A stretch of DNA of 64,000 nucleotides, taken from the NCBI RefSeq assembly GCF_037076355.1, contig NZ_AP026968.1, positions 2,062,501-2,126,500 on the forward strand, in the 5' to 3' direction. Position 1 is the stretch's first letter; every line of letters begins with the position of its first letter. The position numbers were made by a program, and so were the translations under genes. Of this stretch, positions 1 through 64,000 are shown one piece after another. This DNA comes from Streptococcus parapneumoniae (GTDB taxonomy: Bacteria > Bacillota > Bacilli > Lactobacillales > Streptococcaceae). The notes under the pieces were generated by a model. That model was given only the letters and a program-made list of their open reading frames with translations, made no database searches and had not been told where the DNA came from.

Positions 1-102
1 AAGACCGTATTCACCGAATGCTACTTCTTTTCCACCTTTTGCTTCACCGCGCATTTTTCCACGGAATTCACGACGGTGTTTAACACGTTTAGGTACTAAC
101 AT
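1..102 (-). CDS. rplP: 50S ribosomal protein L16, N-terminal part only
   Basis: The first 34 codons of L16 are seen on the minus strand, beginning [19 protein letters not shown]; the rest lies outside the window. L16 binds 23S rRNA near the A site and the tRNA elbow. The start lies 3 bases after the rpsC stop, with a ribosome site (AAAGGAGG) inside the end of rpsC, so it is translated as part of the S10 operon. Truncation is due only to the window edge. Confidence 0.95.
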
Positions 103-105
103 TGG

Positions 106-759
106 TTATTTACCTCCTTTAGTGTTTTTGCGAGCTGGAAGAACTTCACCACGGTAGATCCATACTTTAACACCAAGTTTACCGTATGTAGTATCTGCTT
201 CTTCCCAAGCGTAATCGATATCTGCACGAAGTGTGTGAAGCGGAACAGTTCCTTCAGAGTATCCTTCAGCACGGGCGATATCTGCACCGTTCAAACGACC
301 TGATACTTGAGTTTTGATTCCTTTAGCTCCAGCACGCATTGCACGTTGGATTGCTTGTTTTTGTGCACGACGGAAAGCAACACGTTGCTCCAATTGACGA
401 GCAATTCCTTCACCTACAAGGTGAGCATCCAAATCAGGTTGTTTGATTTCGATGATGTTGATGTGTACTTGTTTTCCAGTCAATTTGTTAAGTTTTGCAC
501 GGAGTGCATCAACGTTAGCACCACCTTTACCGATAACCATACCTGGTTTAGCAGTGTGAAGTGAAACGTTAACTTTGTTTACTGCGCGTTCGATTTCAAT
601 AGTTGAAACTGCTGCGTCAGCAAGTTCTTTTTGAACGAATTTACGGATTGCAAGATCTTCATGAAGGTAATCCGCGTATTCTTTTTCAGCATACCATTTG
701 GCATCCCAATCACGGATGATGCCGACACGCATACCAATTGGATGTACTTTTTGACCCAC
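106..759 (-). CDS. rpsC: 30S ribosomal protein S3
   Basis: A 217-residue S3, the normal length for Firmicutes. It opens with [19 protein letters not shown] and carries the KH RNA-binding core around residues 60-90 ([15 protein letters not shown]). S3 sits at the mRNA entry channel of the small subunit and contributes to mRNA unwinding. It lies 12 bases after rplV and 3 before rplP in the S10 operon, all on the minus strand, with a GGAGG site upstream. Nothing unusual is seen. Confidence 0.98.
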
Positions 760-771
760 GATTTTACCTCC

Positions 772-1116
772 TTATTTTTCTGCAACAGCTACAGTGATGT
801 GAGCTGTACGTTTGTTGATTGGTGAAGCTGAACCTTTCGCACGTGGACGGAAACGTTTCATAGTTGGTCCTTCGTTTGCGAATGCTTCAGATACTACCAA
901 GTTAGCTTTATCCAAACCAAAGTTGTTTTCAGCGTTAGCTACAGCTGAGTTCAAAACTTTCAAGATGATTTCAGCAGCTTTGTTTGGAGTGAATGTCAAG
1001 ATTGCGATTGCATCGGCTACGCTTTTACCACGGATGTTATCAAGAACAAGACGTGATTTACGAGGTGAAACACGTACTGTACGAGCCATTGCTTTAGCTG
1101 AAGTAATTTCTGCCAT
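772..1116 (-). CDS. rplV: 50S ribosomal protein L22
   Basis: A 114-residue L22, full length. The start [20 protein letters not shown] and the C-terminal hairpin region with [19 protein letters not shown] match the family. L22 lines the nascent-peptide exit tunnel, and changes in its beta-hairpin loop are a known route to macrolide resistance; the loop here (residues about 88-102) looks ordinary. It is in the S10 operon, 11 bases after rpsS. Confidence 0.98.
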
Positions 1117-1127
1117 TTATGTTCTCC

Positions 1128-1409
1128 TTATTTTCTACGTGTTTTCTTGTCGTCTGCAGCGTGACCTTTGTAAGTACGAGTTGGTGCAAATTCACCAAGT
1201 TTGTGACCTACCATGTCTTCTTGGATGTAAACAGGTACGTGTTTACGTCCGTCATAAACTGCGATAGTGTAACCAATGAAACTTGGGAAGATCGTTGAAC
1301 GACGTGACCAAGTTTTAATAACTTTTTTCTTTTCGTCGTTAGCTTGAGCTTCAACTTTTTTCATCAAATGCTCATCGACGAAAGGTCCTTTTTTAAGACT
1401 GCGTCCCAT
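1128..1409 (-). CDS. rpsS: 30S ribosomal protein S19
   Basis: A 93-residue S19 with the family start [20 protein letters not shown] and the conserved [15 protein letters not shown] segment near the C terminus. S19 sits in the small-subunit head, near S13 and the P-site tRNA. It follows rplB after an unusually long, strongly structured spacer of about 100 bases; the ribosome site AAAGGAG is directly upstream. Confidence 0.98.
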
Positions 1410-1427
1410 TTTTATATTTTCTCCTTT

Positions 1428-1512
1428 AAATGTTGTACCACAGCGGCTTGCGCTCCTATGGAGCGCTACCGAGCTGGCGGATTTACTAGTTGCTTAAGCG
1501 ACTAGTTTAATA
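1428..1512 (-). other. structured spacer RNA between rplB and rpsS
   Basis: Other genes in this operon are separated by 0-24 bases, but this gap is about 100. Read on the minus strand it contains a near-palindrome made of two ACTAGT copies around CTTAAG, then a hairpin GCGCTCC-ATA-GGAGCGC with an extra CGG/CCG closing pair. It has no U-run, so it is not a classic terminator. Possible roles are mRNA processing, transcript stability or differential expression; no known motif was recognised. Confidence 0.6.
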
Positions 1513-2346
1513 TTATTTCTCGTTGCGACGACGAACGATAAGTTTGTCAGATTTCGCTTTCTTGTTACGAGTTTTAAGACCAAGAGCAGGTTTGCCCCAT
1601 GGAGTAGATGGTGCTTTACGACCAACTGGTGCTTTACCTTCACCACCACCGTGTGGGTGATCGTTAGGGTTCATTACAGAACCACGAACTGTTGGGCGGA
1701 TACCTTTCCAACGGCTACGTCCTGCTTTACCAAGGTTTACAAGTCCATGTTGTTCGTTTCCGACAACACCAACTGTAGCACGGCAAGTTCCAAGAATCAT
1801 ACGAACTTCACCTGATTGAAGACGAACAAGTACGTATTTACCTTCAGAACCCAATACTTGAGCAGATGCTCCAGCAGCACGTACCAATTCACCACCACGA
1901 CCTGGTTTCAACTCGATGTTGTGGATCAAAGTACCAACTGGGATGTTAGCAAGTGGAAGAGCGTTTCCGACTTTGATATCTGCTTCTGGACCTGAAACGA
2001 TACGTTGACCAACTTCAAGACCTTTTGGAGCGATGATGTACGCTTTCACACCGTCAGTGTAGTGTACAAGAGCGATATTTGCAGAACGGTTTGGATCGTA
2101 CTCGATTGTTTTAACAACTGCTTCAACGTTGTCTTTGTTACGTTTGAAGTCAACCAAACGGTAGAAACGTTTGTGTCCACCACCTTGGTGACGAACTGTG
2201 ATACGACCGTTGTTGTTACGACCAGCCTTGCTCTTCAATGCAACAAGCAATGATTTTTCAGGAGTGCTTGTTGTGATTTCAGCGAAATCCAAAGAAGTCA
2301 TATTACGGCGACCGTTTGTTGTTGGTTTATAAACACGAATTCCCAC
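1513..2346 (-). CDS. rplB: 50S ribosomal protein L2
   Basis: A 277-residue L2, full length. It begins [20 protein letters not shown] and keeps the conserved C-terminal [13 protein letters not shown] segment with the histidine near the peptidyl transferase centre. L2 helps subunit association and peptidyl transferase assembly. It is 17 bases downstream of rplW in the S10 operon and has a GGAGG ribosome site. Confidence 0.98.
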
Positions 2347-2363
2347 GATATTTCCTCCTTAGA

Positions 2364-2660
2364 TTATTCAGCTTCAGCAGCAAACAACTCGATTGCTTTT
2401 GAATCAGCTGTAAGTGTGATGATAGCTTTTTTAGTTTTGTTAGTAAAACCAGTGTAACGTCCAACACGTTTAGCTTTTGGTTTTACGTTGATTGTGTTAA
2501 CGTTGGCAACTTTAACACCTTCGAAAGCAGCTTCAACAGCTTGCTTGATCAAAAGTTTGTGTGCACGAGTGTCAACTTCAAATACATATTTTCCTGCTTC
2601 AAGTTGAGCCATTGAGCTTTCAGTGATGACAGGTTTTTTGATAACATCATACAAATTCAT
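2364..2660 (-). CDS. rplW: 50S ribosomal protein L23
   Basis: A 98-residue L23 ([20 protein letters not shown]). L23 lies at the exit of the peptide tunnel and is the docking site for trigger factor and signal recognition particle. Its start codon overlaps the rplD stop region by one base (ends meet at 2660), which suggests coupled translation. Length and motif ([17 protein letters not shown] near residues 67-83) are ordinary. Confidence 0.97.
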
Positions 2661-3283
2661 TATGCAAGAACCTCCTCGATTTTAGAGATAGCTGCTTGAG
2701 TAACAAGAAGTTTGTCACTATTTGCGATGTCAAGAACACTTGCAGTTGTAGCAGTCGCAACTTTCACGTTTGGAAGGTTACGAGCTGAGAGAGCTGCGAA
2801 TTCGTTTCCTTCTTCAAGAATAACAAGGACTTTAGAATCGATGCTCAAAGCTGCAAGAACTTTTGCAAATTCAGCAGTTTTTGGAGCTGTAAATTCAAGA
2901 GAATCAACGGCTACAAATTTATTTTCAGCAACTTTTTCTGAGTAAACAGATTTAAGCGCAAGGCGACGAACTTTTTGAGGAAGTTTGTACGCATAGCTAC
3001 GTGGAGTTGGTCCGAAGACGATTCCACCACCACGCCATTGTGGAGAGCGGATAGAACCTTGACGAGCACGTCCAGTTCCTTTTTGACGCCATGGTTTGCG
3101 TCCACCACCTGAAACAGCTGAGCGGTTTTTAACTGCGTGAGTTCCTTGACGAAGGCTAGCACGTTGGCTGATGATCACATCAAACACAACAGATTGGTTT
3201 GGTTCGATACCAAAGATTGCATCGTTAAGAACAACTTCGCCAGCTTGTTTACCAGTTTGGTCGAATAATGTTACATTTGCCAT
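2660..3283 (-). CDS. rplD: 50S ribosomal protein L4
   Basis: A 207-residue L4. The tunnel loop with [20 protein letters not shown] (residues about 63-83) is intact; changes there are a known cause of macrolide resistance, and none is evident. In E. coli L4 also represses its own operon by binding the S10 leader, and in Firmicutes this is less clear. It lies 24 bases after rplC in the operon. Confidence 0.97.
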
Positions 3284-3307
3284 TTTGACTGTATTCCCCT
3301 TTCCTTA

Positions 3308-3934
3308 TTATTTACCAGCTTTAACTGCTGACTTGATAGTGATAAGAGATTTCTTAGCACCTGGTACGTTACCTTTGATAAGGATAACGTTCTTTTCTGG
3401 AACAACTTGTACAACCTCAAGGTTTTGAATTGTTACGCGGTCACCACCCATACGTCCTGCAAGGTTTTTACCTTTGAATACGCGGTTAGGTGCAACAGGT
3501 CCCATAGAACCTGGACGACGGTGATAACGAGAACCGTGAGCCATTGGTCCACGTGATTGTCCGTGGCGTTTGATAACACCTTGGAAACCTTTACCTTTAG
3601 AAGTACCAGTTACGTCAACAACGTCTCCAGCTGCGAATGTTTCAACTGTGATTTCAGCACCAACTTCCAAGCCTTCAACGTTTTTGAATTCACGAATGAA
3701 GCGCTTAGGAGCCGTGTTAGCTTTCGCTACATGTCCTTTAGCAGGTTTGTTGCTCAATACTTCGCGTTTGTCATCGAAACCAACTTGGATAGCGTTGTAT
3801 CCGTCTGTTTCAACAGTTTTAACTTGAAGAACAACGTTTGGAGTTGCTTCAATAACTGTTACAGGGATCAATTCGCCAGCTTCAGTGAAGATTTGAGTCA
3901 TTCCCACTTTTTTCCCTAAGATTCCTTTTGTCAT
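3308..3934 (-). CDS. rplC: 50S ribosomal protein L3
   Basis: A 208-residue L3 beginning [20 protein letters not shown], with the conserved [15 protein letters not shown] loop (residues about 131-145) that reaches toward the peptidyl transferase centre. It follows rpsJ in the operon after a 215-base gap that holds a long hairpin, which is unusual for this operon. The ribosome site is AAAAGGAAC just upstream of the ATG. Confidence 0.98.
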
Positions 3935-4013
3935 GAGAAAATAGTTCCTTTTCTATATTTTTATTCAAAAAGTTTTTAACGAGCGTTTTTTATGCTCAAG
4001 TCTAAGATACAAA

Positions 4014-4101
4014 GGGCGTCAAACTCAAAGTGAAAATAGGAAACTGACGCAGTGTCTAGTAGACACTAGGAAGTTTATCTTTTTCACACCGAGTTTAGCC
4101 C
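4014..4101 (-). ncRNA. 88-base multi-stem hairpin in the rpsJ-rplC spacer
   Basis: Between rpsJ and rplC the transcript can fold into one long stem interrupted by small internal loops: GGGC with GCCC at the base, AAACTC with GAGTTT, GTGAAAA with TTTTCAC, AAACT with AGTTT, and AGTGTCTA with TAGACACT at the tip. The paired segments are nested in the right order over 88 bases. No U-run follows. It could be a cis-regulatory leader of rplC, a processing site, or a small repeat element; no known family was recognised. Confidence 0.6.
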
Positions 4102-4149
4102 GTGTTCAATTATATTGAAACACCAGCCTCTGCTCTTTTATATTTTAGA

Positions 4150-4458
4150 TTAAAGTTTGATTTCTACGTTTACACCACTTGGAAGATCCAATTTCATCAA
4201 AGCATCAACTGTTTTTTGAGTTGGGTTAACGATATCGATCAAACGTTTGTGTGTACGCATTTCAAATTGTTCGCGAGAGTCTTTGTATTTGTGAGTCGCA
4301 CGAATGATTGTGTAGAGGCTACGTTCAGTTGGAAGTGGGATTGGACCCGCAACTTGTGCACCTGTACGAGTAGCTGATTCTACGATTTTTGCAGCCGCTG
4401 TGTCAAGCGTACGGTGTTCGTAAGCTTTCAAACGGATACGGATTTTTTTGTTTGCCAT
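4150..4458 (-). CDS. rpsJ: 30S ribosomal protein S10
   Basis: A 102-residue S10 ([20 protein letters not shown]), first gene of the operon. S10 belongs to the small-subunit head and also acts as NusE in transcription antitermination with NusB. A strong promoter lies about 140 bases upstream and the leader between them is highly structured. The ribosome site is AAAAGGAGAAAAAAG. Confidence 0.98.
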
Positions 4459-4590
4459 CTTTTTTCTCCTTTTCGTCTATTTAAGATAATAGGCTAGCTC
4501 CACAAGAAAACCGACGCGGAGTTGCGTGGCAATGCAACCGAGCGTGTCGCAACCTCTTGCATCAAAGCTAAAGCTGTAATTTACAGCACC
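4459..4590 (-). promoter_or_regulatory. structured 5' leader of the S10 operon
   Basis: About 130 bases lie between the predicted transcription start and rpsJ. The leader begins with the palindrome GCTGTAAATTACAGC and contains nested pairings CAAGA with TCTTG, GAC with GTC, and GTTGC with GCAAC around a loop. This arrangement fits a ribosomal-protein autoregulatory leader (in E. coli the S10 leader binds L4), but the ligand here is an inference. Confidence 0.5.
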
Positions 4591-4596
4591 ATAATA

Positions 4597-4625
4597 GAAT
4601 AACACAAAGCCCCTGCGATTGCAAG
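4597..4625 (-). promoter_or_regulatory. S10 operon promoter
   Basis: On the minus strand there is a -35 TTGCAA (4620-4625), a 17-base spacer, and an extended -10 TGT-TATTCT (hexamer 4597-4602). The -35 lies inside a small hairpin (CCCTTGC-AATC-GCAGGGG) that could also serve as a weak terminator for the nrd genes upstream. Confidence 0.75.
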
Positions 4626-4703
4626 GGATTTGTTGCTATTTTTTCGTTTTTTTACAATGAAACTGTTTTCCTATTTTTTCTTTTTAAAATTAGGGATTTT
4701 CTT

Positions 4704-5330
4704 CTATATAAACTGACTCCTCTTGGCATCAAATTTATCTTCTGATTGGTTCACTAGAATGTCCGCCCTTGACTCAGTTTCTTTATAGTATCGCAGATAC
4801 TGCTCCCGTCTCATCTGATGGCTAGCCAATATAAAGGATGCATCGCGATTTCTCACTGTCGTATCTCGATCTAGACGCCTTTTTAATTCGGTCTCCTCAT
4901 CCGTGTAGAAACAGATGGTTTTGTCAAAGAGTTCTTTGGGTAAAAAGCCAACAGACATCCCTTCGACAATCAGAATTGGCTTTGCTCCAGACAAGACCTC
5001 ACTAGCTTTCCAAGGTTCTTCAATTGTTAAGATATCCATGCCAGCCTTTAAAGCGAGAATGTCTCTTTCTAAACTTACCAGTTCATGAGCCACAGGTAAA
5101 CAAGCGGTCACTTTTTGGTCTGGAGTCTCGTTTGGCACCACTAAATGACGATTTGAAGCAATGTAAGGATCGGTTTCCAATAAGTTTACCTTTGCAGAAT
5201 CTAGGGTTTGGTACAATTCCTGTGCAAAGGTTGACTTGCCTGAAGCTCCATGACCGTATATTCCCAGTGTCCTGACTTTCCCCGTCTCGATCTCTGAGAC
5301 TAGTTGGTCTACTAAGTCTTTTTTCTTCAT
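4704..5330 (-). CDS. uridine kinase-like P-loop protein
   Basis: A 208-residue protein with a Walker A motif GHGASGKST at residues about 26-34 and an ILIVEGM strand near residue 120, as in the uridine kinase/phosphoribulokinase group of P-loop kinases. The substrate is unknown. The start codon overlaps the nrdG stop by 4 bases (ATGA), so it is translationally coupled to the anaerobic ribonucleotide reductase genes. A link to nucleotide supply is plausible but only inferred. Confidence 0.75.
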   Translation of the reverse strand: MKKKDLVDQLVSEIETGKVRTLGIYGHGASGKSTFAQELYQTLDSAKVNLLETDPYIASNRHLVVPNETPDQKVTACLPVAHELVSLERDILALKAGMDILTIEEPWKASEVLSGAKPILIVEGMSVGFLPKELFDKTICFYTDEETELKRRLDRDTTVRNRDASFILASHQMRREQYLRYYKETESRADILVNQSEDKFDAKRSQFI

Positions 5331-5917
5331 TCTCTCTTCACCTGTTCATAGCTTTCTTTTCCGTCATTAAGCTTGTCCCAAATCACTACTTGCCCACTTT
5401 GGAGCGATTTTTGCACATCTATGATGCGTTGATTGGACGAACCTCGAAACTGGAGCATGAGATTTCTCTTAGTTCGATCGTATCGTCCATCAACCAGAAT
5501 GTCAATCAATGATAAGAGTTCCAGTTTATCTTGTGTCTCCAACATCATTTCTTCCCAAGTGTAGCCCGTCCAGGACCAGATGTCTTTTTCTGGCAATTCC
5601 TTTCGGATGCGTTTAACCAGAGGTAAGAGAATCCCAGTATTGAGAAAGGGCTCCCCTCCCAGCAAGGTCAATCCTTGAACATAGGGCTGGGCAAGGTCTG
5701 CCATGATCTGTTCTTCTAGCTCTGCTGTATAGGGAATGCCAGCATTGAAGGACCAGGTAGCTACATTATAGCATCCCTCGCAGTGAAACATGCAACCTGA
5801 TACATAGAGAGAGTTGCGCACTCCTTCTCCATCTACAAAGTTAAAGGCCTTGTAGTCAATGATACGCCCTTGACTTAGCTCCTCACTTTTCCATTCTTGT
5901 GGTTTTGGATTATTCAT
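5327..5917 (-). CDS. nrdG: anaerobic ribonucleotide reductase activating protein
   Basis: A 196-residue radical SAM enzyme that makes the glycyl radical on NrdD under anaerobic conditions. The cluster-binding motif CMFHCEGC (CX3CX2C) is at residues about 42-49, and the GGEP motif is at about 92-95. It overlaps the upstream acetyltransferase gene by 8 bases and the downstream kinase-like gene by 4, so nrdD, the small ORF, the acetyltransferase, nrdG and the kinase-like gene look like one operon. Confidence 0.95.
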   Translation of the reverse strand: MNNPKPQEWKSEELSQGRIIDYKAFNFVDGEGVRNSLYVSGCMFHCEGCYNVATWSFNAGIPYTAELEEQIMADLAQPYVQGLTLLGGEPFLNTGILLPLVKRIRKELPEKDIWSWTGYTWEEMMLETQDKLELLSLIDILVDGRYDRTKRNLMLQFRGSSNQRIIDVQKSLQSGQVVIWDKLNDGKESYEQVKRE

Positions 5918-6416
5918 TCGCTACCTCTATCCAATAACGCTCCACACCATTGCGAACATCCTCAATGAGACCTCCATTTGCTAGAATAACTACTCTGCTA
6001 GCAGGATTCTTCACGCTACAGGTCACTAGAGCTTTCTTGATGTTCTTTTCCTTAGCAACTTGCAAGCCCTGACGGAGAGTCTCTTTTGCATAACCCTTGC
6101 CTCTTTCAGATGGACGAATGGAGTAGCCAATGTGGCCAGCATAATTCAGTAACCCCTCATTCAGTCTCAATCGCAGATTCAAAAACCCTAGAGCATGACC
6201 TGCATCATCAAATGATACAAATTGAATAGAAGGAACACGATTTTCAGGCAAGTTTATTCCCATTTCTTTTTGCATATTTGTTTCCAACCACTCTTCATAC
6301 ACAAAGTTCTCTGTATCCCAAAATCCGCCATCATGGGCTGATTGGCTCTTTTCAAACTCTGCCATCATCTCTAAAACTGTTTCTTTATCTGCTAATCTTG
6401 GTCTGCGTAATTCCAT
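5910..6416 (-). CDS. GNAT-family N-acetyltransferase
   Basis: A 168-residue protein with the GNAT acetyl-CoA binding signature RPSERGKGYAKE near residues 102-113 and the GHIGYSI beta strand before it. Substrate unknown; the wider family includes RimJ-type acetyltransferases. It lies between a 46-residue ORF and nrdG within the anaerobic reductase operon, a gene order also known in pneumococcus. A BOX repeat separates it from the ORF upstream. Confidence 0.85.
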   Translation of the reverse strand: MELRRPRLADKETVLEMMAEFEKSQSAHDGGFWDTENFVYEEWLETNMQKEMGINLPENRVPSIQFVSFDDAGHALGFLNLRLRLNEGLLNYAGHIGYSIRPSERGKGYAKETLRQGLQVAKEKNIKKALVTCSVKNPASRVVILANGGLIEDVRNGVERYWIEVANE

Positions 6417-6455
6417 CCTTACCTCCCACTAAGAGAAAAGCGAGAGCCGACTCTC

Positions 6456-6559
6456 ATACTCTTCGAAAATCTCTTCAAACCACGTCAGCATCGCCTTACC
6501 GTACTCAAGTACAGCCTGCGGCTAGCTTCCTAGTTTGCTCTTTGATTTTCATTGAGTAT
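6456..6559 (-). repeat. BOX-type repeat (boxA-boxC, no boxB)
   Basis: A 104-base element with terminal inverted repeats (ATACTCAATGAAAATC at one end, GATTTTCGAAGAGTAT at the other). It contains TACGGTAAGGCGATGCTGACG, a near match to the boxA core used as the BOX-PCR primer site. A second copy is at 35469-35573. Its length fits boxA plus boxC with no boxB. It sits inside the nrdD operon and, when transcribed, would fold. Confidence 0.85.
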
Positions 6560-6564
6560 CACTT

Positions 6565-6705
6565 TTATTTTTTCTTGTTCTTGTTTAAAAATTGTTCTCT
6601 GAGGTTGAGCAAGCGTTCTTTCTTACCAGCTCCACCTTTAGAGTGTTTCTCGTGATAACGGGTCACTTGTGCGCGACCCTTATCGTCTAATTGATATTTC
6701 CCCAT
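6565..6705 (-). CDS. 46-residue basic protein of the nrd operon
   Basis: A short ORF (MGKYQLDDKGRAQVTRYHEK at the N terminus, NKNKKK at the C terminus), rich in Lys and Arg. It starts 11 bases after the nrdD stop and has an AAAGAAATGAG ribosome site. A protein of the same size occupies this place in pneumococcal genomes, from memory of gene order. Function is unknown. Confidence 0.75.
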   Translation of the reverse strand: MGKYQLDDKGRAQVTRYHEKHSKGGAGKKERLLNLREQFLNKNKKK

Positions 6706-6716
6706 CTCATTTCTTT

Positions 6717-8924
6717 CTAATTTGTTACTTGATGCCCAGCTATTTTAATCGTTGAGCCATTCATATGTTTGACACGCGCAGCGATTTCCTTGTGACGTCC
6801 ATTAACCATCGGACGCGCTTGAGGATTGCCTAGATAGCCACAAGTCCGTTTAACAACGTCTACTGTTTTAGGGTCGCTATTGCCACAGTTTGGACAAGCA
6901 AATCCTCTCTCAGTTGGTTCAAAATCCCCTTCAAAGTCACACTTGTAGCAACGGTCTATTGGAGTATTGGTTCCAAGATAACCCACACGGTCATAAGCAT
7001 AATCCCAGACAGCTTCCAAGGCTTTAGGATTTTGCTGGAGGACTGGATACTCACAATAATGGATGAAACCACCTGACGCACCCGCTTCTGGATAGACTTT
7101 CTCAAAGTCCAATTTTTCAAACGGTGTTGGATTTTTACGAACATCGTAGTGGAAAGAGTTGGTGTAGTATTCCTTGTCTGTGATATCAGGAATAGAGCCA
7201 AACTTGTCTGTATCTAATCGACAGAAACGGTCTGTCAAGCTTTCGGACGGTGTTGAGTAGATAGAGAAATGATAACCATATTGGTCTGACCACTCTTCTA
7301 CACGGCGTTTCATATCTCGAATGATGTCTAGCGTGAATTCCTTGGCTTCTGGATTGTGTTCCCAGCTATTTCCAAAGAAAACTGTCGCTACTTCATACAA
7401 GCCGATATAGCCCAGCGAAACTGTCGCACGACGATTCTTAAAGAGCTGGTCAACACTCTCTTCTTTACCTAGACGATGGCCAAAAGCACCGTACTGATAA
7501 AGAATAGGAGCATTTGCCGGTGTCGCTTCCTTGGTTCGTTCGACACGGTAAACCAGAGCATCCTCAGCGATATTCATCCGCTCGTTGAAGATTTCCCAGA
7601 ACTTATTCATGTCGCCCTCAGACTCAAGAGCAATACGAGGCAGGTTAACTGTCACAACGCCTAGATTCATCCGACCCGAATTGACTTCTACACCATTCTC
7701 ATCTTTCCATCCTTGAAGGAAAGAACGGCAGCCCATAGGAACTTTGAAAGAACCTGTCAAGTCAACAATCTTATCATAGGATAAGACATCCGGATACATC
7801 CGTTTAGTTGCACACTCGAGGGCCAACTGTTTGATGTCGTAGTTAGGCGAACCTTCCTCTAAATTGAGGCCTCTTTTAAGCGTAAAGATGAGTTTAGGGA
7901 AGATAGCTGTGCGGTGTTCCGAACCAAGTCCCTTGATACGAATGTTTAAAATTGCCGTTTGAATTTCACGCTCAAAACGATTGGTTCCTAGACCAAAACC
8001 TAGCGAGGTAAAAGGTGTTTGTCCATTTGAAGTGAAGAGGGTGTTGATTTCATACTCGAGAGATTGCATGGCATCATAGATGTCCTTTTGCGTTTTCTTC
8101 CAGGCATAATCTTCTCGTTTTTCAGGCAAAACCCATTCTTCTGCATCTTTGAGGTGTTTTTGGTAGTTCTTCTCTGCGTAAGGAGCCAAAACTTCATCGA
8201 TACGGTCAGCTGAACAGCCCCCATACTGGCTAGAAGCAACGTTGGCGATGATTTGCGAAATCTGAGCTGTTGCAGTCTGGATAGACTTGGGACTTTCTAC
8301 CTCTGCATTCCCAATCTTAAAACCATTTTCCAACATACCTTTAAAATCAATCAAACAGCAGTTGGTCATAGGTGTATAGGGGCTGTAGTCCAAATCGTGA
8401 TAGTGGATATCCCCCTTTTGGTGGGCATTGGCTACGTGCTTAGGAAGCATTTGCAGTCCAATTGACTTTCCAACAATCCCTGCTGTCAAATCACGTTGGG
8501 TGTTGAAGACATCGCTGTCTTTATTGGCATTTTCGTTAACAACCGCCTGGTCTTTGTTGAGAAGTTTATGGATACTAAAGTTGATATCTGTCGCTTTCGA
8601 GCGTTCAAAATCCCTCTGTGTCCGATAAGTAATATACTCCTCAGCAAGCGCATATTCTTTGGCTTCAAGCAATTCATGTTCTACGATATTTTGAATTTCG
8701 TAAATCTTAACCCCCTGTGGAAAGCGACTATGAATTTCTGTGACAATTCGCTCAGTCAGAGCATTGAGGCGTTTTTCAACCAAGGGTGTCACATCCATAA
8801 CCTTGTCTGCCGCCTTGTGGAGAGCTTTGTCAATCTTATCCACATCAAATACAACACGTCTCCCATCTCGTTTCTCGACGAAGAGAGTTGGCAAAATTGT
8901 AATTTTTTCTTCTAGTGCAATCAT
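6717..8924 (-). CDS. nrdD: anaerobic (class III) ribonucleoside-triphosphate reductase
   Basis: A 735-residue enzyme that reduces ribonucleotides to deoxyribonucleotides without oxygen. An N-terminal ATP-cone (VEKRDGRRVVFDVDKIDKAL near residues 17-36), a C-terminal zinc site (CYKC and CPNC) and the glycyl radical motif RTCGYLGN are all present. The start at MIALEEK (8924) is preferred over an ATG six bases upstream because it puts the AAGAG ribosome site at a proper distance and gives the usual length. NrdG activates it. Confidence 0.97.
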   Translation of the reverse strand: MIALEEKITILPTLFVEKRDGRRVVFDVDKIDKALHKAADKVMDVTPLVEKRLNALTERIVTEIHSRFPQGVKIYEIQNIVEHELLEAKEYALAEEYITYRTQRDFERSKATDINFSIHKLLNKDQAVVNENANKDSDVFNTQRDLTAGIVGKSIGLQMLPKHVANAHQKGDIHYHDLDYSPYTPMTNCCLIDFKGMLENGFKIGNAEVESPKSIQTATAQISQIIANVASSQYGGCSADRIDEVLAPYAEKNYQKHLKDAEEWVLPEKREDYAWKKTQKDIYDAMQSLEYEINTLFTSNGQTPFTSLGFGLGTNRFEREIQTAILNIRIKGLGSEHRTAIFPKLIFTLKRGLNLEEGSPNYDIKQLALECATKRMYPDVLSYDKIVDLTGSFKVPMGCRSFLQGWKDENGVEVNSGRMNLGVVTVNLPRIALESEGDMNKFWEIFNERMNIAEDALVYRVERTKEATPANAPILYQYGAFGHRLGKEESVDQLFKNRRATVSLGYIGLYEVATVFFGNSWEHNPEAKEFTLDIIRDMKRRVEEWSDQYGYHFSIYSTPSESLTDRFCRLDTDKFGSIPDITDKEYYTNSFHYDVRKNPTPFEKLDFEKVYPEAGASGGFIHYCEYPVLQQNPKALEAVWDYAYDRVGYLGTNTPIDRCYKCDFEGDFEPTERGFACPNCGNSDPKTVDVVKRTCGYLGNPQARPMVNGRHKEIAARVKHMNGSTIKIAGHQVTN

Positions 8925-8961
8925 ATGCATGCTCTTTTCTAAAATATTCTTTCTAAAAAGT

Positions 8962-8989
8962 ATTATACCACTCTAAAAAGAAAAATCAA
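8962..8989 (-). promoter_or_regulatory. nrdD: nrdD promoter
   Basis: On the minus strand: -35 TTGATT (8984-8989), 16-base spacer, -10 TATAAT (8962-8967). The -35 hexamer lies within the left arm of the 18-base inverted repeat described separately, so a protein bound there would block RNA polymerase. Confidence 0.75.
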
Positions 8990-9042
8990 TATCTTGTGTT
9001 AAAAATCCTAAAATTTTTAAAAATACACAAGATATTGATTTT
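8982..9042. promoter_or_regulatory. paired NrdR-box-like inverted repeat
   Basis: Two perfect 18-base arms, 8982-8999 and 9025-9042, each contain ACACAAGATATTGAT in one orientation. This resembles the NrdR box (ACAC-W-ATAT-ATWGTGT type). The arm centres are 43 bases apart, about four helical turns, as expected for cooperative NrdR binding. One arm covers the nrdD -35. It could also fold as a weak, AT-rich terminator for the gene that ends at 9044. Confidence 0.65.
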
Positions 9043-9043
9043 G

Positions 9044-10582
9044 TTATTTGATTTTATAGACTTTAAACTCTGAGTAATCAGTCTTTACTTGTTGGTAATT
9101 TTCTTTTAAGAGTGTTTCCACTTCAGACCAGACTGGCACCTTATCATTCACCACAATCACCTTAGGTTGTTTTTCTTTCAAGTCATTAAGTAACTTATTC
9201 CGATTTTCCTCAGTTGCTGTATAGTGCATCGGAGACAAAATCGCCGATGGCGACAAGCGCTCACTCTTACGATAAAGAGTCGCAGTATCATCCCATGCAT
9301 AGATAGCATCTTCCGTACTTGTCTCCTCTTTCACCAAATCAGCAAGATGATTACGTTCTTGATAAGGTACCGGATAAAGGACAAACTTCATCAAAAAAGG
9401 AACAGACAAAAGATAGACAAGCCCTAAAACTGGCAGATATAGATTTCCTTTGAAAAAACGACTCCATAGACTAACTGGCGTTTCTCTTCGTCTTCGTCTA
9501 ACACTACGCCCCCTCTGTTGACTCTTAATATTGGTTACCAATAAAAGTAGGAAAACAGGGAAGACGACCATCAAATAAGAAGCGTGCAGAGGCTCTTGTG
9601 AAAAGAAAAGCAAAATCAAACCTAAAATTGTCACAAGACTTGCAGGAACCGAAATGACGTATAGTTTAGAGAGTTTGGATTGAAAGAAACCTAAAAAGAT
9701 ACAAACCACAAATCCCAAACCAAGGGACAACAAGCCATAAAAAGCCATATTCTCTAAAATTTTAGAAGTGAAATCAAAGCGAATACTGTCAATAGGATAA
9801 CGAATACCACTAATGGCATCCCCAAAACTTCCTGTTGCAACACTATAGTAGGCAGTTGGATAAAAGACAAGTGAAAAACCTAAAGTCACTGCAAGAAACT
9901 GATAAAATCCATGTGCAAAGCGTCTATGCCCAAGGTTAAAGACCAACAAGCCTAAACTCACTACAGCAATAAACAGGAGCGATGACAAGGGGGCAAAGAA
10001 AAATCCTCCCGCCAAAGCCAGCCCAATCCGTATAAATCCCTTATCATGGCTTGGATTGCTTAGATAAGCCGCAACTAAACTAAAGGCCGCGAATAAGAAA
10101 GGAAGCGCTAAAAGAGTCGCATAGCCTCCACCAAAAGCAAGACCTGTAACTAGCATGTAAAAAATAGTCACCACTTGTCCAGCTTGCTCTCCTTGCTCTG
10201 TCAAGGTATCCGCTGATCTAAAGAGGAAAAATCCTCCTGCTACCAAGGCTAACCACTCAAAGATGGCAAAGAAAAATCCGCCCTGAGTCACGTAAGTCAG
10301 CAAATAATAAAGCAAACCTTGACTTCCATAATAATCGCTGTAAATCTTCCCTGCCTGATGAAGCGCCCAACCTGCATAAAAATCCTGCACTTCTTGTGCA
10401 CTCATTAAATCGAGTAATAGCGGTACTCCTAGAGTTATCCCCGTTACAAGCGTACTCCATAGTAAAATTTTCACCAAAGGAAGACGACTTGATTCACGAT
10501 GATGCGATTCTTGTTCGATTTGGTATTCTAGAGGTTCACGATTCTCCTGATGAACTTCTTCTACTCTACCATACACACTCAT
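9044..10582 (-). CDS. polytopic membrane protein, Ccs4-like, competence-induced
   Basis: A 512-residue integral membrane protein with about ten hydrophobic segments, after a 35-residue hydrophilic N terminus rich in Glu. An Arg-rich stretch (RGRSVRRRRRETP) precedes the last membrane segment and the C-terminal soluble domain. Its place corresponds to the pneumococcal late competence gene ccs4. The start at MSVYGR is chosen for its AGGAG site; an upstream TTG in frame overlaps that site. A ComX-type promoter lies upstream of the preceding small ORF. Molecular function is unknown. Confidence 0.75.
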   Translation of the reverse strand: MSVYGRVEEVHQENREPLEYQIEQESHHRESSRLPLVKILLWSTLVTGITLGVPLLLDLMSAQEVQDFYAGWALHQAGKIYSDYYGSQGLLYYLLTYVTQGGFFFAIFEWLALVAGGFFLFRSADTLTEQGEQAGQVVTIFYMLVTGLAFGGGYATLLALPFLFAAFSLVAAYLSNPSHDKGFIRIGLALAGGFFFAPLSSLLFIAVVSLGLLVFNLGHRRFAHGFYQFLAVTLGFSLVFYPTAYYSVATGSFGDAISGIRYPIDSIRFDFTSKILENMAFYGLLSLGLGFVVCIFLGFFQSKLSKLYVISVPASLVTILGLILLFFSQEPLHASYLMVVFPVFLLLLVTNIKSQQRGRSVRRRRRETPVSLWSRFFKGNLYLPVLGLVYLLSVPFLMKFVLYPVPYQERNHLADLVKEETSTEDAIYAWDDTATLYRKSERLSPSAILSPMHYTATEENRNKLLNDLKEKQPKVIVVNDKVPVWSEVETLLKENYQQVKTDYSEFKVYKIK

Positions 10583-10618
10583 ATCGTTTCTCCTATTCAA
10601 TTTATCTGTCTTAGTATA

Positions 10619-10762
10619 TCAAAAAGTCCTAGGATTGTCAGCTTGCGATGGCTGTTTGAGTGATTTTTTGCATAGTTTCACAAAGATTTCAATTTCCCGA
10701 AAGCGGTGTAAATGCGTCTGTTTAAATGTCATGATATAGTTCAATTCTTTCTGGGTCAGCAT
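10619..10762 (-). CDS. 47-residue ORF in the competence operon
   Basis: A short ORF (MLTQKELNYIMTFKQTHLHR, then a basic C terminus) with a very good ribosome site AGGAGGAACG. It is 20 bases downstream of an exact ComX box and 36 bases upstream of the Ccs4-like gene, so the two are probably co-transcribed. No family was recognised. Its position suggests induction in competent cells. Confidence 0.65.
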   Translation of the reverse strand: MLTQKELNYIMTFKQTHLHRFREIEIFVKLCKKSLKQPSQADNPRTF

Positions 10763-10781
10763 CGTTCCTCCTATATCTTTC

Positions 10782-10789
10782 TATTCGTA
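10782..10789 (-). promoter_or_regulatory. ComX (SigX) cin-box
   Basis: The sequence TACGAATA on the minus strand is an exact match to the streptococcal ComX promoter element. It lies 20 bases before the start codon of the 47-residue ORF, with T-rich sequence on its upstream side. This predicts competence-specific transcription of 10762-9044. Confidence 0.85.
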
Positions 10790-10836
10790 AAAGGCAAGAA
10801 AAATAGGACTGGTTTGTGTCCTCAGTCCTAGATTTC

Positions 10837-12369
10837 TTATAAGATTGGAGCGAATAACTGGGCGATTTCTTTTACAAGTTTTTGATACCAGCTTGTTTTG
10901 ATAGAATGAGGATAGACTTCCTGAGAATCTGCAAATATATTTTGAAAATCTCGGGCTATTTCCATTATAGAAGGAGTTTTATAGAGTAAGACTGCATTTT
11001 CATAATGGTGTACCAAGCTTCGGTAGTCGAGATTGATTGTCCCCACCACCGCAAAATCTTCGTCTACCAACATCTGCTTACTATGAATAAAACCTGGACT
11101 ATACTCATAAATCCGAACTCCAGCAGAAAGAAGGTCTGGATAAGCCCCTCTTGTGACTAACTGAATGAACTTCTTATCTGGTATGTAAGGGGTGATAATC
11201 CGAACATCGACCCCTCTCATAGCAGCATTTTTGATTGTCTCTGTTAAATCATAGTCTATGATCAAATAAGGTGTCGTAATATAGACCGATTCCGTTGCTT
11301 GATTGATCAAACTCTGATAAACTTTTTTTCCTACCTGCGTTCGAAAAATTGGCTTGGGTCCACTCCCGTATGGAATGGTTAAACCGTCACTTGGGATAGA
11401 ATGATTTTCTAAATGATATTGATCAAAATCACTAATCTCTCCTCGATTGATGTACCAAGTGGTTAAAAACAAGCGTGTCAGGGCTTTTACTGCTAGTCCG
11501 TCCAAGCGAATTCCACTATCCTTCCAATAACCAAATCTCTCGACGTGGTTAATGTACTCATCTGCCAGATTGACCCCACCAGTATAGGCTATCTGACCAT
11601 CAACAATCAATATTTTTCTATGATCTCTGTTATTATAGGCCACTGTCAAACGAGGAATAACTTTATTGAATTTATGGGCCTCGATGCCCAGCTGACGAAG
11701 TCGATGTGCATAATCTCCTGTTAAAGTAGCCATACAGCCAATATCATCATAGAGCAGTTTAACTTCAATGCCTTGAGCGACCTTTTGCTCCAAGATTTCT
11801 AGAATACGATTCCACATCAAACCTTCTTCTATAATGTAATATTCCAAGAAGATAAATTTCTCAGCCTTTTTGAGATCTTCTACCATCTTTTTCCACATAG
11901 CTTCTCCGTTAGGAAAAAATGTAGAGGCAGTTTGATCATAGATATCGGCATTGGTATCCATACTCAATAAGGACTTGATGACGCCATATGCCGCCTTATC
12001 ACTTTCTTTTAATTCCTCTTTTAGTAACTGGCTATTTGCTTCTTGGAAATGCATGGAGCCTAGCTTCTTCAGTTGTTTGATTTCTTTTTTGGACAATCGC
12101 CTTTCACCAAACATCAGATAGAGCAAGGGGCCAAATACTGGCACAAAGGCTACTAATAACCAGGTCACCTTATTCTCAGGAGTCGTATTACGGTTGACTA
12201 TCGAAATGATTGTGATGATACTCAGTAGAATGAGGACAGTAATCCATAAAATGGGGGCCATGCGCCCTAAATAAAGAAAGAGACCAAAAACCAGACAAAG
12301 TTCAAGTAGCATAATCGAAAGACTAAAGCCATACTTGGACATCAATAATTGAAATTTTCTATATTTCAT
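10837..12369 (-). CDS. cls: cardiolipin synthase
   Basis: A 510-residue membrane enzyme that joins two phosphatidylglycerols into cardiolipin. Two N-terminal membrane segments are followed by two phospholipase D motifs, HRKILIVDG (near residue 250) and HSKQMLVDE (near residue 430). The ribosome site GGAGGGGATATG is good. It is transcribed away from the lipoprotein gene, on the minus strand, and is not obviously in an operon with its neighbours. Confidence 0.95.
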   Translation of the reverse strand: MKYRKFQLLMSKYGFSLSIMLLELCLVFGLFLYLGRMAPILWITVLILLSIITIISIVNRNTTPENKVTWLLVAFVPVFGPLLYLMFGERRLSKKEIKQLKKLGSMHFQEANSQLLKEELKESDKAAYGVIKSLLSMDTNADIYDQTASTFFPNGEAMWKKMVEDLKKAEKFIFLEYYIIEEGLMWNRILEILEQKVAQGIEVKLLYDDIGCMATLTGDYAHRLRQLGIEAHKFNKVIPRLTVAYNNRDHRKILIVDGQIAYTGGVNLADEYINHVERFGYWKDSGIRLDGLAVKALTRLFLTTWYINRGEISDFDQYHLENHSIPSDGLTIPYGSGPKPIFRTQVGKKVYQSLINQATESVYITTPYLIIDYDLTETIKNAAMRGVDVRIITPYIPDKKFIQLVTRGAYPDLLSAGVRIYEYSPGFIHSKQMLVDEDFAVVGTINLDYRSLVHHYENAVLLYKTPSIMEIARDFQNIFADSQEVYPHSIKTSWYQKLVKEIAQLFAPIL

Positions 12370-12474
12370 ATCCCCTCCTTGATATTTTGAACACTAAAAA
12401 CAGGTAATTGATACTAGTATAACTCAGGTATTCGGTAGAAGGCAAGTATTTATGATTATTTTCTAAGCAAAAGT

Positions 12475-12496
12475 AAAAAGGCTGAAAAATCCAGCC
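12475..12496 (-). terminator. terminator after the 12515 lipoprotein gene
   Basis: Minus strand: stem GGCTG-GATTTTT-CAGCC followed by TTTTTACTTTT. It lies 19 bases past the lipoprotein stop codon. Confidence 0.75.
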
Positions 12497-12514
12497 CTTC
12501 CTACTTGCATAGTC

Positions 12515-12985
12515 TTATTTAGTTAAAACGATTTGGTCCGATGGGTCTCTATCCATATCGTCTACGACGATTTGATTACCGTTTACAGTGTAAATTTTGA
12601 CATCATCGCCAATAATCATGCGTTGATTTGCTGCATCAAATGTGACCTGTTTGACCTTCTGATCCCCGTCAGATTCGAGCTCAGTCCATGTACCAGTCGT
12701 TCCAGTGACCACTAAAGTGATACGGTCTCCGTCATCTTGGCCTGTATAAGTCCCATCAATATCAGTCGGTTGAGCAACAGGTTGGTTCTGTACTGGAGCC
12801 GCTTGATTTTGATTACTTCCTGCATTTGCAGTATTGGTATTCTGTTGAGCAGGTTGTTGAGCAGGTTGTTGGACCTGCTGCTGAGCCACAGGCTGTTGAA
12901 CTGGTTGTGTTCTTTGGGAACAAGCAACTAGCAAAGATACACTCGCTAAAGAAACAATAGAAAGTGCTGCTGTTTTGAATGTCAT
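12515..12985 (-). CDS. secreted lipoprotein with a Gln/Pro-rich linker
   Basis: A 156-residue protein with a signal peptide and lipobox LLVAC (Cys about 22), then a low-complexity linker of repeated QQPxQQ units, then a C-terminal domain of about 80 residues (DIDGTYTGQDDGDRITLVV) that looks like a small beta-rich fold. The start at MTFKTAAL is chosen because an AAAGGA site is 9 bases upstream; the longer in-frame start lacks one. Function is unknown; family members are pneumococcal surface lipoproteins. Confidence 0.8.
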   Translation of the reverse strand: MTFKTAALSIVSLASVSLLVACSQRTQPVQQPVAQQQVQQPAQQPAQQNTNTANAGSNQNQAAPVQNQPVAQPTDIDGTYTGQDDGDRITLVVTGTTGTWTELESDGDQKVKQVTFDAANQRMIIGDDVKIYTVNGNQIVVDDMDRDPSDQIVLTK

Positions 12986-13073
12986 AATAAATGTCCTTTC
13001 TCTTGCCATGCTAGAGAAAAAGATTTTTCCTTAGTCAGCAATTCCCCTAGTATAACAAGTTCAAAAAAGGTGG

Positions 13074-14324
13074 TCAATTTATCTGCTCATACCCCAGTAT
13101 GTTGCTCCGTACTTCTGAGATAAAATAGAGAGACCCTGTAACAAACAACAAGTCCTTGGTATCGGCTCTTTCTTCAAAATCGCTAATAAATTCTCGGTAA
13201 GACGGAATCACATCGTAACCTATTACATCTGTCTCGTCCAAAGCCCCCTGATAGTCAAAGCCGGTCACCTTGAGTTCCACCTGAGGCAATTTTTCAGTCA
13301 GATAAGCCAACATCCCTTGATAATCCTTCCGTTTCAAGGCTCCAAAGAGGATTTGAGGACGATAACCTTCCTGCTCTTTTTCTTTGATAAACTCAACCAA
13401 GCGAGTCAAGGCAGGGAGGTTATGGGCACCGTCCAAGTATATCTGCGGACGAATATGCTCCAAGCGACCAGCCCAATGAGTCTTCTCCAAAGCCTGTCTT
13501 ACAACCTGCTCATTAACAACTTCCTTTCCTTCCCTCATAAAAAGAAGAAACGTTTGCAACGCCAAGGCCGCATTCTCCTGCTGATAAGCTCCTTCTAAGC
13601 CTATTTTCAACTGCGAAATATTTAGTAAAGAACTTGAAAAATCCCCATTCAGCATTGAAAAATCTTGACCTGCCTGATAAAGGTCAACAGTTAAAAATCC
13701 TGCTTTTTTCTGACAGACAAGCCTAGCTTCTGGAGCCAATTTCGCAATCACTGCCTTCTTACCAGCCTTGAAAATACCAGCCTTCTGCTCTGCGATTGCT
13801 TCCAGACTATCACCCAAGGTCTCCTGATGGTCGAGCCCGATGGAGGTGATGACAGCAAGCTCTCCGGTTACCACATTGGTCGTGTCAAGTAAGCCACCAA
13901 TTCCCACTTCTAGTAAAACCAAATCCACCTCTTGCTCCCTAAAATAGAGAAAAGCAATCAAGGTCAGCAATTCAAAAAAGGACAACTGATCATGGGTTTG
14001 CAGAAGCGTTTTCTCCATCTCCTTGACCTGCTCAGCCAAACGGATAAAGTCTGCGTCTGCTATCGGTTGCCCATTAATGCAGATTCGGTCATTGATAGAG
14101 ACGATATGAGGGGAGGTAAAGGTCGCGACTTTTTTACCATGCCCCATAAATAACTCCCTCATAAAAGCAATGGTAGATCCTTTCCCATTAGTCCCTGTTA
14201 CGTGGATAATAGGGTAAGACTGCTCGGGATTTCCTAACAAATCCACCGCTTGTTGCATTCGGTCCAAACCTGATCGAAAATTCAAACCAATCCGACTGTG
14301 AAGCCATTCTTCTACTTCAAACAT
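13074..14324 (-). CDS. folC: folylpolyglutamate synthase / dihydrofolate synthase
   Basis: A 416-residue Mur-ligase-fold enzyme that adds glutamate to folates. The P-loop GTNGKGST is at residues about 44-51, and the LLEVGIGGLLDTTN segment is near 118-131. The start MFEVEEWLHSR fits the family better than an ATG six bases upstream. Pneumococci carry two FolC-like genes; this is the one next to the lipoprotein gene, not the folate cluster copy. Confidence 0.93.
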   Translation of the reverse strand: MFEVEEWLHSRIGLNFRSGLDRMQQAVDLLGNPEQSYPIIHVTGTNGKGSTIAFMRELFMGHGKKVATFTSPHIVSINDRICINGQPIADADFIRLAEQVKEMEKTLLQTHDQLSFFELLTLIAFLYFREQEVDLVLLEVGIGGLLDTTNVVTGELAVITSIGLDHQETLGDSLEAIAEQKAGIFKAGKKAVIAKLAPEARLVCQKKAGFLTVDLYQAGQDFSMLNGDFSSSLLNISQLKIGLEGAYQQENAALALQTFLLFMREGKEVVNEQVVRQALEKTHWAGRLEHIRPQIYLDGAHNLPALTRLVEFIKEKEQEGYRPQILFGALKRKDYQGMLAYLTEKLPQVELKVTGFDYQGALDETDVIGYDVIPSYREFISDFEERADTKDLLFVTGSLYFISEVRSNILGYEQIN

Positions 14325-14380
14325 ACACATCTCCTTGACAAAAGTCCAATCAATTACCTAGCAAAATTCCGTAGATAACA

Positions 14381-14412
14381 AAAAACGAGGCCAGGATTTT
14401 CGTCCCGACCTC
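14381..14412 (-). terminator. terminator downstream of the ruvX-DUF1292 genes
   Basis: Minus strand: imperfect stem GAGGTCGGGA with TCCTGGCCTC, loop CGAAAA, followed by GTTTTTTG. The 14413-14555 stretch beside it shows nothing recognisable. Confidence 0.7.
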
Positions 14413-14555
14413 TTACCTGATTAGCTAATAACTAGCTACTATGAATGCTAACGTGGAGTAAAACACCACCCAGATTCACCAGCTCTCTTATTTAAAGGAA
14501 CTGGGATAAAAATGTTCACTGAACTGCCTGCGTTTCTAATTTCTAGCACAGGGCT

Positions 14556-14578
14556 AAAAACGTCCCCCGGACGTTTTT
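14556..14578. terminator. bidirectional hairpin at the end of the DUF1292 gene
   Basis: Perfect 10-base stem AAAAACGTCC/GGACGTTTTT with a CCC loop. It overlaps the stop codon of the gene at 14577-14882, so the last codon is part of the stem. Confidence 0.75.
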
Positions 14579-14882
14579 ACTCCTCCATAAAGCTGTTGAA
14601 GACTTCTTCAATCATGTTCCACTCGTCTTCTGAGTCTTCTGGGATTGGTTGCAATTCGCCTTCTGTTCCATCTTCGTTTTCGATGAATGAGTAAGCTTGG
14701 ATTTCAACTTGTCCGTCTTCGTCTTCTTCTGCGTTAACTGGTACTAGAAGAACATAGTTTTTACCAAATTCTTCTTTTCCATCAATCGTCAAAAGGATTT
14801 CAAACAAGGTTTCATTTCCTTGCTCATCTACTAGTGTGATTAGTTCACGTTCTTCGTGGTCGTGGTTATGATCGTGTGACAT
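14577..14882 (-). CDS. DUF1292 (YrzB-type) protein
   Basis: A 101-residue acidic protein, beginning with a His-rich stretch [20 protein letters not shown] that might bind metal. The family is common in Firmicutes next to ruvX and ireB, as here. Function is unknown. It lies 15 bases after ruvX and shares the operon ireB-ruvX-this gene. Confidence 0.9.
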
Positions 14883-14897
14883 AGCCTCTCCTTTATA

Positions 14898-15317
14898 TTA
14901 AAATTTTCTATCTAAATAATTTTGTAAAATCAGCTGAGCTGCTAACTTATCAATGACTTTCTTACGCTTGTTACGGCTAATATCTGCTTGTTCAATCAGC
15001 ATGCGCTCTGCGGCAACTGTTGTCAAGCGTTCATCCTGATAATCTACTGGTAAACCAAAAAGCTCTTCTAGCTTTGCTCCGTAGGCTTGACTAGCTTCCA
15101 CGCGCGGTCCACTTGTATTGTTCATGTTTTTAGGCAAACCCACTACAAATCGTTCCACCTTGTAAGCATCAACCAATTCCTTAACGCGGTCGAAACCAAA
15201 TTGACCTTGCTCCTCATTGATTTGGATGATTTCAAGCCCTTGAGCTGTAAAACCGAGCGGATCGCTAATCGCCACCCCTACCGTTTTTGAACCGACGTCC
15301 AATCCCATAATTCTCAT
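14898..15317 (-). CDS. ruvX: RuvX/YqgF putative Holliday junction resolvase
   Basis: A 139-residue RNase H-fold protein beginning [20 protein letters not shown], with the catalytic Asp in GLDVGS and the DERLTT motif near residue 98. The family acts in 16S rRNA 5' end processing and has been proposed as a Holliday junction resolvase. It is 3 bases after ireB. Confidence 0.95.
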
Positions 15318-15320
15318 AGG

Positions 15321-15587
15321 TTATAGATCGACTCCTTGTCCTTTAAGGTAGTAGCGGACCAATTCCTCAACGATTTCATCACGCTCATACTTACGGATTT
15401 GATTTCGTGCATTATTATAACGAGGAACGTAGGCAGGGTCTCCACTCAATACGTAACCTACGATTTGGTTAATCGGGTTGTAGCCCTTATCGTTCAACGA
15501 AGCATAGACATCAGTCAAAGTTTCGCTAATTTCTTTTTTATTGGAATCGTCCAATTTAAAACGTACTGTTTCTTCAGTAAATCCCAT
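15321..15587 (-). CDS. ireB: IreB-family regulatory phosphoprotein
   Basis: An 88-residue DUF965 protein ([20 protein letters not shown]). In Enterococcus, IreB is a substrate of the Ser/Thr kinase IreK and affects cephalosporin resistance. The Thr-rich N terminus where phosphorylation occurs (TEET) is present. It is the first gene of the ireB-ruvX-DUF1292 operon. The streptococcal role is inferred. Confidence 0.92.
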
Positions 15588-15673
15588 TCTAACACCCTCT
15601 TTCCTTAGAATAGTACCATTATAGCATAATTCCTTACGTTCTACAATTCAGGCAGTCTATTTATTTGGATTTT

Positions 15674-16243
15674 CTACTGTTCTGTCGCACCATTTGCCAA
15701 TCTGTCTGAAATATATTTGCTTGGTTCATTCTTCAAGAGATTTTCCAAGCCAATGTTCTTCAAATATTCTAACTGAGAAGCCTTCTTGACATCCAGAACT
15801 TGAAAATCAAAACTAGTCGTTGTTTGAAGTTCTGTTGCGCTCAATAGTTTTGTTTCAAGCTTAAATCCTGCTAATTTACGAGCTTCTACGATGGCCTCAT
15901 CCTTCTCCTCTGCCTCGAGAAGAGCTTTTTGAGTTTCTTCAACTCCATGTTGGTCGATATAGTTCTTCAACTCATCAGAAACTGGACGTTTTTGTTGAAT
16001 CGTTAAGCTCAAAAAAGTCTTGTCCTTATATGTAATGATTTGAGTTTGCTGGCTACCATCATCTGACTTGGGCAAGACCAAAGTCTTGGTTACAACTGTA
16101 TTCTTCTCGGCATTTTCAATAACTGGCAATGCCGACTGAAGCGTATCCTTTTCTGTTTTTGTAGCTGGTCCAGTTTCTTTTTTCTGTCCGCAGCCAACCA
16201 GGACAAAAAGGAAAGCTAGACTAACAAGAACTATTTTTTTCAT
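15674..16243 (-). CDS. DUF1307 (YehR-type) lipoprotein
   Basis: A 189-residue lipoprotein with signal peptide and lipobox LVGC (Cys 18). The mature part resembles the YehR/DUF1307 family, of unknown function. It is a single gene on the minus strand with an AAAGAAG-type ribosome site and no clear operon partner. Confidence 0.8.
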   Translation of the reverse strand: MKKIVLVSLAFLFVLVGCGQKKETGPATKTEKDTLQSALPVIENAEKNTVVTKTLVLPKSDDGSQQTQIITYKDKTFLSLTIQQKRPVSDELKNYIDQHGVEETQKALLEAEEKDEAIVEARKLAGFKLETKLLSATELQTTTSFDFQVLDVKKASQLEYLKNIGLENLLKNEPSKYISDRLANGATEQ

Positions 16244-16280
16244 TTCTTTCTTCTTTCTTTTTGAAATTAAAATAGAATAA

Positions 16281-16302
16281 GACTGGGAATTGCTCCCAGC
16301 CT
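16281..16302 (-). terminator. terminator after spxA
   Basis: Minus strand: stem GGCTGGGA with TCCCAGTC, GCAAT loop, followed by TTATTCTATTTT. It is just past the spxA stop. Confidence 0.65.
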
Positions 16303-16308
16303 TGATGT

Positions 16309-16707
16309 TTATAGAGCTGCACGCAAACGTGCTTCTGCATTTTCTACATTACGGACAGAGCGTGGTAGGAAGGCACGAATATCGTCTTCCTTATAGCCAA
16401 CTTGCAGGCGTTTTTCATCCACAAGGATTGGGCTCTTTAAAATTCTCGGTGTTTCCATAATCAGATTGAGGACTTCATTGACACTCAAATCTTCAATATC
16501 CACTCCAAGGGCTTTGGCATAGCGATTTTTAGATGAGACGATGCTGGCTATTCCGTTATCTGTTTTGGTCAGAATATCCAGTAATTCTTCTCGCGTAATT
16601 CCTTCTTTACCAAGGTTTTGTTCTTTATAACTTAACTGGTGGGCATTGAGCCAGGTTTTTGCTTTTTTACAACTAGTACAACTTGAGACTGTATAAATTT
16701 TAATCAT
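16309..16707 (-). CDS. spxA: Spx-family transcriptional regulator
   Basis: A 132-residue ArsC-fold protein that binds the RNA polymerase alpha subunit C-terminal domain to control redox and stress genes. The redox switch CTSC is at residues 10-13. Streptococci carry two Spx paralogues with different stress roles; which one this is cannot be settled from the sequence alone. Single gene with its own terminator. Confidence 0.93.
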   Translation of the reverse strand: MIKIYTVSSCTSCKKAKTWLNAHQLSYKEQNLGKEGITREELLDILTKTDNGIASIVSSKNRYAKALGVDIEDLSVNEVLNLIMETPRILKSPILVDEKRLQVGYKEDDIRAFLPRSVRNVENAEARLRAAL

Positions 16708-16838
16708 GTACCTACCCCTTTCGCTACATGTTACTATCAGTTTAGTCTATTATACCATAAAAAACATCCGACTTGCGACCTATTTTTAAATTTTTTTGAC
16801 TTTTTTCGTCATTTTCGTACTTTTTTCTTGACAAATAA

Positions 16839-17900
16839 CTAAATGACTATCAACTCTTTTGGAGCTAGGGTCAATAATTCACAACCTGTCTCCGTAATCA
16901 GGATATCATCCTCGATACGAACGCCATATTTACCTTCGATATAGATACCTGGTTCATCGGTTAAGGCCATACCTGCCTTAATAGTTTCTGTAGAAGTTTG
17001 GCTAAAGTAAGGCTCTTCATGGATATCCAGTCCAATACCGTGTCCAATACCGTGGGTAAAGTAGTCGCCATAGCCTGCCTCGATGATAATATCACGAGGA
17101 ATTTTGTCAAAGTCACGGAAACCTAAGCCAGCCTTAGCCTGATCAATCAAGGCTTGGTTGGCTTTCAAAACCGTATTGTAAATCTCTGCTTGCTCGTCGC
17201 TAACATGCCCTAGATAGATAGTCCGTGTCATATCACTGACATAGTGGTCATAAAGGCAACCGAAGTCCATTGTAATGGCTTCTCCTAGCTCCACTGGTTT
17301 GTGCATAGGATGGGCATGGGGTTTGGAAGAGTTGATACCGCTAGCTAGAATGGTGTCAAAAGACAAGCCAGATGCTCCCAACTCACGCATGCGGAAGTCA
17401 AGGAAGTTGGCAATCTCAATTTCAGTCTTTCCTGGTTTGATAAAGTCAAGTGCATCGCGGAAAGCTTGGTCTGAGATAGAACAAGCTTTGCGAATAGCTG
17501 CAATCTCCACTTCATCCTTAATCATTCGAAGACCTTCAACAAATTGAGTTTGTGGAAGCAAGTCAATTCCTTCAAAGGCTGCCTGCATACGGTGATAATA
17601 AGAGACTGAAATCTCGTCCTCAAAACCGATTCGAGACAAGCCCATGTCCTTAACAATACCCGCAATGACAGCCAATTCATCACGGTCTGCTACGATTTCA
17701 AAACCACTGGTTTCTTGCTTGGCTGCAATGATATAGCGAGAGTCTGTCACCAAGACCTGACGATCACGGCTGATAAAGACTGTTCCGTTTGAGCCCCAAA
17801 AACCAGTCAAATAATAGACGTTTTTAAGGTTATTGATGATGATGCCATCTAGTTCTTTTTCTTGCATTTTAGCTAGAAATGCTTGTACACGTTTATTCAT
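16839..17900 (-). CDS. pepP: M24 family Xaa-Pro peptidase
   Basis: A 353-residue metallopeptidase of the creatinase/aminopeptidase P fold. The N-terminal domain is followed by the metal ligands: DFG and the SDMTRT aspartates, the HGIGHGIG histidine, and the two glutamates in DEPGIYIEG and RIEDD. It removes residues before proline. Its start overlaps the uvrA stop by 8 bases, so the two are coupled. Exact substrate (dipeptidase or aminopeptidase) is not settled. Confidence 0.93.
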
Positions 17901-20724
17901 GATGTAACTTTCCTTTCAAATACTGTCCTGTGTAGCTGGCTTGGTTAGCAGCTACTTCTTCTGGAGTTCCTGTTGCGATGATGGTTCCACCACCGACACC
18001 GCCCTCAGGTCCCAAGTCGATGATATGGTCTGCCGTCTTAATAACATCTAGATTGTGCTCAATGACAAGAACTGTATTGCCATCGTCGACAAAGCGAGCC
18101 AAGACTTTAAGCAAGCGAGCAATGTCCTCAGTATGCAGCCCTGTCGTCGGCTCATCCAGAATGTAGAAAGATTTTCCTGTCGATCGTTTGTGAAGTTCGC
18201 TAGCCAGCTTCATACGCTGGGCTTCTCCCCCAGAAAGGGTGGTAGCTGGTTGCCCTAGCGTCACATAGCCCAACCCTACATCCTTGATGGTCTGAAGTTT
18301 ACGTTGAATCTTTGGAATGTGTTGGAAGAATTCCACCGCATCGTTGACGGTCATATCCAAGACCTGCGAGATATTCTTTTCCTTGTAGTGAACTTCTAGG
18401 GTTTCACTGTTGTAGCGAGTCCCGTGGCAGACTTCACAAGCCACATAAACATCTGGCAAGAAGTGCATCTCAATCTTAATGATCCCGTCACCTGAGCAGG
18501 CTTCACAACGACCTCCCTTAACGTTGAAACTGAAACGTCCCTTTTTGTAACCACGAATCTTGGCCTCATTTGTCTGGGCAAAAAGGTCACGTATATCGTC
18601 AAAAACTCCAGTATAGGTGGCTGGGTTAGACCTCGGCGTTCGTCCGATAGGGCTCTGGTCAATGTCAATCAAGCGGTCTACATGCTCAATTCCTGTAATG
18701 GTCTTGAATTTACCAGGTTTGTCTGAATTGCGGTTGAGCTTCTGAGCAATGGCTTTTTTGAGGATACTGTTGATCAAGGTCGATTTCCCTGAACCTGATA
18801 CACCTGTCACCGCGATGAATTTTCCTAGTGGGAAGCGAGCAGTGACATTTTGCAAGTTGTTCTCACGCGCTCCCGTCACTTCGATAAAACGACCATTTCC
18901 GGGACGGCGCTCTTCTGGTACTGGAATGGCACGTTTGCCTGACAAGTACTGGCCTGTGATAGATTTGCTGTTGCGAGCCACCTGTTTGGGCGTACCTGCG
19001 GCAACAATCTCCCCACCAAAAACACCGGCACCGGGACCAACGTCAATCAGATAATCCGCCTCACGCATGGTATCTTCGTCATGTTCTACCACGATGAGAG
19101 TATTGCCCAAGTCACGCATCTTTTTGAGACTGGCAATCAGGCGATCATTATCCCTCTGGTGGAGACCGATTGACGGCTCATCCAAAATATAGAGGACACC
19201 TGATAGGTTAGAACCAATCTGGGTTGCCAAACGAATACGCTGACTTTCCCCACCTGAAAGGGTTCCTGCCGAACGTGACAGAGTCAGATAATTAAGACCC
19301 ACGTTATTAAGGAAGGTCAAACGATCCTTGATTTCCTTGAGAATGGGACGAGCAATAATAGCTTCATTTTCAGACAAGGTTAGCTGACTCACCAAGTCTA
19401 AGTGGTCCGCGATAGACAGGTCTGAAATTTCTCCGATATGTGGCCCTTGCTGGCCACCTACACGGACAGACAAGGCCTGATCATTGAGACGATAGCCGTG
19501 ACAAGTTCCGCAGGTCAGCTCATTCATGTAGAGGCGCATCTGGGTGCGCGTGTAATCGCTGTTTGTCTCGTGATAGCGACGTTTGATATTATTGACAACT
19601 CCCTCAAAAGGAATGTCAATATCGCGCACTCCACCAAATTCATTCTCATAGTGGAAATGGAATTCCTTGCCATCTGACCCATAGAGAATCAAGTTCTTAT
19701 CCTCTTCTGACAAGTTCTCAAAAGGCTTATCCATATCCACTCCAAAAGCTGTCATAGCCTGCTCTAGCATATTTGGATAGTAGTTGGATGAGATAGGATT
19801 CCAAGGTGCTAGCGCCCCCTCACGTAGCGTTTTGCTGGCATCTGGCACTACTAGGTCGATATCCACCTCCAGCTTAATACCCAAACCATCACACTCACTA
19901 CAAGAACCAAAAGGAGCATTGAAGGAGAAGAGACGTGGCTCTAACTCTGGAACAGTAAAGCCACAAACTGGACAGGCATAATGCTCAGAGAAGAGCAACT
20001 CAGAGTCGTCCATAGTGTCGATAATGACATATCCTTCTGCGATACGAAGGGCAGCCTCAACGGAATCAAAGAGACGACTACGAATGCCCTCCTTGATAAC
20101 GATACGGTCAACCACGACATCAATATTGTGTTGCTTGCTCTTAGACAAGTCTGGCACTTCGGTCACATCATAGACTTCCCCATCCACACGGACACGGACA
20201 TAACCATCTTTCTGAATCTTTTCAACAACGCTCTTGTGCTGTCCTTTTTTCTTACGGATGACTGGGGCTAAGATTTGCAGGCGCTGGCGTTCTGGCAATT
20301 CTAAAACCTTATCCACGATTTGCTCCACAGAAGAAGCCTTGATAGCTCCATGCCCGTTGATACAGTAAGGCGTCCCCACACGCGCGTAGAGGAGACGCAG
20401 ATAGTCATTGATTTCAGTCGTGGTTCCCACCGTCGAGCGAGGGTTTTTGCTAGTCGTTTTCTGGTCGATGGAAATAGCTGGGCTGAGACCATCAATGGCA
20501 TCTACATCTGGTTTTTCCATATTTCCTAAGAACTGACGAGCGTAGGCTGACAAACTCTCCACATAGCGACGTTGTCCCTCCGCATAGAGGGTATCAAAGG
20601 CCAGACTGGATTTCCCTGAACCTGACAAGCCAGTCACTACAACCAGCTTATCTCGTGGAATCTCCACATCAATATTTTTTAAATTATGGGCACGCGCCCC
20701 ATGAATGACAATTTTATCTTGCAT
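17893..20724 (-). CDS. uvrA: UvrABC excision repair protein A
   Basis: A 943-residue DNA-damage sensor ATPase. Two ABC modules are seen: Walker A motifs GLSGSGKSS (about 33) and GVSGSGKST (about 650), signatures LSGGESQRI and LSGGEAQRM, and zinc-binding cysteines (CPVC, CSEC, CEAC, CEVC). The start at MQDKIVI is chosen because a longer in-frame start at 20757 coincides with the promoter -10 (TATAAT) and has no ribosome site. pepP follows with overlap. Confidence 0.97.
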
Positions 20725-20855
20725 CTTTGTTCTTTCTAGTCCATTATTGCTTACCATTATACCAAAAAAAGTGAGATTCTATTACCCAAAAGGCTGAATT
20801 TGTAGTATAATAGTACGGTGTGAAAAAATCTGAAAAATGAGAAAGGATAAGGGAT

Positions 20856-21800
20856 ATGAAACAAGTTTTTCTCTCTACAACAACTGAATTTAAAGAGATC
20901 GATACGCTTGAACCGGGTACTTGGATCAATCTCGTCAATCCGACTCAAAATGAATCACTCGAAATCGCTAACGCCTTCGATATTGATATTGCCGACCTTC
21001 GAGCACCGCTCGATGCGGAAGAAATGTCTCGTATTACGATTGAAGACGAGTACACCCTGATTATCGTAGACGTTCCAGTCACAGAGGAAAGAAATAACCG
21101 CACCTACTACGTAACCATCCCGCTTGGTATTATCATCACCGAGGAAACCATTATCACTACGTGTTTGGAACCACTACCGGTCCTCGATGTCTTTATCAAC
21201 CGTCGATTGCGTAATTTCTACACCTTCATGCGTTCGCGTTTCATCTTCCAGATTCTCTATCGCAATGCAGAGCTTTACCTAACAGCCCTTCGTTCAATCG
21301 ACCGTAAGAGTGAGCAAATCGAAAGTCAACTGCATCAATCAACTCGTAATGAAGAATTGATTGAGCTCATGGAATTGGAAAAAACTATCGTCTATTTCAA
21401 GGCTTCCCTCAAAACAAATGAGCGTGTGATTAAGAAATTGACCAGCTCAACCAGCAATATCAAGAAATACCTTGAGGACGAAGACCTGCTTGAAGACACC
21501 CTGATTGAAACCCAACAGGCCATCGAGATGGCAGACATTTATGGAAACGTCTTGCACTCTATGACAGAGACCTTTGCCTCTATCATTTCTAACAACCAGA
21601 ACAACATCATGAAAACCTTGGCACTTGTGACCATCGTCATGTCCATCCCTACCATGGTCTTTTCTGCCTACGGGATGAACTTTAAGGATAATGAAATCCC
21701 CCTAAACGGAGAGCCAAATGCCTTCTGGTTAATCGTCTTTATCGCCTTTGCTATGAGTGTCTCGCTCACTCTCTATCTCATCCATAAAAAATGGTTCTAA
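20856..21800 (+). CDS. corA: CorA-family magnesium transporter
   Basis: A 314-residue CorA with a long cytoplasmic N-terminal domain and two C-terminal membrane segments. The selectivity motif YGMNF is at residues about 271-275. It likely imports Mg2+ as a pentamer. It is divergent from uvrA; a TATAAT -10 is at 20806-20811. A DUF1129 gene follows 11 bases later. Confidence 0.95.
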   Translation: MKQVFLSTTTEFKEIDTLEPGTWINLVNPTQNESLEIANAFDIDIADLRAPLDAEEMSRITIEDEYTLIIVDVPVTEERNNRTYYVTIPLGIIITEETIITTCLEPLPVLDVFINRRLRNFYTFMRSRFIFQILYRNAELYLTALRSIDRKSEQIESQLHQSTRNEELIELMELEKTIVYFKASLKTNERVIKKLTSSTSNIKKYLEDEDLLEDTLIETQQAIEMADIYGNVLHSMTETFASIISNNQNNIMKTLALVTIVMSIPTMVFSAYGMNFKDNEIPLNGEPNAFWLIVFIAFAMSVSLTLYLIHKKWF

Positions 21801-21811
21801 GAGGAGTTCCT

Positions 21812-22489
21812 ATGTCTCAGATTGATCTACAAAAATTAACTAAGAAAAACCAAGAGTTTGTCCACATCGCTACCCAACAATTCATCAAAGATGGGAAAAC
21901 AGACGCTGAAATCAAGGCTATTTTTGAGGAAGTTATTCCCAAAATCCTTGAAGAGCAAGCCAAGGGTACGACTGCTCGTTCCCTCTATGGCGCACCGACC
22001 CACTGGGCTCATAGTTTCACTGTCAAGGAACAATATGAAAAAGAGCATCCAAAGGAAAATGATGATCCAAAACTCATGATTATGGACTCAGCTCTTTTCA
22101 TCACTAGCCTCTTTGCCCTCGTCAGCGCCCTCACAACCTTCTTCTCAGCAGATCAGACTCTCGGCTATGGTTTAATTACTCTCCTATTAGTTGGACTTGT
22201 TGGTGGATTTGCCTTCTACTTGATGTACTACTTTGTTTACCAATACTATGGACCAGATATGGACCGCAGTCAACGCCCACCTTTCTGGAAATCTGTACTG
22301 GTTATCCTAGCTTCTATGTTCCTTTGGTTGCTCGTCTTCTTTGCAACAAGCTTCCTACCAGCTAGCCTTAACCCAGTACTTGCTCCATTGCCGCTGGCTA
22401 TTATCGGAGCAGCCCTCCTAGCCCTTCGCTTCTATCTCAAGAAACGCTTGAATATCCGCAGCGCAAGTGCAGGACCAACACGCTATTAA
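21812..22489 (+). CDS. DUF1129 membrane protein
   Basis: A 225-residue protein with an N-terminal helical cytoplasmic part (MSQIDLQKLTKKNQEFVHIA) and four membrane segments starting near residue 90. The start has an AAGAGGAG ribosome site; a longer in-frame start would overlap corA. Function is unknown. It is probably co-transcribed with corA and followed by a terminator. Confidence 0.88.
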   Translation: MSQIDLQKLTKKNQEFVHIATQQFIKDGKTDAEIKAIFEEVIPKILEEQAKGTTARSLYGAPTHWAHSFTVKEQYEKEHPKENDDPKLMIMDSALFITSLFALVSALTTFFSADQTLGYGLITLLLVGLVGGFAFYLMYYFVYQYYGPDMDRSQRPPFWKSVLVILASMFLWLLVFFATSFLPASLNPVLAPLPLAIIGAALLALRFYLKKRLNIRSASAGPTRY

Positions 22490-22499
22490 GAAGAATGAT

Positions 22500-22529
22500 A
22501 AAAGCAACTGCAGGCGCGGTTGCTTTTTT
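22500..22529 (+). terminator. terminator after corA-DUF1129
   Basis: Stem AAAGCAAC/GTTGCTTT with a 10-base loop and a T-run (TTTTTT). Confidence 0.85.
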
Positions 22530-22629
22530 ACTACTTTCTTGATTTAAAAGTATTCTTCTGACATCCCACATAGCTCTATCTAATCTTTTGTGATAAAATA
22601 GGCTCAACCTATTTCTAGGAGGATAAAAT

Positions 22630-23664
22630 ATGATTTCTACTATTGGTATTGTTAGTTTATCTAGTGGCATTATCGGAGAAGACTTTGTCAAACACGAAGT
22701 GGACTTGGGTGTCCAACGTCTCAAGGACTTGGGACTCAATCCTATCTTTTTGCCCCATTCGCAAAAAGGATTAGACTTTATCAAGGATCATCCTGAAGCT
22801 CGTGCAGAGGATTTGATTCATGCCTTTTCTGATGATAGCATCGACATAATCCTATGCGCCATCGGTGGAGACGATACCTATCGCTTACTACCTTATCTTT
22901 TTGAAAATGACAAACTCCAAAAGGTTATCAAACAAAAAATTTTTCTTGGTTTCTCGGATACAACCATGAACCATCTCATGTTGCATAAACTAGGAATCAA
23001 GACTTTTTACGGTCAATCCTTCTTAGCAGACATTTGTGAATTAGACAAAGAAATGCTAGACTATAGCCTTCACTACTTTAAAGAATTGATTGAGACGGGA
23101 AGAATCTCAGAAATCCGCCCTAGTGACGTTTGGTATGATGAAAGGACTGACTTCAGTCCCAAGGCTCTGGGGATACCTCGTGTCAGTCATGCAAATACCG
23201 GTTTTGAATTATTGCAAGGAACTGCCCAGTTCGAGGGAAAAATCCTCGGTGGTTGCCTCGAATCCCTCTACGATATCTTTGACAACTCTCGATACACAGA
23301 TAGCGCGGAGCTCTGCCAAAAATACAAACTTTTCCCTGACTTGTCAGACTGGGAAGGAAAGATCCTCTTGCTCGAAACAAGTGAAGAAAAGCCTGAGCCG
23401 GAAGACTTCAAAAAGATGTTGCGAACTTTAAAGGACACTGGCATATTCGCGGTCATCAATGGACTCTTGGTCGGAAAACCTATGGATGAAACTTTCTATG
23501 ACGACTATAAAGAGGCACTATTGGATATCATTGATAGCAATATCCCGATTGTCTATAATTTGAATGTCGGCCACGCAACTCCAAGAGCAATTGTCCCCTT
23601 CGGAGTTCACGCCTATGTAGATGCAAAGGAGCAAATCATTCGCTTTGACTATAACAAAAAATAA
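22630..23664 (+). CDS. S66 LD-carboxypeptidase / MccF-like peptidase
   Basis: A 344-residue peptidase of the S66 family. The GFSDTT motif near residue 118 is where the nucleophilic Ser is expected, and a C-terminal GHATPR supplies the His. The family includes murein LD-carboxypeptidases, which trim the peptidoglycan stem peptide, and MccF, which splits the peptide-nucleotide bond of microcin C. Length and start (MISTIGIVSLSSG) are closer to MccF-type members. It is a core gene here, with AGGAGG before the ATG. Confidence 0.85.
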   Translation: MISTIGIVSLSSGIIGEDFVKHEVDLGVQRLKDLGLNPIFLPHSQKGLDFIKDHPEARAEDLIHAFSDDSIDIILCAIGGDDTYRLLPYLFENDKLQKVIKQKIFLGFSDTTMNHLMLHKLGIKTFYGQSFLADICELDKEMLDYSLHYFKELIETGRISEIRPSDVWYDERTDFSPKALGIPRVSHANTGFELLQGTAQFEGKILGGCLESLYDIFDNSRYTDSAELCQKYKLFPDLSDWEGKILLLETSEEKPEPEDFKKMLRTLKDTGIFAVINGLLVGKPMDETFYDDYKEALLDIIDSNIPIVYNLNVGHATPRAIVPFGVHAYVDAKEQIIRFDYNKK

Positions 23665-23769
23665 ATAGTTTCTCTATTTTTGTGCTTTTGTATTCGTTTT
23701 CGTTACAATTTGTATCTGAATTTATTGCATTTCGCTAATTTCTATGATATCCTTTTGAAGGAGGTGTAT

Positions 23770-24033
23770 ATGACAAAACAAAAAATTAATCGAATCGTAG
23801 GTTCTATTGGTGCCTTTATTGGAATTATAGTATTTATTGCCTACATACCTCAAATTATCGCTAATTTACAGGGAAATAAAGCTCAACCATTTCAACCTTT
23901 ATCAGCTGCTATATCTTGCTTAATCTGGGTTATTTATGGATGGACAAAGGAACCTAAGAAGGATTGGATACTAATCATTCCAAATTCAGCTGGTGTTATT
24001 TTAGGTGGAATCACTTTTTTGACTTCACTCTAA
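23770..24033 (+). CDS. SemiSWEET-type PQ-loop sugar transporter
   Basis: An 87-residue protein with three membrane segments and the PQ motif (YIPQIIANLQG near residues 24-34), the size and pattern of bacterial SemiSWEETs. These form homodimers that move small sugars. The start MTKQKINRIVG has a GAAGGAGG ribosome site; an upstream in-frame ATG lacks one. Substrate unknown. Confidence 0.85.
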   Translation: MTKQKINRIVGSIGAFIGIIVFIAYIPQIIANLQGNKAQPFQPLSAAISCLIWVIYGWTKEPKKDWILIIPNSAGVILGGITFLTSL

Positions 24034-24052
24034 CAAATCTAATAGTATATAT

Positions 24053-24083
24053 AAAAAGCTGGGAAAAATTTCTCAGCTTTTTT
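24053..24083 (+). terminator. terminator after the SemiSWEET gene
   Basis: Stem AAAAAGCTGGGA with TCTCAGCTTTTTT around an AAAATT loop. It may also serve the convergent tag fragment. Confidence 0.75.
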
Positions 24084-24117
24084 CTATATTCTCAGATATG
24101 CTAGTTACCTGTACACA

Positions 24118-24549
24118 CTAATTCCTGCTTTTCCATTCACAATCATTCTCGTGGTCATCAACTAGCCCTGCAGCCTGTAGAAAAGACAAGACAGCGACTG
24201 GTCCTGTGAACTTGAAGCCTCGTTTTTTGAGATCTTTGGCTAATTTCTCAGACAAAGGTGTTTTAGCTGGGGCTTGGCGGTAATCGGGAACATCGTTAAC
24301 AATCGTTTTCCCCTCAACAAAAGACCAAAGATAGGCATCAAAAGAGCCATGGTCTTCCTGTAGTCGTAGAAAGGCTTGGGCGTTAGCGCGTGTAGCAAAA
24401 ATCTTGGCTCTATTTCGGATGATGGCTGGATTATCCAGCAAGTCTTCCAATTCAGTATCGGTCATTTCTGCGACCGCTTGAATTTGATAGCCATAAAATG
24501 CTTCTCGGAAAGCTTGACGTTTGTTGAGCACCGTTTCCCAAGACAGACC
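24118..24549 (-). pseudogene. tag: 3-methyladenine DNA glycosylase I, C-terminal fragment
   Basis: Codons 45-187 of Tag, resuming at GLSWETVLNKRQAFREAFYG and running to the normal end. The first 44 codons lie at 30166-30297, on the other side of a 5.6-kb insertion. Together the two parts make 187 residues, the usual Tag size, so no coding sequence was lost. Tag removes 3-methyladenine from alkylated DNA; this fragment alone cannot work. Confidence 0.92.
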
Positions 24550-25098
24550 ATGTTGAGGCGGTAAGTTTGCTAGTCAAGGAGTAAAACGACGAAGATTAGC
24601 ATTTACTTCCGCCCATGCGATAGCTGTCCGTGATTGACAAGTGCTAGCACGCAGACAGAACGGAGATAGCGAACCGCTGAGTGTGTCGCTCTGCTCGTAA
24701 AAGCTTAGAAACCTTTGAACGAAAGGGATAATGAAAGCCTTGATTGCAAGGCTTTTTGCTTTATGGTGGGTAAGTATCAGAGTGAGAAAATTTTTGGAAT
24801 GAGTAGAAGTGATAGCTAGAAATTATCAGTTTCTATTTCCATTTACCCTGTGGGTACGTGTTTGTTTCCATTGACAAGGAGTTTGTGGGAATAGAAATGT
24901 ACCCACCTTGTTTGAATCAAGTGAAGTGTAGTTGAAGGAAATCTGTTGAAAGCAATACTTCATTTTACCGAATAAGTAATAATTTAGGCAACTTCAAATC
25001 GATTAAAAAAAACTATTTTAAAGGTTAAGAGTAGACAAAAATTGTCCACTCTTTTTTGCAAACTCAATTTATCAATAAATGAAATGAGGGAATGTAAA
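24550..25098. other. left end of Mega, non-coding
   Basis: No open frame with a ribosome site is seen. It has a hairpin TACCC-TGT-GGGTA near 24846-24856 and interleaved inverted pairs TTTCTATT/AATAGAAA and GGGTAC/GTACCC between about 24830 and 24910. These may be remains of a longer recombinase gene or of an element end. Confidence 0.4.
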
Positions 25099-25269
25099 AT
25101 GAAATATTTTGAGGTTGAGTTAGAAAATCCTGATGAATTTTTAAAACTACAAACAGAAGATTTTGTGAAAGCTAATCGCTTGCTACTAAGGAAGATAATC
25201 CAGAGCGTTACAGTCTATGAAGAAAACTTCGTCATATCCTTTAAATCTGGCATCGAATTGGAAGTATGA
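25099..25269 (+). pseudogene. C-terminal tail of a large serine recombinase
   Basis: A 56-residue frame (MKYFEVELENPDEFLKLQTE at the start, then LLRKIIQSVTVYEENFVISF) that looks like the last part of a Tn5252-type large serine recombinase, in which such a beta-strand tail with FKSGIE follows the coiled-coil region. The catalytic domain is absent, so it cannot mobilise the element. The internal ATG may or may not be used. Confidence 0.6.
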
Positions 25270-25291
25270 GTCTCATTCCATAACTTTTATA

Positions 25292-25320
25292 TTGAACATA
25301 TCATCTTTTTGTGTTATACT
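25292..25320 (+). promoter_or_regulatory. mef(E) promoter
   Basis: A -35 TTGAAC (25292-25297), 17-base spacer and extended -10 TGT-TATACT (hexamer 25315-25320). The transcript begins about 35 bases before the leader peptide gene. Confidence 0.8.
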
Positions 25321-25360
25321 ATAAATTGATATAAACAAAGATGTAGGAGGAACCGAAACT

Positions 25361-25387
25361 ATGACAGCCTCAATGCGTTTAAGATAA
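25361..25387 (+). CDS. mefL: mef(E) leader peptide MTASMRLR
   Basis: An eight-codon ORF with a strong ribosome site (TAGGAGGAACC). It is identical to the published leader that senses macrolides: ribosome stalling on it prevents formation of a terminator further down, so mef(E) and msr(D) are induced. The stem-loops that complete the mechanism follow at 25388-25593. Confidence 0.88.
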   Translation: MTASMRLR

Positions 25388-25654
25388 GCTGGCAATAAAA
25401 AAAGCAGAATCTATACCCGATGATAGGCTTTTTTGTTGTGCTTATTTATACGATATTGAGCATTCATTAGTTACGGTGAGGATATTGGTTATTTAACTAT
25501 ACCTTTATTTAACTATGTCTTTAATATGAATGTTTCCAAATTGTATGTATGCAGACCAAAAGCCACATTGTGGGGTTTGGCCTGCATTTTTTATTGCCTA
25601 GAATGCTATTCAAAATAGAAATTCAAGCAAAATAATATGCAGGAGATAATATAA
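25388..25654 (+). promoter_or_regulatory. mef(E) attenuator region
   Basis: Contains a hairpin AAAAAAGC/GCTTTTTT (about 25402-25434) and a strong intrinsic terminator at 25551-25593 (GCAGACCAAA paired with TTTGGCCTGC, inner CCACA/TGTGG, then a T-run). These are the expected anti-terminator and terminator parts. No further gene is seen. Confidence 0.75.
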
Positions 25655-26872
25655 ATGGAAAAATACAACAATTGGAAACGAAAATTTTATGCAATATGGG
25701 CAGGGCAAGCAGTATCATTAATCACTAGTGCCATCCTGCAAATGGCGATTATTTTTTACCTTACAGAAAAAACAGGATCTGCGATGGTCTTGTCTATGGC
25801 TTCATTAGTAGGTTTTTTACCCTATGCGATTTTGGGACCTGCCATTGGTGTGCTAGTGGATCGTCATGATAGGAAGAAGATAATGATTGGTGCCGATTTA
25901 ATTATCGCAGCAGCTGGTGCAGTGCTTGCTATTGTTGCATTCTGTATGGAGCTACCTGTCTGGATGATTATGATAGTATTGTTTATCCGTAGCATTGGAA
26001 CAGCTTTTCATACCCCAGCACTCAATGCGGTTACACCACTTTTAGTACCAGAAGAACAGCTAACGAAATGCGCAGGCTATAGTCAGTCTTTGCAGTCTAT
26101 AAGCTATATTGTTAGTCCGGCAGTTGCAGCACTCTTATACTCCGTTTGGGATTTAAATGCTATTATTGCCATCGACGTATTGGGTGCTGTGATTGCATCT
26201 ATTACGGTAGCAATTGTACGTATACCTAAGCTGGGTAATCAAGTGCAAAGTTTAGAACCAAATTTCATAAGGGAGATGAAAGAAGGAGTTGTGGTTCTGA
26301 GACAAAACAAAGGATTGTTTGCCTTATTACTCTTAGGAACACTATATACTTTTGTTTATATGCCAATCAATGCACTATTTCCTTTAATAAGCATGGAACA
26401 CTTTAATGGAACGCCTGTGCATATTTCTATTACGGAAATTTCCTTTGCATTTGGGATGCTAGCAGGAGGCTTATTATTAGGAAGATTAGGGGGCTTCGAA
26501 AAGCATGTATTACTAATAACAAGTTCATTTTTTATAATGGGGACCAGTTTAGCCGTTTCGGGAATACTTCCTCCAAATGGATTTGTAATATTCGTAGTTT
26601 GCTGTGCAATAATGGGGCTTTCGGTGCCATTTTATAGCGGTGTGCAAACAGCTCTTTTTCAGGAGAAAATTAAGCCTGAATATTTAGGACGTGTATTTTC
26701 TTTGATCGGAAGTATCATGTCACTTGCTATGCCAATTGGGTTAATTCTTTCTGGATTCTTTGCTGATAAAATCGGTGTAAATCATTGGTTTTTACTATCA
26801 GGTATTTTAATTATTGGCATTGCTATAGTTTGCCAAATGATAACTGAGGTTAGAAAATTAGATTTAAAATAA
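25655..26872 (+). CDS. mef(E): macrolide efflux MFS transporter Mef(E)
   Basis: A 405-residue major facilitator with twelve membrane segments, starting MEKYNNWKRKFYAIWAGQAV. It exports 14- and 15-membered macrolides by proton antiport. The MFS A-like motif GVLVDRHDRKKIM is at residues about 65-77. The ribosome site is AGGAGATAATATAA. The (E) form is named because of the Mega setting; telling it from mef(A) needs an alignment. AT-rich, consistent with transfer. Confidence 0.93.
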   Translation: MEKYNNWKRKFYAIWAGQAVSLITSAILQMAIIFYLTEKTGSAMVLSMASLVGFLPYAILGPAIGVLVDRHDRKKIMIGADLIIAAAGAVLAIVAFCMELPVWMIMIVLFIRSIGTAFHTPALNAVTPLLVPEEQLTKCAGYSQSLQSISYIVSPAVAALLYSVWDLNAIIAIDVLGAVIASITVAIVRIPKLGNQVQSLEPNFIREMKEGVVVLRQNKGLFALLLLGTLYTFVYMPINALFPLISMEHFNGTPVHISITEISFAFGMLAGGLLLGRLGGFEKHVLLITSSFFIMGTSLAVSGILPPNGFVIFVVCCAIMGLSVPFYSGVQTALFQEKIKPEYLGRVFSLIGSIMSLAMPIGLILSGFFADKIGVNHWFLLSGILIIGIAIVCQMITEVRKLDLK

Positions 26873-26892
26873 ACAATATTGGAGGAATATTT

Positions 26893-26913
26893 ATGTATCT
26901 TATTTTCATGTAA
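26893..26913 (+). CDS. msrDL: msr(D) leader peptide MYLIFM
   Basis: A six-codon ORF with a GGAGGAA site. It matches the known MsrD leader that stalls ribosomes in the presence of macrolides. It is followed by hairpin GCAGGG-TTTT-CCCTGC (26931-26946) and an alternative pair AATCGCA/TGCGATT (26927-26933 with about 26966-26972). Confidence 0.82.
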   Translation: MYLIFM

Positions 26914-26968
26914 CTCTTCCTGCTAAAATCGCAGGGTTTTCCCTGCATACAAGCAAATGAAAGCATGC

Positions 26969-27182
26969 GATTATAGACAGGAGGAAATGTTATGGAATTA
27001 ATATTAAAAGCAAAAGACATTCGTGTGGAATTCAAAGGACGCGATGTTTTAGATATAAATGAATTAGAAGTATATGATTATAGACAGGAGGAAATGTTAT
27101 GGAATTAATATTAAAAGCAAAAGACATTCGTGTGGAATTCAAAGGACGCGATGTTTTAGATATAAATGAATTAGAAGTATAT
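26969..27182 (+). repeat. 107-base tandem duplication over the msr(D) start
   Basis: The unit starting GATTATAGACAGGAGGAAATG (here cut at 20: GATTATAGACAGGAGGAAAT) and running through the first 30 codons of msr(D) occurs twice, 107 bases apart (start codons 26992 and 27099). The junctions share the microhomology GATTAT. Both copies keep a ribosome site. Confidence 0.95.
26992..27108 (+). pseudogene. duplicated 5' stub of msr(D)
   Basis: The first copy of the msr(D) start reads 30 native codons, then runs out of frame into the second ribosome site and stops after 38 residues (ending RQEEMLWN). Because 107 is not a multiple of three, it cannot be fused to the second copy. Its stop overlaps the real msr(D) ATG by 10 bases, so ribosomes finishing it could restart at 27099. 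Confidence 0.85.
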
Positions 27183-28562
27183 GATTATGACCGTATTGGT
27201 TTAGTAGGAGCAAATGGTGCTGGAAAAAGCACTTTACTCAGGGTACTTTTAGGAGAATTAACTCCCCCAGGATGTAAAATGAATCGTCTGGGTGAACTTG
27301 CCTATATTCCCCAGTTGGACGAAGTAACTCTGCAGGAGGAAAAAGATTTTGCACTTGTAGGCAAGCTAGGTGTTGAGCAATTAAATATACAGACTATGAG
27401 CGGTGGTGAAGAAACAAGGCTTAAAATAGCACAGGCCTTATCGGCACAGGTTCATGGTATTTTAGCGGATGAACCTACGAGCCATTTAGACCGTGAAGGA
27501 ATTGATTTTCTAATAGGACAGCTAAAATATTTTACAGGTGCACTGTTAGTTATTAGCCATGACCGCTATTTTCTTGATGAAATAGTAGATAAAATATGGG
27601 AACTGAAAGATGGCAAAATCACTGAGTATTGGGGAAACTATTCTGATTATCTTCGTCAGAAAGAGGAAGAACGTAAGAGCCAAGCTGCAGAATACGAACA
27701 ATTTATTGCGGAACGTGCCCGATTGGAAAGGGCTGCGGAGGAAAAGCGAAAACAGGCTCGTAAAATAGAACAGAAGGCAAAAGGTTCTTCAAAGAAAAAA
27801 AGTACTGAAGACGGAGGGCGTTTAGCTCATCAAAAATCAATAGGAAGTAAGGAAAAAAAGATGTATAATGCTGCTAAAACCCTAGAGCACAGGATTGCGG
27901 CCTTAGGAAAAGTAGAAGCTCCGGAAGGCATTCGCAGAATTCGTTTCAGGCAAAGTAAAGCATTGGAGCTCCATAATCCATACCCTATAGTCGGTGCAGA
28001 AATTAATAAAGTATTTGGGGATAAGGCTCTGTTTGAAAATGCATCTTTTCAAATTCCGTTAGGAGCAAAAGTGGCGTTAACTGGTGGTAATGGAATCGGA
28101 AAAACAACTTTAATCCAAATGATCTTAAACCATGAAGAAGGAATTTCTATTTCGCCTAAGGCAAAAATAGGTTACTTTGCACAGAATGGTTACAAGTACA
28201 ACAGTAATCAGAATGTTATGGAGTTTATGCAGAAGGATTGTGACTACAATATATCAGAAATTCGTTCAGTGCTAGCATCTATGGGGTTCAAACAGAACGA
28301 TATTGGAAAAAGTTTATCTGTTTTAAGCGGTGGAGAAATTATAAAATTGTTGCTTGCTAAAATGCTCATGGGTAGATATAACATCCTAATAATGGATGAA
28401 CCCAGTAACTTCCTTGACATACCAAGTTTAGAGGCTTTGGAAATACTAATGAAGGAGTACACCGGAACTATCGTGTTTATCACCCACGATAAACGATTAC
28501 TCGAAAATGTAGCAGATGTAGTTTATGAAATTAGAGATAAGAAAATAAATCTGAAACATTAA
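27099..28562 (+). CDS. msr(D): ABC-F ribosome protection protein Msr(D)
   Basis: A 487-residue ABC-F protein with two ATPase domains and no membrane segments. Walker A motifs are GANGAGKST (about 38) and GGNGIGKTT (about 334); signatures MSGGEETRL and [10 protein letters not shown] charged linker (residues about 185-265) between them reaches the peptidyl transferase centre and displaces macrolides. It acts together with Mef(E). The start at 27099 is the only one that gives the full protein. Confidence 0.95.
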
Positions 28563-28650
28563 ATTTAAGGTAGTCGCTGGTCAGTATAGTCTGTTCTGGT
28601 TGGCGACTCCATTGTTAAAGAGTATAAAGACTTTAGATTTTATGAATATT

Positions 28651-28687
28651 AAAAATAGGAACAGTCAATTGAACTGCTCCTATTTTT
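28651..28687. terminator. convergent terminator between msr(D) and the UvrX-type genes
   Basis: A long hairpin AAAAATAGGA and TCCTATTTTT with inner CAGT/ACTG pairs. It overlaps the stop codon of the gene at 28680-28979 and works in either direction. Confidence 0.75.
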
Positions 28688-28979
28688 CTGCTAAATATAT
28701 TGTAGTTTTCTTATATGTATAATGATAGATTAGCGGATTCTCATCTACGGTACTTACTTCAAATATGAAGAAGTGATCGCGGTTATCTCTGGACTTTTCC
28801 TTATTGAGGACAAAGTAATTCTTACGTGAAGTCGCCATTGTTTTTAGGATATCATCAGTTAGGAAGGTCAATGGAATATTCATGTTAGAGTAGCGGTAGA
28901 AGTCACGTTCAAAATCTTGGTAGCTCTCGCTATAATAGTCCATTTGTAGATGATTACGCTGAAACTCAAGCTGATTCAT
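28680..28979 (-). CDS. small Mega protein of unknown function
   Basis: A 99-residue hydrophilic protein starting MNQLEFQRNHLQMDYYSESY. The start has GGAGG seven bases upstream and overlaps the preceding stop by 14 bases. Similar small proteins follow yolD in UvrX operons on streptococcal elements; function is unknown. Not related to macrolide resistance as far as can be seen. Confidence 0.75.
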   Translation of the reverse strand: MNQLEFQRNHLQMDYYSESYQDFERDFYRYSNMNIPLTFLTDDILKTMATSRKNYFVLNKEKSRDNRDHFFIFEVSTVDENPLIYHYTYKKTTIYLAEK

Positions 28980-29334
28980 AGAGCACCTCCTCGACAAGTT
29001 CAATACTAATAATGTCTTTTAATTTCAAATTGATGTGACCTGTTGTAGTTTTTATCAAAATGAAATCTTTGGTCAGACTTGGTATTGTTCCAGTGTAGGA
29101 AACACGCTTGTTTTTTTCAATCACTTGAATGCGTGTGCGTAGCTGCCCGGCGTATACTTGACTGAGGAGTAATAATTTCTTCTCTAGTGATAAGTCAGAC
29201 ATGTACGTTACTTTGTTTGTATCATCAGAGAGTGCTGATGCATGTTCAGATAGGAAAAAGCCCATCCATTTTTGCATCTTTGTATCCTGGTACTCTCTTG
29301 CTGATTGAAATGGTAAATATGAACGGTCAATCAT
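28966..29334 (-). CDS. YolD-like protein
   Basis: A 122-residue protein (MIDRSYLPFQSAREYQDTKM) whose pattern and place next to a UvrX-type Y-family polymerase remnant fit the YolD family. These partners of UV-repair polymerases are of uncertain function. It is in the leftward gene set of Mega, 12 bases after the upstream gene. Confidence 0.7.
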   Translation of the reverse strand: MIDRSYLPFQSAREYQDTKMQKWMGFFLSEHASALSDDTNKVTYMSDLSLEKKLLLLSQVYAGQLRTRIQVIEKNKRVSYTGTIPSLTKDFILIKTTTGHINLKLKDIISIELVEEVLYESA

Positions 29335-29346
29335 ATCAAATCCTTT

Positions 29347-29682
29347 CTATGCAGAGGCAAGGGTATTTTTATCAAATTGAATCGTAAAACCTTGAATTCC
29401 CCCACCTGTGTAACATTCTTTAAAGCGATTGATTACCTCAGTATAGATTATCACAGATGAGCTTGTTGGCTTAATGCTAAATGTAAATTCCAATGGTAAT
29501 CGGTTTTCAGATTTAGCATGTACTAGTCGTATCGATATTTCAGTTGTTTTGAGTTTTCTCTGACGAAGTTTTGAAGTTGCTGTTTCAACGATTCCATGTA
29601 AAAATCTTTCAAGCATTTCAATATCATTACATCCTTTGCTACGGATTTCTGAAAATTGTACTGTATTTTTTTCTTGTTTCAT
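29347..29682 (-). CDS. conserved hypothetical protein of the UvrX gene set
   Basis: A 111-residue protein (MKQEKNTVQFSEIRSKGCND) with an ISIRLVHAK beta strand. It overlaps the UvrX-like fragment by 4 bases (ATGA), so was once translated after it. No function recognised. Found in this arrangement on Mega and Tn1207-type elements. Confidence 0.7.
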   Translation of the reverse strand: MKQEKNTVQFSEIRSKGCNDIEMLERFLHGIVETATSKLRQRKLKTTEISIRLVHAKSENRLPLEFTFSIKPTSSSVIIYTEVINRFKECYTGGGIQGFTIQFDKNTLASA

Positions 29683-30109
29683 TTTAATCCCTCCAATCCA
29701 CCCGCGGAATGACCACCGATAAGTTTACTGCGTTCAATATTTCTGGAACCTTCAGTTAGGACGGTTCCTTTTTGTATGGCTAAAAAACCAAACTGTTCTC
29801 TGACAACATCAATAGCTGTCTGAAGTCTATTATCTTTTTCAATTTGTTCTACATCATCAAAGAGTGATAGTAGAGTATAGCTTTCATCTACGAAGCCACT
29901 ATAAGATACACCAATTTGTCTCACTGCACCAGAGGTGTATTTTTTCGGAATAATACAAGTACATGACTCACCATTGTTTTGGGGAGATTTGCGGGTTCAA
30001 TTTTATTCTGAGCATTTATAGATTTTTTCATCTCAGTCCTAGAATAGCCAATATGAATAGAAACGACAGTAGTCAATACTAGGGCTACTGTTCCGTTCCA
30101 CAGTATCAT
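29679..30109 (-). pseudogene. UvrX/UmuC-like Y-family polymerase, frameshifted C-terminal fragment
   Basis: Only the little-finger region of a Y-family DNA polymerase remains. The upstream frame reads VVSIHIGYSRTEMKKSINAQ up to LFRK; the downstream frame begins RQIGVSYSGFVDE. Adding one A to the A-run near 29945 joins them (LFRKKYTSGAVRQIG), so a single-base loss broke the frame. The palm and finger domains were lost at the element edge near 30165. Confidence 0.8.
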
Positions 30110-30165
30110 TTAAAAATCATTTTCACACCCTTTCGTCTATTAGTATAGAAGAAAGCTCTCAGCAC

Positions 30166-30297
30166 AGCCTGATAGGTTTCCATACACAACAACTCAAACA
30201 ATGCTTGGTCATCATGGAGGGGTTGACCCCACTCCTCATCATGATAGGCAATGTAGAGCGGATTGGTCACCTTGACCCACGAACAACGTTTTGTCAT
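30166..30297 (-). pseudogene. tag: 3-methyladenine DNA glycosylase I, N-terminal fragment
   Basis: Codons 1-44 of Tag (MTKRCSWVKVTNPLYIAYHD to METYQA). Past 30166 the frame enters Mega sequence and stops at 30106 after 19 foreign residues. The start is 9 bases after the ruvA stop, so it was the second gene of ruvA-tag. Confidence 0.92.
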
Positions 30298-30306
30298 GCT
30301 CTGCTC

Positions 30307-30900
30307 CTATTTGACCAACATTTTAAGGGCCGACTTGATATAGTTCTCAGCTGTATCTGTCGTTCCTTCAAAGAATTTCTTGATTTTCTTGAGTTCGGTC
30401 GCCTTGTATCCCAGTGCCAACATGGCTTCCATGGCTTCTTCCAATTCTTGGTTTTCAGCGCTTGCTTGCACTGCGACCTTAGCAGGAAGGTCATCTCCAG
30501 CAACTACTACCTTGCCTTCCAAGTCCAGCACCATCTGCTGGGCTGTTTTCTTGCCAATTTTAGGGAACTTGGTCAAGTAGGTAATATTCTTGGTTTCGAT
30601 GGCTTGAACCAAGCCAGCATTGTCATCAGCAGCGATAATAGCAAGAGCTGATACAGGACCAATCCCAGAGACCGAAATCAGACTGAGAAAGAGCTTTTTC
30701 TCGTCTTCTGAGCGAAATCCATAAAGCAGATGAGCGTCCTCACGCACGACTTGATGCACATAAATTTGAGTTTCTTGGTTGACCTGTCCTGAGTAAGCAT
30801 AGGGATTAGCCACATGCAGGATATAACCGATACCATTGATTTCAATAACAATGTATTTGGCAGTGATTTTGGTAATGATTCCTTTTAAATATTCGTACAT
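30307..30900 (-). CDS. ruvA: Holliday junction branch migration protein RuvA
   Basis: A 197-residue protein with the N-terminal OB fold, two helix-hairpin-helix motifs ([13 protein letters not shown] near 72-84 and [13 protein letters not shown] near 106-118) and a C-terminal domain that binds RuvB. RuvA tetramers hold the four-way junction. It is 15 bases after mutL; no riboflavin genes lie between them. Confidence 0.96.
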
Positions 30901-30915
30901 AGTTTTCCTTTTAGT

Positions 30916-32865
30916 TTAATATTTCCCCAACTCACGGAGACTGGTGTGATTTTCCTGAATGCGTCGGAACATCTTTTCCATATCCGACTTGGTGAAGTGC
31001 ACCAAAACAGGACGTCCGTGGGGACAGTTGTAGGGATTGTCACATTGAGAGAGCTGATAGAGGAGTTGTCTAGCTGAATGATCATCAATACGATGGTTGG
31101 CCTTAATCGACCGCTTGCAGGACATCATAATAGCCAGCTCTGCTCGGTATTTCTTGATAGAAACTTCCTTGGTCAAGAGTAGCATATCACACATTTCATA
31201 GATGCCTGACTCAATCTCTTCTTCTGCCATCCAAATAGGATGTTCACGTAGGATAAATTGATTTTCCCCGTACTCTGCTAGAAAGACTCCAACTTCCTCC
31301 AAAAGTGCCATTCTTTCCTTAAGACGAAGGGCATCATCCGCTGGAAATTCAAAGATATAGGGCACTAGGAGTTGCTGCTGGCTCTGGTCAACATTGCCAA
31401 TGCTTTCACGATACTCCTCGTACTTAACCCGTTCCTGAGCCGCATGTTGATCTATGATGTAGAGCCCATCTCGCCCTTGGGCAAAGAGATAGGTTCCATG
31501 CATTTGCCCGAAAAATTCCAACTCTGGGAAGCTTGATGATTCTTCTCGCTCCAGCTTGTCATAGGCCTTATCCAGACTGGCTAAATCTAGCTCTGGATGG
31601 TCTAGTTGGTCATAGTTAGCTGGTTTTCTCTCTGCAAAATGCAGTTTTGCCGGCTTAGTCAATTGATCCAAGGTTTCTTTGGCAAACAGAGTCAAATCCT
31701 GCCTTTCCTCAGTCAATTCCACCTGATAATCAGCCACCTCAGCTTGACTAGGTCTTGTAGGCTCAGTTTTCTCATAGTAGAGCGTATTTTCTTTGAGTGG
31801 GAGAATAGTTTGCTCCACCTTCTCACGATTGCGCACGGTCGATTTGGCAAGATTTTCCAAGGCATCAGGTATCAAAGTTTGCTCCTTGAGACTATTAGAA
31901 ATAGCTTCTGAGACAAGGGTCATCAGTTCTTTTTCCTTGGAAATCCGCACCTCTTGCTTGGTTGGGTGCACATTGACATCCGCTAGATAAGGGTCAATAT
32001 GGATATGAATGACAGCCAGTGGAAAACGCCCCACCATGAGCTTACTGCCATAACCGTCAAGAATAGCACGATTGAGTAAAAAGTTCTTGATATAACGACC
32101 ATTGATGAAAAGGCTGATATAGTTGCGGTTGGCTCTAGTTAACTCAGGCAAGGACACAAAGCCAGAAATTTCGAAATCAAGGTCAGAATTCTCAATTTCA
32201 ATCATCTTCTTTGCACTCGCCAAACCGTAAATCCCTGCGATAGCTTGGCGCAGTTGACCAGTCCCTGCTGTCCGCGTCATTTCCTTACCATCACTAATCA
32301 AACTAAAAGAAATTTCAGGATGGGCTAAGCCCAGACGGTTGACAATATCAATAATATGAGACAGCTCCGCTTGCTGGCTCTTCATATACTTGAGGCGGGC
32401 AGGCGTGTTGAAGAAGAGATCCTCCACACAAACCTTGGTTCCCACAGGACTAGTCGCTGGAATGATTTCTTCTACTTCTCCTCCACGAGCGACGAGCTTG
32501 GTTCCATGACTTGCACCATCCATCGCCGTCAAAAGGGTCAGAACACTAACAGAAGCGATAGAAGGCAGAGCTTCACCACGAAAACCAAGCGTCCGAATCC
32601 GAAAGAGATCTGCCTGATTTTTTATCTTACTGGTCGCATGACGACGCAGAGCCAGCTCTACCTCATCGTGGGCAATTCCATGACCATTATCTGTGATTTG
32701 AATCTTCTTGAGACCAGCTTCCTCAATCTCAATGATAATCTGACTAGAACCAGCGTCAATGGCATTTTCTACCAGCTCCTTAACAACGCTAGCTGGACGC
32801 TCGATAACCTCTCCAGCTGCAATCTGGTTTGCCAGCACCTCTGGCAATTCAATAATATGAGACAT
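30916..32865 (-). CDS. mutL: DNA mismatch repair protein MutL (HexB)
   Basis: A 649-residue GHKL ATPase. The N-terminal ATP-binding motif [14 protein letters not shown] (near 26-39) and DNGHGI, GFRGEAL motifs are clear. The C-terminal domain has [14 protein letters not shown], which fits the DQHA-X2-E-X4-E endonuclease metal motif. It couples MutS mismatch recognition to strand removal. First of the mutL-ruvA-tag group. Confidence 0.96.
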
Positions 32866-33071
32866 CTTTCAGCCCCTTTCTGTATCTATTTTCCTAGAAA
32901 TTGATTAGTGCTATTATACCATATTTCAGAAAGGACAGAAAAACAAGCGCCACATAGGAGCCAAATCCCTCCATATAGACAAAGTCCCTTGCCAGGTGTC
33001 GTAAAATAGTGTTTAATAAGGATATACAGGAAGTGATCACAACCTTGTATAACTGAAAAGGAGAGAAATTT

Positions 33072-33512
33072 ATGAAAGTAGAACTACAGATTAGTGAAAC
33101 TTACGAGGAGGAAAAATTGATTGTCCAAGCACCTCAAGAGACCGAAAAAGTCCAAAAAGTTATCAAATTTGCAGAAAATCTGGACCAAAGAGAAAAAATC
33201 AAAGGAAAGATTGATAATCAGGTCTATCTCGTTGAGATTGGTAAGATACAACGCTTCTATATCGAGAATCGGAAGGTTCTAGCAGAAACGGCGAGTCAGA
33301 CCTACAACATTGATTTACGGCTCTATCAGGTCCTTGAAATTCTGCCAACCAATTTTATCCAAATTTCCCAATCAGAAATCATCAATATCAACTCCATCTC
33401 TCATCTCAAGCTCACGCCCAACGGTCTGGTAGAAATCTTTCTAAAAAACGAAAGCTTCACCTACTCTTCACGCCGTTACCTAAAAACCATCAAGGAGAAA
33501 TTAGAACTATGA
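33072..33512 (+). CDS. LytTR-domain transcriptional regulator
   Basis: A 146-residue protein with a C-terminal LytTR DNA-binding domain (ISQSEIININSISHL near residues 97-111, FTYSSRRYLKTIKEKL at the end) and no receiver domain. Such regulators are often paired with a membrane partner that holds them inactive. Here a DUF3021 membrane protein follows with a 4-base overlap, the typical pairing. Confidence 0.88.
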   Translation: MKVELQISETYEEEKLIVQAPQETEKVQKVIKFAENLDQREKIKGKIDNQVYLVEIGKIQRFYIENRKVLAETASQTYNIDLRLYQVLEILPTNFIQISQSEIININSISHLKLTPNGLVEIFLKNESFTYSSRRYLKTIKEKLEL

Positions 33513-33967
33513 AAAAACAAATCTTCCACGACGCAGCCACCGGTGTTCTTATCGGCCTCATCCTCTCTATCATCTTTTCACTCATTTATTCACCAAGTAC
33601 CTACGCCCCGTTAAGTCCCGACTCTCTTATCGGACAAATGATGACTCAACATCAGGTTCACGGTGCCTTGGTCTTGCTCTACTGCACACTGATCTGGGCA
33701 GCCATTGGTATTCTCTTCAACTTTGGCAAGCGATTATTCAGCCGTGACTGGAGCATGCTTCGTGCCACTCTGACTCATTTCTTCCTTATGCTGGCTGGCT
33801 TTGTCCCACTAGCAACTCTAGCAGGTTGGTTCCCTTTCCACTGGTTCTTCTATCTCCAGCTCATTATCGAGTTTGCGATTGTTTACCTCATCATTTGGGC
33901 TATTTCCTATAAAAGAGCATCAAAAAAAGTGGACCATATCAATCAACTCTTGGAGCATAGAAAGTAA
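33509..33967 (+). CDS. DUF3021 membrane protein
   Basis: A 152-residue protein with four membrane segments. In other streptococci, DUF3021 proteins partner with LytTR regulators and act as their inhibitor; that role is inferred here from the overlap with the LytTR gene. Target genes cannot be named. Confidence 0.85.
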   Translation: MKKQIFHDAATGVLIGLILSIIFSLIYSPSTYAPLSPDSLIGQMMTQHQVHGALVLLYCTLIWAAIGILFNFGKRLFSRDWSMLRATLTHFFLMLAGFVPLATLAGWFPFHWFFYLQLIIEFAIVYLIIWAISYKRASKKVDHINQLLEHRK

Positions 33968-34103
33968 GAAACTCATAATAAGCAAATCCGAGAAAGAAAC
34001 TTCTCGGTTTTTCTTTATCCTGCTGCACCGTTCTATCATAGTAGTTATTTTCAGATCTTCTTTGTGAATTTTCTGTAATTTTCTATCTTTTTTCAAAATA
34101 TTC

Positions 34104-34132
34104 TTGCATTTTCCCAAATTTTTTTGTAGAAT
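34104..34132 (+). promoter_or_regulatory. promoter of the Nramp-family gene
   Basis: -35 TTGCAT (34104-34109), 17-base spacer, -10 TAGAAT (34127-34132). Confidence 0.7.
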
Positions 34133-34149
34133 ATAGATTACATATCCAG

Positions 34150-34164
34150 ATTATTCTGAAAATT
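34150..34164 (+). promoter_or_regulatory. CodY-box-like site
   Basis: ATTATTCTGAAAATT matches 13 of 15 positions of the CodY consensus AATTTTCWGAAAATT. It lies between the -10 and the start codon of the Nramp gene, where binding would repress. A chance match in AT-rich sequence is possible. Confidence 0.4.
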
Positions 34165-34182
34165 CAAAAAGGAGTATCTATC

Positions 34183-35445
34183 ATGTCGCAAGCTATTTCG
34201 TTAAATCAATCAACCTGGACAAGTAAACTAAAAGCAATGGGACCTGGAATCCTAATGGCTTCTGCTGCTGTTGGAGGTTCTCACATTGTATCTTCCACTC
34301 AAGCTGGTGGTTCTTATGGGTGGTCACTACTCCTCTTGGTCATCTTAGCCAATGTCTTTAAATATCCATTTTTCCGTTTTGGTGCTGAATACACAGCTGA
34401 TACTGGAAAGACTTTGGTTGAAGGTTATGCCGAAAAAGGAAAACTCTATCTCTGGATTTTCTTTATCCTCAATGTCTTTTCGGCTATGGTCAACACAGCT
34501 GGTGTCGCCATTCTGTGCTCAGCTATCATCGCCAGCGCCTTCCCAATGATCGGTCTTAGCATCACTCAGTGGTCCCTCATTCTCGTTGCAGTCATTTGGG
34601 CTATGCTACTCTTTGGAGGCTACAAACTCTTAGATGGTATGGTCAAATGGATTATGTCTGCCTTAACCATTGCGACTGTTCTTGCAGTTATCATCGCAGC
34701 GGTCAAGCATCCAGAATACAGTTCTGATTTTGTCGAGAAGACACCTTGGCAAATGGCAGCTCTGCCCTTCATCGTCTCCCTCCTAGGATGGATGCCGGCT
34801 CCTATTGAAATTTCAGCTATCAATTCACTTTGGTCAGCTGAAAAGAGAAAGACCGTCAACTTTAACACAGAAGACGCTCTGTTTGACTTTAACACTGGTT
34901 ATATTGGAACAGCTATCCTAGCCGTCTTCTTTGTAGCACTGGGAGCACTGATTCAGTATCCTACAGGGCAGGCGGTTGAAGCTGCTTCGGCCAAATACAT
35001 CTCTCAATTCGTGGGCATGTATGCCTCTGTTCTTGGCGAATGGTCCCGTTACTTGATTACCTTTATTGCCTTCCTCTGTATCTTTGGAACAGTTATAACT
35101 GTTATCGATGGCTATTCTCGCGTCAATCAGGAATCTCTCCGACTGCTAATCAGTCAAAAAGAAGACAATCGTAAATCTTTGAACATCTGGATGACCATCA
35201 CTGCTATCATCGGTATCGTCATTATCAAGTTCTTCGCTGGTCAGGTGTCAACCATGCTCCGCTTTGCCATGATTGGTTCTTTCCTGACAACACCATTCTT
35301 CGCTCTTTTAAACTACGCCTTGGTAACGCGTGAAAACAAAAATCTTCCTTCTTGGCTCAAACACCTTGCCATTGCAGGATTGATTTTCCTCTTTGGCTTC
35401 GCCATCTTCTTTATCTACGCACTCGCAATCGGAAAAGCAGGTTAA
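34183..35445 (+). CDS. Nramp-family divalent metal transporter
   Basis: A 420-residue membrane protein with about eleven segments. The first helix reads GPGILMASAAVGGSHIVSST, a variant of the Nramp metal motif (usually DPGN) lacking the canonical Asp/Asn, so the substrate may not be Mn2+; some related transporters carry Mg2+ or other solutes. The start has an AAGGAG site. Single gene with promoter and a bidirectional terminator after it. Confidence 0.8.
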   Translation: MSQAISLNQSTWTSKLKAMGPGILMASAAVGGSHIVSSTQAGGSYGWSLLLLVILANVFKYPFFRFGAEYTADTGKTLVEGYAEKGKLYLWIFFILNVFSAMVNTAGVAILCSAIIASAFPMIGLSITQWSLILVAVIWAMLLFGGYKLLDGMVKWIMSALTIATVLAVIIAAVKHPEYSSDFVEKTPWQMAALPFIVSLLGWMPAPIEISAINSLWSAEKRKTVNFNTEDALFDFNTGYIGTAILAVFFVALGALIQYPTGQAVEAASAKYISQFVGMYASVLGEWSRYLITFIAFLCIFGTVITVIDGYSRVNQESLRLLISQKEDNRKSLNIWMTITAIIGIVIIKFFAGQVSTMLRFAMIGSFLTTPFFALLNYALVTRENKNLPSWLKHLAIAGLIFLFGFAIFFIYALAIGKAG

Positions 35446-35468
35446 CTGACAAGCGCGAGATGAAGATA

Positions 35469-35573
35469 ATACTCTTCGCAAATCAAATTCAAACCACGTC
35501 AACGTCGCCTTGCCGTACTCAAGTACAGCCTGCGGCTAGTTTCCTAGTTTGCTCTTTGATTTTCATTGAGTAT
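35469..35573 (-). repeat. BOX-type repeat, second copy
   Basis: A 105-base element closely similar to 6456-6559, with TACGGCAAGGCGACGTTGACG at the boxA core and the same terminal inverted repeats. It is just past the Nramp gene. Confidence 0.85.
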
Positions 35574-35616
35574 AAGGTTTCATTTCAAGAGAAAATGCAG
35601 CAAATATTTCTATGAT

Positions 35617-35663
35617 AAAAAGCATAAGAACAAGGTTTTGAAGACCTGAACTTATGCTTTTTT
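35617..35663. terminator. bidirectional terminator between the Nramp gene and nrdI
   Basis: Perfect 12-base stem AAAAAGCATAAG/CTTATGCTTTTT, inner AGGT/ACCT pair, and T-runs on both strands. Confidence 0.88.
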
Positions 35664-35728
35664 ACGTTCTCAAAGACTGTTTATACTCAAAAACAGTTGA
35701 AAAATCCCAAGCGCCTCTTATATTGACT

Positions 35729-36199
35729 TTAATTCTCCTTTTCCAACTCATACAAATCTGCGATAATCGCTGCGACACGTTTGATATCTTCCAGCATGCC
35801 TCGCATTTCAAAGTCAGCCAATACAGGGAAACCAAAGCGTTGACTGTATTGCTTAGCTGTCAGGCAGTATTGGTTATTAAAGTTACGATTTCCTGAGCCA
35901 ACTACACCAAAACACTTACTAGCATTGTCACCATAGGCGATAAAATCCCCAACGGGTGTCGTCAAGATCTCGACATCTCCGTTATCAACGCCATTCCCAC
36001 CTTCGAGATAGGTCGGCAAAAAAGCGACATAGGGATGGTCCATCTCATAGAAATTTTTACCTTCCTTGACCAAATCCTTGATATGAATCTTTTGAACCTC
36101 AATTCCCTCGTACTGGGACAAGAGATAATCTTTCAAGCGCGTCACAAAACTTTCAGTGTTGCCACTCAAACTAATATAAACTAAAGAAATTGTCTTCAT
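35729..36199 (-). CDS. nrdI: NrdI flavodoxin-like protein
   Basis: A 156-residue flavodoxin-like protein. NrdI delivers oxidant (superoxide or peroxide) to load the dimanganese-tyrosyl radical cofactor of the class Ib reductase subunit NrdF. The flavin loop [11 protein letters not shown] is at residues about 8-18, and the GSGNRNFN motif is near 100. The start MKTISLVY has a GGAGGTAC site; upstream in-frame codons are not used. nrdEF are outside the window. Confidence 0.92.
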
Positions 36200-36276
36200 A
36201 TGTACCTCCATGATTTTATTTTTAATCGAAAAAGAACTACCAAGATTGTATCTTGATAGTTCTTTTTTGTCAATAC

Positions 36277-36810
36277 TTAGGCAAGATTTTCTGCTTCCTC
36301 TTCTTCTGCCAAGGCTTTCTGTTGTCGCCACATCTTATAGAAGACAAGAGCTAGGAAGAGAATATTGATGACGATATAGAAAATGCTGACAGCTTTTGAA
36401 CCAATACTCATTGTCAAACGCATGGTCTCATCTTGAACCAACTGCACAGCGTCCTGTAAACCAACATAGCCATAAATCGAACCGATAATAGCTAACAAAA
36501 CATAGCCAACGTAAGTATAGTTTGCATATTGCAAATTCTTACGAATAAGGAAGACAATCGCTACGACCACTAAAATAGCAGATAGCACAATCAAGGCCAT
36601 ATTAAAAATAGAATGATACGCTTCTGCTACTCCATAGTTGTAATTAAGCTGGTCTTCTAATTGCTGAGCACTGACCCCTGCAACTTGTTTCTGAGCGGCA
36701 CGAAGAGCTTCTTTGCTAGGTAAGGGACTCAACATTCCAAACAGAGACATTGCTGAAATAAGGGCAGACAAGATTAACAAGACCCATAGATAAATCGGTT
36801 TCTTTTTCAT
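36277..36810 (-). CDS. membrane protein of unknown function
   Basis: A 177-residue protein with four membrane segments and an acidic C terminus ([13 protein letters not shown]). A membrane-linked role is all that can be said. It is on the same strand as the two-component genes upstream but separated from the regulator by 60 bases with its own AGGAGG site. Confidence 0.7.
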
Positions 36811-36870
36811 GATAGAACCTCCTAATAATATTATTCATATTATAGCACTTTTTGTAAAGGAATACAAATC

Positions 36871-38157
36871 TTATAGTATCGTTTCTACCTGTTTTCGGTA
36901 GGCTTTTGGCGATTTTCCGCACAATTTTCGGAACACTTTATAGAAATATCCAAGGTTACTGTAACCAACAGCATAACAAATATCTTCGATACTGTCACTG
37001 GTTGAAAGCAAGAGCTGCTGGGCAGCCTTAATACGTTGTTTGTTTAGTAACTCTGCAAAGGTCGAATCGGTTTCTCGCTTAATCAACTGCCCTAGATAGA
37101 CAGGATTGATAAAAAGATCCTTACTGATATCCTTGAGAGAAAGTTCTTTCTGATAATCACGCCCAATGACTTCCAGCACACTGACCACATTTTCATTCAT
37201 ACGATATTGCCCAAAGAATCGAGTCAGAGTTTCCTTGATATAAGAAACCAATTCATCGAAGGATTGAATAGCATGAATGGTTTTGACAATGTCCGTCATA
37301 TCATCAGCTTTGAGGTGTTCAAACAAGTGGAAGACATCCATGACAAACTGGATAAAAAGCTGTTTGGTAATCGGAACACGCGGCGTATTTTCAAGAACCA
37401 CCTTCTCCAAAAGGTTCAACTCTTCCACGATTTGATTGAGATTCCCCTGAATGATAACCCTATAAATCGGTTCGTAATAGGCAAAGAGACTCTCAGACTG
37501 TTTTAGATTTACAGAACCGTAAAAGAGGGCTTTCTCAGCATTCAGCTTCCAGCGTTCAAAGTGTTCTTGATAAGGAGCTTCAAAGGGAGTAACGACTAAA
37601 CCATCTAGGGATTGATCAGAAATAAAAATCTGCCAGTCTTGACCCAATACATAGTAGGGAATGGTGAAAGAGCCTTGTTTTTCCTTGGATAGGCCTATCC
37701 ACCAATTCTCCTTACCTCCTAGATAACTAACAAATCCAGCCTCGTCTAAATCTTGACTGAGGGTCTGACTTTTCTTTCCTCTCTCGCCGAGCTGACCTGC
37801 AATCTTCTCCAGCAGATTTCCCAACTCTACCTTATCAACAGGCTTAACCAGATAGTCCACCACACTAAGGTTCATTGCTCTTTTGACATAATCAAACTCC
37901 TGATAACCTGAAAGCAGGATATAGGCTGCATCTGGTAAAATTTCTTTCATCTCTCGAATCATATCAAGCCCTGTTTTGTCGGGCATATTGACATCGGAAA
38001 TGACCACATCGACAGGATTTTCCTGAACATATTCTAGGGCTTCATCGGCATGACTGGCTGTTGCGATGACCTCCATATCCCACTTATCAAAGGGAATCAA
38101 ACGTTTCAGACCTTCTGTCACCATGTACTCATCATCTACTAATAATACTTTATACAT
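36871..38157 (-). CDS. response regulator with AraC-type DNA-binding domain
   Basis: A 428-residue YesN-type regulator. The receiver domain has the phosphorylation Asp in DVVISDVNMPDKTG near residue 54 and Lys in VKPVDK near 104; two helix-turn-helix units of the AraC family end the protein. It corresponds in place and type to pneumococcal RR07, linked to glycan use. The kinase gene ends 11 bases upstream. Confidence 0.9.
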   Translation of the reverse strand: MYKVLLVDDEYMVTEGLKRLIPFDKWDMEVIATASHADEALEYVQENPVDVVISDVNMPDKTGLDMIREMKEILPDAAYILLSGYQEFDYVKRAMNLSVVDYLVKPVDKVELGNLLEKIAGQLGERGKKSQTLSQDLDEAGFVSYLGGKENWWIGLSKEKQGSFTIPYYVLGQDWQIFISDQSLDGLVVTPFEAPYQEHFERWKLNAEKALFYGSVNLKQSESLFAYYEPIYRVIIQGNLNQIVEELNLLEKVVLENTPRVPITKQLFIQFVMDVFHLFEHLKADDMTDIVKTIHAIQSFDELVSYIKETLTRFFGQYRMNENVVSVLEVIGRDYQKELSLKDISKDLFINPVYLGQLIKRETDSTFAELLNKQRIKAAQQLLLSTSDSIEDICYAVGYSNLGYFYKVFRKLCGKSPKAYRKQVETIL

Positions 38158-38168
38158 TTTCTCCCTTT

Positions 38169-39839
38169 CTACTCATCTTGAATTGTAATACGATACTGAA
38201 CACCTGCTTGCTCCGCAGACTCTATAGTAATGGCATAGCGATCCCCAAAATAGAGCACAAAACGCTCATGGACATTGACAATCCCGATAGACTGCCTTTG
38301 ATCACTGTAGCTGTCTTGGTGTTCAAAATGTCTCTGACTTAATTTTTCTCGAATATTTGCCAGCTTTTCAGCAGACATCCCACGACCATTATCTACCACT
38401 AAAATTTCCACAAAACCATCCTGTTTAAGAGCCTTGATGCTAATCACATTATCTGTCCGTCTATGGTCAACACCATGCGCGAAATAATTTTCTACCAGCG
38501 GTTGCAAGGTAAACTTAGGAATTTTCATATTCTCTAACTCTGGATCTATCTTGAAACCATAGGCAATGGACTTGGGATAGCGAACCATGCAGAGGTAGCT
38601 ATATTTACGGCAAAATTCTAATTCCTGTTTGAGAAGAGTTTCTCTTTCGTCAGAAATATTGTTACGCAAGAGACTACTGAATTCATAAATGATATCCGCC
38701 AACTCATCTTGACTCTGCATAACTGCATACATGCGCAAGAATTCCAGCGTATTATACATAAAATGAGGATTGATTTGCGCCTGCAAGGCCCGCATATTGG
38801 CATCTTTTTGACTAAGTTCTAACTGATAAATATCATGGATATTCTTTTCCAAGCGATCCAACATATCATTGGTCGTCTCCGCGATTAGGAGCAATTCCTG
38901 GTCCTTTTCAAGCGTATCGATGCGAAGACCTTCTTCCCCTTGGGCAATAGCCTGAATAGAATCCACCAAATCCACTACCTGCTTTTGGTAATTAGCAAAG
39001 GTCTGCCTCAAAGTCAGATAGAGAATAACAATAAAGAGAAGGCTCAAGCTCACAATCAAAGCAGAACTGGTCACCGTTCCTTGTAAAACAAAGTTTTTGG
39101 GAACTGCCACCTGAACCTGATAACCATGAGAAGTTAAGCCAACAAGCCAATTTTCACTCTCCTTATCAACTGTTTCACCAATATGAAAAATCTCCGTATC
39201 AAAAGGTGAGGTCACTGTTACTGCCATCGGAGTATGACCTCTAGTATTATCAATGGCATGGTATAAAACAGCAGGATCCAAGGAGATGTAAATCACTCCT
39301 AAGTCTTGATCTGACACTGGATCTGACACCGGAATGGCAAAACTATTTCCTGCTGGTTTGAAATCCTCAGCCCTGATTTTTTCTCCACTACGTTTGTCTT
39401 TAGTAGAAACATAGACTTCCTTGTAATCTTGAAAAGCAATGGCCACTCCAGTTACAAAATCATTTCGAACATAGAGGTCATCAACATTTTCATGCAGAGA
39501 GACTGATACATAAGGCGAAGCTTTCCGCTCTAATTGCCAGTAAAAATAGTCTGGCATGCTAAGGCTAAAGTATTTATAGATTCCCTCAATACGAGCTTGA
39601 TTTTCAACTAAAGCCTGAGCTATCTGGGTTGACTCTCTATGGTAATATTCAATTTCACTCACTGTTCTAGCAGTTACACGCTGGGCTACTCTCTGGGCTT
39701 CCTTTTCCCGTGAATCCCAGTCAGCATAGGAGAGTAAGATTGCAAAACTCGCAATAATAATGATCATCACTGAACTGTAGGTTCGCAGAAGCGTATGTAG
39801 CCAAAACTGCTTCATCCTACTTTGTCGCCAATTTTTCAT
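38169..39839 (-). CDS. YesM-type sensor histidine kinase
   Basis: About 556 residues: N-terminal membrane segment, extracellular sensing domain, second membrane segment near residue 270, HAMP region, then His-kinase domain with the phospho-acceptor in QINPHFMYNTLE and the ATP site DNGRGM. It matches HK07 of pneumococcus. The start (MKNWRQSRMKQFW) overlaps the DUF624 gene by 23 bases; a start eight codons later is also possible. The two genes after and before suggest a sugar or glycan signal. Confidence 0.88.
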   Translation of the reverse strand: MKNWRQSRMKQFWLHTLLRTYSSVMIIIIASFAILLSYADWDSREKEAQRVAQRVTARTVSEIEYYHRESTQIAQALVENQARIEGIYKYFSLSMPDYFYWQLERKASPYVSVSLHENVDDLYVRNDFVTGVAIAFQDYKEVYVSTKDKRSGEKIRAEDFKPAGNSFAIPVSDPVSDQDLGVIYISLDPAVLYHAIDNTRGHTPMAVTVTSPFDTEIFHIGETVDKESENWLVGLTSHGYQVQVAVPKNFVLQGTVTSSALIVSLSLLFIVILYLTLRQTFANYQKQVVDLVDSIQAIAQGEEGLRIDTLEKDQELLLIAETTNDMLDRLEKNIHDIYQLELSQKDANMRALQAQINPHFMYNTLEFLRMYAVMQSQDELADIIYEFSSLLRNNISDERETLLKQELEFCRKYSYLCMVRYPKSIAYGFKIDPELENMKIPKFTLQPLVENYFAHGVDHRRTDNVISIKALKQDGFVEILVVDNGRGMSAEKLANIREKLSQRHFEHQDSYSDQRQSIGIVNVHERFVLYFGDRYAITIESAEQAGVQYRITIQDE

Positions 39840-40431
39840 GGATACTTTCATAGACCGGTTCCAACATATCACTGATAAAGAAATGCCACATCCCAATTCC
39901 TACAAAAAATAGCAGGGCAGGCATATAGTAACCAATTGCCACAAGTAGCACGGTCCCAAGGAGAACCTTGGCCACAGCTGCTAGGCTCATAAAGATGCCA
40001 ATCAAGGATAGTTTGAGACTATTTCGATAAGACAAGTCAAAATAAACTTGTAGTTTCAAAGATACTGTATAAGCCAAAAACAGCAGGGCAACTACTAGAA
40101 CATTCAAAAAGGTCGCAATCAAATGAATAATAGTCTGATGAGGCAATTGTACCAAGAGATACAAGCCATAGACCAAAACTAAATCCACTCCTAGAAAGCT
40201 ATAGAAAATCAGATTGCTTGAGACAAAATTTTGCTTATAAAGAGACCACGCCTCCTTCAAACTGTATTCCCGAAAGCTATAACCATGTTCTGCATACAAG
40301 CTCATTAAGGTGGCACTAGCCGGCGCTAGACCAAGGATAATCCCTCCTGCTAAAGTTAATAGCCAAAAGAAGGCTGTCGCAATCATCCCTAAAAAGAAAC
40401 GATTAAAGACAAAGTCTAAAAATCTCCCCAT
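39817..40431 (-). CDS. DUF624 (YesL-type) membrane protein
   Basis: A 204-residue protein with about five membrane segments. In Bacillus, YesL lies beside the yesMN two-component system; the same grouping is seen here, with overlap into the kinase gene. Function is unknown, but it probably acts with the two-component system. Confidence 0.85.
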   Translation of the reverse strand: MGRFLDFVFNRFFLGMIATAFFWLLTLAGGIILGLAPASATLMSLYAEHGYSFREYSLKEAWSLYKQNFVSSNLIFYSFLGVDLVLVYGLYLLVQLPHQTIIHLIATFLNVLVVALLFLAYTVSLKLQVYFDLSYRNSLKLSLIGIFMSLAAVAKVLLGTVLLVAIGYYMPALLFFVGIGMWHFFISDMLEPVYESIHEKLATK

Positions 40432-40565
40432 GATACCCTCCTAAAAATAACTATGAAACCATTATATCATATTTCAAGCGTTTTCAAAAACTTCTACTAT
40501 CCATTTACAATCCCATCAAACCATGGTAAAATGAGAATTGTGAAAAAATTATCAGGAGACAATTC

Positions 40566-41135
40566 ATGAAAAAATCTATCTTAACTACACTTCTTTTTGC
40601 AGTTCTTTACTTCCTCTGCATGGGGATTGGTGTCCTTTTGGGCAATCTCTTTGACCAAACTGGAAACATGTTTTATGCGCCTGCTTTTACTGCCCTTGTC
40701 GGCGGTAGCGTCTATATGATTCTGGTCGCAAAAGTTCCGCACTTTGGAGCCATTACCACTATCGGGCTTGTCATGGCCCTCTTTTTCTTGGGATCTAAGC
40801 ACGGTGCTGGTGCCTTCCTTCCTGGAATTATCTGCGGCCTCCTAGCAGATGGAATAGCTCATTTAGGAAAATACAAGGACCAAACAAAGAATTTCCTTTC
40901 TTTCATTATTTTCGCTTTTAGCACATCTGGACCAATTCTACTCATGTGGATTGCTCCCAAAGCCTATATGGCTACCCTTCTGGCAAGAGGAAAATCGCAA
41001 GAATATATCGACCGTATCATGGTTGCGCCAAACCCTGGAACCATCCTTTTATTTATCGCAAGTGTTGTCATCGGAGCCCTAGTGGGTGCCTTGATTGGAC
41101 AAGCCTTGAGTAAAAAATTTGCGCAGAAAATCTGA
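40566..41135 (+). CDS. MptD-family putative ECF transporter S component
   Basis: A 189-residue protein with about five or six membrane segments, similar to the Trep_Strep/MptD family of substrate-binding subunits of energy-coupling-factor transporters. The substrate is unknown and no ATPase or T component lies beside it; it may share the common ECF module. It is convergent with metI. Confidence 0.78.
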   Translation: MKKSILTTLLFAVLYFLCMGIGVLLGNLFDQTGNMFYAPAFTALVGGSVYMILVAKVPHFGAITTIGLVMALFFLGSKHGAGAFLPGIICGLLADGIAHLGKYKDQTKNFLSFIIFAFSTSGPILLMWIAPKAYMATLLARGKSQEYIDRIMVAPNPGTILLFIASVVIGALVGALIGQALSKKFAQKI

Positions 41136-41140
41136 TTACT

Positions 41141-41166
41141 AAAAAAGAGCCAGGTGGCTCTTTTTT
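41141..41166. terminator. bidirectional terminator between the ECF gene and metI
   Basis: Perfect 11-base stem AAAAAAGAGCC/GGCTCTTTTTT with loop AGGT. Confidence 0.92.
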
Positions 41167-41857
41167 ATTTATGGCTCAATTTCTTGGTCAAGAAGTCTCC
41201 CAAGAATTGGATTGCAAAGATAATCAAAATGATAATGATAGTTGCCAAGATGGTCACATCGTGATTGTAGCGATTAAATCCATAAGCGATGGCTACGTTA
41301 CCGATACCACCAGCTCCAACCGCACCAGCCATAGCCGTTTCACCAACAAGGGAAATCAAGGTCACAGTCGTCACACGGATCAAATCTGGAAGACCTTCTG
41401 ATAGGTAAACACCCACGATGTCCCAGAAAGTCGCTCCGCTCGCTTGAGCCGCCTCAATGACACCACCATCTAGCTCAGCCAATACCACCTGTACTTGACG
41501 GGCAAAGAAGGCAAAGACTGCAAAAGATAGGGGTACAATAGCCGCATTTGGCCCGATACTTGTCCCTACGATTAGGTGTGAGAAGGGTGACAAGACTGCC
41601 AAGAGAATGATAAATGGAACTGCACGGAAAATAGAGGTGATTTTATCCAAAATCCAGAAAACGACTTTATTTTCCAAGACACCACCTGGCGCTGTCAAGA
41701 CAAGGAAGAGACCTGCTACCAGTCCTAAGAAACCTCCGATGATAAAGGAAAGAACCGTCATATAAAGAGTCAAGTAGATAGCTGTCCCCCAGCCAGCTTG
41801 ACCAGACCAACCCATCTTATAGACGTTTGGTAAGTATGCTTTAATCAATTCTGCCAT
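41165..41857 (-). CDS. metI: methionine ABC transporter permease
   Basis: A 230-residue inner-membrane permease with five or six segments and the EAA-type loop EAAQASGATFWDIVGVYL near residues 135-152 that contacts MetN. It begins one base after the metN stop and is the last gene of the methionine uptake group. Confidence 0.93.
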   Translation of the reverse strand: MAELIKAYLPNVYKMGWSGQAGWGTAIYLTLYMTVLSFIIGGFLGLVAGLFLVLTAPGGVLENKVVFWILDKITSIFRAVPFIILLAVLSPFSHLIVGTSIGPNAAIVPLSFAVFAFFARQVQVVLAELDGGVIEAAQASGATFWDIVGVYLSEGLPDLIRVTTVTLISLVGETAMAGAVGAGGIGNVAIAYGFNRYNHDVTILATIIIILIIFAIQFLGDFLTKKLSHK

Positions 41858-41858
41858 C

Positions 41859-42920
41859 TTACTGTCCTCCCTTCAATACTTTTAGTTGCACACCAGCCTG
41901 ACGGATGGCCTCTTGAGCGCTTGCCAAGGCTTCTTTTTCCCCTGACAAGACAACCACAAGCTCACCAACAGGGGTACCATCAAGAATTTCAATATTTCCG
42001 TAAAGGATATTGGCCGTTACTTGGTAGTGCTTGTACAATTCATTCAAAAGTGGCTCGTCTGTTGAAGCACCTGCATACTTGAGTTGCACTAAAAGACTGT
42101 TTTCAGACAAATGTTGTATGATTTCTTGCTTCTCAATTTTGACCATAGCTTCATCAATGCCTGTGGCTGTTGAGATAAAGTCTTGAGTCAAAGGCTGTTT
42201 AGGATCTGAGAAGATTTCAAGGACGCTGCCCTCTTCAATCAAATGCCCATCCTGCATGACTGCCACACGATTGGCAATATCTTTGACAATCTGCATTTCA
42301 TGCGTAATTAAGACAACAGTTAAGCCTAATTTTTGGTTCAAATCTTGCAACAAGGCCAAAATCTGCTTGGTTGTCTTAGGGTCAAGGGCAGAAGTTGACT
42401 CGTCTGAAATCAAGATTTTTGGATCATTTGCTAAGGCACGCGCAATGGCCACACGCTGTTTTTGCCCTCCAGATAGTTGTGAAGGGTAGTTTTCAGCACG
42501 GTCTGCCAAGCCAACCAAGTCCAACAACTTGGCTACTTTAGCCTTCTTTTCTTCCTTGCTGAGTCCAGAGTGTTTGAGGGCAAAGGCTACATTCTCCTCT
42601 GCCGTCTTCTGGCTCATCAGGTTAAAATGCTGGAAAATCATTCCAATATCTTGACGTTTACGACGTAACTGCTCTGCCGTCAAGGTCACCTTACCATCAA
42701 AAATCACATCGTCGTCAATGGTAATTTTCCCTGCAGATGGTTTTTGCAAGAGGTTAATTACCCGTACAAGGGTTGATTTCCCTGCTCCAGAATATCCAAC
42801 GATTCCGTAGATATCCCCTTCTTGGATGTGAATAGTCACATCCTTGACCGCTGTGATGGTTCTCTTCTTTTGGTGAAAAGTCACATCGATCTGATCTAAC
42901 TTGATAATATCTCTACTCAT
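41859..42920 (-). CDS. metN: methionine ABC transporter ATP-binding protein
   Basis: A 353-residue ATPase. Walker [10 protein letters not shown] (near 39), signature LSGGQKQRV (near 145), Walker B ILISDES. The C-terminal ACT-like domain of about 100 residues (NIL family) binds methionine and gives trans-inhibition in other MetN proteins. It overlaps the M20 peptidase gene by 8 bases. Confidence 0.94.
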
Positions 42921-44286
42921 AGCTTCTAATCAGCTCCTCTACTAATTCAATATGGGTGTAGTAATCGGCGATTCGCACGTTCTCATCTCCACCGTGGTCT
43001 CGGCTATTGGCATTTCCTAGACCAAAAGCCACCATTGGCACCTCTAGGGCATCAAAGACCGTATGCATAGGCCCTGTCCCCGCTGTCGTCGGCAAGACTG
43101 AAACGCCCTGTGGATAGAATTTCTTGGCCAACTCGATCACATTGAGAATGGCTGGTGCGCTCATATCGCTTCGATAGCTCATCTCTCCCAAGGTATAGTA
43201 TAATTCTACCTTATCAAAGCCATTTTTGTCTAGCTGTTTCCGAATTTTTTCCAGAACATCATGCGGTTCTAGACCAGGAACCAAACGAACCTCTAGCTTG
43301 GCACTGGCTTCTGCAGGTAAAATCGTTTTGACTCCTTGTCCTTGATAACCTGACTGAATCCCTTCGATATTAAGGGCTGGCTCGAAAAAGAAACGTTTTA
43401 GAAAGGCTGCACGCTCCTCTTGTAAGAGAGGCAATTCCAAACCATAAATCTGGCTGATTTCCCCTGGATTTCGTTGGGCATAAGTGTCCACCAAGGCAAA
43501 CTCTCGTTCATTTGGTCCTTGAACTTCTTCGTACAAACCTTCAACCAAGATACGACCATCTGCGGCACGAAGAGACTGTAGGGCTTGAAGGAGGTACCAG
43601 GGAGCTGACTCCACAACCCCACCATAGCTAGAGTGGATATCCACATCAGCACTTTTCACCTTGGCATCAAAGGTTACAATTCCCTTATTCCCTCCAGAAA
43701 TTTCCAGTTGTTCCAAGGCATTTTTAGTCCCTTGTTCCCAGACCAACAAATCCGCCCCACGGAGTTTATCCGCATGCTTTTCCAAATACTTATCTAGGTC
43801 TGTCGAAGCCGATTCCTCCGCGCCCTCCATGATAAAACTGATATTGACAGGCAAATCATCATGGTGCTGCATATATTTTCTCAAAGCACTCAAACGAGCC
43901 GTGATATGACCTTTGTCGTCATCAACCCCACGCCCATACATGAAGCCATTGCGGACCGAAAGCGTAAAAGGATCCTCTGTCCAGACCTGATCCCCGTCCG
44001 CTGGCACAGTGTCATAGTGGTTATAGAAAATCAAGGTTTTGGCATCTGGACGCGAACTCTTGAAATGCGCCATGACAAAAGGCGCCGTGTAAGACTCATC
44101 AATCTCCACTTCAGCCCCAACACGCTTGAAAATCTCACCCAGATAGTTGGCAACTTCTTTGAGACCCACCTGTTGGGCAAAGACCGACTTCTTAGAAATC
44201 AAGGTACGCAAAACCTCAAAATAATGCTGGGCTACATGATCCTTTTCAAATTTTTCAATCTGTTCTTGTTCACTAGGAAAAACCAT
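42913..44286 (-). CDS. M20 family metallopeptidase
   Basis: A 457-residue zinc peptidase. Metal ligands include HYDTVPAD (near 96-103), GRGVDDDKG (near 128), EGAEES (near 161) and the C-terminal HGGDENV. Its place between metQ and metN suggests it releases methionine from peptides for the same uptake pathway, which is an inference. Start [13 protein letters not shown]. Confidence 0.88.
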
Positions 44287-44346
44287 ATTCTCTCTACCTT
44301 TCTATGAACTACTCTTCCTGACAATCCATGCTCTATACAAAAGCAA

Positions 44347-44371
44347 GAGGTGGAATTCTCTCTCCCACCTC
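44347..44371 (-). terminator. hairpin between metQ and the M20 peptidase gene
   Basis: Minus strand: GAGGTGG... paired with CCACCTC, then TTGCTTTTG. A weak terminator, so metQ may be made in excess over metNI. Confidence 0.55.
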
Positions 44372-44382
44372 CCTGTTTCTTA

Positions 44383-45237
44383 TTACCAAACTGGTTGATC
44401 CAAACCGTCTGATGTTTCTTCGATAACTTTTTTCACTTCATCTGTATGGTAAGCTGCGATCACTTTCTTGATAGCATCAGCTTTTGGTGATGTTTCCCAA
44501 TCTTTTTTCGCAACGATGATGTTGTACCATTGTTTTGAGTTTTCATCAGCTTGTTCTTTGAAAAGTGCTTTCTTGTAGTCCAATTTTGCTTCTGTAACGA
44601 AGGTATTGTTTACAACGGCAGCGTCAACTGATGACAATGAACGAGCTGTTTGGCTAGCGTCCAATTCAGTGATTTTCAAGTTCTTTGGATTTTCTTTGAT
44701 GTTAGCAACTGTTGCAAGAGCAGTTCCTGAAACGTCCAATTTAATCAAGCCAGCTGATTGAAGCAAGTAAAGCGCACGGCTTTCGTTTGTAGCATCGTTC
44801 GGTACAGCGATTTCTCCGTTTGCTGGGATGTCTTCTACTTTAGTGTACTTGTTGTCACTTCCATTCAAACCTGAGTAAAGGCGGATTGGAGAGATGTAAG
44901 TATCAGCAATCGCTACAAGGTCTTTCCCGTTTTCCTTGTTCCAGTTGTTCAAGAAGTTATAGTGTTGGAAAGCGTTCAAGTCTACTTCGCCATCAGCAGT
45001 TGCCTTGTTTGGTTGTGAGTAGTCTGTGAACTCTGTAAATTCCAAAGTGATTCCGTCTTTTTTAACCAATTCTTGAACTTTATCCCAACGAGCTTCTTCA
45101 GAACCGCTACGGTTAACAGTTGCAATTTTGATAGTTGTTGCATTGTCTGCTTTCTTTTCTGAGTTTCCGCAAGCTGCAAGAGCCAAACCTGCGACTGTAG
45201 CAAGGGCTGCTAGGCCAAGCCATTTTTTAATTTTCAT
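44383..45237 (-). CDS. metQ: methionine-binding lipoprotein
   Basis: A 284-residue NlpA-family lipoprotein (lipobox LAAC, Cys 23) that binds methionine for the MetNI transporter. Typical segments: IATVNRSGSEEARWDKVQEL and QHYNFLNNWNKENGKDL. A perfect Met-box lies 82 bases upstream of the start. First gene of the metQ-M20-metN-metI set. Confidence 0.94.
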   Translation of the reverse strand: MKIKKWLGLAALATVAGLALAACGNSEKKADNATTIKIATVNRSGSEEARWDKVQELVKKDGITLEFTEFTDYSQPNKATADGEVDLNAFQHYNFLNNWNKENGKDLVAIADTYISPIRLYSGLNGSDNKYTKVEDIPANGEIAVPNDATNESRALYLLQSAGLIKLDVSGTALATVANIKENPKNLKITELDASQTARSLSSVDAAVVNNTFVTEAKLDYKKALFKEQADENSKQWYNIIVAKKDWETSPKADAIKKVIAAYHTDEVKKVIEETSDGLDQPVW

Positions 45238-45318
45238 GATTCTTTCTCCTTAAAAATAATACCGTACTAGTATCTCACAATTTGTTTTATTTCACAAATT
45301 GTTATTAGATAGTCAGAT

Positions 45319-45337
45319 ATATAGTTTAAAACTATAT
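45319..45337. promoter_or_regulatory. MET-box (MtaR/MetR-type site)
   Basis: Perfect palindrome ATATAGTTTAAAACTATAT. It fits the streptococcal MET-box TATAGTTTnAAACTATA, read by the LysR-type methionine regulator. Placed to control metQ. Confidence 0.82.
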
Positions 45338-45390
45338 CCTTAAAGACTCAGAAATCACCCATCTTACTCAGAATGGATGACTTCAAAAAA

Positions 45391-46254
<864 letters not shown>

Positions 46255-46324
46255 TTAACAGAAAAAGACCATTTACGCCATTATATGATATCTATCTCTG
46301 TGATAGGTTTTCTTTATGGCTGAT

Positions 46325-46648
46325 TTAAAAGACCAAACGCAAGATGGCAATCAAGACTACTCCGAAGAGAACCGTTCCGACTAGATTACGGTAGCGAAAG
46401 GCTATCCAAGCCGTCGGAAATACTGCTAAGAAGTCCAGCCATTTGATTTGAGGAAGGTTCCCAACCTTGCCTGTCACTACGCTTGAAAGAATCAAGGCAA
46501 AGATAATAGAAACGGGCAAGAACTTCAAAAAACGCTCAACGATTGCAGGCAAACCCTTATACTTGACCAAGATGAAGGGAATCATACGGGGAATCCAGGT
46601 CACCAAGCCAGAGAAGAGAACTGCTAATAAAAGATACTTACTGACCAT
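46325..46648 (-). CDS. azlD: AzlD-family branched-chain amino acid exporter subunit
   Basis: A 107-residue membrane protein with three or four segments, small partner of AzlC. It overlaps azlC by 11 bases. Together they export branched-chain amino acids or analogues. Confidence 0.88.
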   Translation of the reverse strand: MVSKYLLLAVLFSGLVTWIPRMIPFILVKYKGLPAIVERFLKFLPVSIIFALILSSVVTGKVGNLPQIKWLDFLAVFPTAWIAFRYRNLVGTVLFGVVLIAILRLVF

Positions 46649-47333
46649 CTAAAACCACCCCCATTGTACAACCAAGTAGCGTCGCAAACAGAACAGCTAG
46701 TGACTGAGACACCACTGTCAAGAGCAAAAAGAAGGACACCGCAACAACTGCTAGAATAATAAGCAGATTGCGGACAGGAATCCGTCTTTGCATAATCTGG
46801 AATTGCGAAGCAAAAATCCCAATGAACATCCCAACCAGGGCAAAATCCAAGCCAAAGATTTCTGGATTTGGCAGCAGACCACCCAGAGCCGTTCCAACCA
46901 CTGTTCCCACAAACCAAGCCACATAGCTATTGAGGTTGTTTCCGTGCATCCACATAGGATTGACCTTGTCTGTATGGGCTAACTCGCCCATCAAAACGCC
47001 ATAAGTCTCATCTGTCAAGATGCTAGACATACCGATATTGTGCCAGAGACTAGTATGACGAAAATAGGTCGACGCATGCAAACTCAACAAAAAGAGACGC
47101 AAATTGATCAAAAAGACCGTCATCGCAATAGCTGCTACAGGTGCTTGAACCGCAATCAGTGCCAGCATGGCAAACTGGGCACTCCCAGCATAAACAAAGA
47201 GGCTCATCAAGCCCATCTCCACAGGTGTCACATAGGGCGCACCAATAATCCCACAGGCCAGGCCGATACTGACATAACCAAGTGCCGTTGGCATAGCTGC
47301 CTGCGCCCCCTCCCAAAATCCTTTTTCTTTCAT
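46638..47333 (-). CDS. azlC: AzlC-family branched-chain amino acid exporter subunit
   Basis: A 231-residue membrane protein (MKEKGFWEGAQAAMPTALGY), with about seven segments and the family pattern YVSIGLACGIIGAP. The start is chosen for its GAGGAGAAAG ribosome site. An extended -10 TGTTATAAT is at 47393-47398. It marks the edge of conserved sequence before the accessory island. Confidence 0.9.
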   Translation of the reverse strand: MKEKGFWEGAQAAMPTALGYVSIGLACGIIGAPYVTPVEMGLMSLFVYAGSAQFAMLALIAVQAPVAAIAMTVFLINLRLFLLSLHASTYFRHTSLWHNIGMSSILTDETYGVLMGELAHTDKVNPMWMHGNNLNSYVAWFVGTVVGTALGGLLPNPEIFGLDFALVGMFIGIFASQFQIMQRRIPVRNLLIILAVVAVSFFLLLTVVSQSLAVLFATLLGCTMGVVLDGQ

Positions 47334-47443
47334 CTTTCTCCTCATATTGTCTTAATAAATGGGCTGAAAAGGCTCCAGCCACAGCATGGACTATTATAAC
47401 ATATTCAGGAAAGAGAAAAAAGTCTGCTGATTGTAATCAGACA

Positions 47444-47501
47444 GACTCCATTTTATTCTATAGTATCAAAAACAAGACTTGGTTTGGCATTGAAATCCAA
47501 G
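47444..47501 (-). repeat. 58-base copy of the tsaD 3' end (left boundary repeat)
   Basis: This matches 52 of 58 bases with 51893-51950, the last codons and stop of tsaD, in the same orientation. All six differences change G/C to A/T, three of them altering amino acids (reading LDFNAKPSLVFDTIE then stop), so this copy is under no coding selection. It marks one edge of the accessory island. Confidence 0.92.
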
Positions 47502-47559
47502 TCTTGCTCATATTCAGATTCATCCATTATGCGATGCTCATGCCGTATTTTATAATGAA

Positions 47560-47844
47560 TCATATTTTAAAAATACCAGACCACACTACTCCCTGCTTAT
47601 ATTTAGCTTCTTTCTTTTGGACAAATTTTGCCAAATCCAATAACTCTGTCGGTGGTTCACCTTTAAAGCCCAATAATTCTTTAGAGACGGCAAATGAGAG
47701 ACGTACAGCTAGCAAATCTTCACTAGTACTAGAGAACTGTTTTGCTGTTTCCAGCAATTGCTTCCTAAATTCTTCCGTCAAGCTAATTTCTTTATTATTG
47801 TACAGGGAATGAATTAAAATTTGTAACTGACTCTGTTTTTCCAT
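47560..47844 (-). CDS. putative bacteriocin immunity protein
   Basis: A 94-residue, mostly helical protein (MEKQSQLQILIHSLYNNKEI) with the size and helix pattern of enterocin A-type immunity proteins. It has a TGAGGT ribosome site. Upstream is the remnant of another short gene. The immunity assignment is based on resemblance and setting and could be wrong. Confidence 0.5.
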   Translation of the reverse strand: MEKQSQLQILIHSLYNNKEISLTEEFRKQLLETAKQFSSTSEDLLAVRLSFAVSKELLGFKGEPPTELLDLAKFVQKKEAKYKQGVVWSGIFKI

Positions 47845-47857
47845 CGTTTACCTCATT

Positions 47858-48010
47858 TTATCTAGGACGCCAAGGACCATATTTAGCCCAACCATCCACC
47901 ATAACATTTACAGTGTGTTCCAAATTAGAAATATATTGTACAGACTTCCAGTTGCTAGGTGAAATTTCGTTTCTTTCATGGACACCTCTAAAAATTTTTA
48001 GAAGTTCTTT
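47858..48010 (-). pseudogene. short Trp-rich remnant next to the immunity-like gene
   Basis: An open frame of 50 codons with no start codon, ending NVMVDGWAKYGPWRPR and stop, just 13 bases before the immunity-like gene. The lack of any start and the isolated position suggest the 3' end of a lost gene, possibly a secreted peptide. No family was recognised. Confidence 0.4.
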
Positions 48011-48045
48011 TCAAATAATCATGCAACATTCATATAAAATAAATT

Positions 48046-49269
48046 TTAACAATTAGTATCATTCTTTTTGAAAAAATTACAAATAACTAATAAATAAATT
48101 CCTATAGATAGTGTAAATCCATTTATTAAAATACCCAAAATTTTTATATCTGTATAAAATTGAGGAATAATCAAAAATAGAATGGCAAATAAAGCATATA
48201 AACTTGAATTAGTCGAATATATCAATCCCATAGTGTCGTATCTATACTCTGAGTAAATCATTTTTTCAAACATATTTCCTGATATACCTATTAAAATAAA
48301 TGCTAAAAAAAATAACAACAACTTTATTAACGGAAATGGAGTAATAAATACTAGCATGAGTGCTAATCCAGATACAGTATAATCAATAAAGAAAAACATT
48401 TTATACGGAATTCCCACTCTAGGAGCCAAAATTGCTCCTATCAAATCGGCAAATCTTTGAGCTCCTAGTACCAATCCCAAATATTGAATAGGTATGCCTT
48501 CTGATAAAAGATACAGTGGCATTAAAGTTAAAAGTAGATCTGTACCCCCACTTAAAATTGACTCTGTAACTACTATAAAAGAGGCAAATTTTGATTCTCG
48601 AAAAGCAGAAACAGTTTCCAAAAATTGGAAAGAAGAATTACTTTCCAAATCTACCTTTTCAGGTCGAACACTTTTAGTATTGTTTTTGGAACCGGGCAAT
48701 CTGATTTTAATCATAAAATAAATAGCAGCCACAAAAAACGGAATACTTAAATTAAAAACAACAAAATAAGATAGAAGCCCTAATAGTAGAGATGCAGTTA
48801 AATTACTAATAATATCTAACACATTTGATGCCAAGTATTGAACATCTATCGATTTCTTTATTAGCATGTCATCATTATTTAAAGTTTCTGGAACAATTTT
48901 CATCTGCAGTGTATTTAATAAATTAGTTGATAATGCGAACAAAAAATTCAATACATAGATATACACAACACGAAAATGATACCTTAAACACAGAATTGTA
49001 ATCACAATTATAATAAACTGGAGAATCTGGAAAATCACTAGCCAAATTTTATCTCTCTGAATTTTATTTATAAAACTTCCATAAAAAACAGCAAGCAAAT
49101 TTGGGATAAAACCAATTAGAGTAAATAGAGATAACTGTCCTGCCTCAATATGATATACACTTACTAACCCTATCGATAAAGCAATAAAGTAAAAACTATC
49201 TGCAATATTCCTAGACGATCTACCTAATATTAAATTTATAAAATTTTGGCTAAATTTTCTTAATATCAT
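48046..49269 (-). CDS. MFS exporter of the peptide cluster
   Basis: A 407-residue major facilitator with about twelve membrane segments, very AT-rich. The start at MILRKFSQN has a GAGGTT site inside the end of the ThiF-like gene, overlapping it by 20 bases, so the two are translated together; a TTG five codons upstream is less likely. In microcin C clusters, the MFS protein MccC exports the product; the same role is proposed here. Confidence 0.8.
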   Translation of the reverse strand: MILRKFSQNFINLILGRSSRNIADSFYFIALSIGLVSVYHIEAGQLSLFTLIGFIPNLLAVFYGSFINKIQRDKIWLVIFQILQFIIIVITILCLRYHFRVVYIYVLNFLFALSTNLLNTLQMKIVPETLNNDDMLIKKSIDVQYLASNVLDIISNLTASLLLGLLSYFVVFNLSIPFFVAAIYFMIKIRLPGSKNNTKSVRPEKVDLESNSSFQFLETVSAFRESKFASFIVVTESILSGGTDLLLTLMPLYLLSEGIPIQYLGLVLGAQRFADLIGAILAPRVGIPYKMFFFIDYTVSGLALMLVFITPFPLIKLLLFFLAFILIGISGNMFEKMIYSEYRYDTMGLIYSTNSSLYALFAILFLIIPQFYTDIKILGILINGFTLSIGIYLLVICNFFKKNDTNC

Positions 49270-50212
49270 GCTTATAAACCTCAAAATTCATGCAATCGAT
49301 TTGAATATAATCCGTTAAATTCAATAATCCTGTTAAAGTATCTAATACTTTATAAGATATGATTGATGCAGCCATATATGATATTGGAGAAATAACACTA
49401 TACGGTATTCTACTATCCAAAACATGATCATCTGTTATCATAAAGTCCCTATAAAACTCCCTCAATGAAATAGTTTTGCCCGGAATAATATGTAGGTAGT
49501 TTATTACCGTAGATGCATATGAGCCAACAATAATAGGTCTCGTATATTTATGAGCTAAATCATCAAACCAGTAGTCTATCTCTATTCTAGGAGTATCTGC
49601 ACAGCATAAAGCAATGTCAAAATTATAATCTTTAAAAATAGTTTCTAAGTCATTCTGACACTCTAACTTCCTATAAATAGTTGTCACATTTGAATCAGAA
49701 ATCTCTTGAATATGCTGTTTTATTATGTCTATTTTTAGCTTACCAATATCAGATTTCTTAAAGGATGTTTGTCTAGTAAGATTTGACTCTTCCACAATGT
49801 CAAAATCTACTAATATGAAATTACCTATACCTAGACGAGCTAAAATTTCGACTGTTGTTGATCCAATACCCCCTACACCAACAATTAAAACTGTTGAATT
49901 TAATAATCTATCCTGATACTTACTAGGGTCTAAATTTTCTGACAAATCAACCCACTCAAAGAAATTAATATTTCGGGAATATTTGGAATTATCATATTGA
50001 TTACTAGTCACTAATCCCATAGATATCATCGACTCAACAACTTGTTTTTCTCCATTAGACAACAATTTTATATCAATGTCATTATCTAATTTTTTTATTA
50101 AATTGATGTTCTCTTCATTAAAATCAATCTCCCTTACAAGAGAAGCATTACCAAAACCAAATTTTATTTTATCTTTAAATATATACGGTTGAAGAGTTCT
50201 CTTTATTCTCAT
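49250..50212 (-). CDS. E1/ThiF-like adenylating enzyme (MccB-type)
   Basis: A 320-residue protein. Residues 1-100 form an extra N-terminal region, like the peptide-binding clamp of MccB. Then comes the ThiF adenylation core: GVGGIGS (112-118), VDFDIVEESNLTRQ (135-148) with its ATP-binding Asp, Asn and Arg, Lys158/160, and ADTPR (205-209). The CxxC zinc pairs usual in MccB and many E1 enzymes are absent. It likely activates the C terminus of a peptide with ATP; the best candidate substrate is the 16-residue peptide upstream. Ribosome site AGGAGGATCTAA. Confidence 0.82.
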   Translation of the reverse strand: MRIKRTLQPYIFKDKIKFGFGNASLVREIDFNEENINLIKKLDNDIDIKLLSNGEKQVVESMISMGLVTSNQYDNSKYSRNINFFEWVDLSENLDPSKYQDRLLNSTVLIVGVGGIGSTTVEILARLGIGNFILVDFDIVEESNLTRQTSFKKSDIGKLKIDIIKQHIQEISDSNVTTIYRKLECQNDLETIFKDYNFDIALCCADTPRIEIDYWFDDLAHKYTRPIIVGSYASTVINYLHIIPGKTISLREFYRDFMITDDHVLDSRIPYSVISPISYMAASIISYKVLDTLTGLLNLTDYIQIDCMNFEVYKHDIKKI

Positions 50213-50594
50213 TTAGATCCTCCTAATCAAAAACTATTAAAAGATAAACAACAAATAGGAGTTTGGAAAATATTTTCCTAAACTCCAAAATTATAAATAC
50301 GAATACAACTCACTTATAATTTCTATCCATATAATAAATTAAAATACAAAAAACTTATCGACTTCTAAAATTCAGTTAAAATCTTAATAGCATGCAGATA
50401 TTAACTTTTAAACATTATGAATATCATCATTCTTCACAATTATTAAGATTTAAGATTTTTTGTATAATATCCGTTGCATTTGCAGCAAAATATATATTAA
50501 TTAGAATTTTTGTCGTATATGTTTATCTTGATTTCAATCCACTATATCTAATCCAAAGTTTATCTTTTCTATCCTATAGATTGCTATTATTTAA
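50213..50594 (-). other. AT-rich spacer between the precursor and ThiF-like genes
   Basis: 382 bases with no open frame bearing a ribosome site. The only clear structure is the hairpin at 50258-50286. Tiny ATG frames here (such as MDRNYK and MLLRF) have no ribosome site. Confidence 0.6.
50258..50286 (-). terminator. attenuator-like hairpin ahead of the ThiF-like gene
   Basis: Minus strand: GGAGTTTAGGAAAA paired with TTTTCCAAACTCC (one bulged A), followed by TATTTGTTGTTTATCTTTT. The U-rich tail is imperfect, so partial read-through is expected, giving more precursor than enzyme transcript. Confidence 0.6.
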
Positions 50595-50645
50595 CTAACG
50601 GCCACCTAAACGATGCCCTTGAAATGAATATGGTACAGCAGACAT
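50595..50645 (-). CDS. 16-residue candidate precursor peptide
   Basis: MSAVPYSFQGHRLGGR. It has a very strong ribosome site (GGAGGAG, 5 bases before ATG) and is the first gene after the Rgg-side promoter, ahead of the ThiF-like and MFS genes. Short length, lack of a double-glycine leader and placement match microcin C-type precursors, which are usually seven or so residues ending in Asn. Here the last residue is Arg after Gly-Gly. Whether it is modified is unproven. Confidence 0.65.
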   Translation of the reverse strand: MSAVPYSFQGHRLGGR

Positions 50646-50720
50646 TGTTTCTCCTCCAATTATTTTTCTTTGTAAACCACTTATGCGACCTAGGATTTGC
50701 TTCAAGTACTTTACAAGAAC

Positions 50721-50726
50721 ACTATA
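50721..50726 (-). promoter_or_regulatory. -10 of the precursor-ThiF-MFS operon
   Basis: Extended -10 TGT-TATAGT on the minus strand, about 75 bases upstream of the peptide start. No good -35 is visible, as expected for an activator-dependent Rgg promoter. Confidence 0.55.
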
Positions 50727-50739
50727 ACACGAAAATTGG

Positions 50740-50801
50740 CGTATTTGAGAAAATCGCATATTTGATATTTTTTCTTATAGAAATTTCTGATTTGCGATTT
50801 T
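50740..50801. promoter_or_regulatory. candidate Rgg operator between two divergent promoters
   Basis: Perfect 9-base inverted repeat AAAATCGCA (50750-50758) and TGCGATTTT (50793-50801), plus a near-direct repeat CGTATTTGA / GCATATTTGA around 50740-50765. It lies between the leftward peptide promoter and the rightward pheromone promoter, so one bound dimer could act on both. Confidence 0.55.
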
Positions 50802-50824
50802 AGTGGATTTGATTATTTCACTGG

Positions 50825-50830
50825 TATAAT
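50825..50830 (+). promoter_or_regulatory. -10 of the shp gene
   Basis: TATAAT 29 bases before the first shp start codon. No consensus -35, again fitting activation by Rgg. Confidence 0.6.
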
Positions 50831-50858
50831 AAAGTTATTACTAACAAGGAGGGATATA

Positions 50859-50942
50859 ATGATGAAGAAAAGAAAAATCCAACTGATACTCCTGCTTATT
50901 TCGGAGTGGGTTATCGTCTTCCCGTTTCTAATCAATCGATAA
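50859..50942 (+). CDS. shp144: SHP144-type short hydrophobic pheromone precursor
   Basis: A 27-residue peptide with a basic start (MKKRKIQ), hydrophobic core and C-terminal EWVIVFPFLINR. This is very close to the known SHP144 pheromone ending. It has AAGGAGGG and two overlapping start codons (50859, 50862). It is exported, cut, re-imported by Ami and bound by the Rgg partner. It is convergent with rgg, overlapping its 3' end by 11 bases. Confidence 0.85.
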   Translation: MMKKRKIQLILLLISEWVIVFPFLINR

Positions 50943-51795
50943 GTTCTTTGTATTGCTGAAAACGCAATTCGAAGAGGGCTGTTAATTGTGAATTTTCTAA
51001 TACTTGCAGAGATTGGATAAAGTGTTCAATCTCTTTTTGATTACTTCCTTTGGTTTGAAGAAATATACTCATTTTCTTTAAAAATTGCCACGATAATTTC
51101 TCAAAAACATCGTATGGACGGAGCATACTCTCCAGCTCTGCTTCAAAGATTGGGATATAGGAGAAAAGCTTGCGCTCCATGAGCTCTGATAAGATATTTA
51201 ATAGTCCTTGCTTCATATACAATCGATTGTGTACTAACTCTTTAAATTCTTTGGATTTTTCAAGCAAAGAGGTTGATAAAAAAATCAGATCTTGATTGCT
51301 TAGGAAGGGCATGGTATTGCAAAAAAGATAGAGTTCAAACCAGGTCCAAGACTCAATAGCATAGAGATAAGTAGTCAAAAACTCCCTATCCTCCTCTGTT
51401 AGCAGATAGCTCTTATTTAAGGAATGAATAGCATTTTTAATCACAATGGCATTCAAACAACGATAGGTCTCTGCCATCTGTCCTTGCTCGACTTCCTCCA
51501 ACAGTTGCTCTAAGCCAGCTATATCTTGGTGGGCAAAGCGATCCACAACCCTCCTACCAATCTGCATATGTGGAGATTCTTGATAGTTGTTGAGTTTGTG
51601 CCCAAACTCATCAAAATTCATATTGATCCCTTGGATGGCTAGAATCAACTTATCCGCAGATAGCATAGACTGCCCTAGTTCAAACTTGGACAGCTGAGAA
51701 GCTGTTAGTCCAGCACAAGCCACATCTGACTGCTTGAGCTTTCTAGCCAAGCGCAACTCCTTGTAAAATTCTCCCAATTCCATTCTCTCGATCAT
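50932..51795 (-). CDS. rgg144: Rgg-family pheromone-responsive regulator (Rgg144-like)
   Basis: A 287-residue Rgg with an N-terminal helix-turn-helix (QSDVACAGLTASQLSKFELG near 24-43) and a C-terminal repeat domain that binds SHP. The start MIERMEL has AGGAGGTGGTAAG; a longer in-frame start overlaps the promoter. It sits beside shp144 and next to tsaD as in pneumococcus, where it controls the vp1 operon; here the target appears to be the peptide cluster. Confidence 0.87.
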   Translation of the reverse strand: MIERMELGEFYKELRLARKLKQSDVACAGLTASQLSKFELGQSMLSADKLILAIQGINMNFDEFGHKLNNYQESPHMQIGRRVVDRFAHQDIAGLEQLLEEVEQGQMAETYRCLNAIVIKNAIHSLNKSYLLTEEDREFLTTYLYAIESWTWFELYLFCNTMPFLSNQDLIFLSTSLLEKSKEFKELVHNRLYMKQGLLNILSELMERKLFSYIPIFEAELESMLRPYDVFEKLSWQFLKKMSIFLQTKGSNQKEIEHFIQSLQVLENSQLTALFELRFQQYKELID

Positions 51796-51819
51796 CTTAC
51801 CACCTCCTAGCTTTTGCAT

Positions 51820-51849
51820 ATTATATCATTATTTTTATAGTTTTGTCAA
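51820..51849 (-). promoter_or_regulatory. rgg promoter
   Basis: Minus strand: -35 TTGACA (51844-51849), 18-base spacer, -10 TATAAT (51820-51825). Confidence 0.85.
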
Positions 51850-51872
51850 AATATTCTGACACTTTGGTGATT

Positions 51873-51897
51873 GAAAAAGCCAGCCTTAAGCTGACTC
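51873..51897 (-). terminator. terminator after tsaD
   Basis: Minus strand: AGTCAGC paired with GCTGGCT (one G-T pair), loop TTAA, then TTTTTC. It overlaps the right copy of the boundary repeat. Confidence 0.65.
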
Positions 51898-51950
51898 CAT
51901 TTTATTCCATGGTATCAAAAGCGAGACTTGGTTTGGCATTGAGGTCCAAG
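51893..51950 (-). repeat. tsaD 3' end (right boundary repeat)
   Basis: The functional copy of the 58-base repeat, within the last 16 codons and stop of tsaD. See 47444-47501. Confidence 0.92.
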
Positions 51951-52912
51951 CCTGAGAAGTTTTCTTTGTTCCACTCACTGACGCTGGCATAGGCAATCAT
52001 TCCTGCATTGTCTCCGCAGAGGCGCAGAGGTGGGATGATGACATTGACATCTGTGATTTCAGCCGCCAGGCGTTCTCTGAGACCTTTATTGGCTGCCACA
52101 CCACCTGCCACGACAAGGGTTTTAACAGGGTATTTCTCCAAAGCCTTCTTAGTTTTTGCCATAAGAATATCCAAGACAGCTGCTTGGAAGGAAGCACACA
52201 AATCCTCTGTGGACAAGCTCGCTCCCTTTTGCTCGGCATTGTGGTGAAGATTGATAAAGGCAGACTTCAAACCAGAGAATGAAAACTCCAGATTATCTTC
52301 CTTGATCATGGCACGAGGGAAATCATAAATATCCTGTCCCTGATGAGCTAGCTCGTCAATCTCACGACCAGCAGGATAGGTCAAGCCCATGACACGGCCG
52401 ACCTTATCATAGGCCTCGCCAACCGCGTCATCTCGCGTTTCCCCAACAATCTTGTAGTCACCAGCCTCCGAAACATAAACCAACTCTGTGTGTCCACCGC
52501 TAACCAAGAGGGCTAGCAAGGGAAACTCCAAAGGCTCTACATTTTGAGCTGCCATGAGGTGACCAGCCATGTGGTTAACAGGGATAAGTGGAAGTCCATG
52601 TGCCCAAGCAAAGGCCTTAGCAGCTGACAAGCCAACTAGCAAGGCTCCGACCAAGCCTGGTCCATAGGTAACTGCCACAGCTGTCACATCCTCTTCTGTA
52701 ATCTCTGCTTCTGCTAGCGCCTCCTCGATACAGGCTGTAATGACCTCGACATGGTGACGACTGGCTACTTCAGGCACTACGCCCCCAAAACGTTTGTGAC
52801 TCTCAATTTGACTAGCAATGACATTGGACAAGAGCTCATCGTCGTTTTTCAAGACGGCAACACTAGTCTCATCACAGGATGTCTCAAATGCTAAAATATA
52901 TCTATCCTTCAT
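51902..52912 (-). CDS. tsaD: tRNA threonylcarbamoyladenosine transferase TsaD
   Basis: A 336-residue enzyme that adds threonylcarbamoyl to A37 of tRNAs reading ANN codons, together with TsaB and TsaE. Metal-binding His residues HMAGH (near 111-115) and the [11 protein letters not shown] motif (near 133) are present. It overlaps rimI by 11 bases. Its 3' end has been partly copied 4.4 kb away (47444-47501). Confidence 0.97.
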
Positions 52913-53339
52913 CTATTTCTCTCTTCATAATGATGGCGTCCTCGGCTGGATCATGGTAGTAGGCCTTTCGCTCAGCGATGACTGCCATCTTTTCTTTCTT
53001 GTAAAATGCTTGCGCTCGTTGGTTTGACTTTCTGACTTCTAGGAAAATCTCCTTGTCTGTCGGCAATTGAGCAAACAAGGCTGATGCAATTCCCTGACCC
53101 TGATAGTCTCCTTTAACAGCGATTTGCAGGACTTCTGCTTCAAAGATATTTTCCTGAACAGCTAGAAAACCAATCACTTCTGCCCCATCATAAGCCAGAG
53201 CATACCAAGTCTGGTCTTGAGCCAGGTCTGCTTGGATTTGTTCCAGCGTCCAAGGACTGACTGAGTAAACATCCACCATGACAGCGTAGATGGCTTGAGC
53301 CAGTTCAGGCTGTTGTTGGATTCGTTTGATTTCTATCAT
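52902..53339 (-). CDS. rimI: ribosomal protein S18-alanine N-acetyltransferase
   Basis: A 145-residue GNAT enzyme (acetyl-CoA loop [15 protein letters not shown] near residues 75-89). RimI acetylates the N-terminal Ala of S18. It lies between tsaB and tsaD with overlaps on both sides, a conserved order. Confidence 0.93.
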
Positions 53340-54019
53340 AGGCGTTTAATGTAAGACTCACCAGACTCTGTGTGGTTCTTAAGCCAGTTTTCCTCAGCCT
53401 CGACACGCTTGAGGTAGTTAGGCACAAAGTCGTGCAAGGAGTCTGCTGCCTTGTCCCAGGCCCAGAGAGCTAGATTAGCTGCATTTGGCAAGGTTTCTTT
53501 GAAATTAGTCCTTGGCAAGTGTTCTTGAATCTGCTCAACAAAGGGGCCAACTTCTCCGACAAAGGTTACCTGACTAGCACCCTTGATTAGCTCAATCACT
53601 CGATCAAAAGGCAGGTGCGCTTCTGGCATGACAGGTTTCGCATTTTCATAAAATCCTGCGTAAACATTGTTGCGACGCGCATCTATCAAAGGGACGAACA
53701 AGCCTTCTTGTTGGTATGGCACCAGAGCCAAGAGGCTAGACATACCAACCAACTCGATGTTCAGGGTATGAGCTAAGGTCTTGGCAGTTGCCACCGCAAT
53801 TCGCAAGCCTGTGTAGCTACCTGGCCCTTCTGCCACCACGATTCGGTCCAAATCCTTGGGCGTCCAGTCCAAACTCTCCATCAAAAAATCGATGGCTGGC
53901 ATGAGGGTAATACTGTGATTTTTCTTAATATTAATCGTCGTCTCGGCAAGAACCTGCTTGTCCTCTAAAATAGCGAGAGAAAGAGCCTTGCTGGACGTAT
54001 CAAAAGCTAATACTTTCAT
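53336..54019 (-). CDS. tsaB: tRNA threonylcarbamoyladenosine complex subunit TsaB
   Basis: A 227-residue ASKHA-fold protein starting MKVLAFDTSSKALSLAILED, scaffold for TsaD and TsaE. The family segment VAEGPGSYTGLRIAVATAKT is at residues about 63-82. First gene of tsaB-rimI-tsaD. Confidence 0.95.
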   Translation of the reverse strand: MKVLAFDTSSKALSLAILEDKQVLAETTINIKKNHSITLMPAIDFLMESLDWTPKDLDRIVVAEGPGSYTGLRIAVATAKTLAHTLNIELVGMSSLLALVPYQQEGLFVPLIDARRNNVYAGFYENAKPVMPEAHLPFDRVIELIKGASQVTFVGEVGPFVEQIQEHLPRTNFKETLPNAANLALWAWDKAADSLHDFVPNYLKRVEAEENWLKNHTESGESYIKRL

Positions 54020-54134
54020 AACACATTCCTATCTTTTTGTCTGCTTACTATTATACTACAAAAGCTGGCACATGGGAATTTTCTTTATCCCTAAACAAGA
54101 GTGCCCTCACTTAACTAAAAATAATTTAAAAAAA

Positions 54135-54175
54135 TGTTCACTTTTCCTTTTCTTTTACGAATATAAAAGTGAACA
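54135..54175 (+). promoter_or_regulatory. cibABC ComX promoter inside an inverted repeat
   Basis: An exact TACGAATA cin-box (54156-54163) lies between two perfect 11-base arms, TGTTCACTTTT (54135-54145) and AAAAGTGAACA (54165-54175). This gives competence-specific expression; the repeat might bind another factor or form a hairpin. Confidence 0.82.
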
Positions 54176-54196
54176 AGAAAAAAGGAGGAAAGTTCA

Positions 54197-54382
54197 ATGA
54201 CAAATTTTGACGTTCTTGACAATCAATTTTTATCCTTATCTGAAAATGAATTATCAGATATTGATGGCGGTCTCGCTCCCTTGGTTATCTTTGGAGTAGC
54301 AGTATCTTGGAAAGCTATTGCAGGTGGAACAGCACTTATAGGTTCTGGTTTGGCAGCTGGTTATTTTTTAGGAGGAGATTAA
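54197..54382 (+). CDS. cibA: competence-induced bacteriocin A
   Basis: A 61-residue two-peptide bacteriocin component. The leader ends NELSDIDGG at residues 17-25, the double-glycine signal for export by ComAB. The 36-residue mature part is hydrophobic with a GSGLAAG segment. In pneumococcus CibAB kills non-competent siblings during fratricide. Strong AGGAGG site. Confidence 0.93.
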   Translation: MTNFDVLDNQFLSLSENELSDIDGGLAPLVIFGVAVSWKAIAGGTALIGSGLAAGYFLGGD

Positions 54383-54383
54383 T

Positions 54384-54536
54384 ATGATGAAAGATTTGAA
54401 CAACTATTGTGAAATTTCTAATAAGGAATTGCAAGAAATAAAGGGTGGCTTTGGTGTAGGTGTTGGTATCGCTTTATTTATGGCAGGTTATACCATTGGA
54501 AAAGACCTTCGTAAAAAGTTTGGTAAGTCATGCTAG
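54384..54536 (+). CDS. cibB: competence-induced bacteriocin B
   Basis: A 50-residue partner of CibA. The leader ends ELQEIKGG at residues 15-22, followed by a 28-residue mature peptide starting FGVGVGIALF and with a basic C terminus ending KKFGKSC. It starts one base after the cibA stop with AGGAGG upstream. Confidence 0.9.
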   Translation: MMKDLNNYCEISNKELQEIKGGFGVGVGIALFMAGYTIGKDLRKKFGKSC

Positions 54537-54727
54537 ATAAGAAACACATTTTTAGAAGGATAAATTTTATTGTCTTCATCTCTTACAGTTTGCTCAGCAT
54601 TCTCAATGATTTAAACATTACTACTATCCCTTTACCATTCGATTTATCTGTTTGTATTGTTTTATTTTTATGCTTCAACTCTATTTTTGAGCAGAACAAT
54701 GACTCCCATAAAAATAATAAGCTCTGA
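54530..54727 (+). CDS. cibC: CibAB immunity protein
   Basis: A 65-residue membrane protein with two hydrophobic segments and a polar C terminus (EQNNDSHKNNKL). Its start overlaps the cibB stop by 7 bases. It protects competent cells from CibAB. Confidence 0.88.
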   Translation: MLDKKHIFRRINFIVFISYSLLSILNDLNITTIPLPFDLSVCIVLFLCFNSIFEQNNDSHKNNKL

Positions 54728-54763
54728 AAATTCCATTGTCATGTCATTTTAAAAAATGCAAAA

Positions 54764-54789
54764 CCGCCTCATCTGGATAGATGGGGTGG
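54764..54789 (+). terminator. terminator after cibABC
   Basis: Stem CC-G-CC-T-CATC with GATG-G-GG-T-GG, loop TGGATA, followed by AATTTTC. The U-run is short. Confidence 0.55.
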
Positions 54790-54830
54790 AATTTTCGTAT
54801 AGTAAATCTACTATCTCTTTATCCCCAAAC

Positions 54831-54854
54831 AAAAAACCCCAGCATAAGCGGGGC
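54831..54854 (-). terminator. terminator after the 71-residue membrane protein gene
   Basis: Minus strand: GCCCCGCTTATGCTGGGG followed by TTTTTTG. Confidence 0.8.
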
Positions 54855-54856
54855 AT

Positions 54857-55072
54857 CTAAGCATTTAATCCAAAGTAAAATACAAACCAAACGACATAGG
54901 TTACGAGGAGGAGAAAAAGCGAGTAGAGAGTCACAAAGGTAATTTTCCACAAGAACTTAGTTTGTCGTCGTTCCATTTTGGCAAATAGAAGATTCCCTCC
55001 ATAAACACAAGCAACAAAAACGATAAAAGCTACCAAGCGAGCTCCGATAGCAAAAGCAAATAAGTTATACAT
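54857..55072 (-). CDS. small membrane protein
   Basis: A 71-residue protein with two membrane segments separated by a basic loop (KMERRQTKFLWK). Ribosome site GGAGGTTGCCCT. Function unknown; single gene with its own terminator, divergent from rpoY. Confidence 0.75.
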   Translation of the reverse strand: MYNLFAFAIGARLVAFIVFVACVYGGNLLFAKMERRQTKFLWKITFVTLYSLFLLLVTYVVWFVFYFGLNA

Positions 55073-55211
55073 AGGGCAACCTCCTTGACTTAAAAACTAT
55101 ATGGAATTATGACAAGCAATAAATTTCACTTCCATTATCAATATAACACATTTTTGTTTTTTTGCAAGCGTTTACTCGACAAATCGTCCTGTGACTTTCT
55201 CGTTTCCGTCT

Positions 55212-55240
55212 TTTACTAATTTTTCATTTTGTGGTATAAT
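55212..55240 (+). promoter_or_regulatory. rpoY-rnjA promoter
   Basis: -35 TTTACT (55212-55217), 17-base spacer, extended -10 TGG-TATAAT (hexamer 55235-55240). The transcript would have a leader of about 105 bases. Confidence 0.75.
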
Positions 55241-55351
55241 TGAAATAATTGTAACGAATCAAGGTCAATCTAGACACAAAATGGAATGAAATCAAGCAAA
55301 TCTATGCTAAAAGTTTGGAATAAGCTGACCTGTAAAATAGAAAGGAACTAT

Positions 55352-55585
55352 ATGATTTACAAAGTTTTTTATCAAGAAACAAAAGAACGTAGCCCACGTC
55401 GTGAAACAACACGCGCACTTTACCTAGACATCGATGCCAGCTCAGAACTTGAGGGCCGCATCGCTGCTCGCCAACTTGTCGAAGAAAATCGCCCAGAGTA
55501 CAATATCGAATATATCGAACTCTTGTCTGACAAATTGCTAGATTACGAAAAAGAAACTGGCGCCTTCGAAATTACGGAGTTCTAA
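55352..55585 (+). CDS. rpoY: RNA polymerase epsilon subunit
   Basis: A 77-residue DUF1447 protein ([20 protein letters not shown]), now known as the epsilon subunit of Firmicutes RNA polymerase. The start has AAAGGAAC; a longer in-frame start upstream is less likely. It is one base before rnjA, the usual pairing. Confidence 0.92.
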
Positions 55586-55586
55586 T

Positions 55587-57266
55587 ATGGCCTATACTCT
55601 TAAACCTGAAGAAGTCGGCGTTTTTGCCATCGGTGGTCTGGGAGAAATCGGGAAAAACACTTACGGAATTGAATACCAAGATGAGATTATCATCGTCGAT
55701 GCTGGGATTAAATTCCCAGAAGATGACTTGCTGGGTATCGACTATGTCATTCCTGACTACTCTTACATCGTAGACAATATCGACCGCGTCAAGGCTGTCT
55801 TAATCACACACGGACACGAGGACCACATCGGTGGGATTCCATTCCTACTCAAGCAAGCAAATGTCCCTATCTACGCTGGGCCGCTTGCCTTGGCTTTGAT
55901 CCGTGGGAAACTCGAAGAACACGGCCTCTTGCGCAACGCCAAACTTTACGAAATCAACCACAATACTGAGTTGACCTTTAAAAATCTCAAGGCAACTTTC
56001 TTTAGAACGACTCACTCTATTCCAGAACCTTTGGGGATTGTCATTCATACTCCTCAAGGGAAAATTGTCTGTACGGGTGACTTCAAGTTTGACTTAACAC
56101 CAGTTGGTGAACCAGCAGATTTGCACCGTATGGCAGCTCTTGGTGAAGACGGTGTACTCTGTCTCCTGTCTGACTCGACAAATGCAGAAATTCCAACCTT
56201 TACCAACTCTGAAAAAGTCGTTGGCCAGTCCATCATGAAGATTATCCAAGGCATAGAGGGACGTATCATCTTTGCATCCTTTGCCTCAAATATCTTCCGT
56301 CTCCAGCAAGCAACAGAAGCTGCTGTTAAGACTGGGCGCAAGATCGCTGTCTTTGGTCGTTCTATGGAAAAGGCCATTGTCAACGGAATCGATCTTGGCT
56401 ACATCAAAGCTCCTAAGGGAACCTTTATCGAGCCAAATGAAATCAAAGACTACCCTGCAGGAGAAATTCTGATCCTCTGTACAGGTAGCCAGGGTGAGCC
56501 GATGGCAGCCCTCTCTCGTATCGCCAACGGAACCCACCGTCAGGTACAACTCCAACCAGGTGATACAGTTATCTTCTCTTCTAGTCCAATCCCTGGAAAT
56601 ACGACTAGCGTCAACAAGCTGATTAACATCATTTCTGAAGCTGGTGTCGAAGTTATCCACGGTAAAGTGAATAATATCCATACATCTGGACACGGTGGCC
56701 AGCAAGAGCAAAAACTCATGCTCCGCTTGATTAAGCCAAAATACTTCATGCCTGTCCACGGTGAATACCGCATGCAAAAAGTCCATGCTGGACTAGCGGT
56801 AGATACTGGTGTTGAGAAGGACAATATCTTTATCATGAGCAATGGTGATGTGCTTGCCCTTACTGCTAACTCTGCTCGTATCGCAGGTCATTTCAACGCC
56901 CAAGATATCTATGTCGATGGAAATCGTATCGGTGAAATCGGCGCAGCTGTCCTCAAAGATCGTCGTGATCTATCTGAAGACGGTGTCGTTCTGGCAGTCG
57001 CAACTGTTGACTTCAAATCGCAGATGATTCTATCTGGCCCAGACATCCTCAGCAGAGGCTTTGTCTACATGAGAGAGTCTGGAGACTTGATTCGCCAAAG
57101 CCAGCGTATCCTCTTCAATGCCATTCGTATCGCACTGAAAAACAAGGACGCTAGCGTGCAATCTGTCAATGGTGCCATTGTCAACGCTATTCGCCCCTTC
57201 CTTTATGAAAATACAGAACGTGAACCGATCATCATCCCGATGATCCTCACACCAGATGAAGAATAA
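55587..57266 (+). CDS. rnjA: ribonuclease J1
   Basis: A 559-residue metallo-beta-lactamase/beta-CASP nuclease, both endonuclease and 5' exonuclease, central to RNA decay. Zinc ligands HGHEDH are at residues 75-80; the later CTGDFKFD and PVHGEYRM segments complete the site. It follows rpoY and ends at a terminator. Confidence 0.96.
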
Positions 57267-57272
57267 AGCAAG

Positions 57273-57302
57273 AAAACAGCCCCGTCTTCGGAGCTGTTTT
57301 TT
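57273..57302 (+). terminator. terminator after rnjA
   Basis: Stem AAAACAGC/GCTGTTTT with inner CCG/CGG, followed by TT. Confidence 0.85.
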
Positions 57303-57322
57303 CTATGCTTTCTTTTTAGATT

Positions 57323-57489
57323 AAAACTCAATAAAAATCGAAATCAGACTAGAAGGCTAGGCGAAAGCATAACTTGAGTTAGCTCCCATAGTTCGGGGAA
57401 CTATGGGAGACTGTAGATGAATCAAAGCCAAGCTTTGAATTCATTCGTAAGAAGCCGACGACGTATTATTTTGATTTTTGAAGAGTTTT
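57323..57489. repeat. BOX-related terminal-repeat element at the mnmG 3' end
   Basis: A 167-base element with BOX-like imperfect ends (AAAACTCAATAAAAATC and GATTTTTGAAGAGTTTT). The interior has two hairpins, CTCCCATAGTTC with GAACTATGGGAG and CAAAGC/GCTTTG, and shares words with 61188-61396. Its right end covers the last eight codons, stop included, of mnmG. Confidence 0.7.
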
Positions 57490-59379
57490 AGAAATACTAC
57501 GATTTTTACCTTCAAGATACACCATCAAAATAGAAATATCTGCTGGGTTTACTCCCGAAATACGGCTGGCTTGGCCGATGGTTTCTGGATTGATAAGTTT
57601 GAACTTCTGACGAGCTTCGGTTGCAATAGAATCAATGTCATCCCAGTCGATATTGGCTGGAATGCGCTTTTCTTCCATGCGTTTCATCTTGGCAACCTGA
57701 TCCATGGCTTTGGAAATATAGCCTTCGTACTTGATTTCTGTCTCAATCAATTCGATAATCTTGTCATCCAAGTCCTCTGTTGCTGGTCCGATGAAAGCCA
57801 CCACATCTTGGTAAGACACTTCTGGACGGCGAAGGAATTCCTTGGTTGTCACTGCATCGGTCAACGGCTTGAAGCCCATCTCCTCAACCTTAGCATTGGT
57901 TTCTTTGACTGGCTTAAGTTTGATGCTATCTAGTCGCTTCATCTCATTTTCAAATTGATTTTTCTTGATTTCAAAGCGAGCCCAGCGTTCATCATCCACA
58001 AGTCCAATCTCACGCCCCATCTCTGTCAAACGCATATCAGCATTGTCATGACGGAGGATGAGACGGTATTCAGCACGACTGGTCAAGAGACGGTAGGGTT
58101 CAATGGTTCCCTTGGTCACCAAGTCATCAATCATCACCCCAATATAACCATCACTGCGCTTCAAAATCAACTCAGGCTTGCCTTTGATTTTCAGAGCCGC
58201 ATTGATACCCGCGATAATCCCTTGGCCAGCAGCTTCTTCATAACCTGATGTTCCATTTGTCTGACCAGCAGTGAAAAGTCCGGAGATTTTCTTGGTTTCC
58301 AGAGTCGCACGCAACTGATGAGGCAAGACCATATCATACTCAATGGCATAACCTGTCCGCATCATCTCTGCATTTTCCAAACCTTTGATGGAATGAACCA
58401 AGTCACGCTGGACATCCTCAGGCAGACTGGTTGAAAGTCCTTGAACATAGACTTCCTCAGTATTGCGCCCTTCTGGCTCAAGGAAGAGTTGGTGGCGTTC
58501 CTTGTCCGCAAAGCGTACAATCTTGTCTTCAATCGACGGACAGTAACGAGGTCCCACTCCCTTGACCACACCTGTGAACATAGGCGCACGGTGGAGGTTG
58601 TTTTGGATAATCTCATGACTGGTACCATTGGTATAGGTCAACCAGCATGGCACTTGGTCCTTGACATAATCCTCATCAGGCGAGGTATAAGAGAAGTGGT
58701 TTGGTGCTTCATCTCCTGGCTGAATCTCTGTCACATCGTAGTTGATAGAGGAAGCCTTGACACGTGGAGGGGTTCCCGTCTTGAAACGACCGATTTCGAG
58801 GCCCAGTTCCTTGAGATTGTCAGCTAGGTTAATCGAAGCTAGGCTGTGGTTAGGACCTGATGAATACTTAAGGTCTCCAATGATAATTTCCCCACGGAGG
58901 GCTGTTCCTGTCGTCACGATAACAGCCTTGGCAGCATACTCTTGATGGGTAGCTGTACGCACACCGACAACCTTGCCATCTTCCACCAAAATCTCATCAA
59001 TCATGGTTTGACGAAGGGTCAGATTTTCTTGATTTTCAACTGTCTTGCGCATCTCCTTAGAGTAAAGCTCCTTGTCAGCCTGCGCACGAAGGGCACGAAC
59101 AGCTGGCCCCTTACCTGTGTTGAGCATCTTCATCTGGATGTAAGTCTTGTCAATGGTCTTAGCCATCTCGCCACCGAGGGCATCAACTTCACGCACAACG
59201 ATTCCCTTGGCAGAACCACCGATAGAGGGGTTACAAGGCATGAAAGCCAGCATTTCAATGTTGATGGTCGCAAGCAAGACCTTGCAGCCCATACGGCTAG
59301 CTGCCAAGGAAGCCTCAACCCCAGCGTGTCCCGCACCAATTACAATAATATCGTATTCTTCAGTAAAATTATATGTCAT
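57466..59379 (-). CDS. mnmG: tRNA uridine-5-carboxymethylaminomethyl enzyme MnmG
   Basis: A 637-residue FAD enzyme that, with MnmE, modifies U34 of several tRNAs. The FAD motif [10 protein letters not shown] is at residues about 14-23; [10 protein letters not shown] follows; the conserved Cys motif [12 protein letters not shown] is near 48-59. The extreme C terminus (KTLQKSK) is encoded inside the BOX-like repeat end. Confidence 0.96.
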
Positions 59380-59388
59380 GTTTCTCTC

Positions 59389-59844
59389 CTATTCCTCAAG
59401 ATGAATGTGTCTTAGTTGGCCGTCCCAATCTGGCAAGGCTGTTTTTAAAAAGGCTGGAACTAGATTGATACCCTCAAGCTTGTCTATGTCAATCCATTCA
59501 CAGGGCTGCCTTTTATCATCTTCCTGCATGGTCAATGGGGCATCCTCAAGCAAATCCACCAGATAATGAAACTCGATATTGTGATAGGAAACACCGTCCT
59601 GTTCAAAACGATTTTCAACCACAAAAGCTAGCTGGCCAGCTTGAGCTTTGACACCCAGTTCTTCCCTCACTTCACGGACTACCGCGTCTTCCGTGCTTTC
59701 ATTGACTTGAATCGCACCGCCAATAGTGTAATACTTGCCCTTATCTTTGGTAACTAGGAGCTTGCGATTTTGGACAATCAAGGCTGTCGCCCGAACACCA
59801 AAAACCGTATTTCCTACTTTTGTCCGAAAGTCTTGTTGAATCAT
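59389..59844 (-). CDS. Nudix hydrolase
   Basis: A 151-residue Nudix-fold protein with the Nudix box GGAIQVNESTEDAVVREVREELG (positions about 50-72; key residues GG, E, REVREE). Substrate unknown. The start MIQQDFRTK is chosen over an in-frame ATG nine codons upstream. It lies 9 bases before mnmG. Confidence 0.88.
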   Translation of the reverse strand: MIQQDFRTKVGNTVFGVRATALIVQNRKLLVTKDKGKYYTIGGAIQVNESTEDAVVREVREELGVKAQAGQLAFVVENRFEQDGVSYHNIEFHYLVDLLEDAPLTMQEDDKRQPCEWIDIDKLEGINLVPAFLKTALPDWDGQLRHIHLEE

Positions 59845-59984
59845 TCTTGTCCTTTCCCTTAAACGACACAAAAACAGTCAAAACTCCAAAGAAGTGCAGG
59901 ACAAAAAAGCCTGCAACATCCATGAGCTTTGACCATCATTTCTATTGCTTTTATTATTGTAGCAAATTGAGAAAATTTGTCAAT

Positions 59985-61529
<1,545 letters not shown>

Positions 61530-62924
61530 CTAGCACTTTTTAGCTTCATTCGCTTTCTTAGCAACTGCAATCTGGTATTTCACTTGGTCAAATCCTGTAC
61601 CTCCCAAGGAATTTCGTCTTTGAACAGCAGTTTTAGGTTGCAAGTAGACATAAATATCCTCGGTAATGAGGGAATGATAGGTTTGTAATTCCTCCAAAGT
61701 CCAATCTTGAATATTTTTAGCAGACTTGATAGAGTCTAACACTAATCTTCCCACAACCTCATGAGCTTCTCTAAATGGCAAACCTTTCCCTGCCAAATAA
61801 TCTGCTAACTCAGTTGCATTTGAAAAGTCCTTCTCTGTCGACTCTTGCATTTTTCCCTTGTTTACCTGCAAGCTAGATAGCATACCTGCCAACACATCAA
61901 GGGAATTTAAAATCGTTTCGACCGTATCAAACATTCCTTCCTTATCCTCTTGCAAATCCTTATTATAAGCTAAGGGCAAGGACTTCATGACTGTCAATAG
62001 TCCAAACAGATTCCCATAAACTCTACCAGTCTTTCCTCGAATCAACTCAGCCATATCTGGATTTTTCTTTTGGGGCATAATAGAGGAACCTGTTGTAAAC
62101 GTATCTGACAAGGTAATGAATTGGTACTCAAAACTACACCAATTGATCATTTCTTCGCAAAAACGGCTCATATGCATCATGAGTATGCTGGCATTGGATA
62201 GAAATTCTAAGATAAAATCGCGGTCACTAACAGCATCCAAAGAATTTGTATAAGGTTGCTTAAACTCCAGCAAATCGCTAGATAATTGGCGATCAATGGG
62301 GAAAGTCGTTCCTGCCAAAGCTGCCGCACCTAGAGGGCATAGGTCTGTATGCTGCTGGTTAAATTCAAAACGTTCACTGTCTCTTTGAAACATATTGTAG
62401 TAAGCCATCAGGTGGTGGGCAAAACTAATAGGCTGGGCATGTTGCAGATGGGTATAGCCCGGCATGATCGTCTCCACATGATTTTCCGCCAAGTCTAATA
62501 AAACACCCTTGAGATGAGTCAGCTTATCTAGGACATGACCTAGTTGCTCCTTGAGATACAAGTGCATATCTGTCGCAACTTGGTCATTTCGAGAACGAGC
62601 CGTATGTAACTTCCCTGCAAGGGGACCGATTTTTTCTGTCAGCAACACTTCCATATTCATATGAATATCTTCGTTTGCAATATCAAAGTCAAGTTGGCCT
62701 GCCTCTAGCTCTTCTAAAAGCTCTTTCAAGCCTGCTTGAATCTTTTCTGACTCATTCAAACTCAAAATGCCCGTCTGACCCAACATCTGAACGTGGGCTA
62801 AAGAACCAATCACGTCAAATTTAGCTAATTTCTGGTCAAAAGATATACTCGCACCAAAGCGCTCTACCCAGTCTTCGACAGTACCTTCAAATCGACCACC
62901 CCATAATTTTGTATTCTTAGCCAT
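61530..62924 (-). CDS. argH: argininosuccinate lyase
   Basis: A 464-residue enzyme that splits argininosuccinate into arginine and fumarate. The family signature [12 protein letters not shown] is at residues about 276-287; KLWGGRFEG is at the N terminus. It is 28 bases after argG. These two genes allow arginine production from citrulline and aspartate. Confidence 0.96.
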
Positions 62925-62952
62925 ATCACATCCACCTCTCTATCCAATCGCC

Positions 62953-64000
62953 CTATTTGGCACTTTTTTGAACCTCAGAATGAACCTTGGTTGGAAGTCC
63001 CCACAACTTAATAAAGCCAACAGCCGCATCTTGGTCAAAGGTATCTGCACTAGTATACGTCGCCAAATTTTCATCGTAAAGAGAATTTGGTGATTTCCGA
63101 GCCACGACCTGAGCGCTTCCCTTATACAGTTTGACTTTTGCAGTCCCATTGACAACTTTTTGAGTCTCTTTAATATAAGCAATCAAGGCTTGTGTAGCCG
63201 GACTAAACCACAAAGCATTATAAATGAGATTTGATAATTCATTTTCTATGATTGGTTTAAAATGAGCCACTTCTCTCACAAGCGTCAAATCCTCAATTTC
63301 CTTATGAGCTGTCAGCAGAGTCACTGCCCCTGGGCACTCATAGATTTCTCTTGATTTAATCCCAACCAAGCGATTTTCCACGTGGTCAATCCGTCCGACC
63401 CCATGTTTCCCAGATATTTCATTGAGTTTTTGAATCAAATCTGCCAATTTTAACCCTTCTCCATTGAGGGAAACTGGAACACCTTCACTAAACTCAATCT
63501 CAATGTATTCTGGCATATCTGGAGCTTGCTCTGGAGAAGTTGTGATGCCAAAGGCTTCTTCTGGAGCCTGATTCCACGGATTTTCCAAAATACCACACTC
63601 ATTGGCACGTCCCCAAAGATTTTGGTCGACAGAGTAGGGATTGTCAAGGTCAGCAGGAACAGGCACCCCATTTTCCTTGGCATAATGTATTTCTTCCTCC
63701 CGAGACCATTTCCATTCACGAACTGGAGCAATCACTTTTAAATTGGGATCCAAGGCTGCAATCGATACTTCAAAACGTACTTGGTCATTCCCCTTACCTG
63801 TACAACCATGAGCAATTGTAGTCGCTCCTGTCTGATGCGCTATTTCAACCAATTTTTTAGAAATAAGAGGGCGGCTCAAGGCAGATACCAAGGGATACTT
63901 TTGTTCATAATAGGCATGTGACTGAAGAGCCACTAGCACATAATCTGTAGCAAATTCGTCCTTAACATCAATGACATGAGATTCGACTGCTCCAACCTGG
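62953..64000 (-). CDS. argG: argininosuccinate synthase, N terminus outside the window
   Basis: 349 codons of ArgG are seen, entering from the window edge at [20 protein letters not shown] and running to the normal end. It joins citrulline and aspartate with ATP. The segments [15 protein letters not shown] and [12 protein letters not shown] are typical. The ATP-binding N terminus lies beyond 64000. Confidence 0.95.

Follow-up and report, generated by a model that had tools for sequence, protein, structure and literature searches.

An exchangeable cassette for a predicted ThiF-modified, Arg-ended peptide beside an Rgg144/SHP144-type pair in Streptococcus

The window analysed here, a stretch of 64,000 nucleotides from Streptococcus parapneumoniae, encodes an Arg-ended 16-residue peptide, a ThiF/E1-like enzyme and an MFS-like protein as one of the alternative cargoes found beside an Rgg144/SHP144-type pair. 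Our reading, to which we assign a probability of roughly 0.7, is that this cargo is switched on by the pair, that the enzyme adenylates the C-terminal Arg of the peptide, and that the product is likely exported. The cassette likely yields a modified peptide that is apparently undescribed, and it is best read as a ThiF-RiPP family which is microcin C-like in build yet distinct.

Results and discussion

Gene content and limits of the cassette

The cassette measures 2.7 kb and holds, in order on the minus strand, the precursor ORF, a hairpin, the ThiF/E1-like gene and the MFS-like gene (Table 1). Domain searches, an ORF scan and a repeat search recovered from the window every gene listed in the initial annotation along with the inverted repeat. 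Its description of an AT-rich island fits the cassette (22.3-29.1% GC; thiF 29.1%, MFS gene 27.9%, precursor-thiF gap 22.3%, against 41.2% for the whole window) but not rgg, which at 39.0% GC lies outside the island and belongs to the host locus. Both edges were placed by comparison with loci carrying other cargo: the right one at about 50650, as similarity to L111 and L128 ends at 50651, and the left one at about 47954, as similarity to L115 and L117 resumes at 47953.

Table 1. Features of the cassette and its host locus, in window coordinates
Feature	Position	Strand	Remarks
tsaD 3'-end copy, host locus	47444..47504	.	89% to 51893-51953
EntA-immunity-like gene, host locus, not cassette	47560..47844	-	PF08951 E 0.005, below cut-off
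3' remnant of 113-aa protein gene	47858..47953	-	gene intact in L115 and L117
Exchangeable cassette	47954..50650	.	ends of nucleotide similarity to loci with other cargo
MFS-like transporter, 412 aa, TTG start, predicted exporter	48046..49284	-	overlaps 3' end of enzyme gene
ThiF/E1-like adenylyltransferase, 320 aa	49250..50212	-	PF00899 E 4.6e-37; nearest solved relative by sequence MccB
Hairpin, possible attenuator	50258..50286	-	between precursor and enzyme gene; T run imperfect
Precursor ORF MSAVPYSFQGHRLGGR (16 aa)	50595..50645	-	SD GGAGGAG at about 50651-50657; conserved beside enzyme homologues
Predicted extended -10 of cargo promoter TGTTATAGT	50721..50729	-	read by eye
Inverted repeat, predicted Rgg operator	50750..50801	.	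21-nt arms 50750-50770 / 50781-50801, 81% complementary
SHP pheromone precursor MMKKRKIQLILLLISEWVIVFPFLINR, C terminus EWVIVFPFLINR	50859..50942	+	divergent from rgg
Rgg regulator, Rgg144 type	50932..51819	-	Rgg_C E 2.2e-41; TIGR01716 E 2e-62

The Rgg was present at 68% identity or more in 66 genomes, 64 of which were examined (G115 and G209 were left out). The order of the site, tsaD-rgg-shp-cargo-azlC, was conserved, with tsaD upstream in 62 of the 64 Rgg loci and azlC within the stretch in 58. At the 63 orthologous Rgg loci the cargo was VP1/CPBP, LanKC-type enzymes, the 113-aa protein with an immunity-like gene, or the cassette, the last being present in four; in L033 it stands in tandem with a vp1/CPBP cargo. 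An SHP was recognised at 32/64 loci, and divergent SHP and VP1 were missed because both were sought with short queries or a pattern. One cargo item, which we presume to be 'lcn972-like', gave no family match. Similarity to the VP1 loci stops at the SD of the precursor, and the best reading of these alignments is that cargo exchange placed the cassette under Rgg144.

The 61-bp direct repeat at the ends of the studied stretch is a duplicate of the tsaD 3' end; it was rejected as a transposition footprint of the cassette because such a copy also occurs at L142, a cassette-free locus. Phage or plasmid cargo was rejected as well. A tblastn search against 50,697 phage records found nothing, two viral-contig scans returned distant partial matches only, and all 88 plasmid records matched fell in the band below 60% identity (26-35% for the 20 matches listed). 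In one source, protein cluster P0009 carries a Caudoviricetes name.

The precursor peptide and its hairpin

The sequence AATTGGAGGAGAAACA precedes the precursor ORF MSAVPYSFQGHRLGGR. A short ORF lies upstream of the enzyme gene in 10 of the 11 intact close homologues, a set drawn from Streptococcus, another genome of the same order and three genomes taken to be Lysinibacillus; conservation of the 16-residue ORF, on which the initial annotation had staked its proposal, is therefore borne out. The window, L031 and L032 hold near copies of one ThiF locus, which weigh as a single case. The L195 precursor came from reading the DNA by eye after the SD scan had missed it, and L193 had no recognisable precursor and no visible MFS-like gene. 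Two further streptococcal copies (L035, L036) are decayed. The same kind of scan recovered MccA (MRTGNAN) and IndA as positive controls.

The six distinct precursors of the family clade are 10-17 aa long and each ends R-x-G-[GD]-R, the window precursor in GGR. The inner Arg is kept in all six and S/T2 in the four longer ones; none has a C-terminal Asn, a C-terminal Cys or a Trp. Asp and Glu are absent from three, and the C-terminal Arg supplies the sole carboxylate common to all six. The sister group has His or Gln as its C-terminal residue, so that only Arg, His or Gln is found at this place across the superclade. Versions of the precursor differ by synonymous as well as by amino-acid changes.

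Each of the 11 precursor-enzyme gaps tested contained a hairpin (z from -2.2 to -7.5), with shuffled sequences forming one as strong in 1/40 cases for the window gap and in 0/40 for every other gap; the E. coli mccA-mccB control gap gave z -4.0. Between the window and L033 the gap as a whole is 74.9% identical, the precursor 92.4% and the hairpin region 94.1%. The terminator scan of the window did not list the hairpin at 50258-50286, and Rfam gave no match.

The enzyme and the MFS-like protein

Searches against solved relatives matched the enzyme to MccB (E 2.8e-22) and PaaA (E 9.1e-14). R147, K160 and D206 are invariant in 21 sequences and align to the ATP-binding Arg, Lys and Asp of MccB, whereas the CxxC of MccB is absent from the window enzyme. 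The features of ThiF-like adenylyltransferase RiPP (TLAT) membership found here are thus a ThiF/E1 domain with the ATP-binding Arg/Lys/Asp and a conserved short adjacent precursor. The enzyme forms a clade of its own in two trees (support 100/100 and 100/98); support for placing it with MccB is weak (90/90, unstarred), and the IndF and EnfB-like enzymes of the genus fall in other clades, GrcB being absent from the tree. The motif label requires four changes on the tree because rows of unknown DNA and L193 were scored as lacking the motif. With shallow profiles, the N-terminal domain, which is conserved, matched the GGH and EGR groups (89% and 95%) and did not match the N-termini of MccB, IndF or EnfB-like enzymes.

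An MFS-like gene follows the enzyme gene in the window, L031-L034, L060, L183-L185 and L192. The window protein itself had no Pfam or NCBIfam match at E 0.1, only MFS_3 appearing at E 0.15. A relative 33% identical to it passes the MFS_1 cut-off, and a 96% relative is named MFS transporter by NCBI. The exporter gene of a microcin C layout is therefore recognised through relatives, the window protein lying below the Pfam cut-offs, and we regard it as a predicted exporter.

Regulation at the Rgg144-type site

The Rgg144-type arrangement is present with its Rgg, its divergent SHP and a conserved operator region. Nine of 12 residues of the window SHP are the same as in the SHP144 mature form EWVIVIPFLTNL tabulated in PMC13361665. 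The SHP, the inverted repeat and the promoter region vary little among 17 loci that carry four kinds of cargo; the SHP is identical in three ThiF loci and four VP1 loci, the inverted repeat is kept across the 17 loci aligned, and the -10 element reads TGTTATA[GC]T, or has a neighbouring change, in 16 of the 17 rows. A promoter scan gave 25 sites against 25.1 expected, no excess over shuffles, and did not list the cargo promoter. According to the available text of PMC5913232, Rgg144 activates vp1 and downstream genes in pneumococcus. Since the SHP, operator and promoter region are shared and the published activation of vp1 concerns the equivalent place, Rgg control of the cassette is predicted.

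The Rgg is not part of the cassette module. The S. parasanguinis copy stands beside another regulator, which has HTH matches only, and another peptide; we take these to be a 'Tpr' and a 'Phr'. Close matches to the enzyme were found in 3 of the 32 genomes searched, presumably of the genus Lysinibacillus, and no regulator/peptide pair was seen by eye at these loci. The existence of the cassette without Rgg had been overlooked in the initial annotation.

Alternative explanations

Many short ORFs carry an SD-like site, 123 of them in the window (ATG ORFs of 8-25 codons, the precursor included), so the precursor could be a chance ORF and the enzyme could act on something else. One of the 122 others fits a relaxed version of the C-terminal motif, and L193 has no precursor. 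Against this, position and motif are constant at 10/11 loci even where ThiF identity falls to about 46%, synonymous changes are seen and a hairpin comes after the ORF, and we consider a chance ORF hardly credible. The cassette could also be a passive insertion outside Rgg control, as the modules without Rgg in S. parasanguinis and Lysinibacillus might suggest; at the Rgg site, however, the SD of the precursor coincides with that of VP1 behind the common SHP, inverted repeat and promoter region, which makes such an insertion improbable.

A substantial possibility, to which we give somewhat less than even odds, is that a backbone amide, the N-terminus or another residue (His, Arg or Ser/Thr) captures the adenylated C-terminal carboxylate, closing a macrocycle in the manner of GrcB, IndF and EnfB and giving a cyclic RiPP that is not microcin C-like. 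The accessible parts of PMC12150305 and PMC12250964 describe PaaA, GrcB, IndF and EnfB as closing rings by dehydration, and the inner Arg and S/T2 offer other conserved nucleophiles; the enzyme, however, groups with neither IndF nor the EnfB-like clade, and the precursors go down to 10 aa without a leader and are restricted at their terminal residue to Arg, His and Gln in the superclade. It is also conceivable, if rather doubtful, that the product is a signal or a co-factor-like peptide, for example a second quorum signal, and not antibacterial. The cassette replaces VP1, a peptide that PMC7595303 (in the portion available) assigns to signalling and colonisation and places under the same regulator, and no classical immunity gene lies within the cassette edges. 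Other cargoes at the site are nevertheless lanthipeptide-synthetase-like, and the minimal mccABC layout, too, has a dedicated exporter and no receptor gene (PMC12250964, as far as its text was accessible).

Proposed mechanism

Returning to the reading of a quorum-controlled, C-terminally modified peptide, we infer regulation, attenuation and export as predicted steps. Through imported SHP, Rgg would become an activator that acts at the inverted repeat and promoter, and the hairpin before thiF would halt part of transcription, leaving the short precursor transcript in excess as reported for mccA-mccB. The N-terminal domain of the enzyme, likely a RiPP recognition element (RRE), would bind the short peptide, whose C-terminal Arg carboxylate is likely adenylated. 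A side-chain nitrogen, most likely of the guanidine of the same Arg, would take the activated carbonyl, like the Asn side chain in MccB, which would leave an end that is cyclised (-18 Da) or nucleotidylated in addition; an AMP adduct is one among several conceivable results. The MFS protein would export the product, probably a growth inhibitor of neighbours.

At its most speculative, the family would be a new class of microcin-C-like Trojan-horse inhibitors. The warhead would sit on the C-terminal Arg (His or Gln in the sister group), whose side chain would close on its own activated carbonyl and carry a nucleotide, forming a stable arginyl-adenylate mimic that poisons arginyl-tRNA synthetase in cells taking the peptide up, all from one exchangeable streptococcal slot under a shared quorum signal. 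We hold this to be unlikely as a whole.

The Rgg144 site appears as a cargo slot, with one pheromone, operator and promoter region and with products that differ by species. Neighbouring mitis-group species may therefore answer the same signal with different products. The cassette points to ThiF-made peptides of an apparently undescribed family, which occurs in at least two families of bacteria. Its reactive end, Arg, or His or Gln in the sister group, differs from those of the characterised ThiF RiPPs in the literature consulted for comparison, so the family could bring to light chemistry, or a type of antibiotic, that is new.

Comparison with known systems

The initial annotation drew its parallel with MccB and MccC of microcin C. 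The likeness to MccA-MccB-MccC extends to a short precursor without a cleaved leader, an intervening hairpin (also in the E. coli control), and a ThiF-like enzyme followed by a predicted MFS exporter, with MccB as the best solved match; an RRE-type N-terminal domain would be a further likeness. MccB chemistry requires a C-terminal Asn in the precursor, according to the available sections of PMC6495379. Because this Asn is absent, all six distinct precursors ending in Arg, we rejected microcin C identity. The cassette further differs in that its precursors are 10-17 aa long, that mccD, mccE and mccF are absent inside it, and that the window enzyme lacks CxxC and belongs to a separate clade.

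With the IndF, EnfB and GrcB systems of streptococci and enterococci the cassette shares a ThiF-like enzyme, a short upstream precursor, a streptococcal host and a frequent place near quorum-sensing genes. Those precursors end in NWYFI, WIVI or Cys (PMC12150305 and PMC12250964, in the text available), whereas ours have neither the hydrophobic or Trp-containing C-terminal core of the IndF/EnfB type, whose enzyme clades also differ, nor the C-terminal Cys that is joined to Glu in the GrcB type. Pantocin A (PaaP-PaaA) likewise has a ThiF-like enzyme, PaaA matching ours at E 9.1e-14, but the target of PaaA is a Glu pair in the core of a 30-aa precursor (PMC12250964, accessible text), and 3/6 cassette precursors are without Asp/Glu.

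Rgg loci with ThiF genes are reported in S. thermophilus, a likeness known at the level of the gene pair and not of precursor or enzyme family (PMC12445099, in the sections available), and the available text of PMC12150305 reports the ThiF-like RiPP enzymes IndF and GrcB for S. pneumoniae. The earlier statement that no streptococcal Rgg-controlled ThiF cluster had been described was hence too strong; what seems undescribed in the literature consulted is this family of precursors and its presence in the cargo slot of Rgg144. The window enzyme may already fall in one of the 11 clusters into which Wang 2024 (ACS Omega) sorted streptococcal ThiF enzymes, as cited in the accessible part of PMC12250964. 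The Rgg144/SHP144-vp1 locus of Streptococcus pneumoniae resembles the locus studied here in regulator type, in a near-identical SHP and in the neighbours tsaD and azlC, and differs in its vp1/CPBP cargo, which is here replaced by the cassette or, in L033, joined in tandem with it.

Gene content of the cassette and conservation of the precursor

The genes which the initial annotation had read as an Rgg-controlled peptide cluster were all present in the window where it had placed them (table). The MFS-like protein gave no significant match of its own in Pfam, and was 33% identical to a protein above the MFS_1 cut-off.

Features of the window and the matches that identify them
Feature	Position	Evidence
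Whole cassette	47954-50650	
Rgg regulator		TIGR01716, E 2e-62
Pheromone (SHP) ORF		C-terminal end EWVIVFPFLINR
16-codon precursor ORF	50595-50645	Between inverted repeat and enzyme gene; strong SD
Hairpin	50258-50286	
ThiF/E1-like enzyme gene	49250-50212	PF00899, E 4.6e-37
MFS-like gene	48046-49284	
Second copy of tsaD 3' end	47444-47504	Far side of the cargo slot; likewise in loci L031 and L142
61-aa double-glycine class II bacteriocin-like ORF	54197-54382 (+)	TIGR03949, E 4e-9, above cut-off

A ThiF match of any family at E 1e-10 was found in 36 of 284 Streptococcus genomes, and the close homologues of the window enzyme (the family) in eight, of which six were intact, one truncated (79% identical) and one a remnant (82%). 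Besides the enzyme encoded in the window, the intact ones comprise two that are 100% identical to it, one that is 95% identical and two that are 76% identical. A precursor ORF accompanied all six, encoding MSAVPYSFQGHRLGGR (n=3), MSAVPCSFQGHRLGGR (n=1) or MTVVAVQTFPGHRVGGR (n=2). In a draw of 395 genomes of the same order, MTAEVVNRPGYRIGGR precedes a 54%-identical enzyme, and three genomes inferred to be Lysinibacillus, with enzymes about 46% identical, carry MNPHFRNGDR or MLPAFRNGDR; at L193, beside a homologue of 39% identity, no precursor was recognised. An ORF ending R-x-G-[GD]-R was present at 10 of 11 intact family loci, which bears out the conservation beside enzyme homologues that the initial annotation had asked to be checked.

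In the sister group, the related enzymes with His/Gln-ended precursors, the peptides end in RSAGGH, NRASDH and NRVGGQ. The same kind of scan recovered MccA (MRTGNAN) on an E. coli plasmid and IndA at three loci (L028-L030), and recognised no precursor at L009, L011 and L023. As a measure of chance, the relaxed form of the motif fitted one of the window's 122 other short ORFs with an SD in front. Judged from these sequence comparisons, the 16-codon ORF is a genuine precursor gene. Arg-ended precursors (MSIKKIATPATVVEGR; MKIRKLSNKQVSKTAVEPR) also occur in another ThiF clade (L016, L171), the N-terminal domain of which is related to that of the window family.

A hairpin between precursor and enzyme gene

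We tested 11 precursor-enzyme gaps, eight from the family and three from the sister group, against 40 shuffles each, and the native stem-loop was stronger than the shuffles in all 11 (z -2.2 to -7.5); at the window gap a single one of the 40 shuffles reached the native strength, and at the other gaps none of the 40 did. The mccA-mccB control gap behaved likewise (z -4.0). Compared with L033, the window gap as a whole shows 74.9% identity, as against 94.1% for the hairpin region and 92.4% for the precursor with its SD. In E. coli, a terminator of this kind is reported to ensure that more precursor is made than enzyme (PMC6495379). The window hairpin, whose T run is imperfect and which the terminator scan did not list, may likewise attenuate transcription before the enzyme gene.

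The cassette as one cargo of the Rgg144 slot

Of 284 Streptococcus genomes, 108 gave an Rgg match at E 1e-60 or better; in 66 the identity was 68% or higher, and 64 of these were examined. With tsaD upstream at 62 of the 64 loci and azlC inside the stretch at 58, the site is conserved as tsaD-rgg-shp-cargo-azlC; one locus, L167, lies off site, leaving 63. Cargo was typed by similarity search at all 64; L167 aside, it was VP1 with CPBP (25 loci), CPBP only (21), an immunity-like gene only (5), the ThiF cassette (4, one of which also holds VP1 and CPBP in two copies each), a LanKC-type synthetase (4 on site, the L112 copy being split), VP1 and CPBP with an immunity-like gene (2), or a 113-aa protein with an immunity-like gene (2). 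A GHRxGGR ORF was present at four of four ThiF loci and at none of the 60 others. The VP1 assignment (NF033772, E 9.6e-15) is under cut-off, as are the NF038151/NF038150 and RamC_N or LANC_like matches of LanKC under NCBIfam cut-offs.

Across 17 loci that between them hold four kinds of cargo, the neighbourhood of the SHP gene, the inverted repeat and the promoter region are nearly alike. Nucleotide similarity to VP1 loci ends at window position 50651, within the SD of the precursor, and similarity to 113-aa-protein loci resumes at 47953. An identical SHP accompanies ThiF cargo (window, L031, L032) and VP1 cargo (L111, L121, L122, L128). In pneumococcus, the adjacent vp1 and downstream genes are reported to be activated by Rgg144 (PMC5913232), and because of homology with that locus the cassette is predicted to be under Rgg/SHP control, as the initial annotation supposed.

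Other occupants of the slot were also observed. L112, L113, L145 and L154 carry a 30-32 aa Cys-containing peptide with the LanKC-like lanthipeptide synthetase. L115 and L117 encode a secreted-looking 113-aa ORF with C-terminal WAKYGPWRPR beside an EntA-immunity-like gene, for which the family search gave no match, and the window retains its 3' end only. At L033 (8499-10880), VP1 and CPBP come after the ThiF cassette, then an rgg 3' fragment together with a second copy of the SHP/promoter region (84% to window 50651-51147), and then VP1 and CPBP once more: a tandem build-up of cargo at a single Rgg site.

The module without Rgg

The three genes also occur together in S. parasanguinis and in one related genome, where they lie behind an unrelated regulator of HTH type and a secretion-type peptide of 44 aa; we take this pair to be Tpr/Phr-like. 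In the inferred Lysinibacillus genomes and in genome G975, no Rgg- or Tpr-like gene was seen by eye among the listed ORFs. The evolutionary unit is the three-gene module rather than an Rgg cluster. Short secretion-type peptides sharing EIDPGPAN lie upstream of differing ThiF genes at L009, L011, L020 and L034, a second, Phr-like signalling type linked to ThiF enzymes.

Likely chemistry and comparison with known systems

ThiF-like RiPP enzymes are an established kind (PMC12250964; PMC12150305), and in S. thermophilus some Rgg loci have been reported to contain ThiF genes (PMC12445099). Our literature search returned nothing on HRLGGR, Arg-ended microcin C or Lysinibacillus ThiF RiPPs, and a single review for SHP144 combined with lanthipeptides; the clusters of Wang 2024 may include the window enzyme.

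The family forms its own clade (support 100/100 in one tree and 100/98 in the other) and joins the His/Gln-ended sister group (97/93). MccB, the nearest solved relative by sequence (E 2.8e-22; PaaA, among RiPP enzymes, 9.1e-14), lies close by with weak support; IndF and EnfB-like enzymes fall elsewhere. The N-terminal domain is similar to that of the GGH and EGR groups, and a comparison by shallow profiles gave no match to known RREs. R147, K160 and D206, invariant in 21 family members, align with MccB, and the equivalent residues of EnfB have been reported to be essential or to bind ATP (PMC12250964).

Asp and Glu are absent from the window, L033 and L034 precursors, and since no carboxylate other than the C-terminal one is shared by all six precursors of the family, the enzyme likely begins by adenylating the C-terminal Arg. 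Precursors of the family and sister group end in Arg, His or Gln and MccA ends in Asn, and each of these residues has a nitrogen in its side chain. In MccB, a side-chain nitrogen is described as attacking the activated carbonyl (PMC12250964); by analogy, our preferred next step is that the Arg guanidine would capture the activated carbonyl after adenylation.
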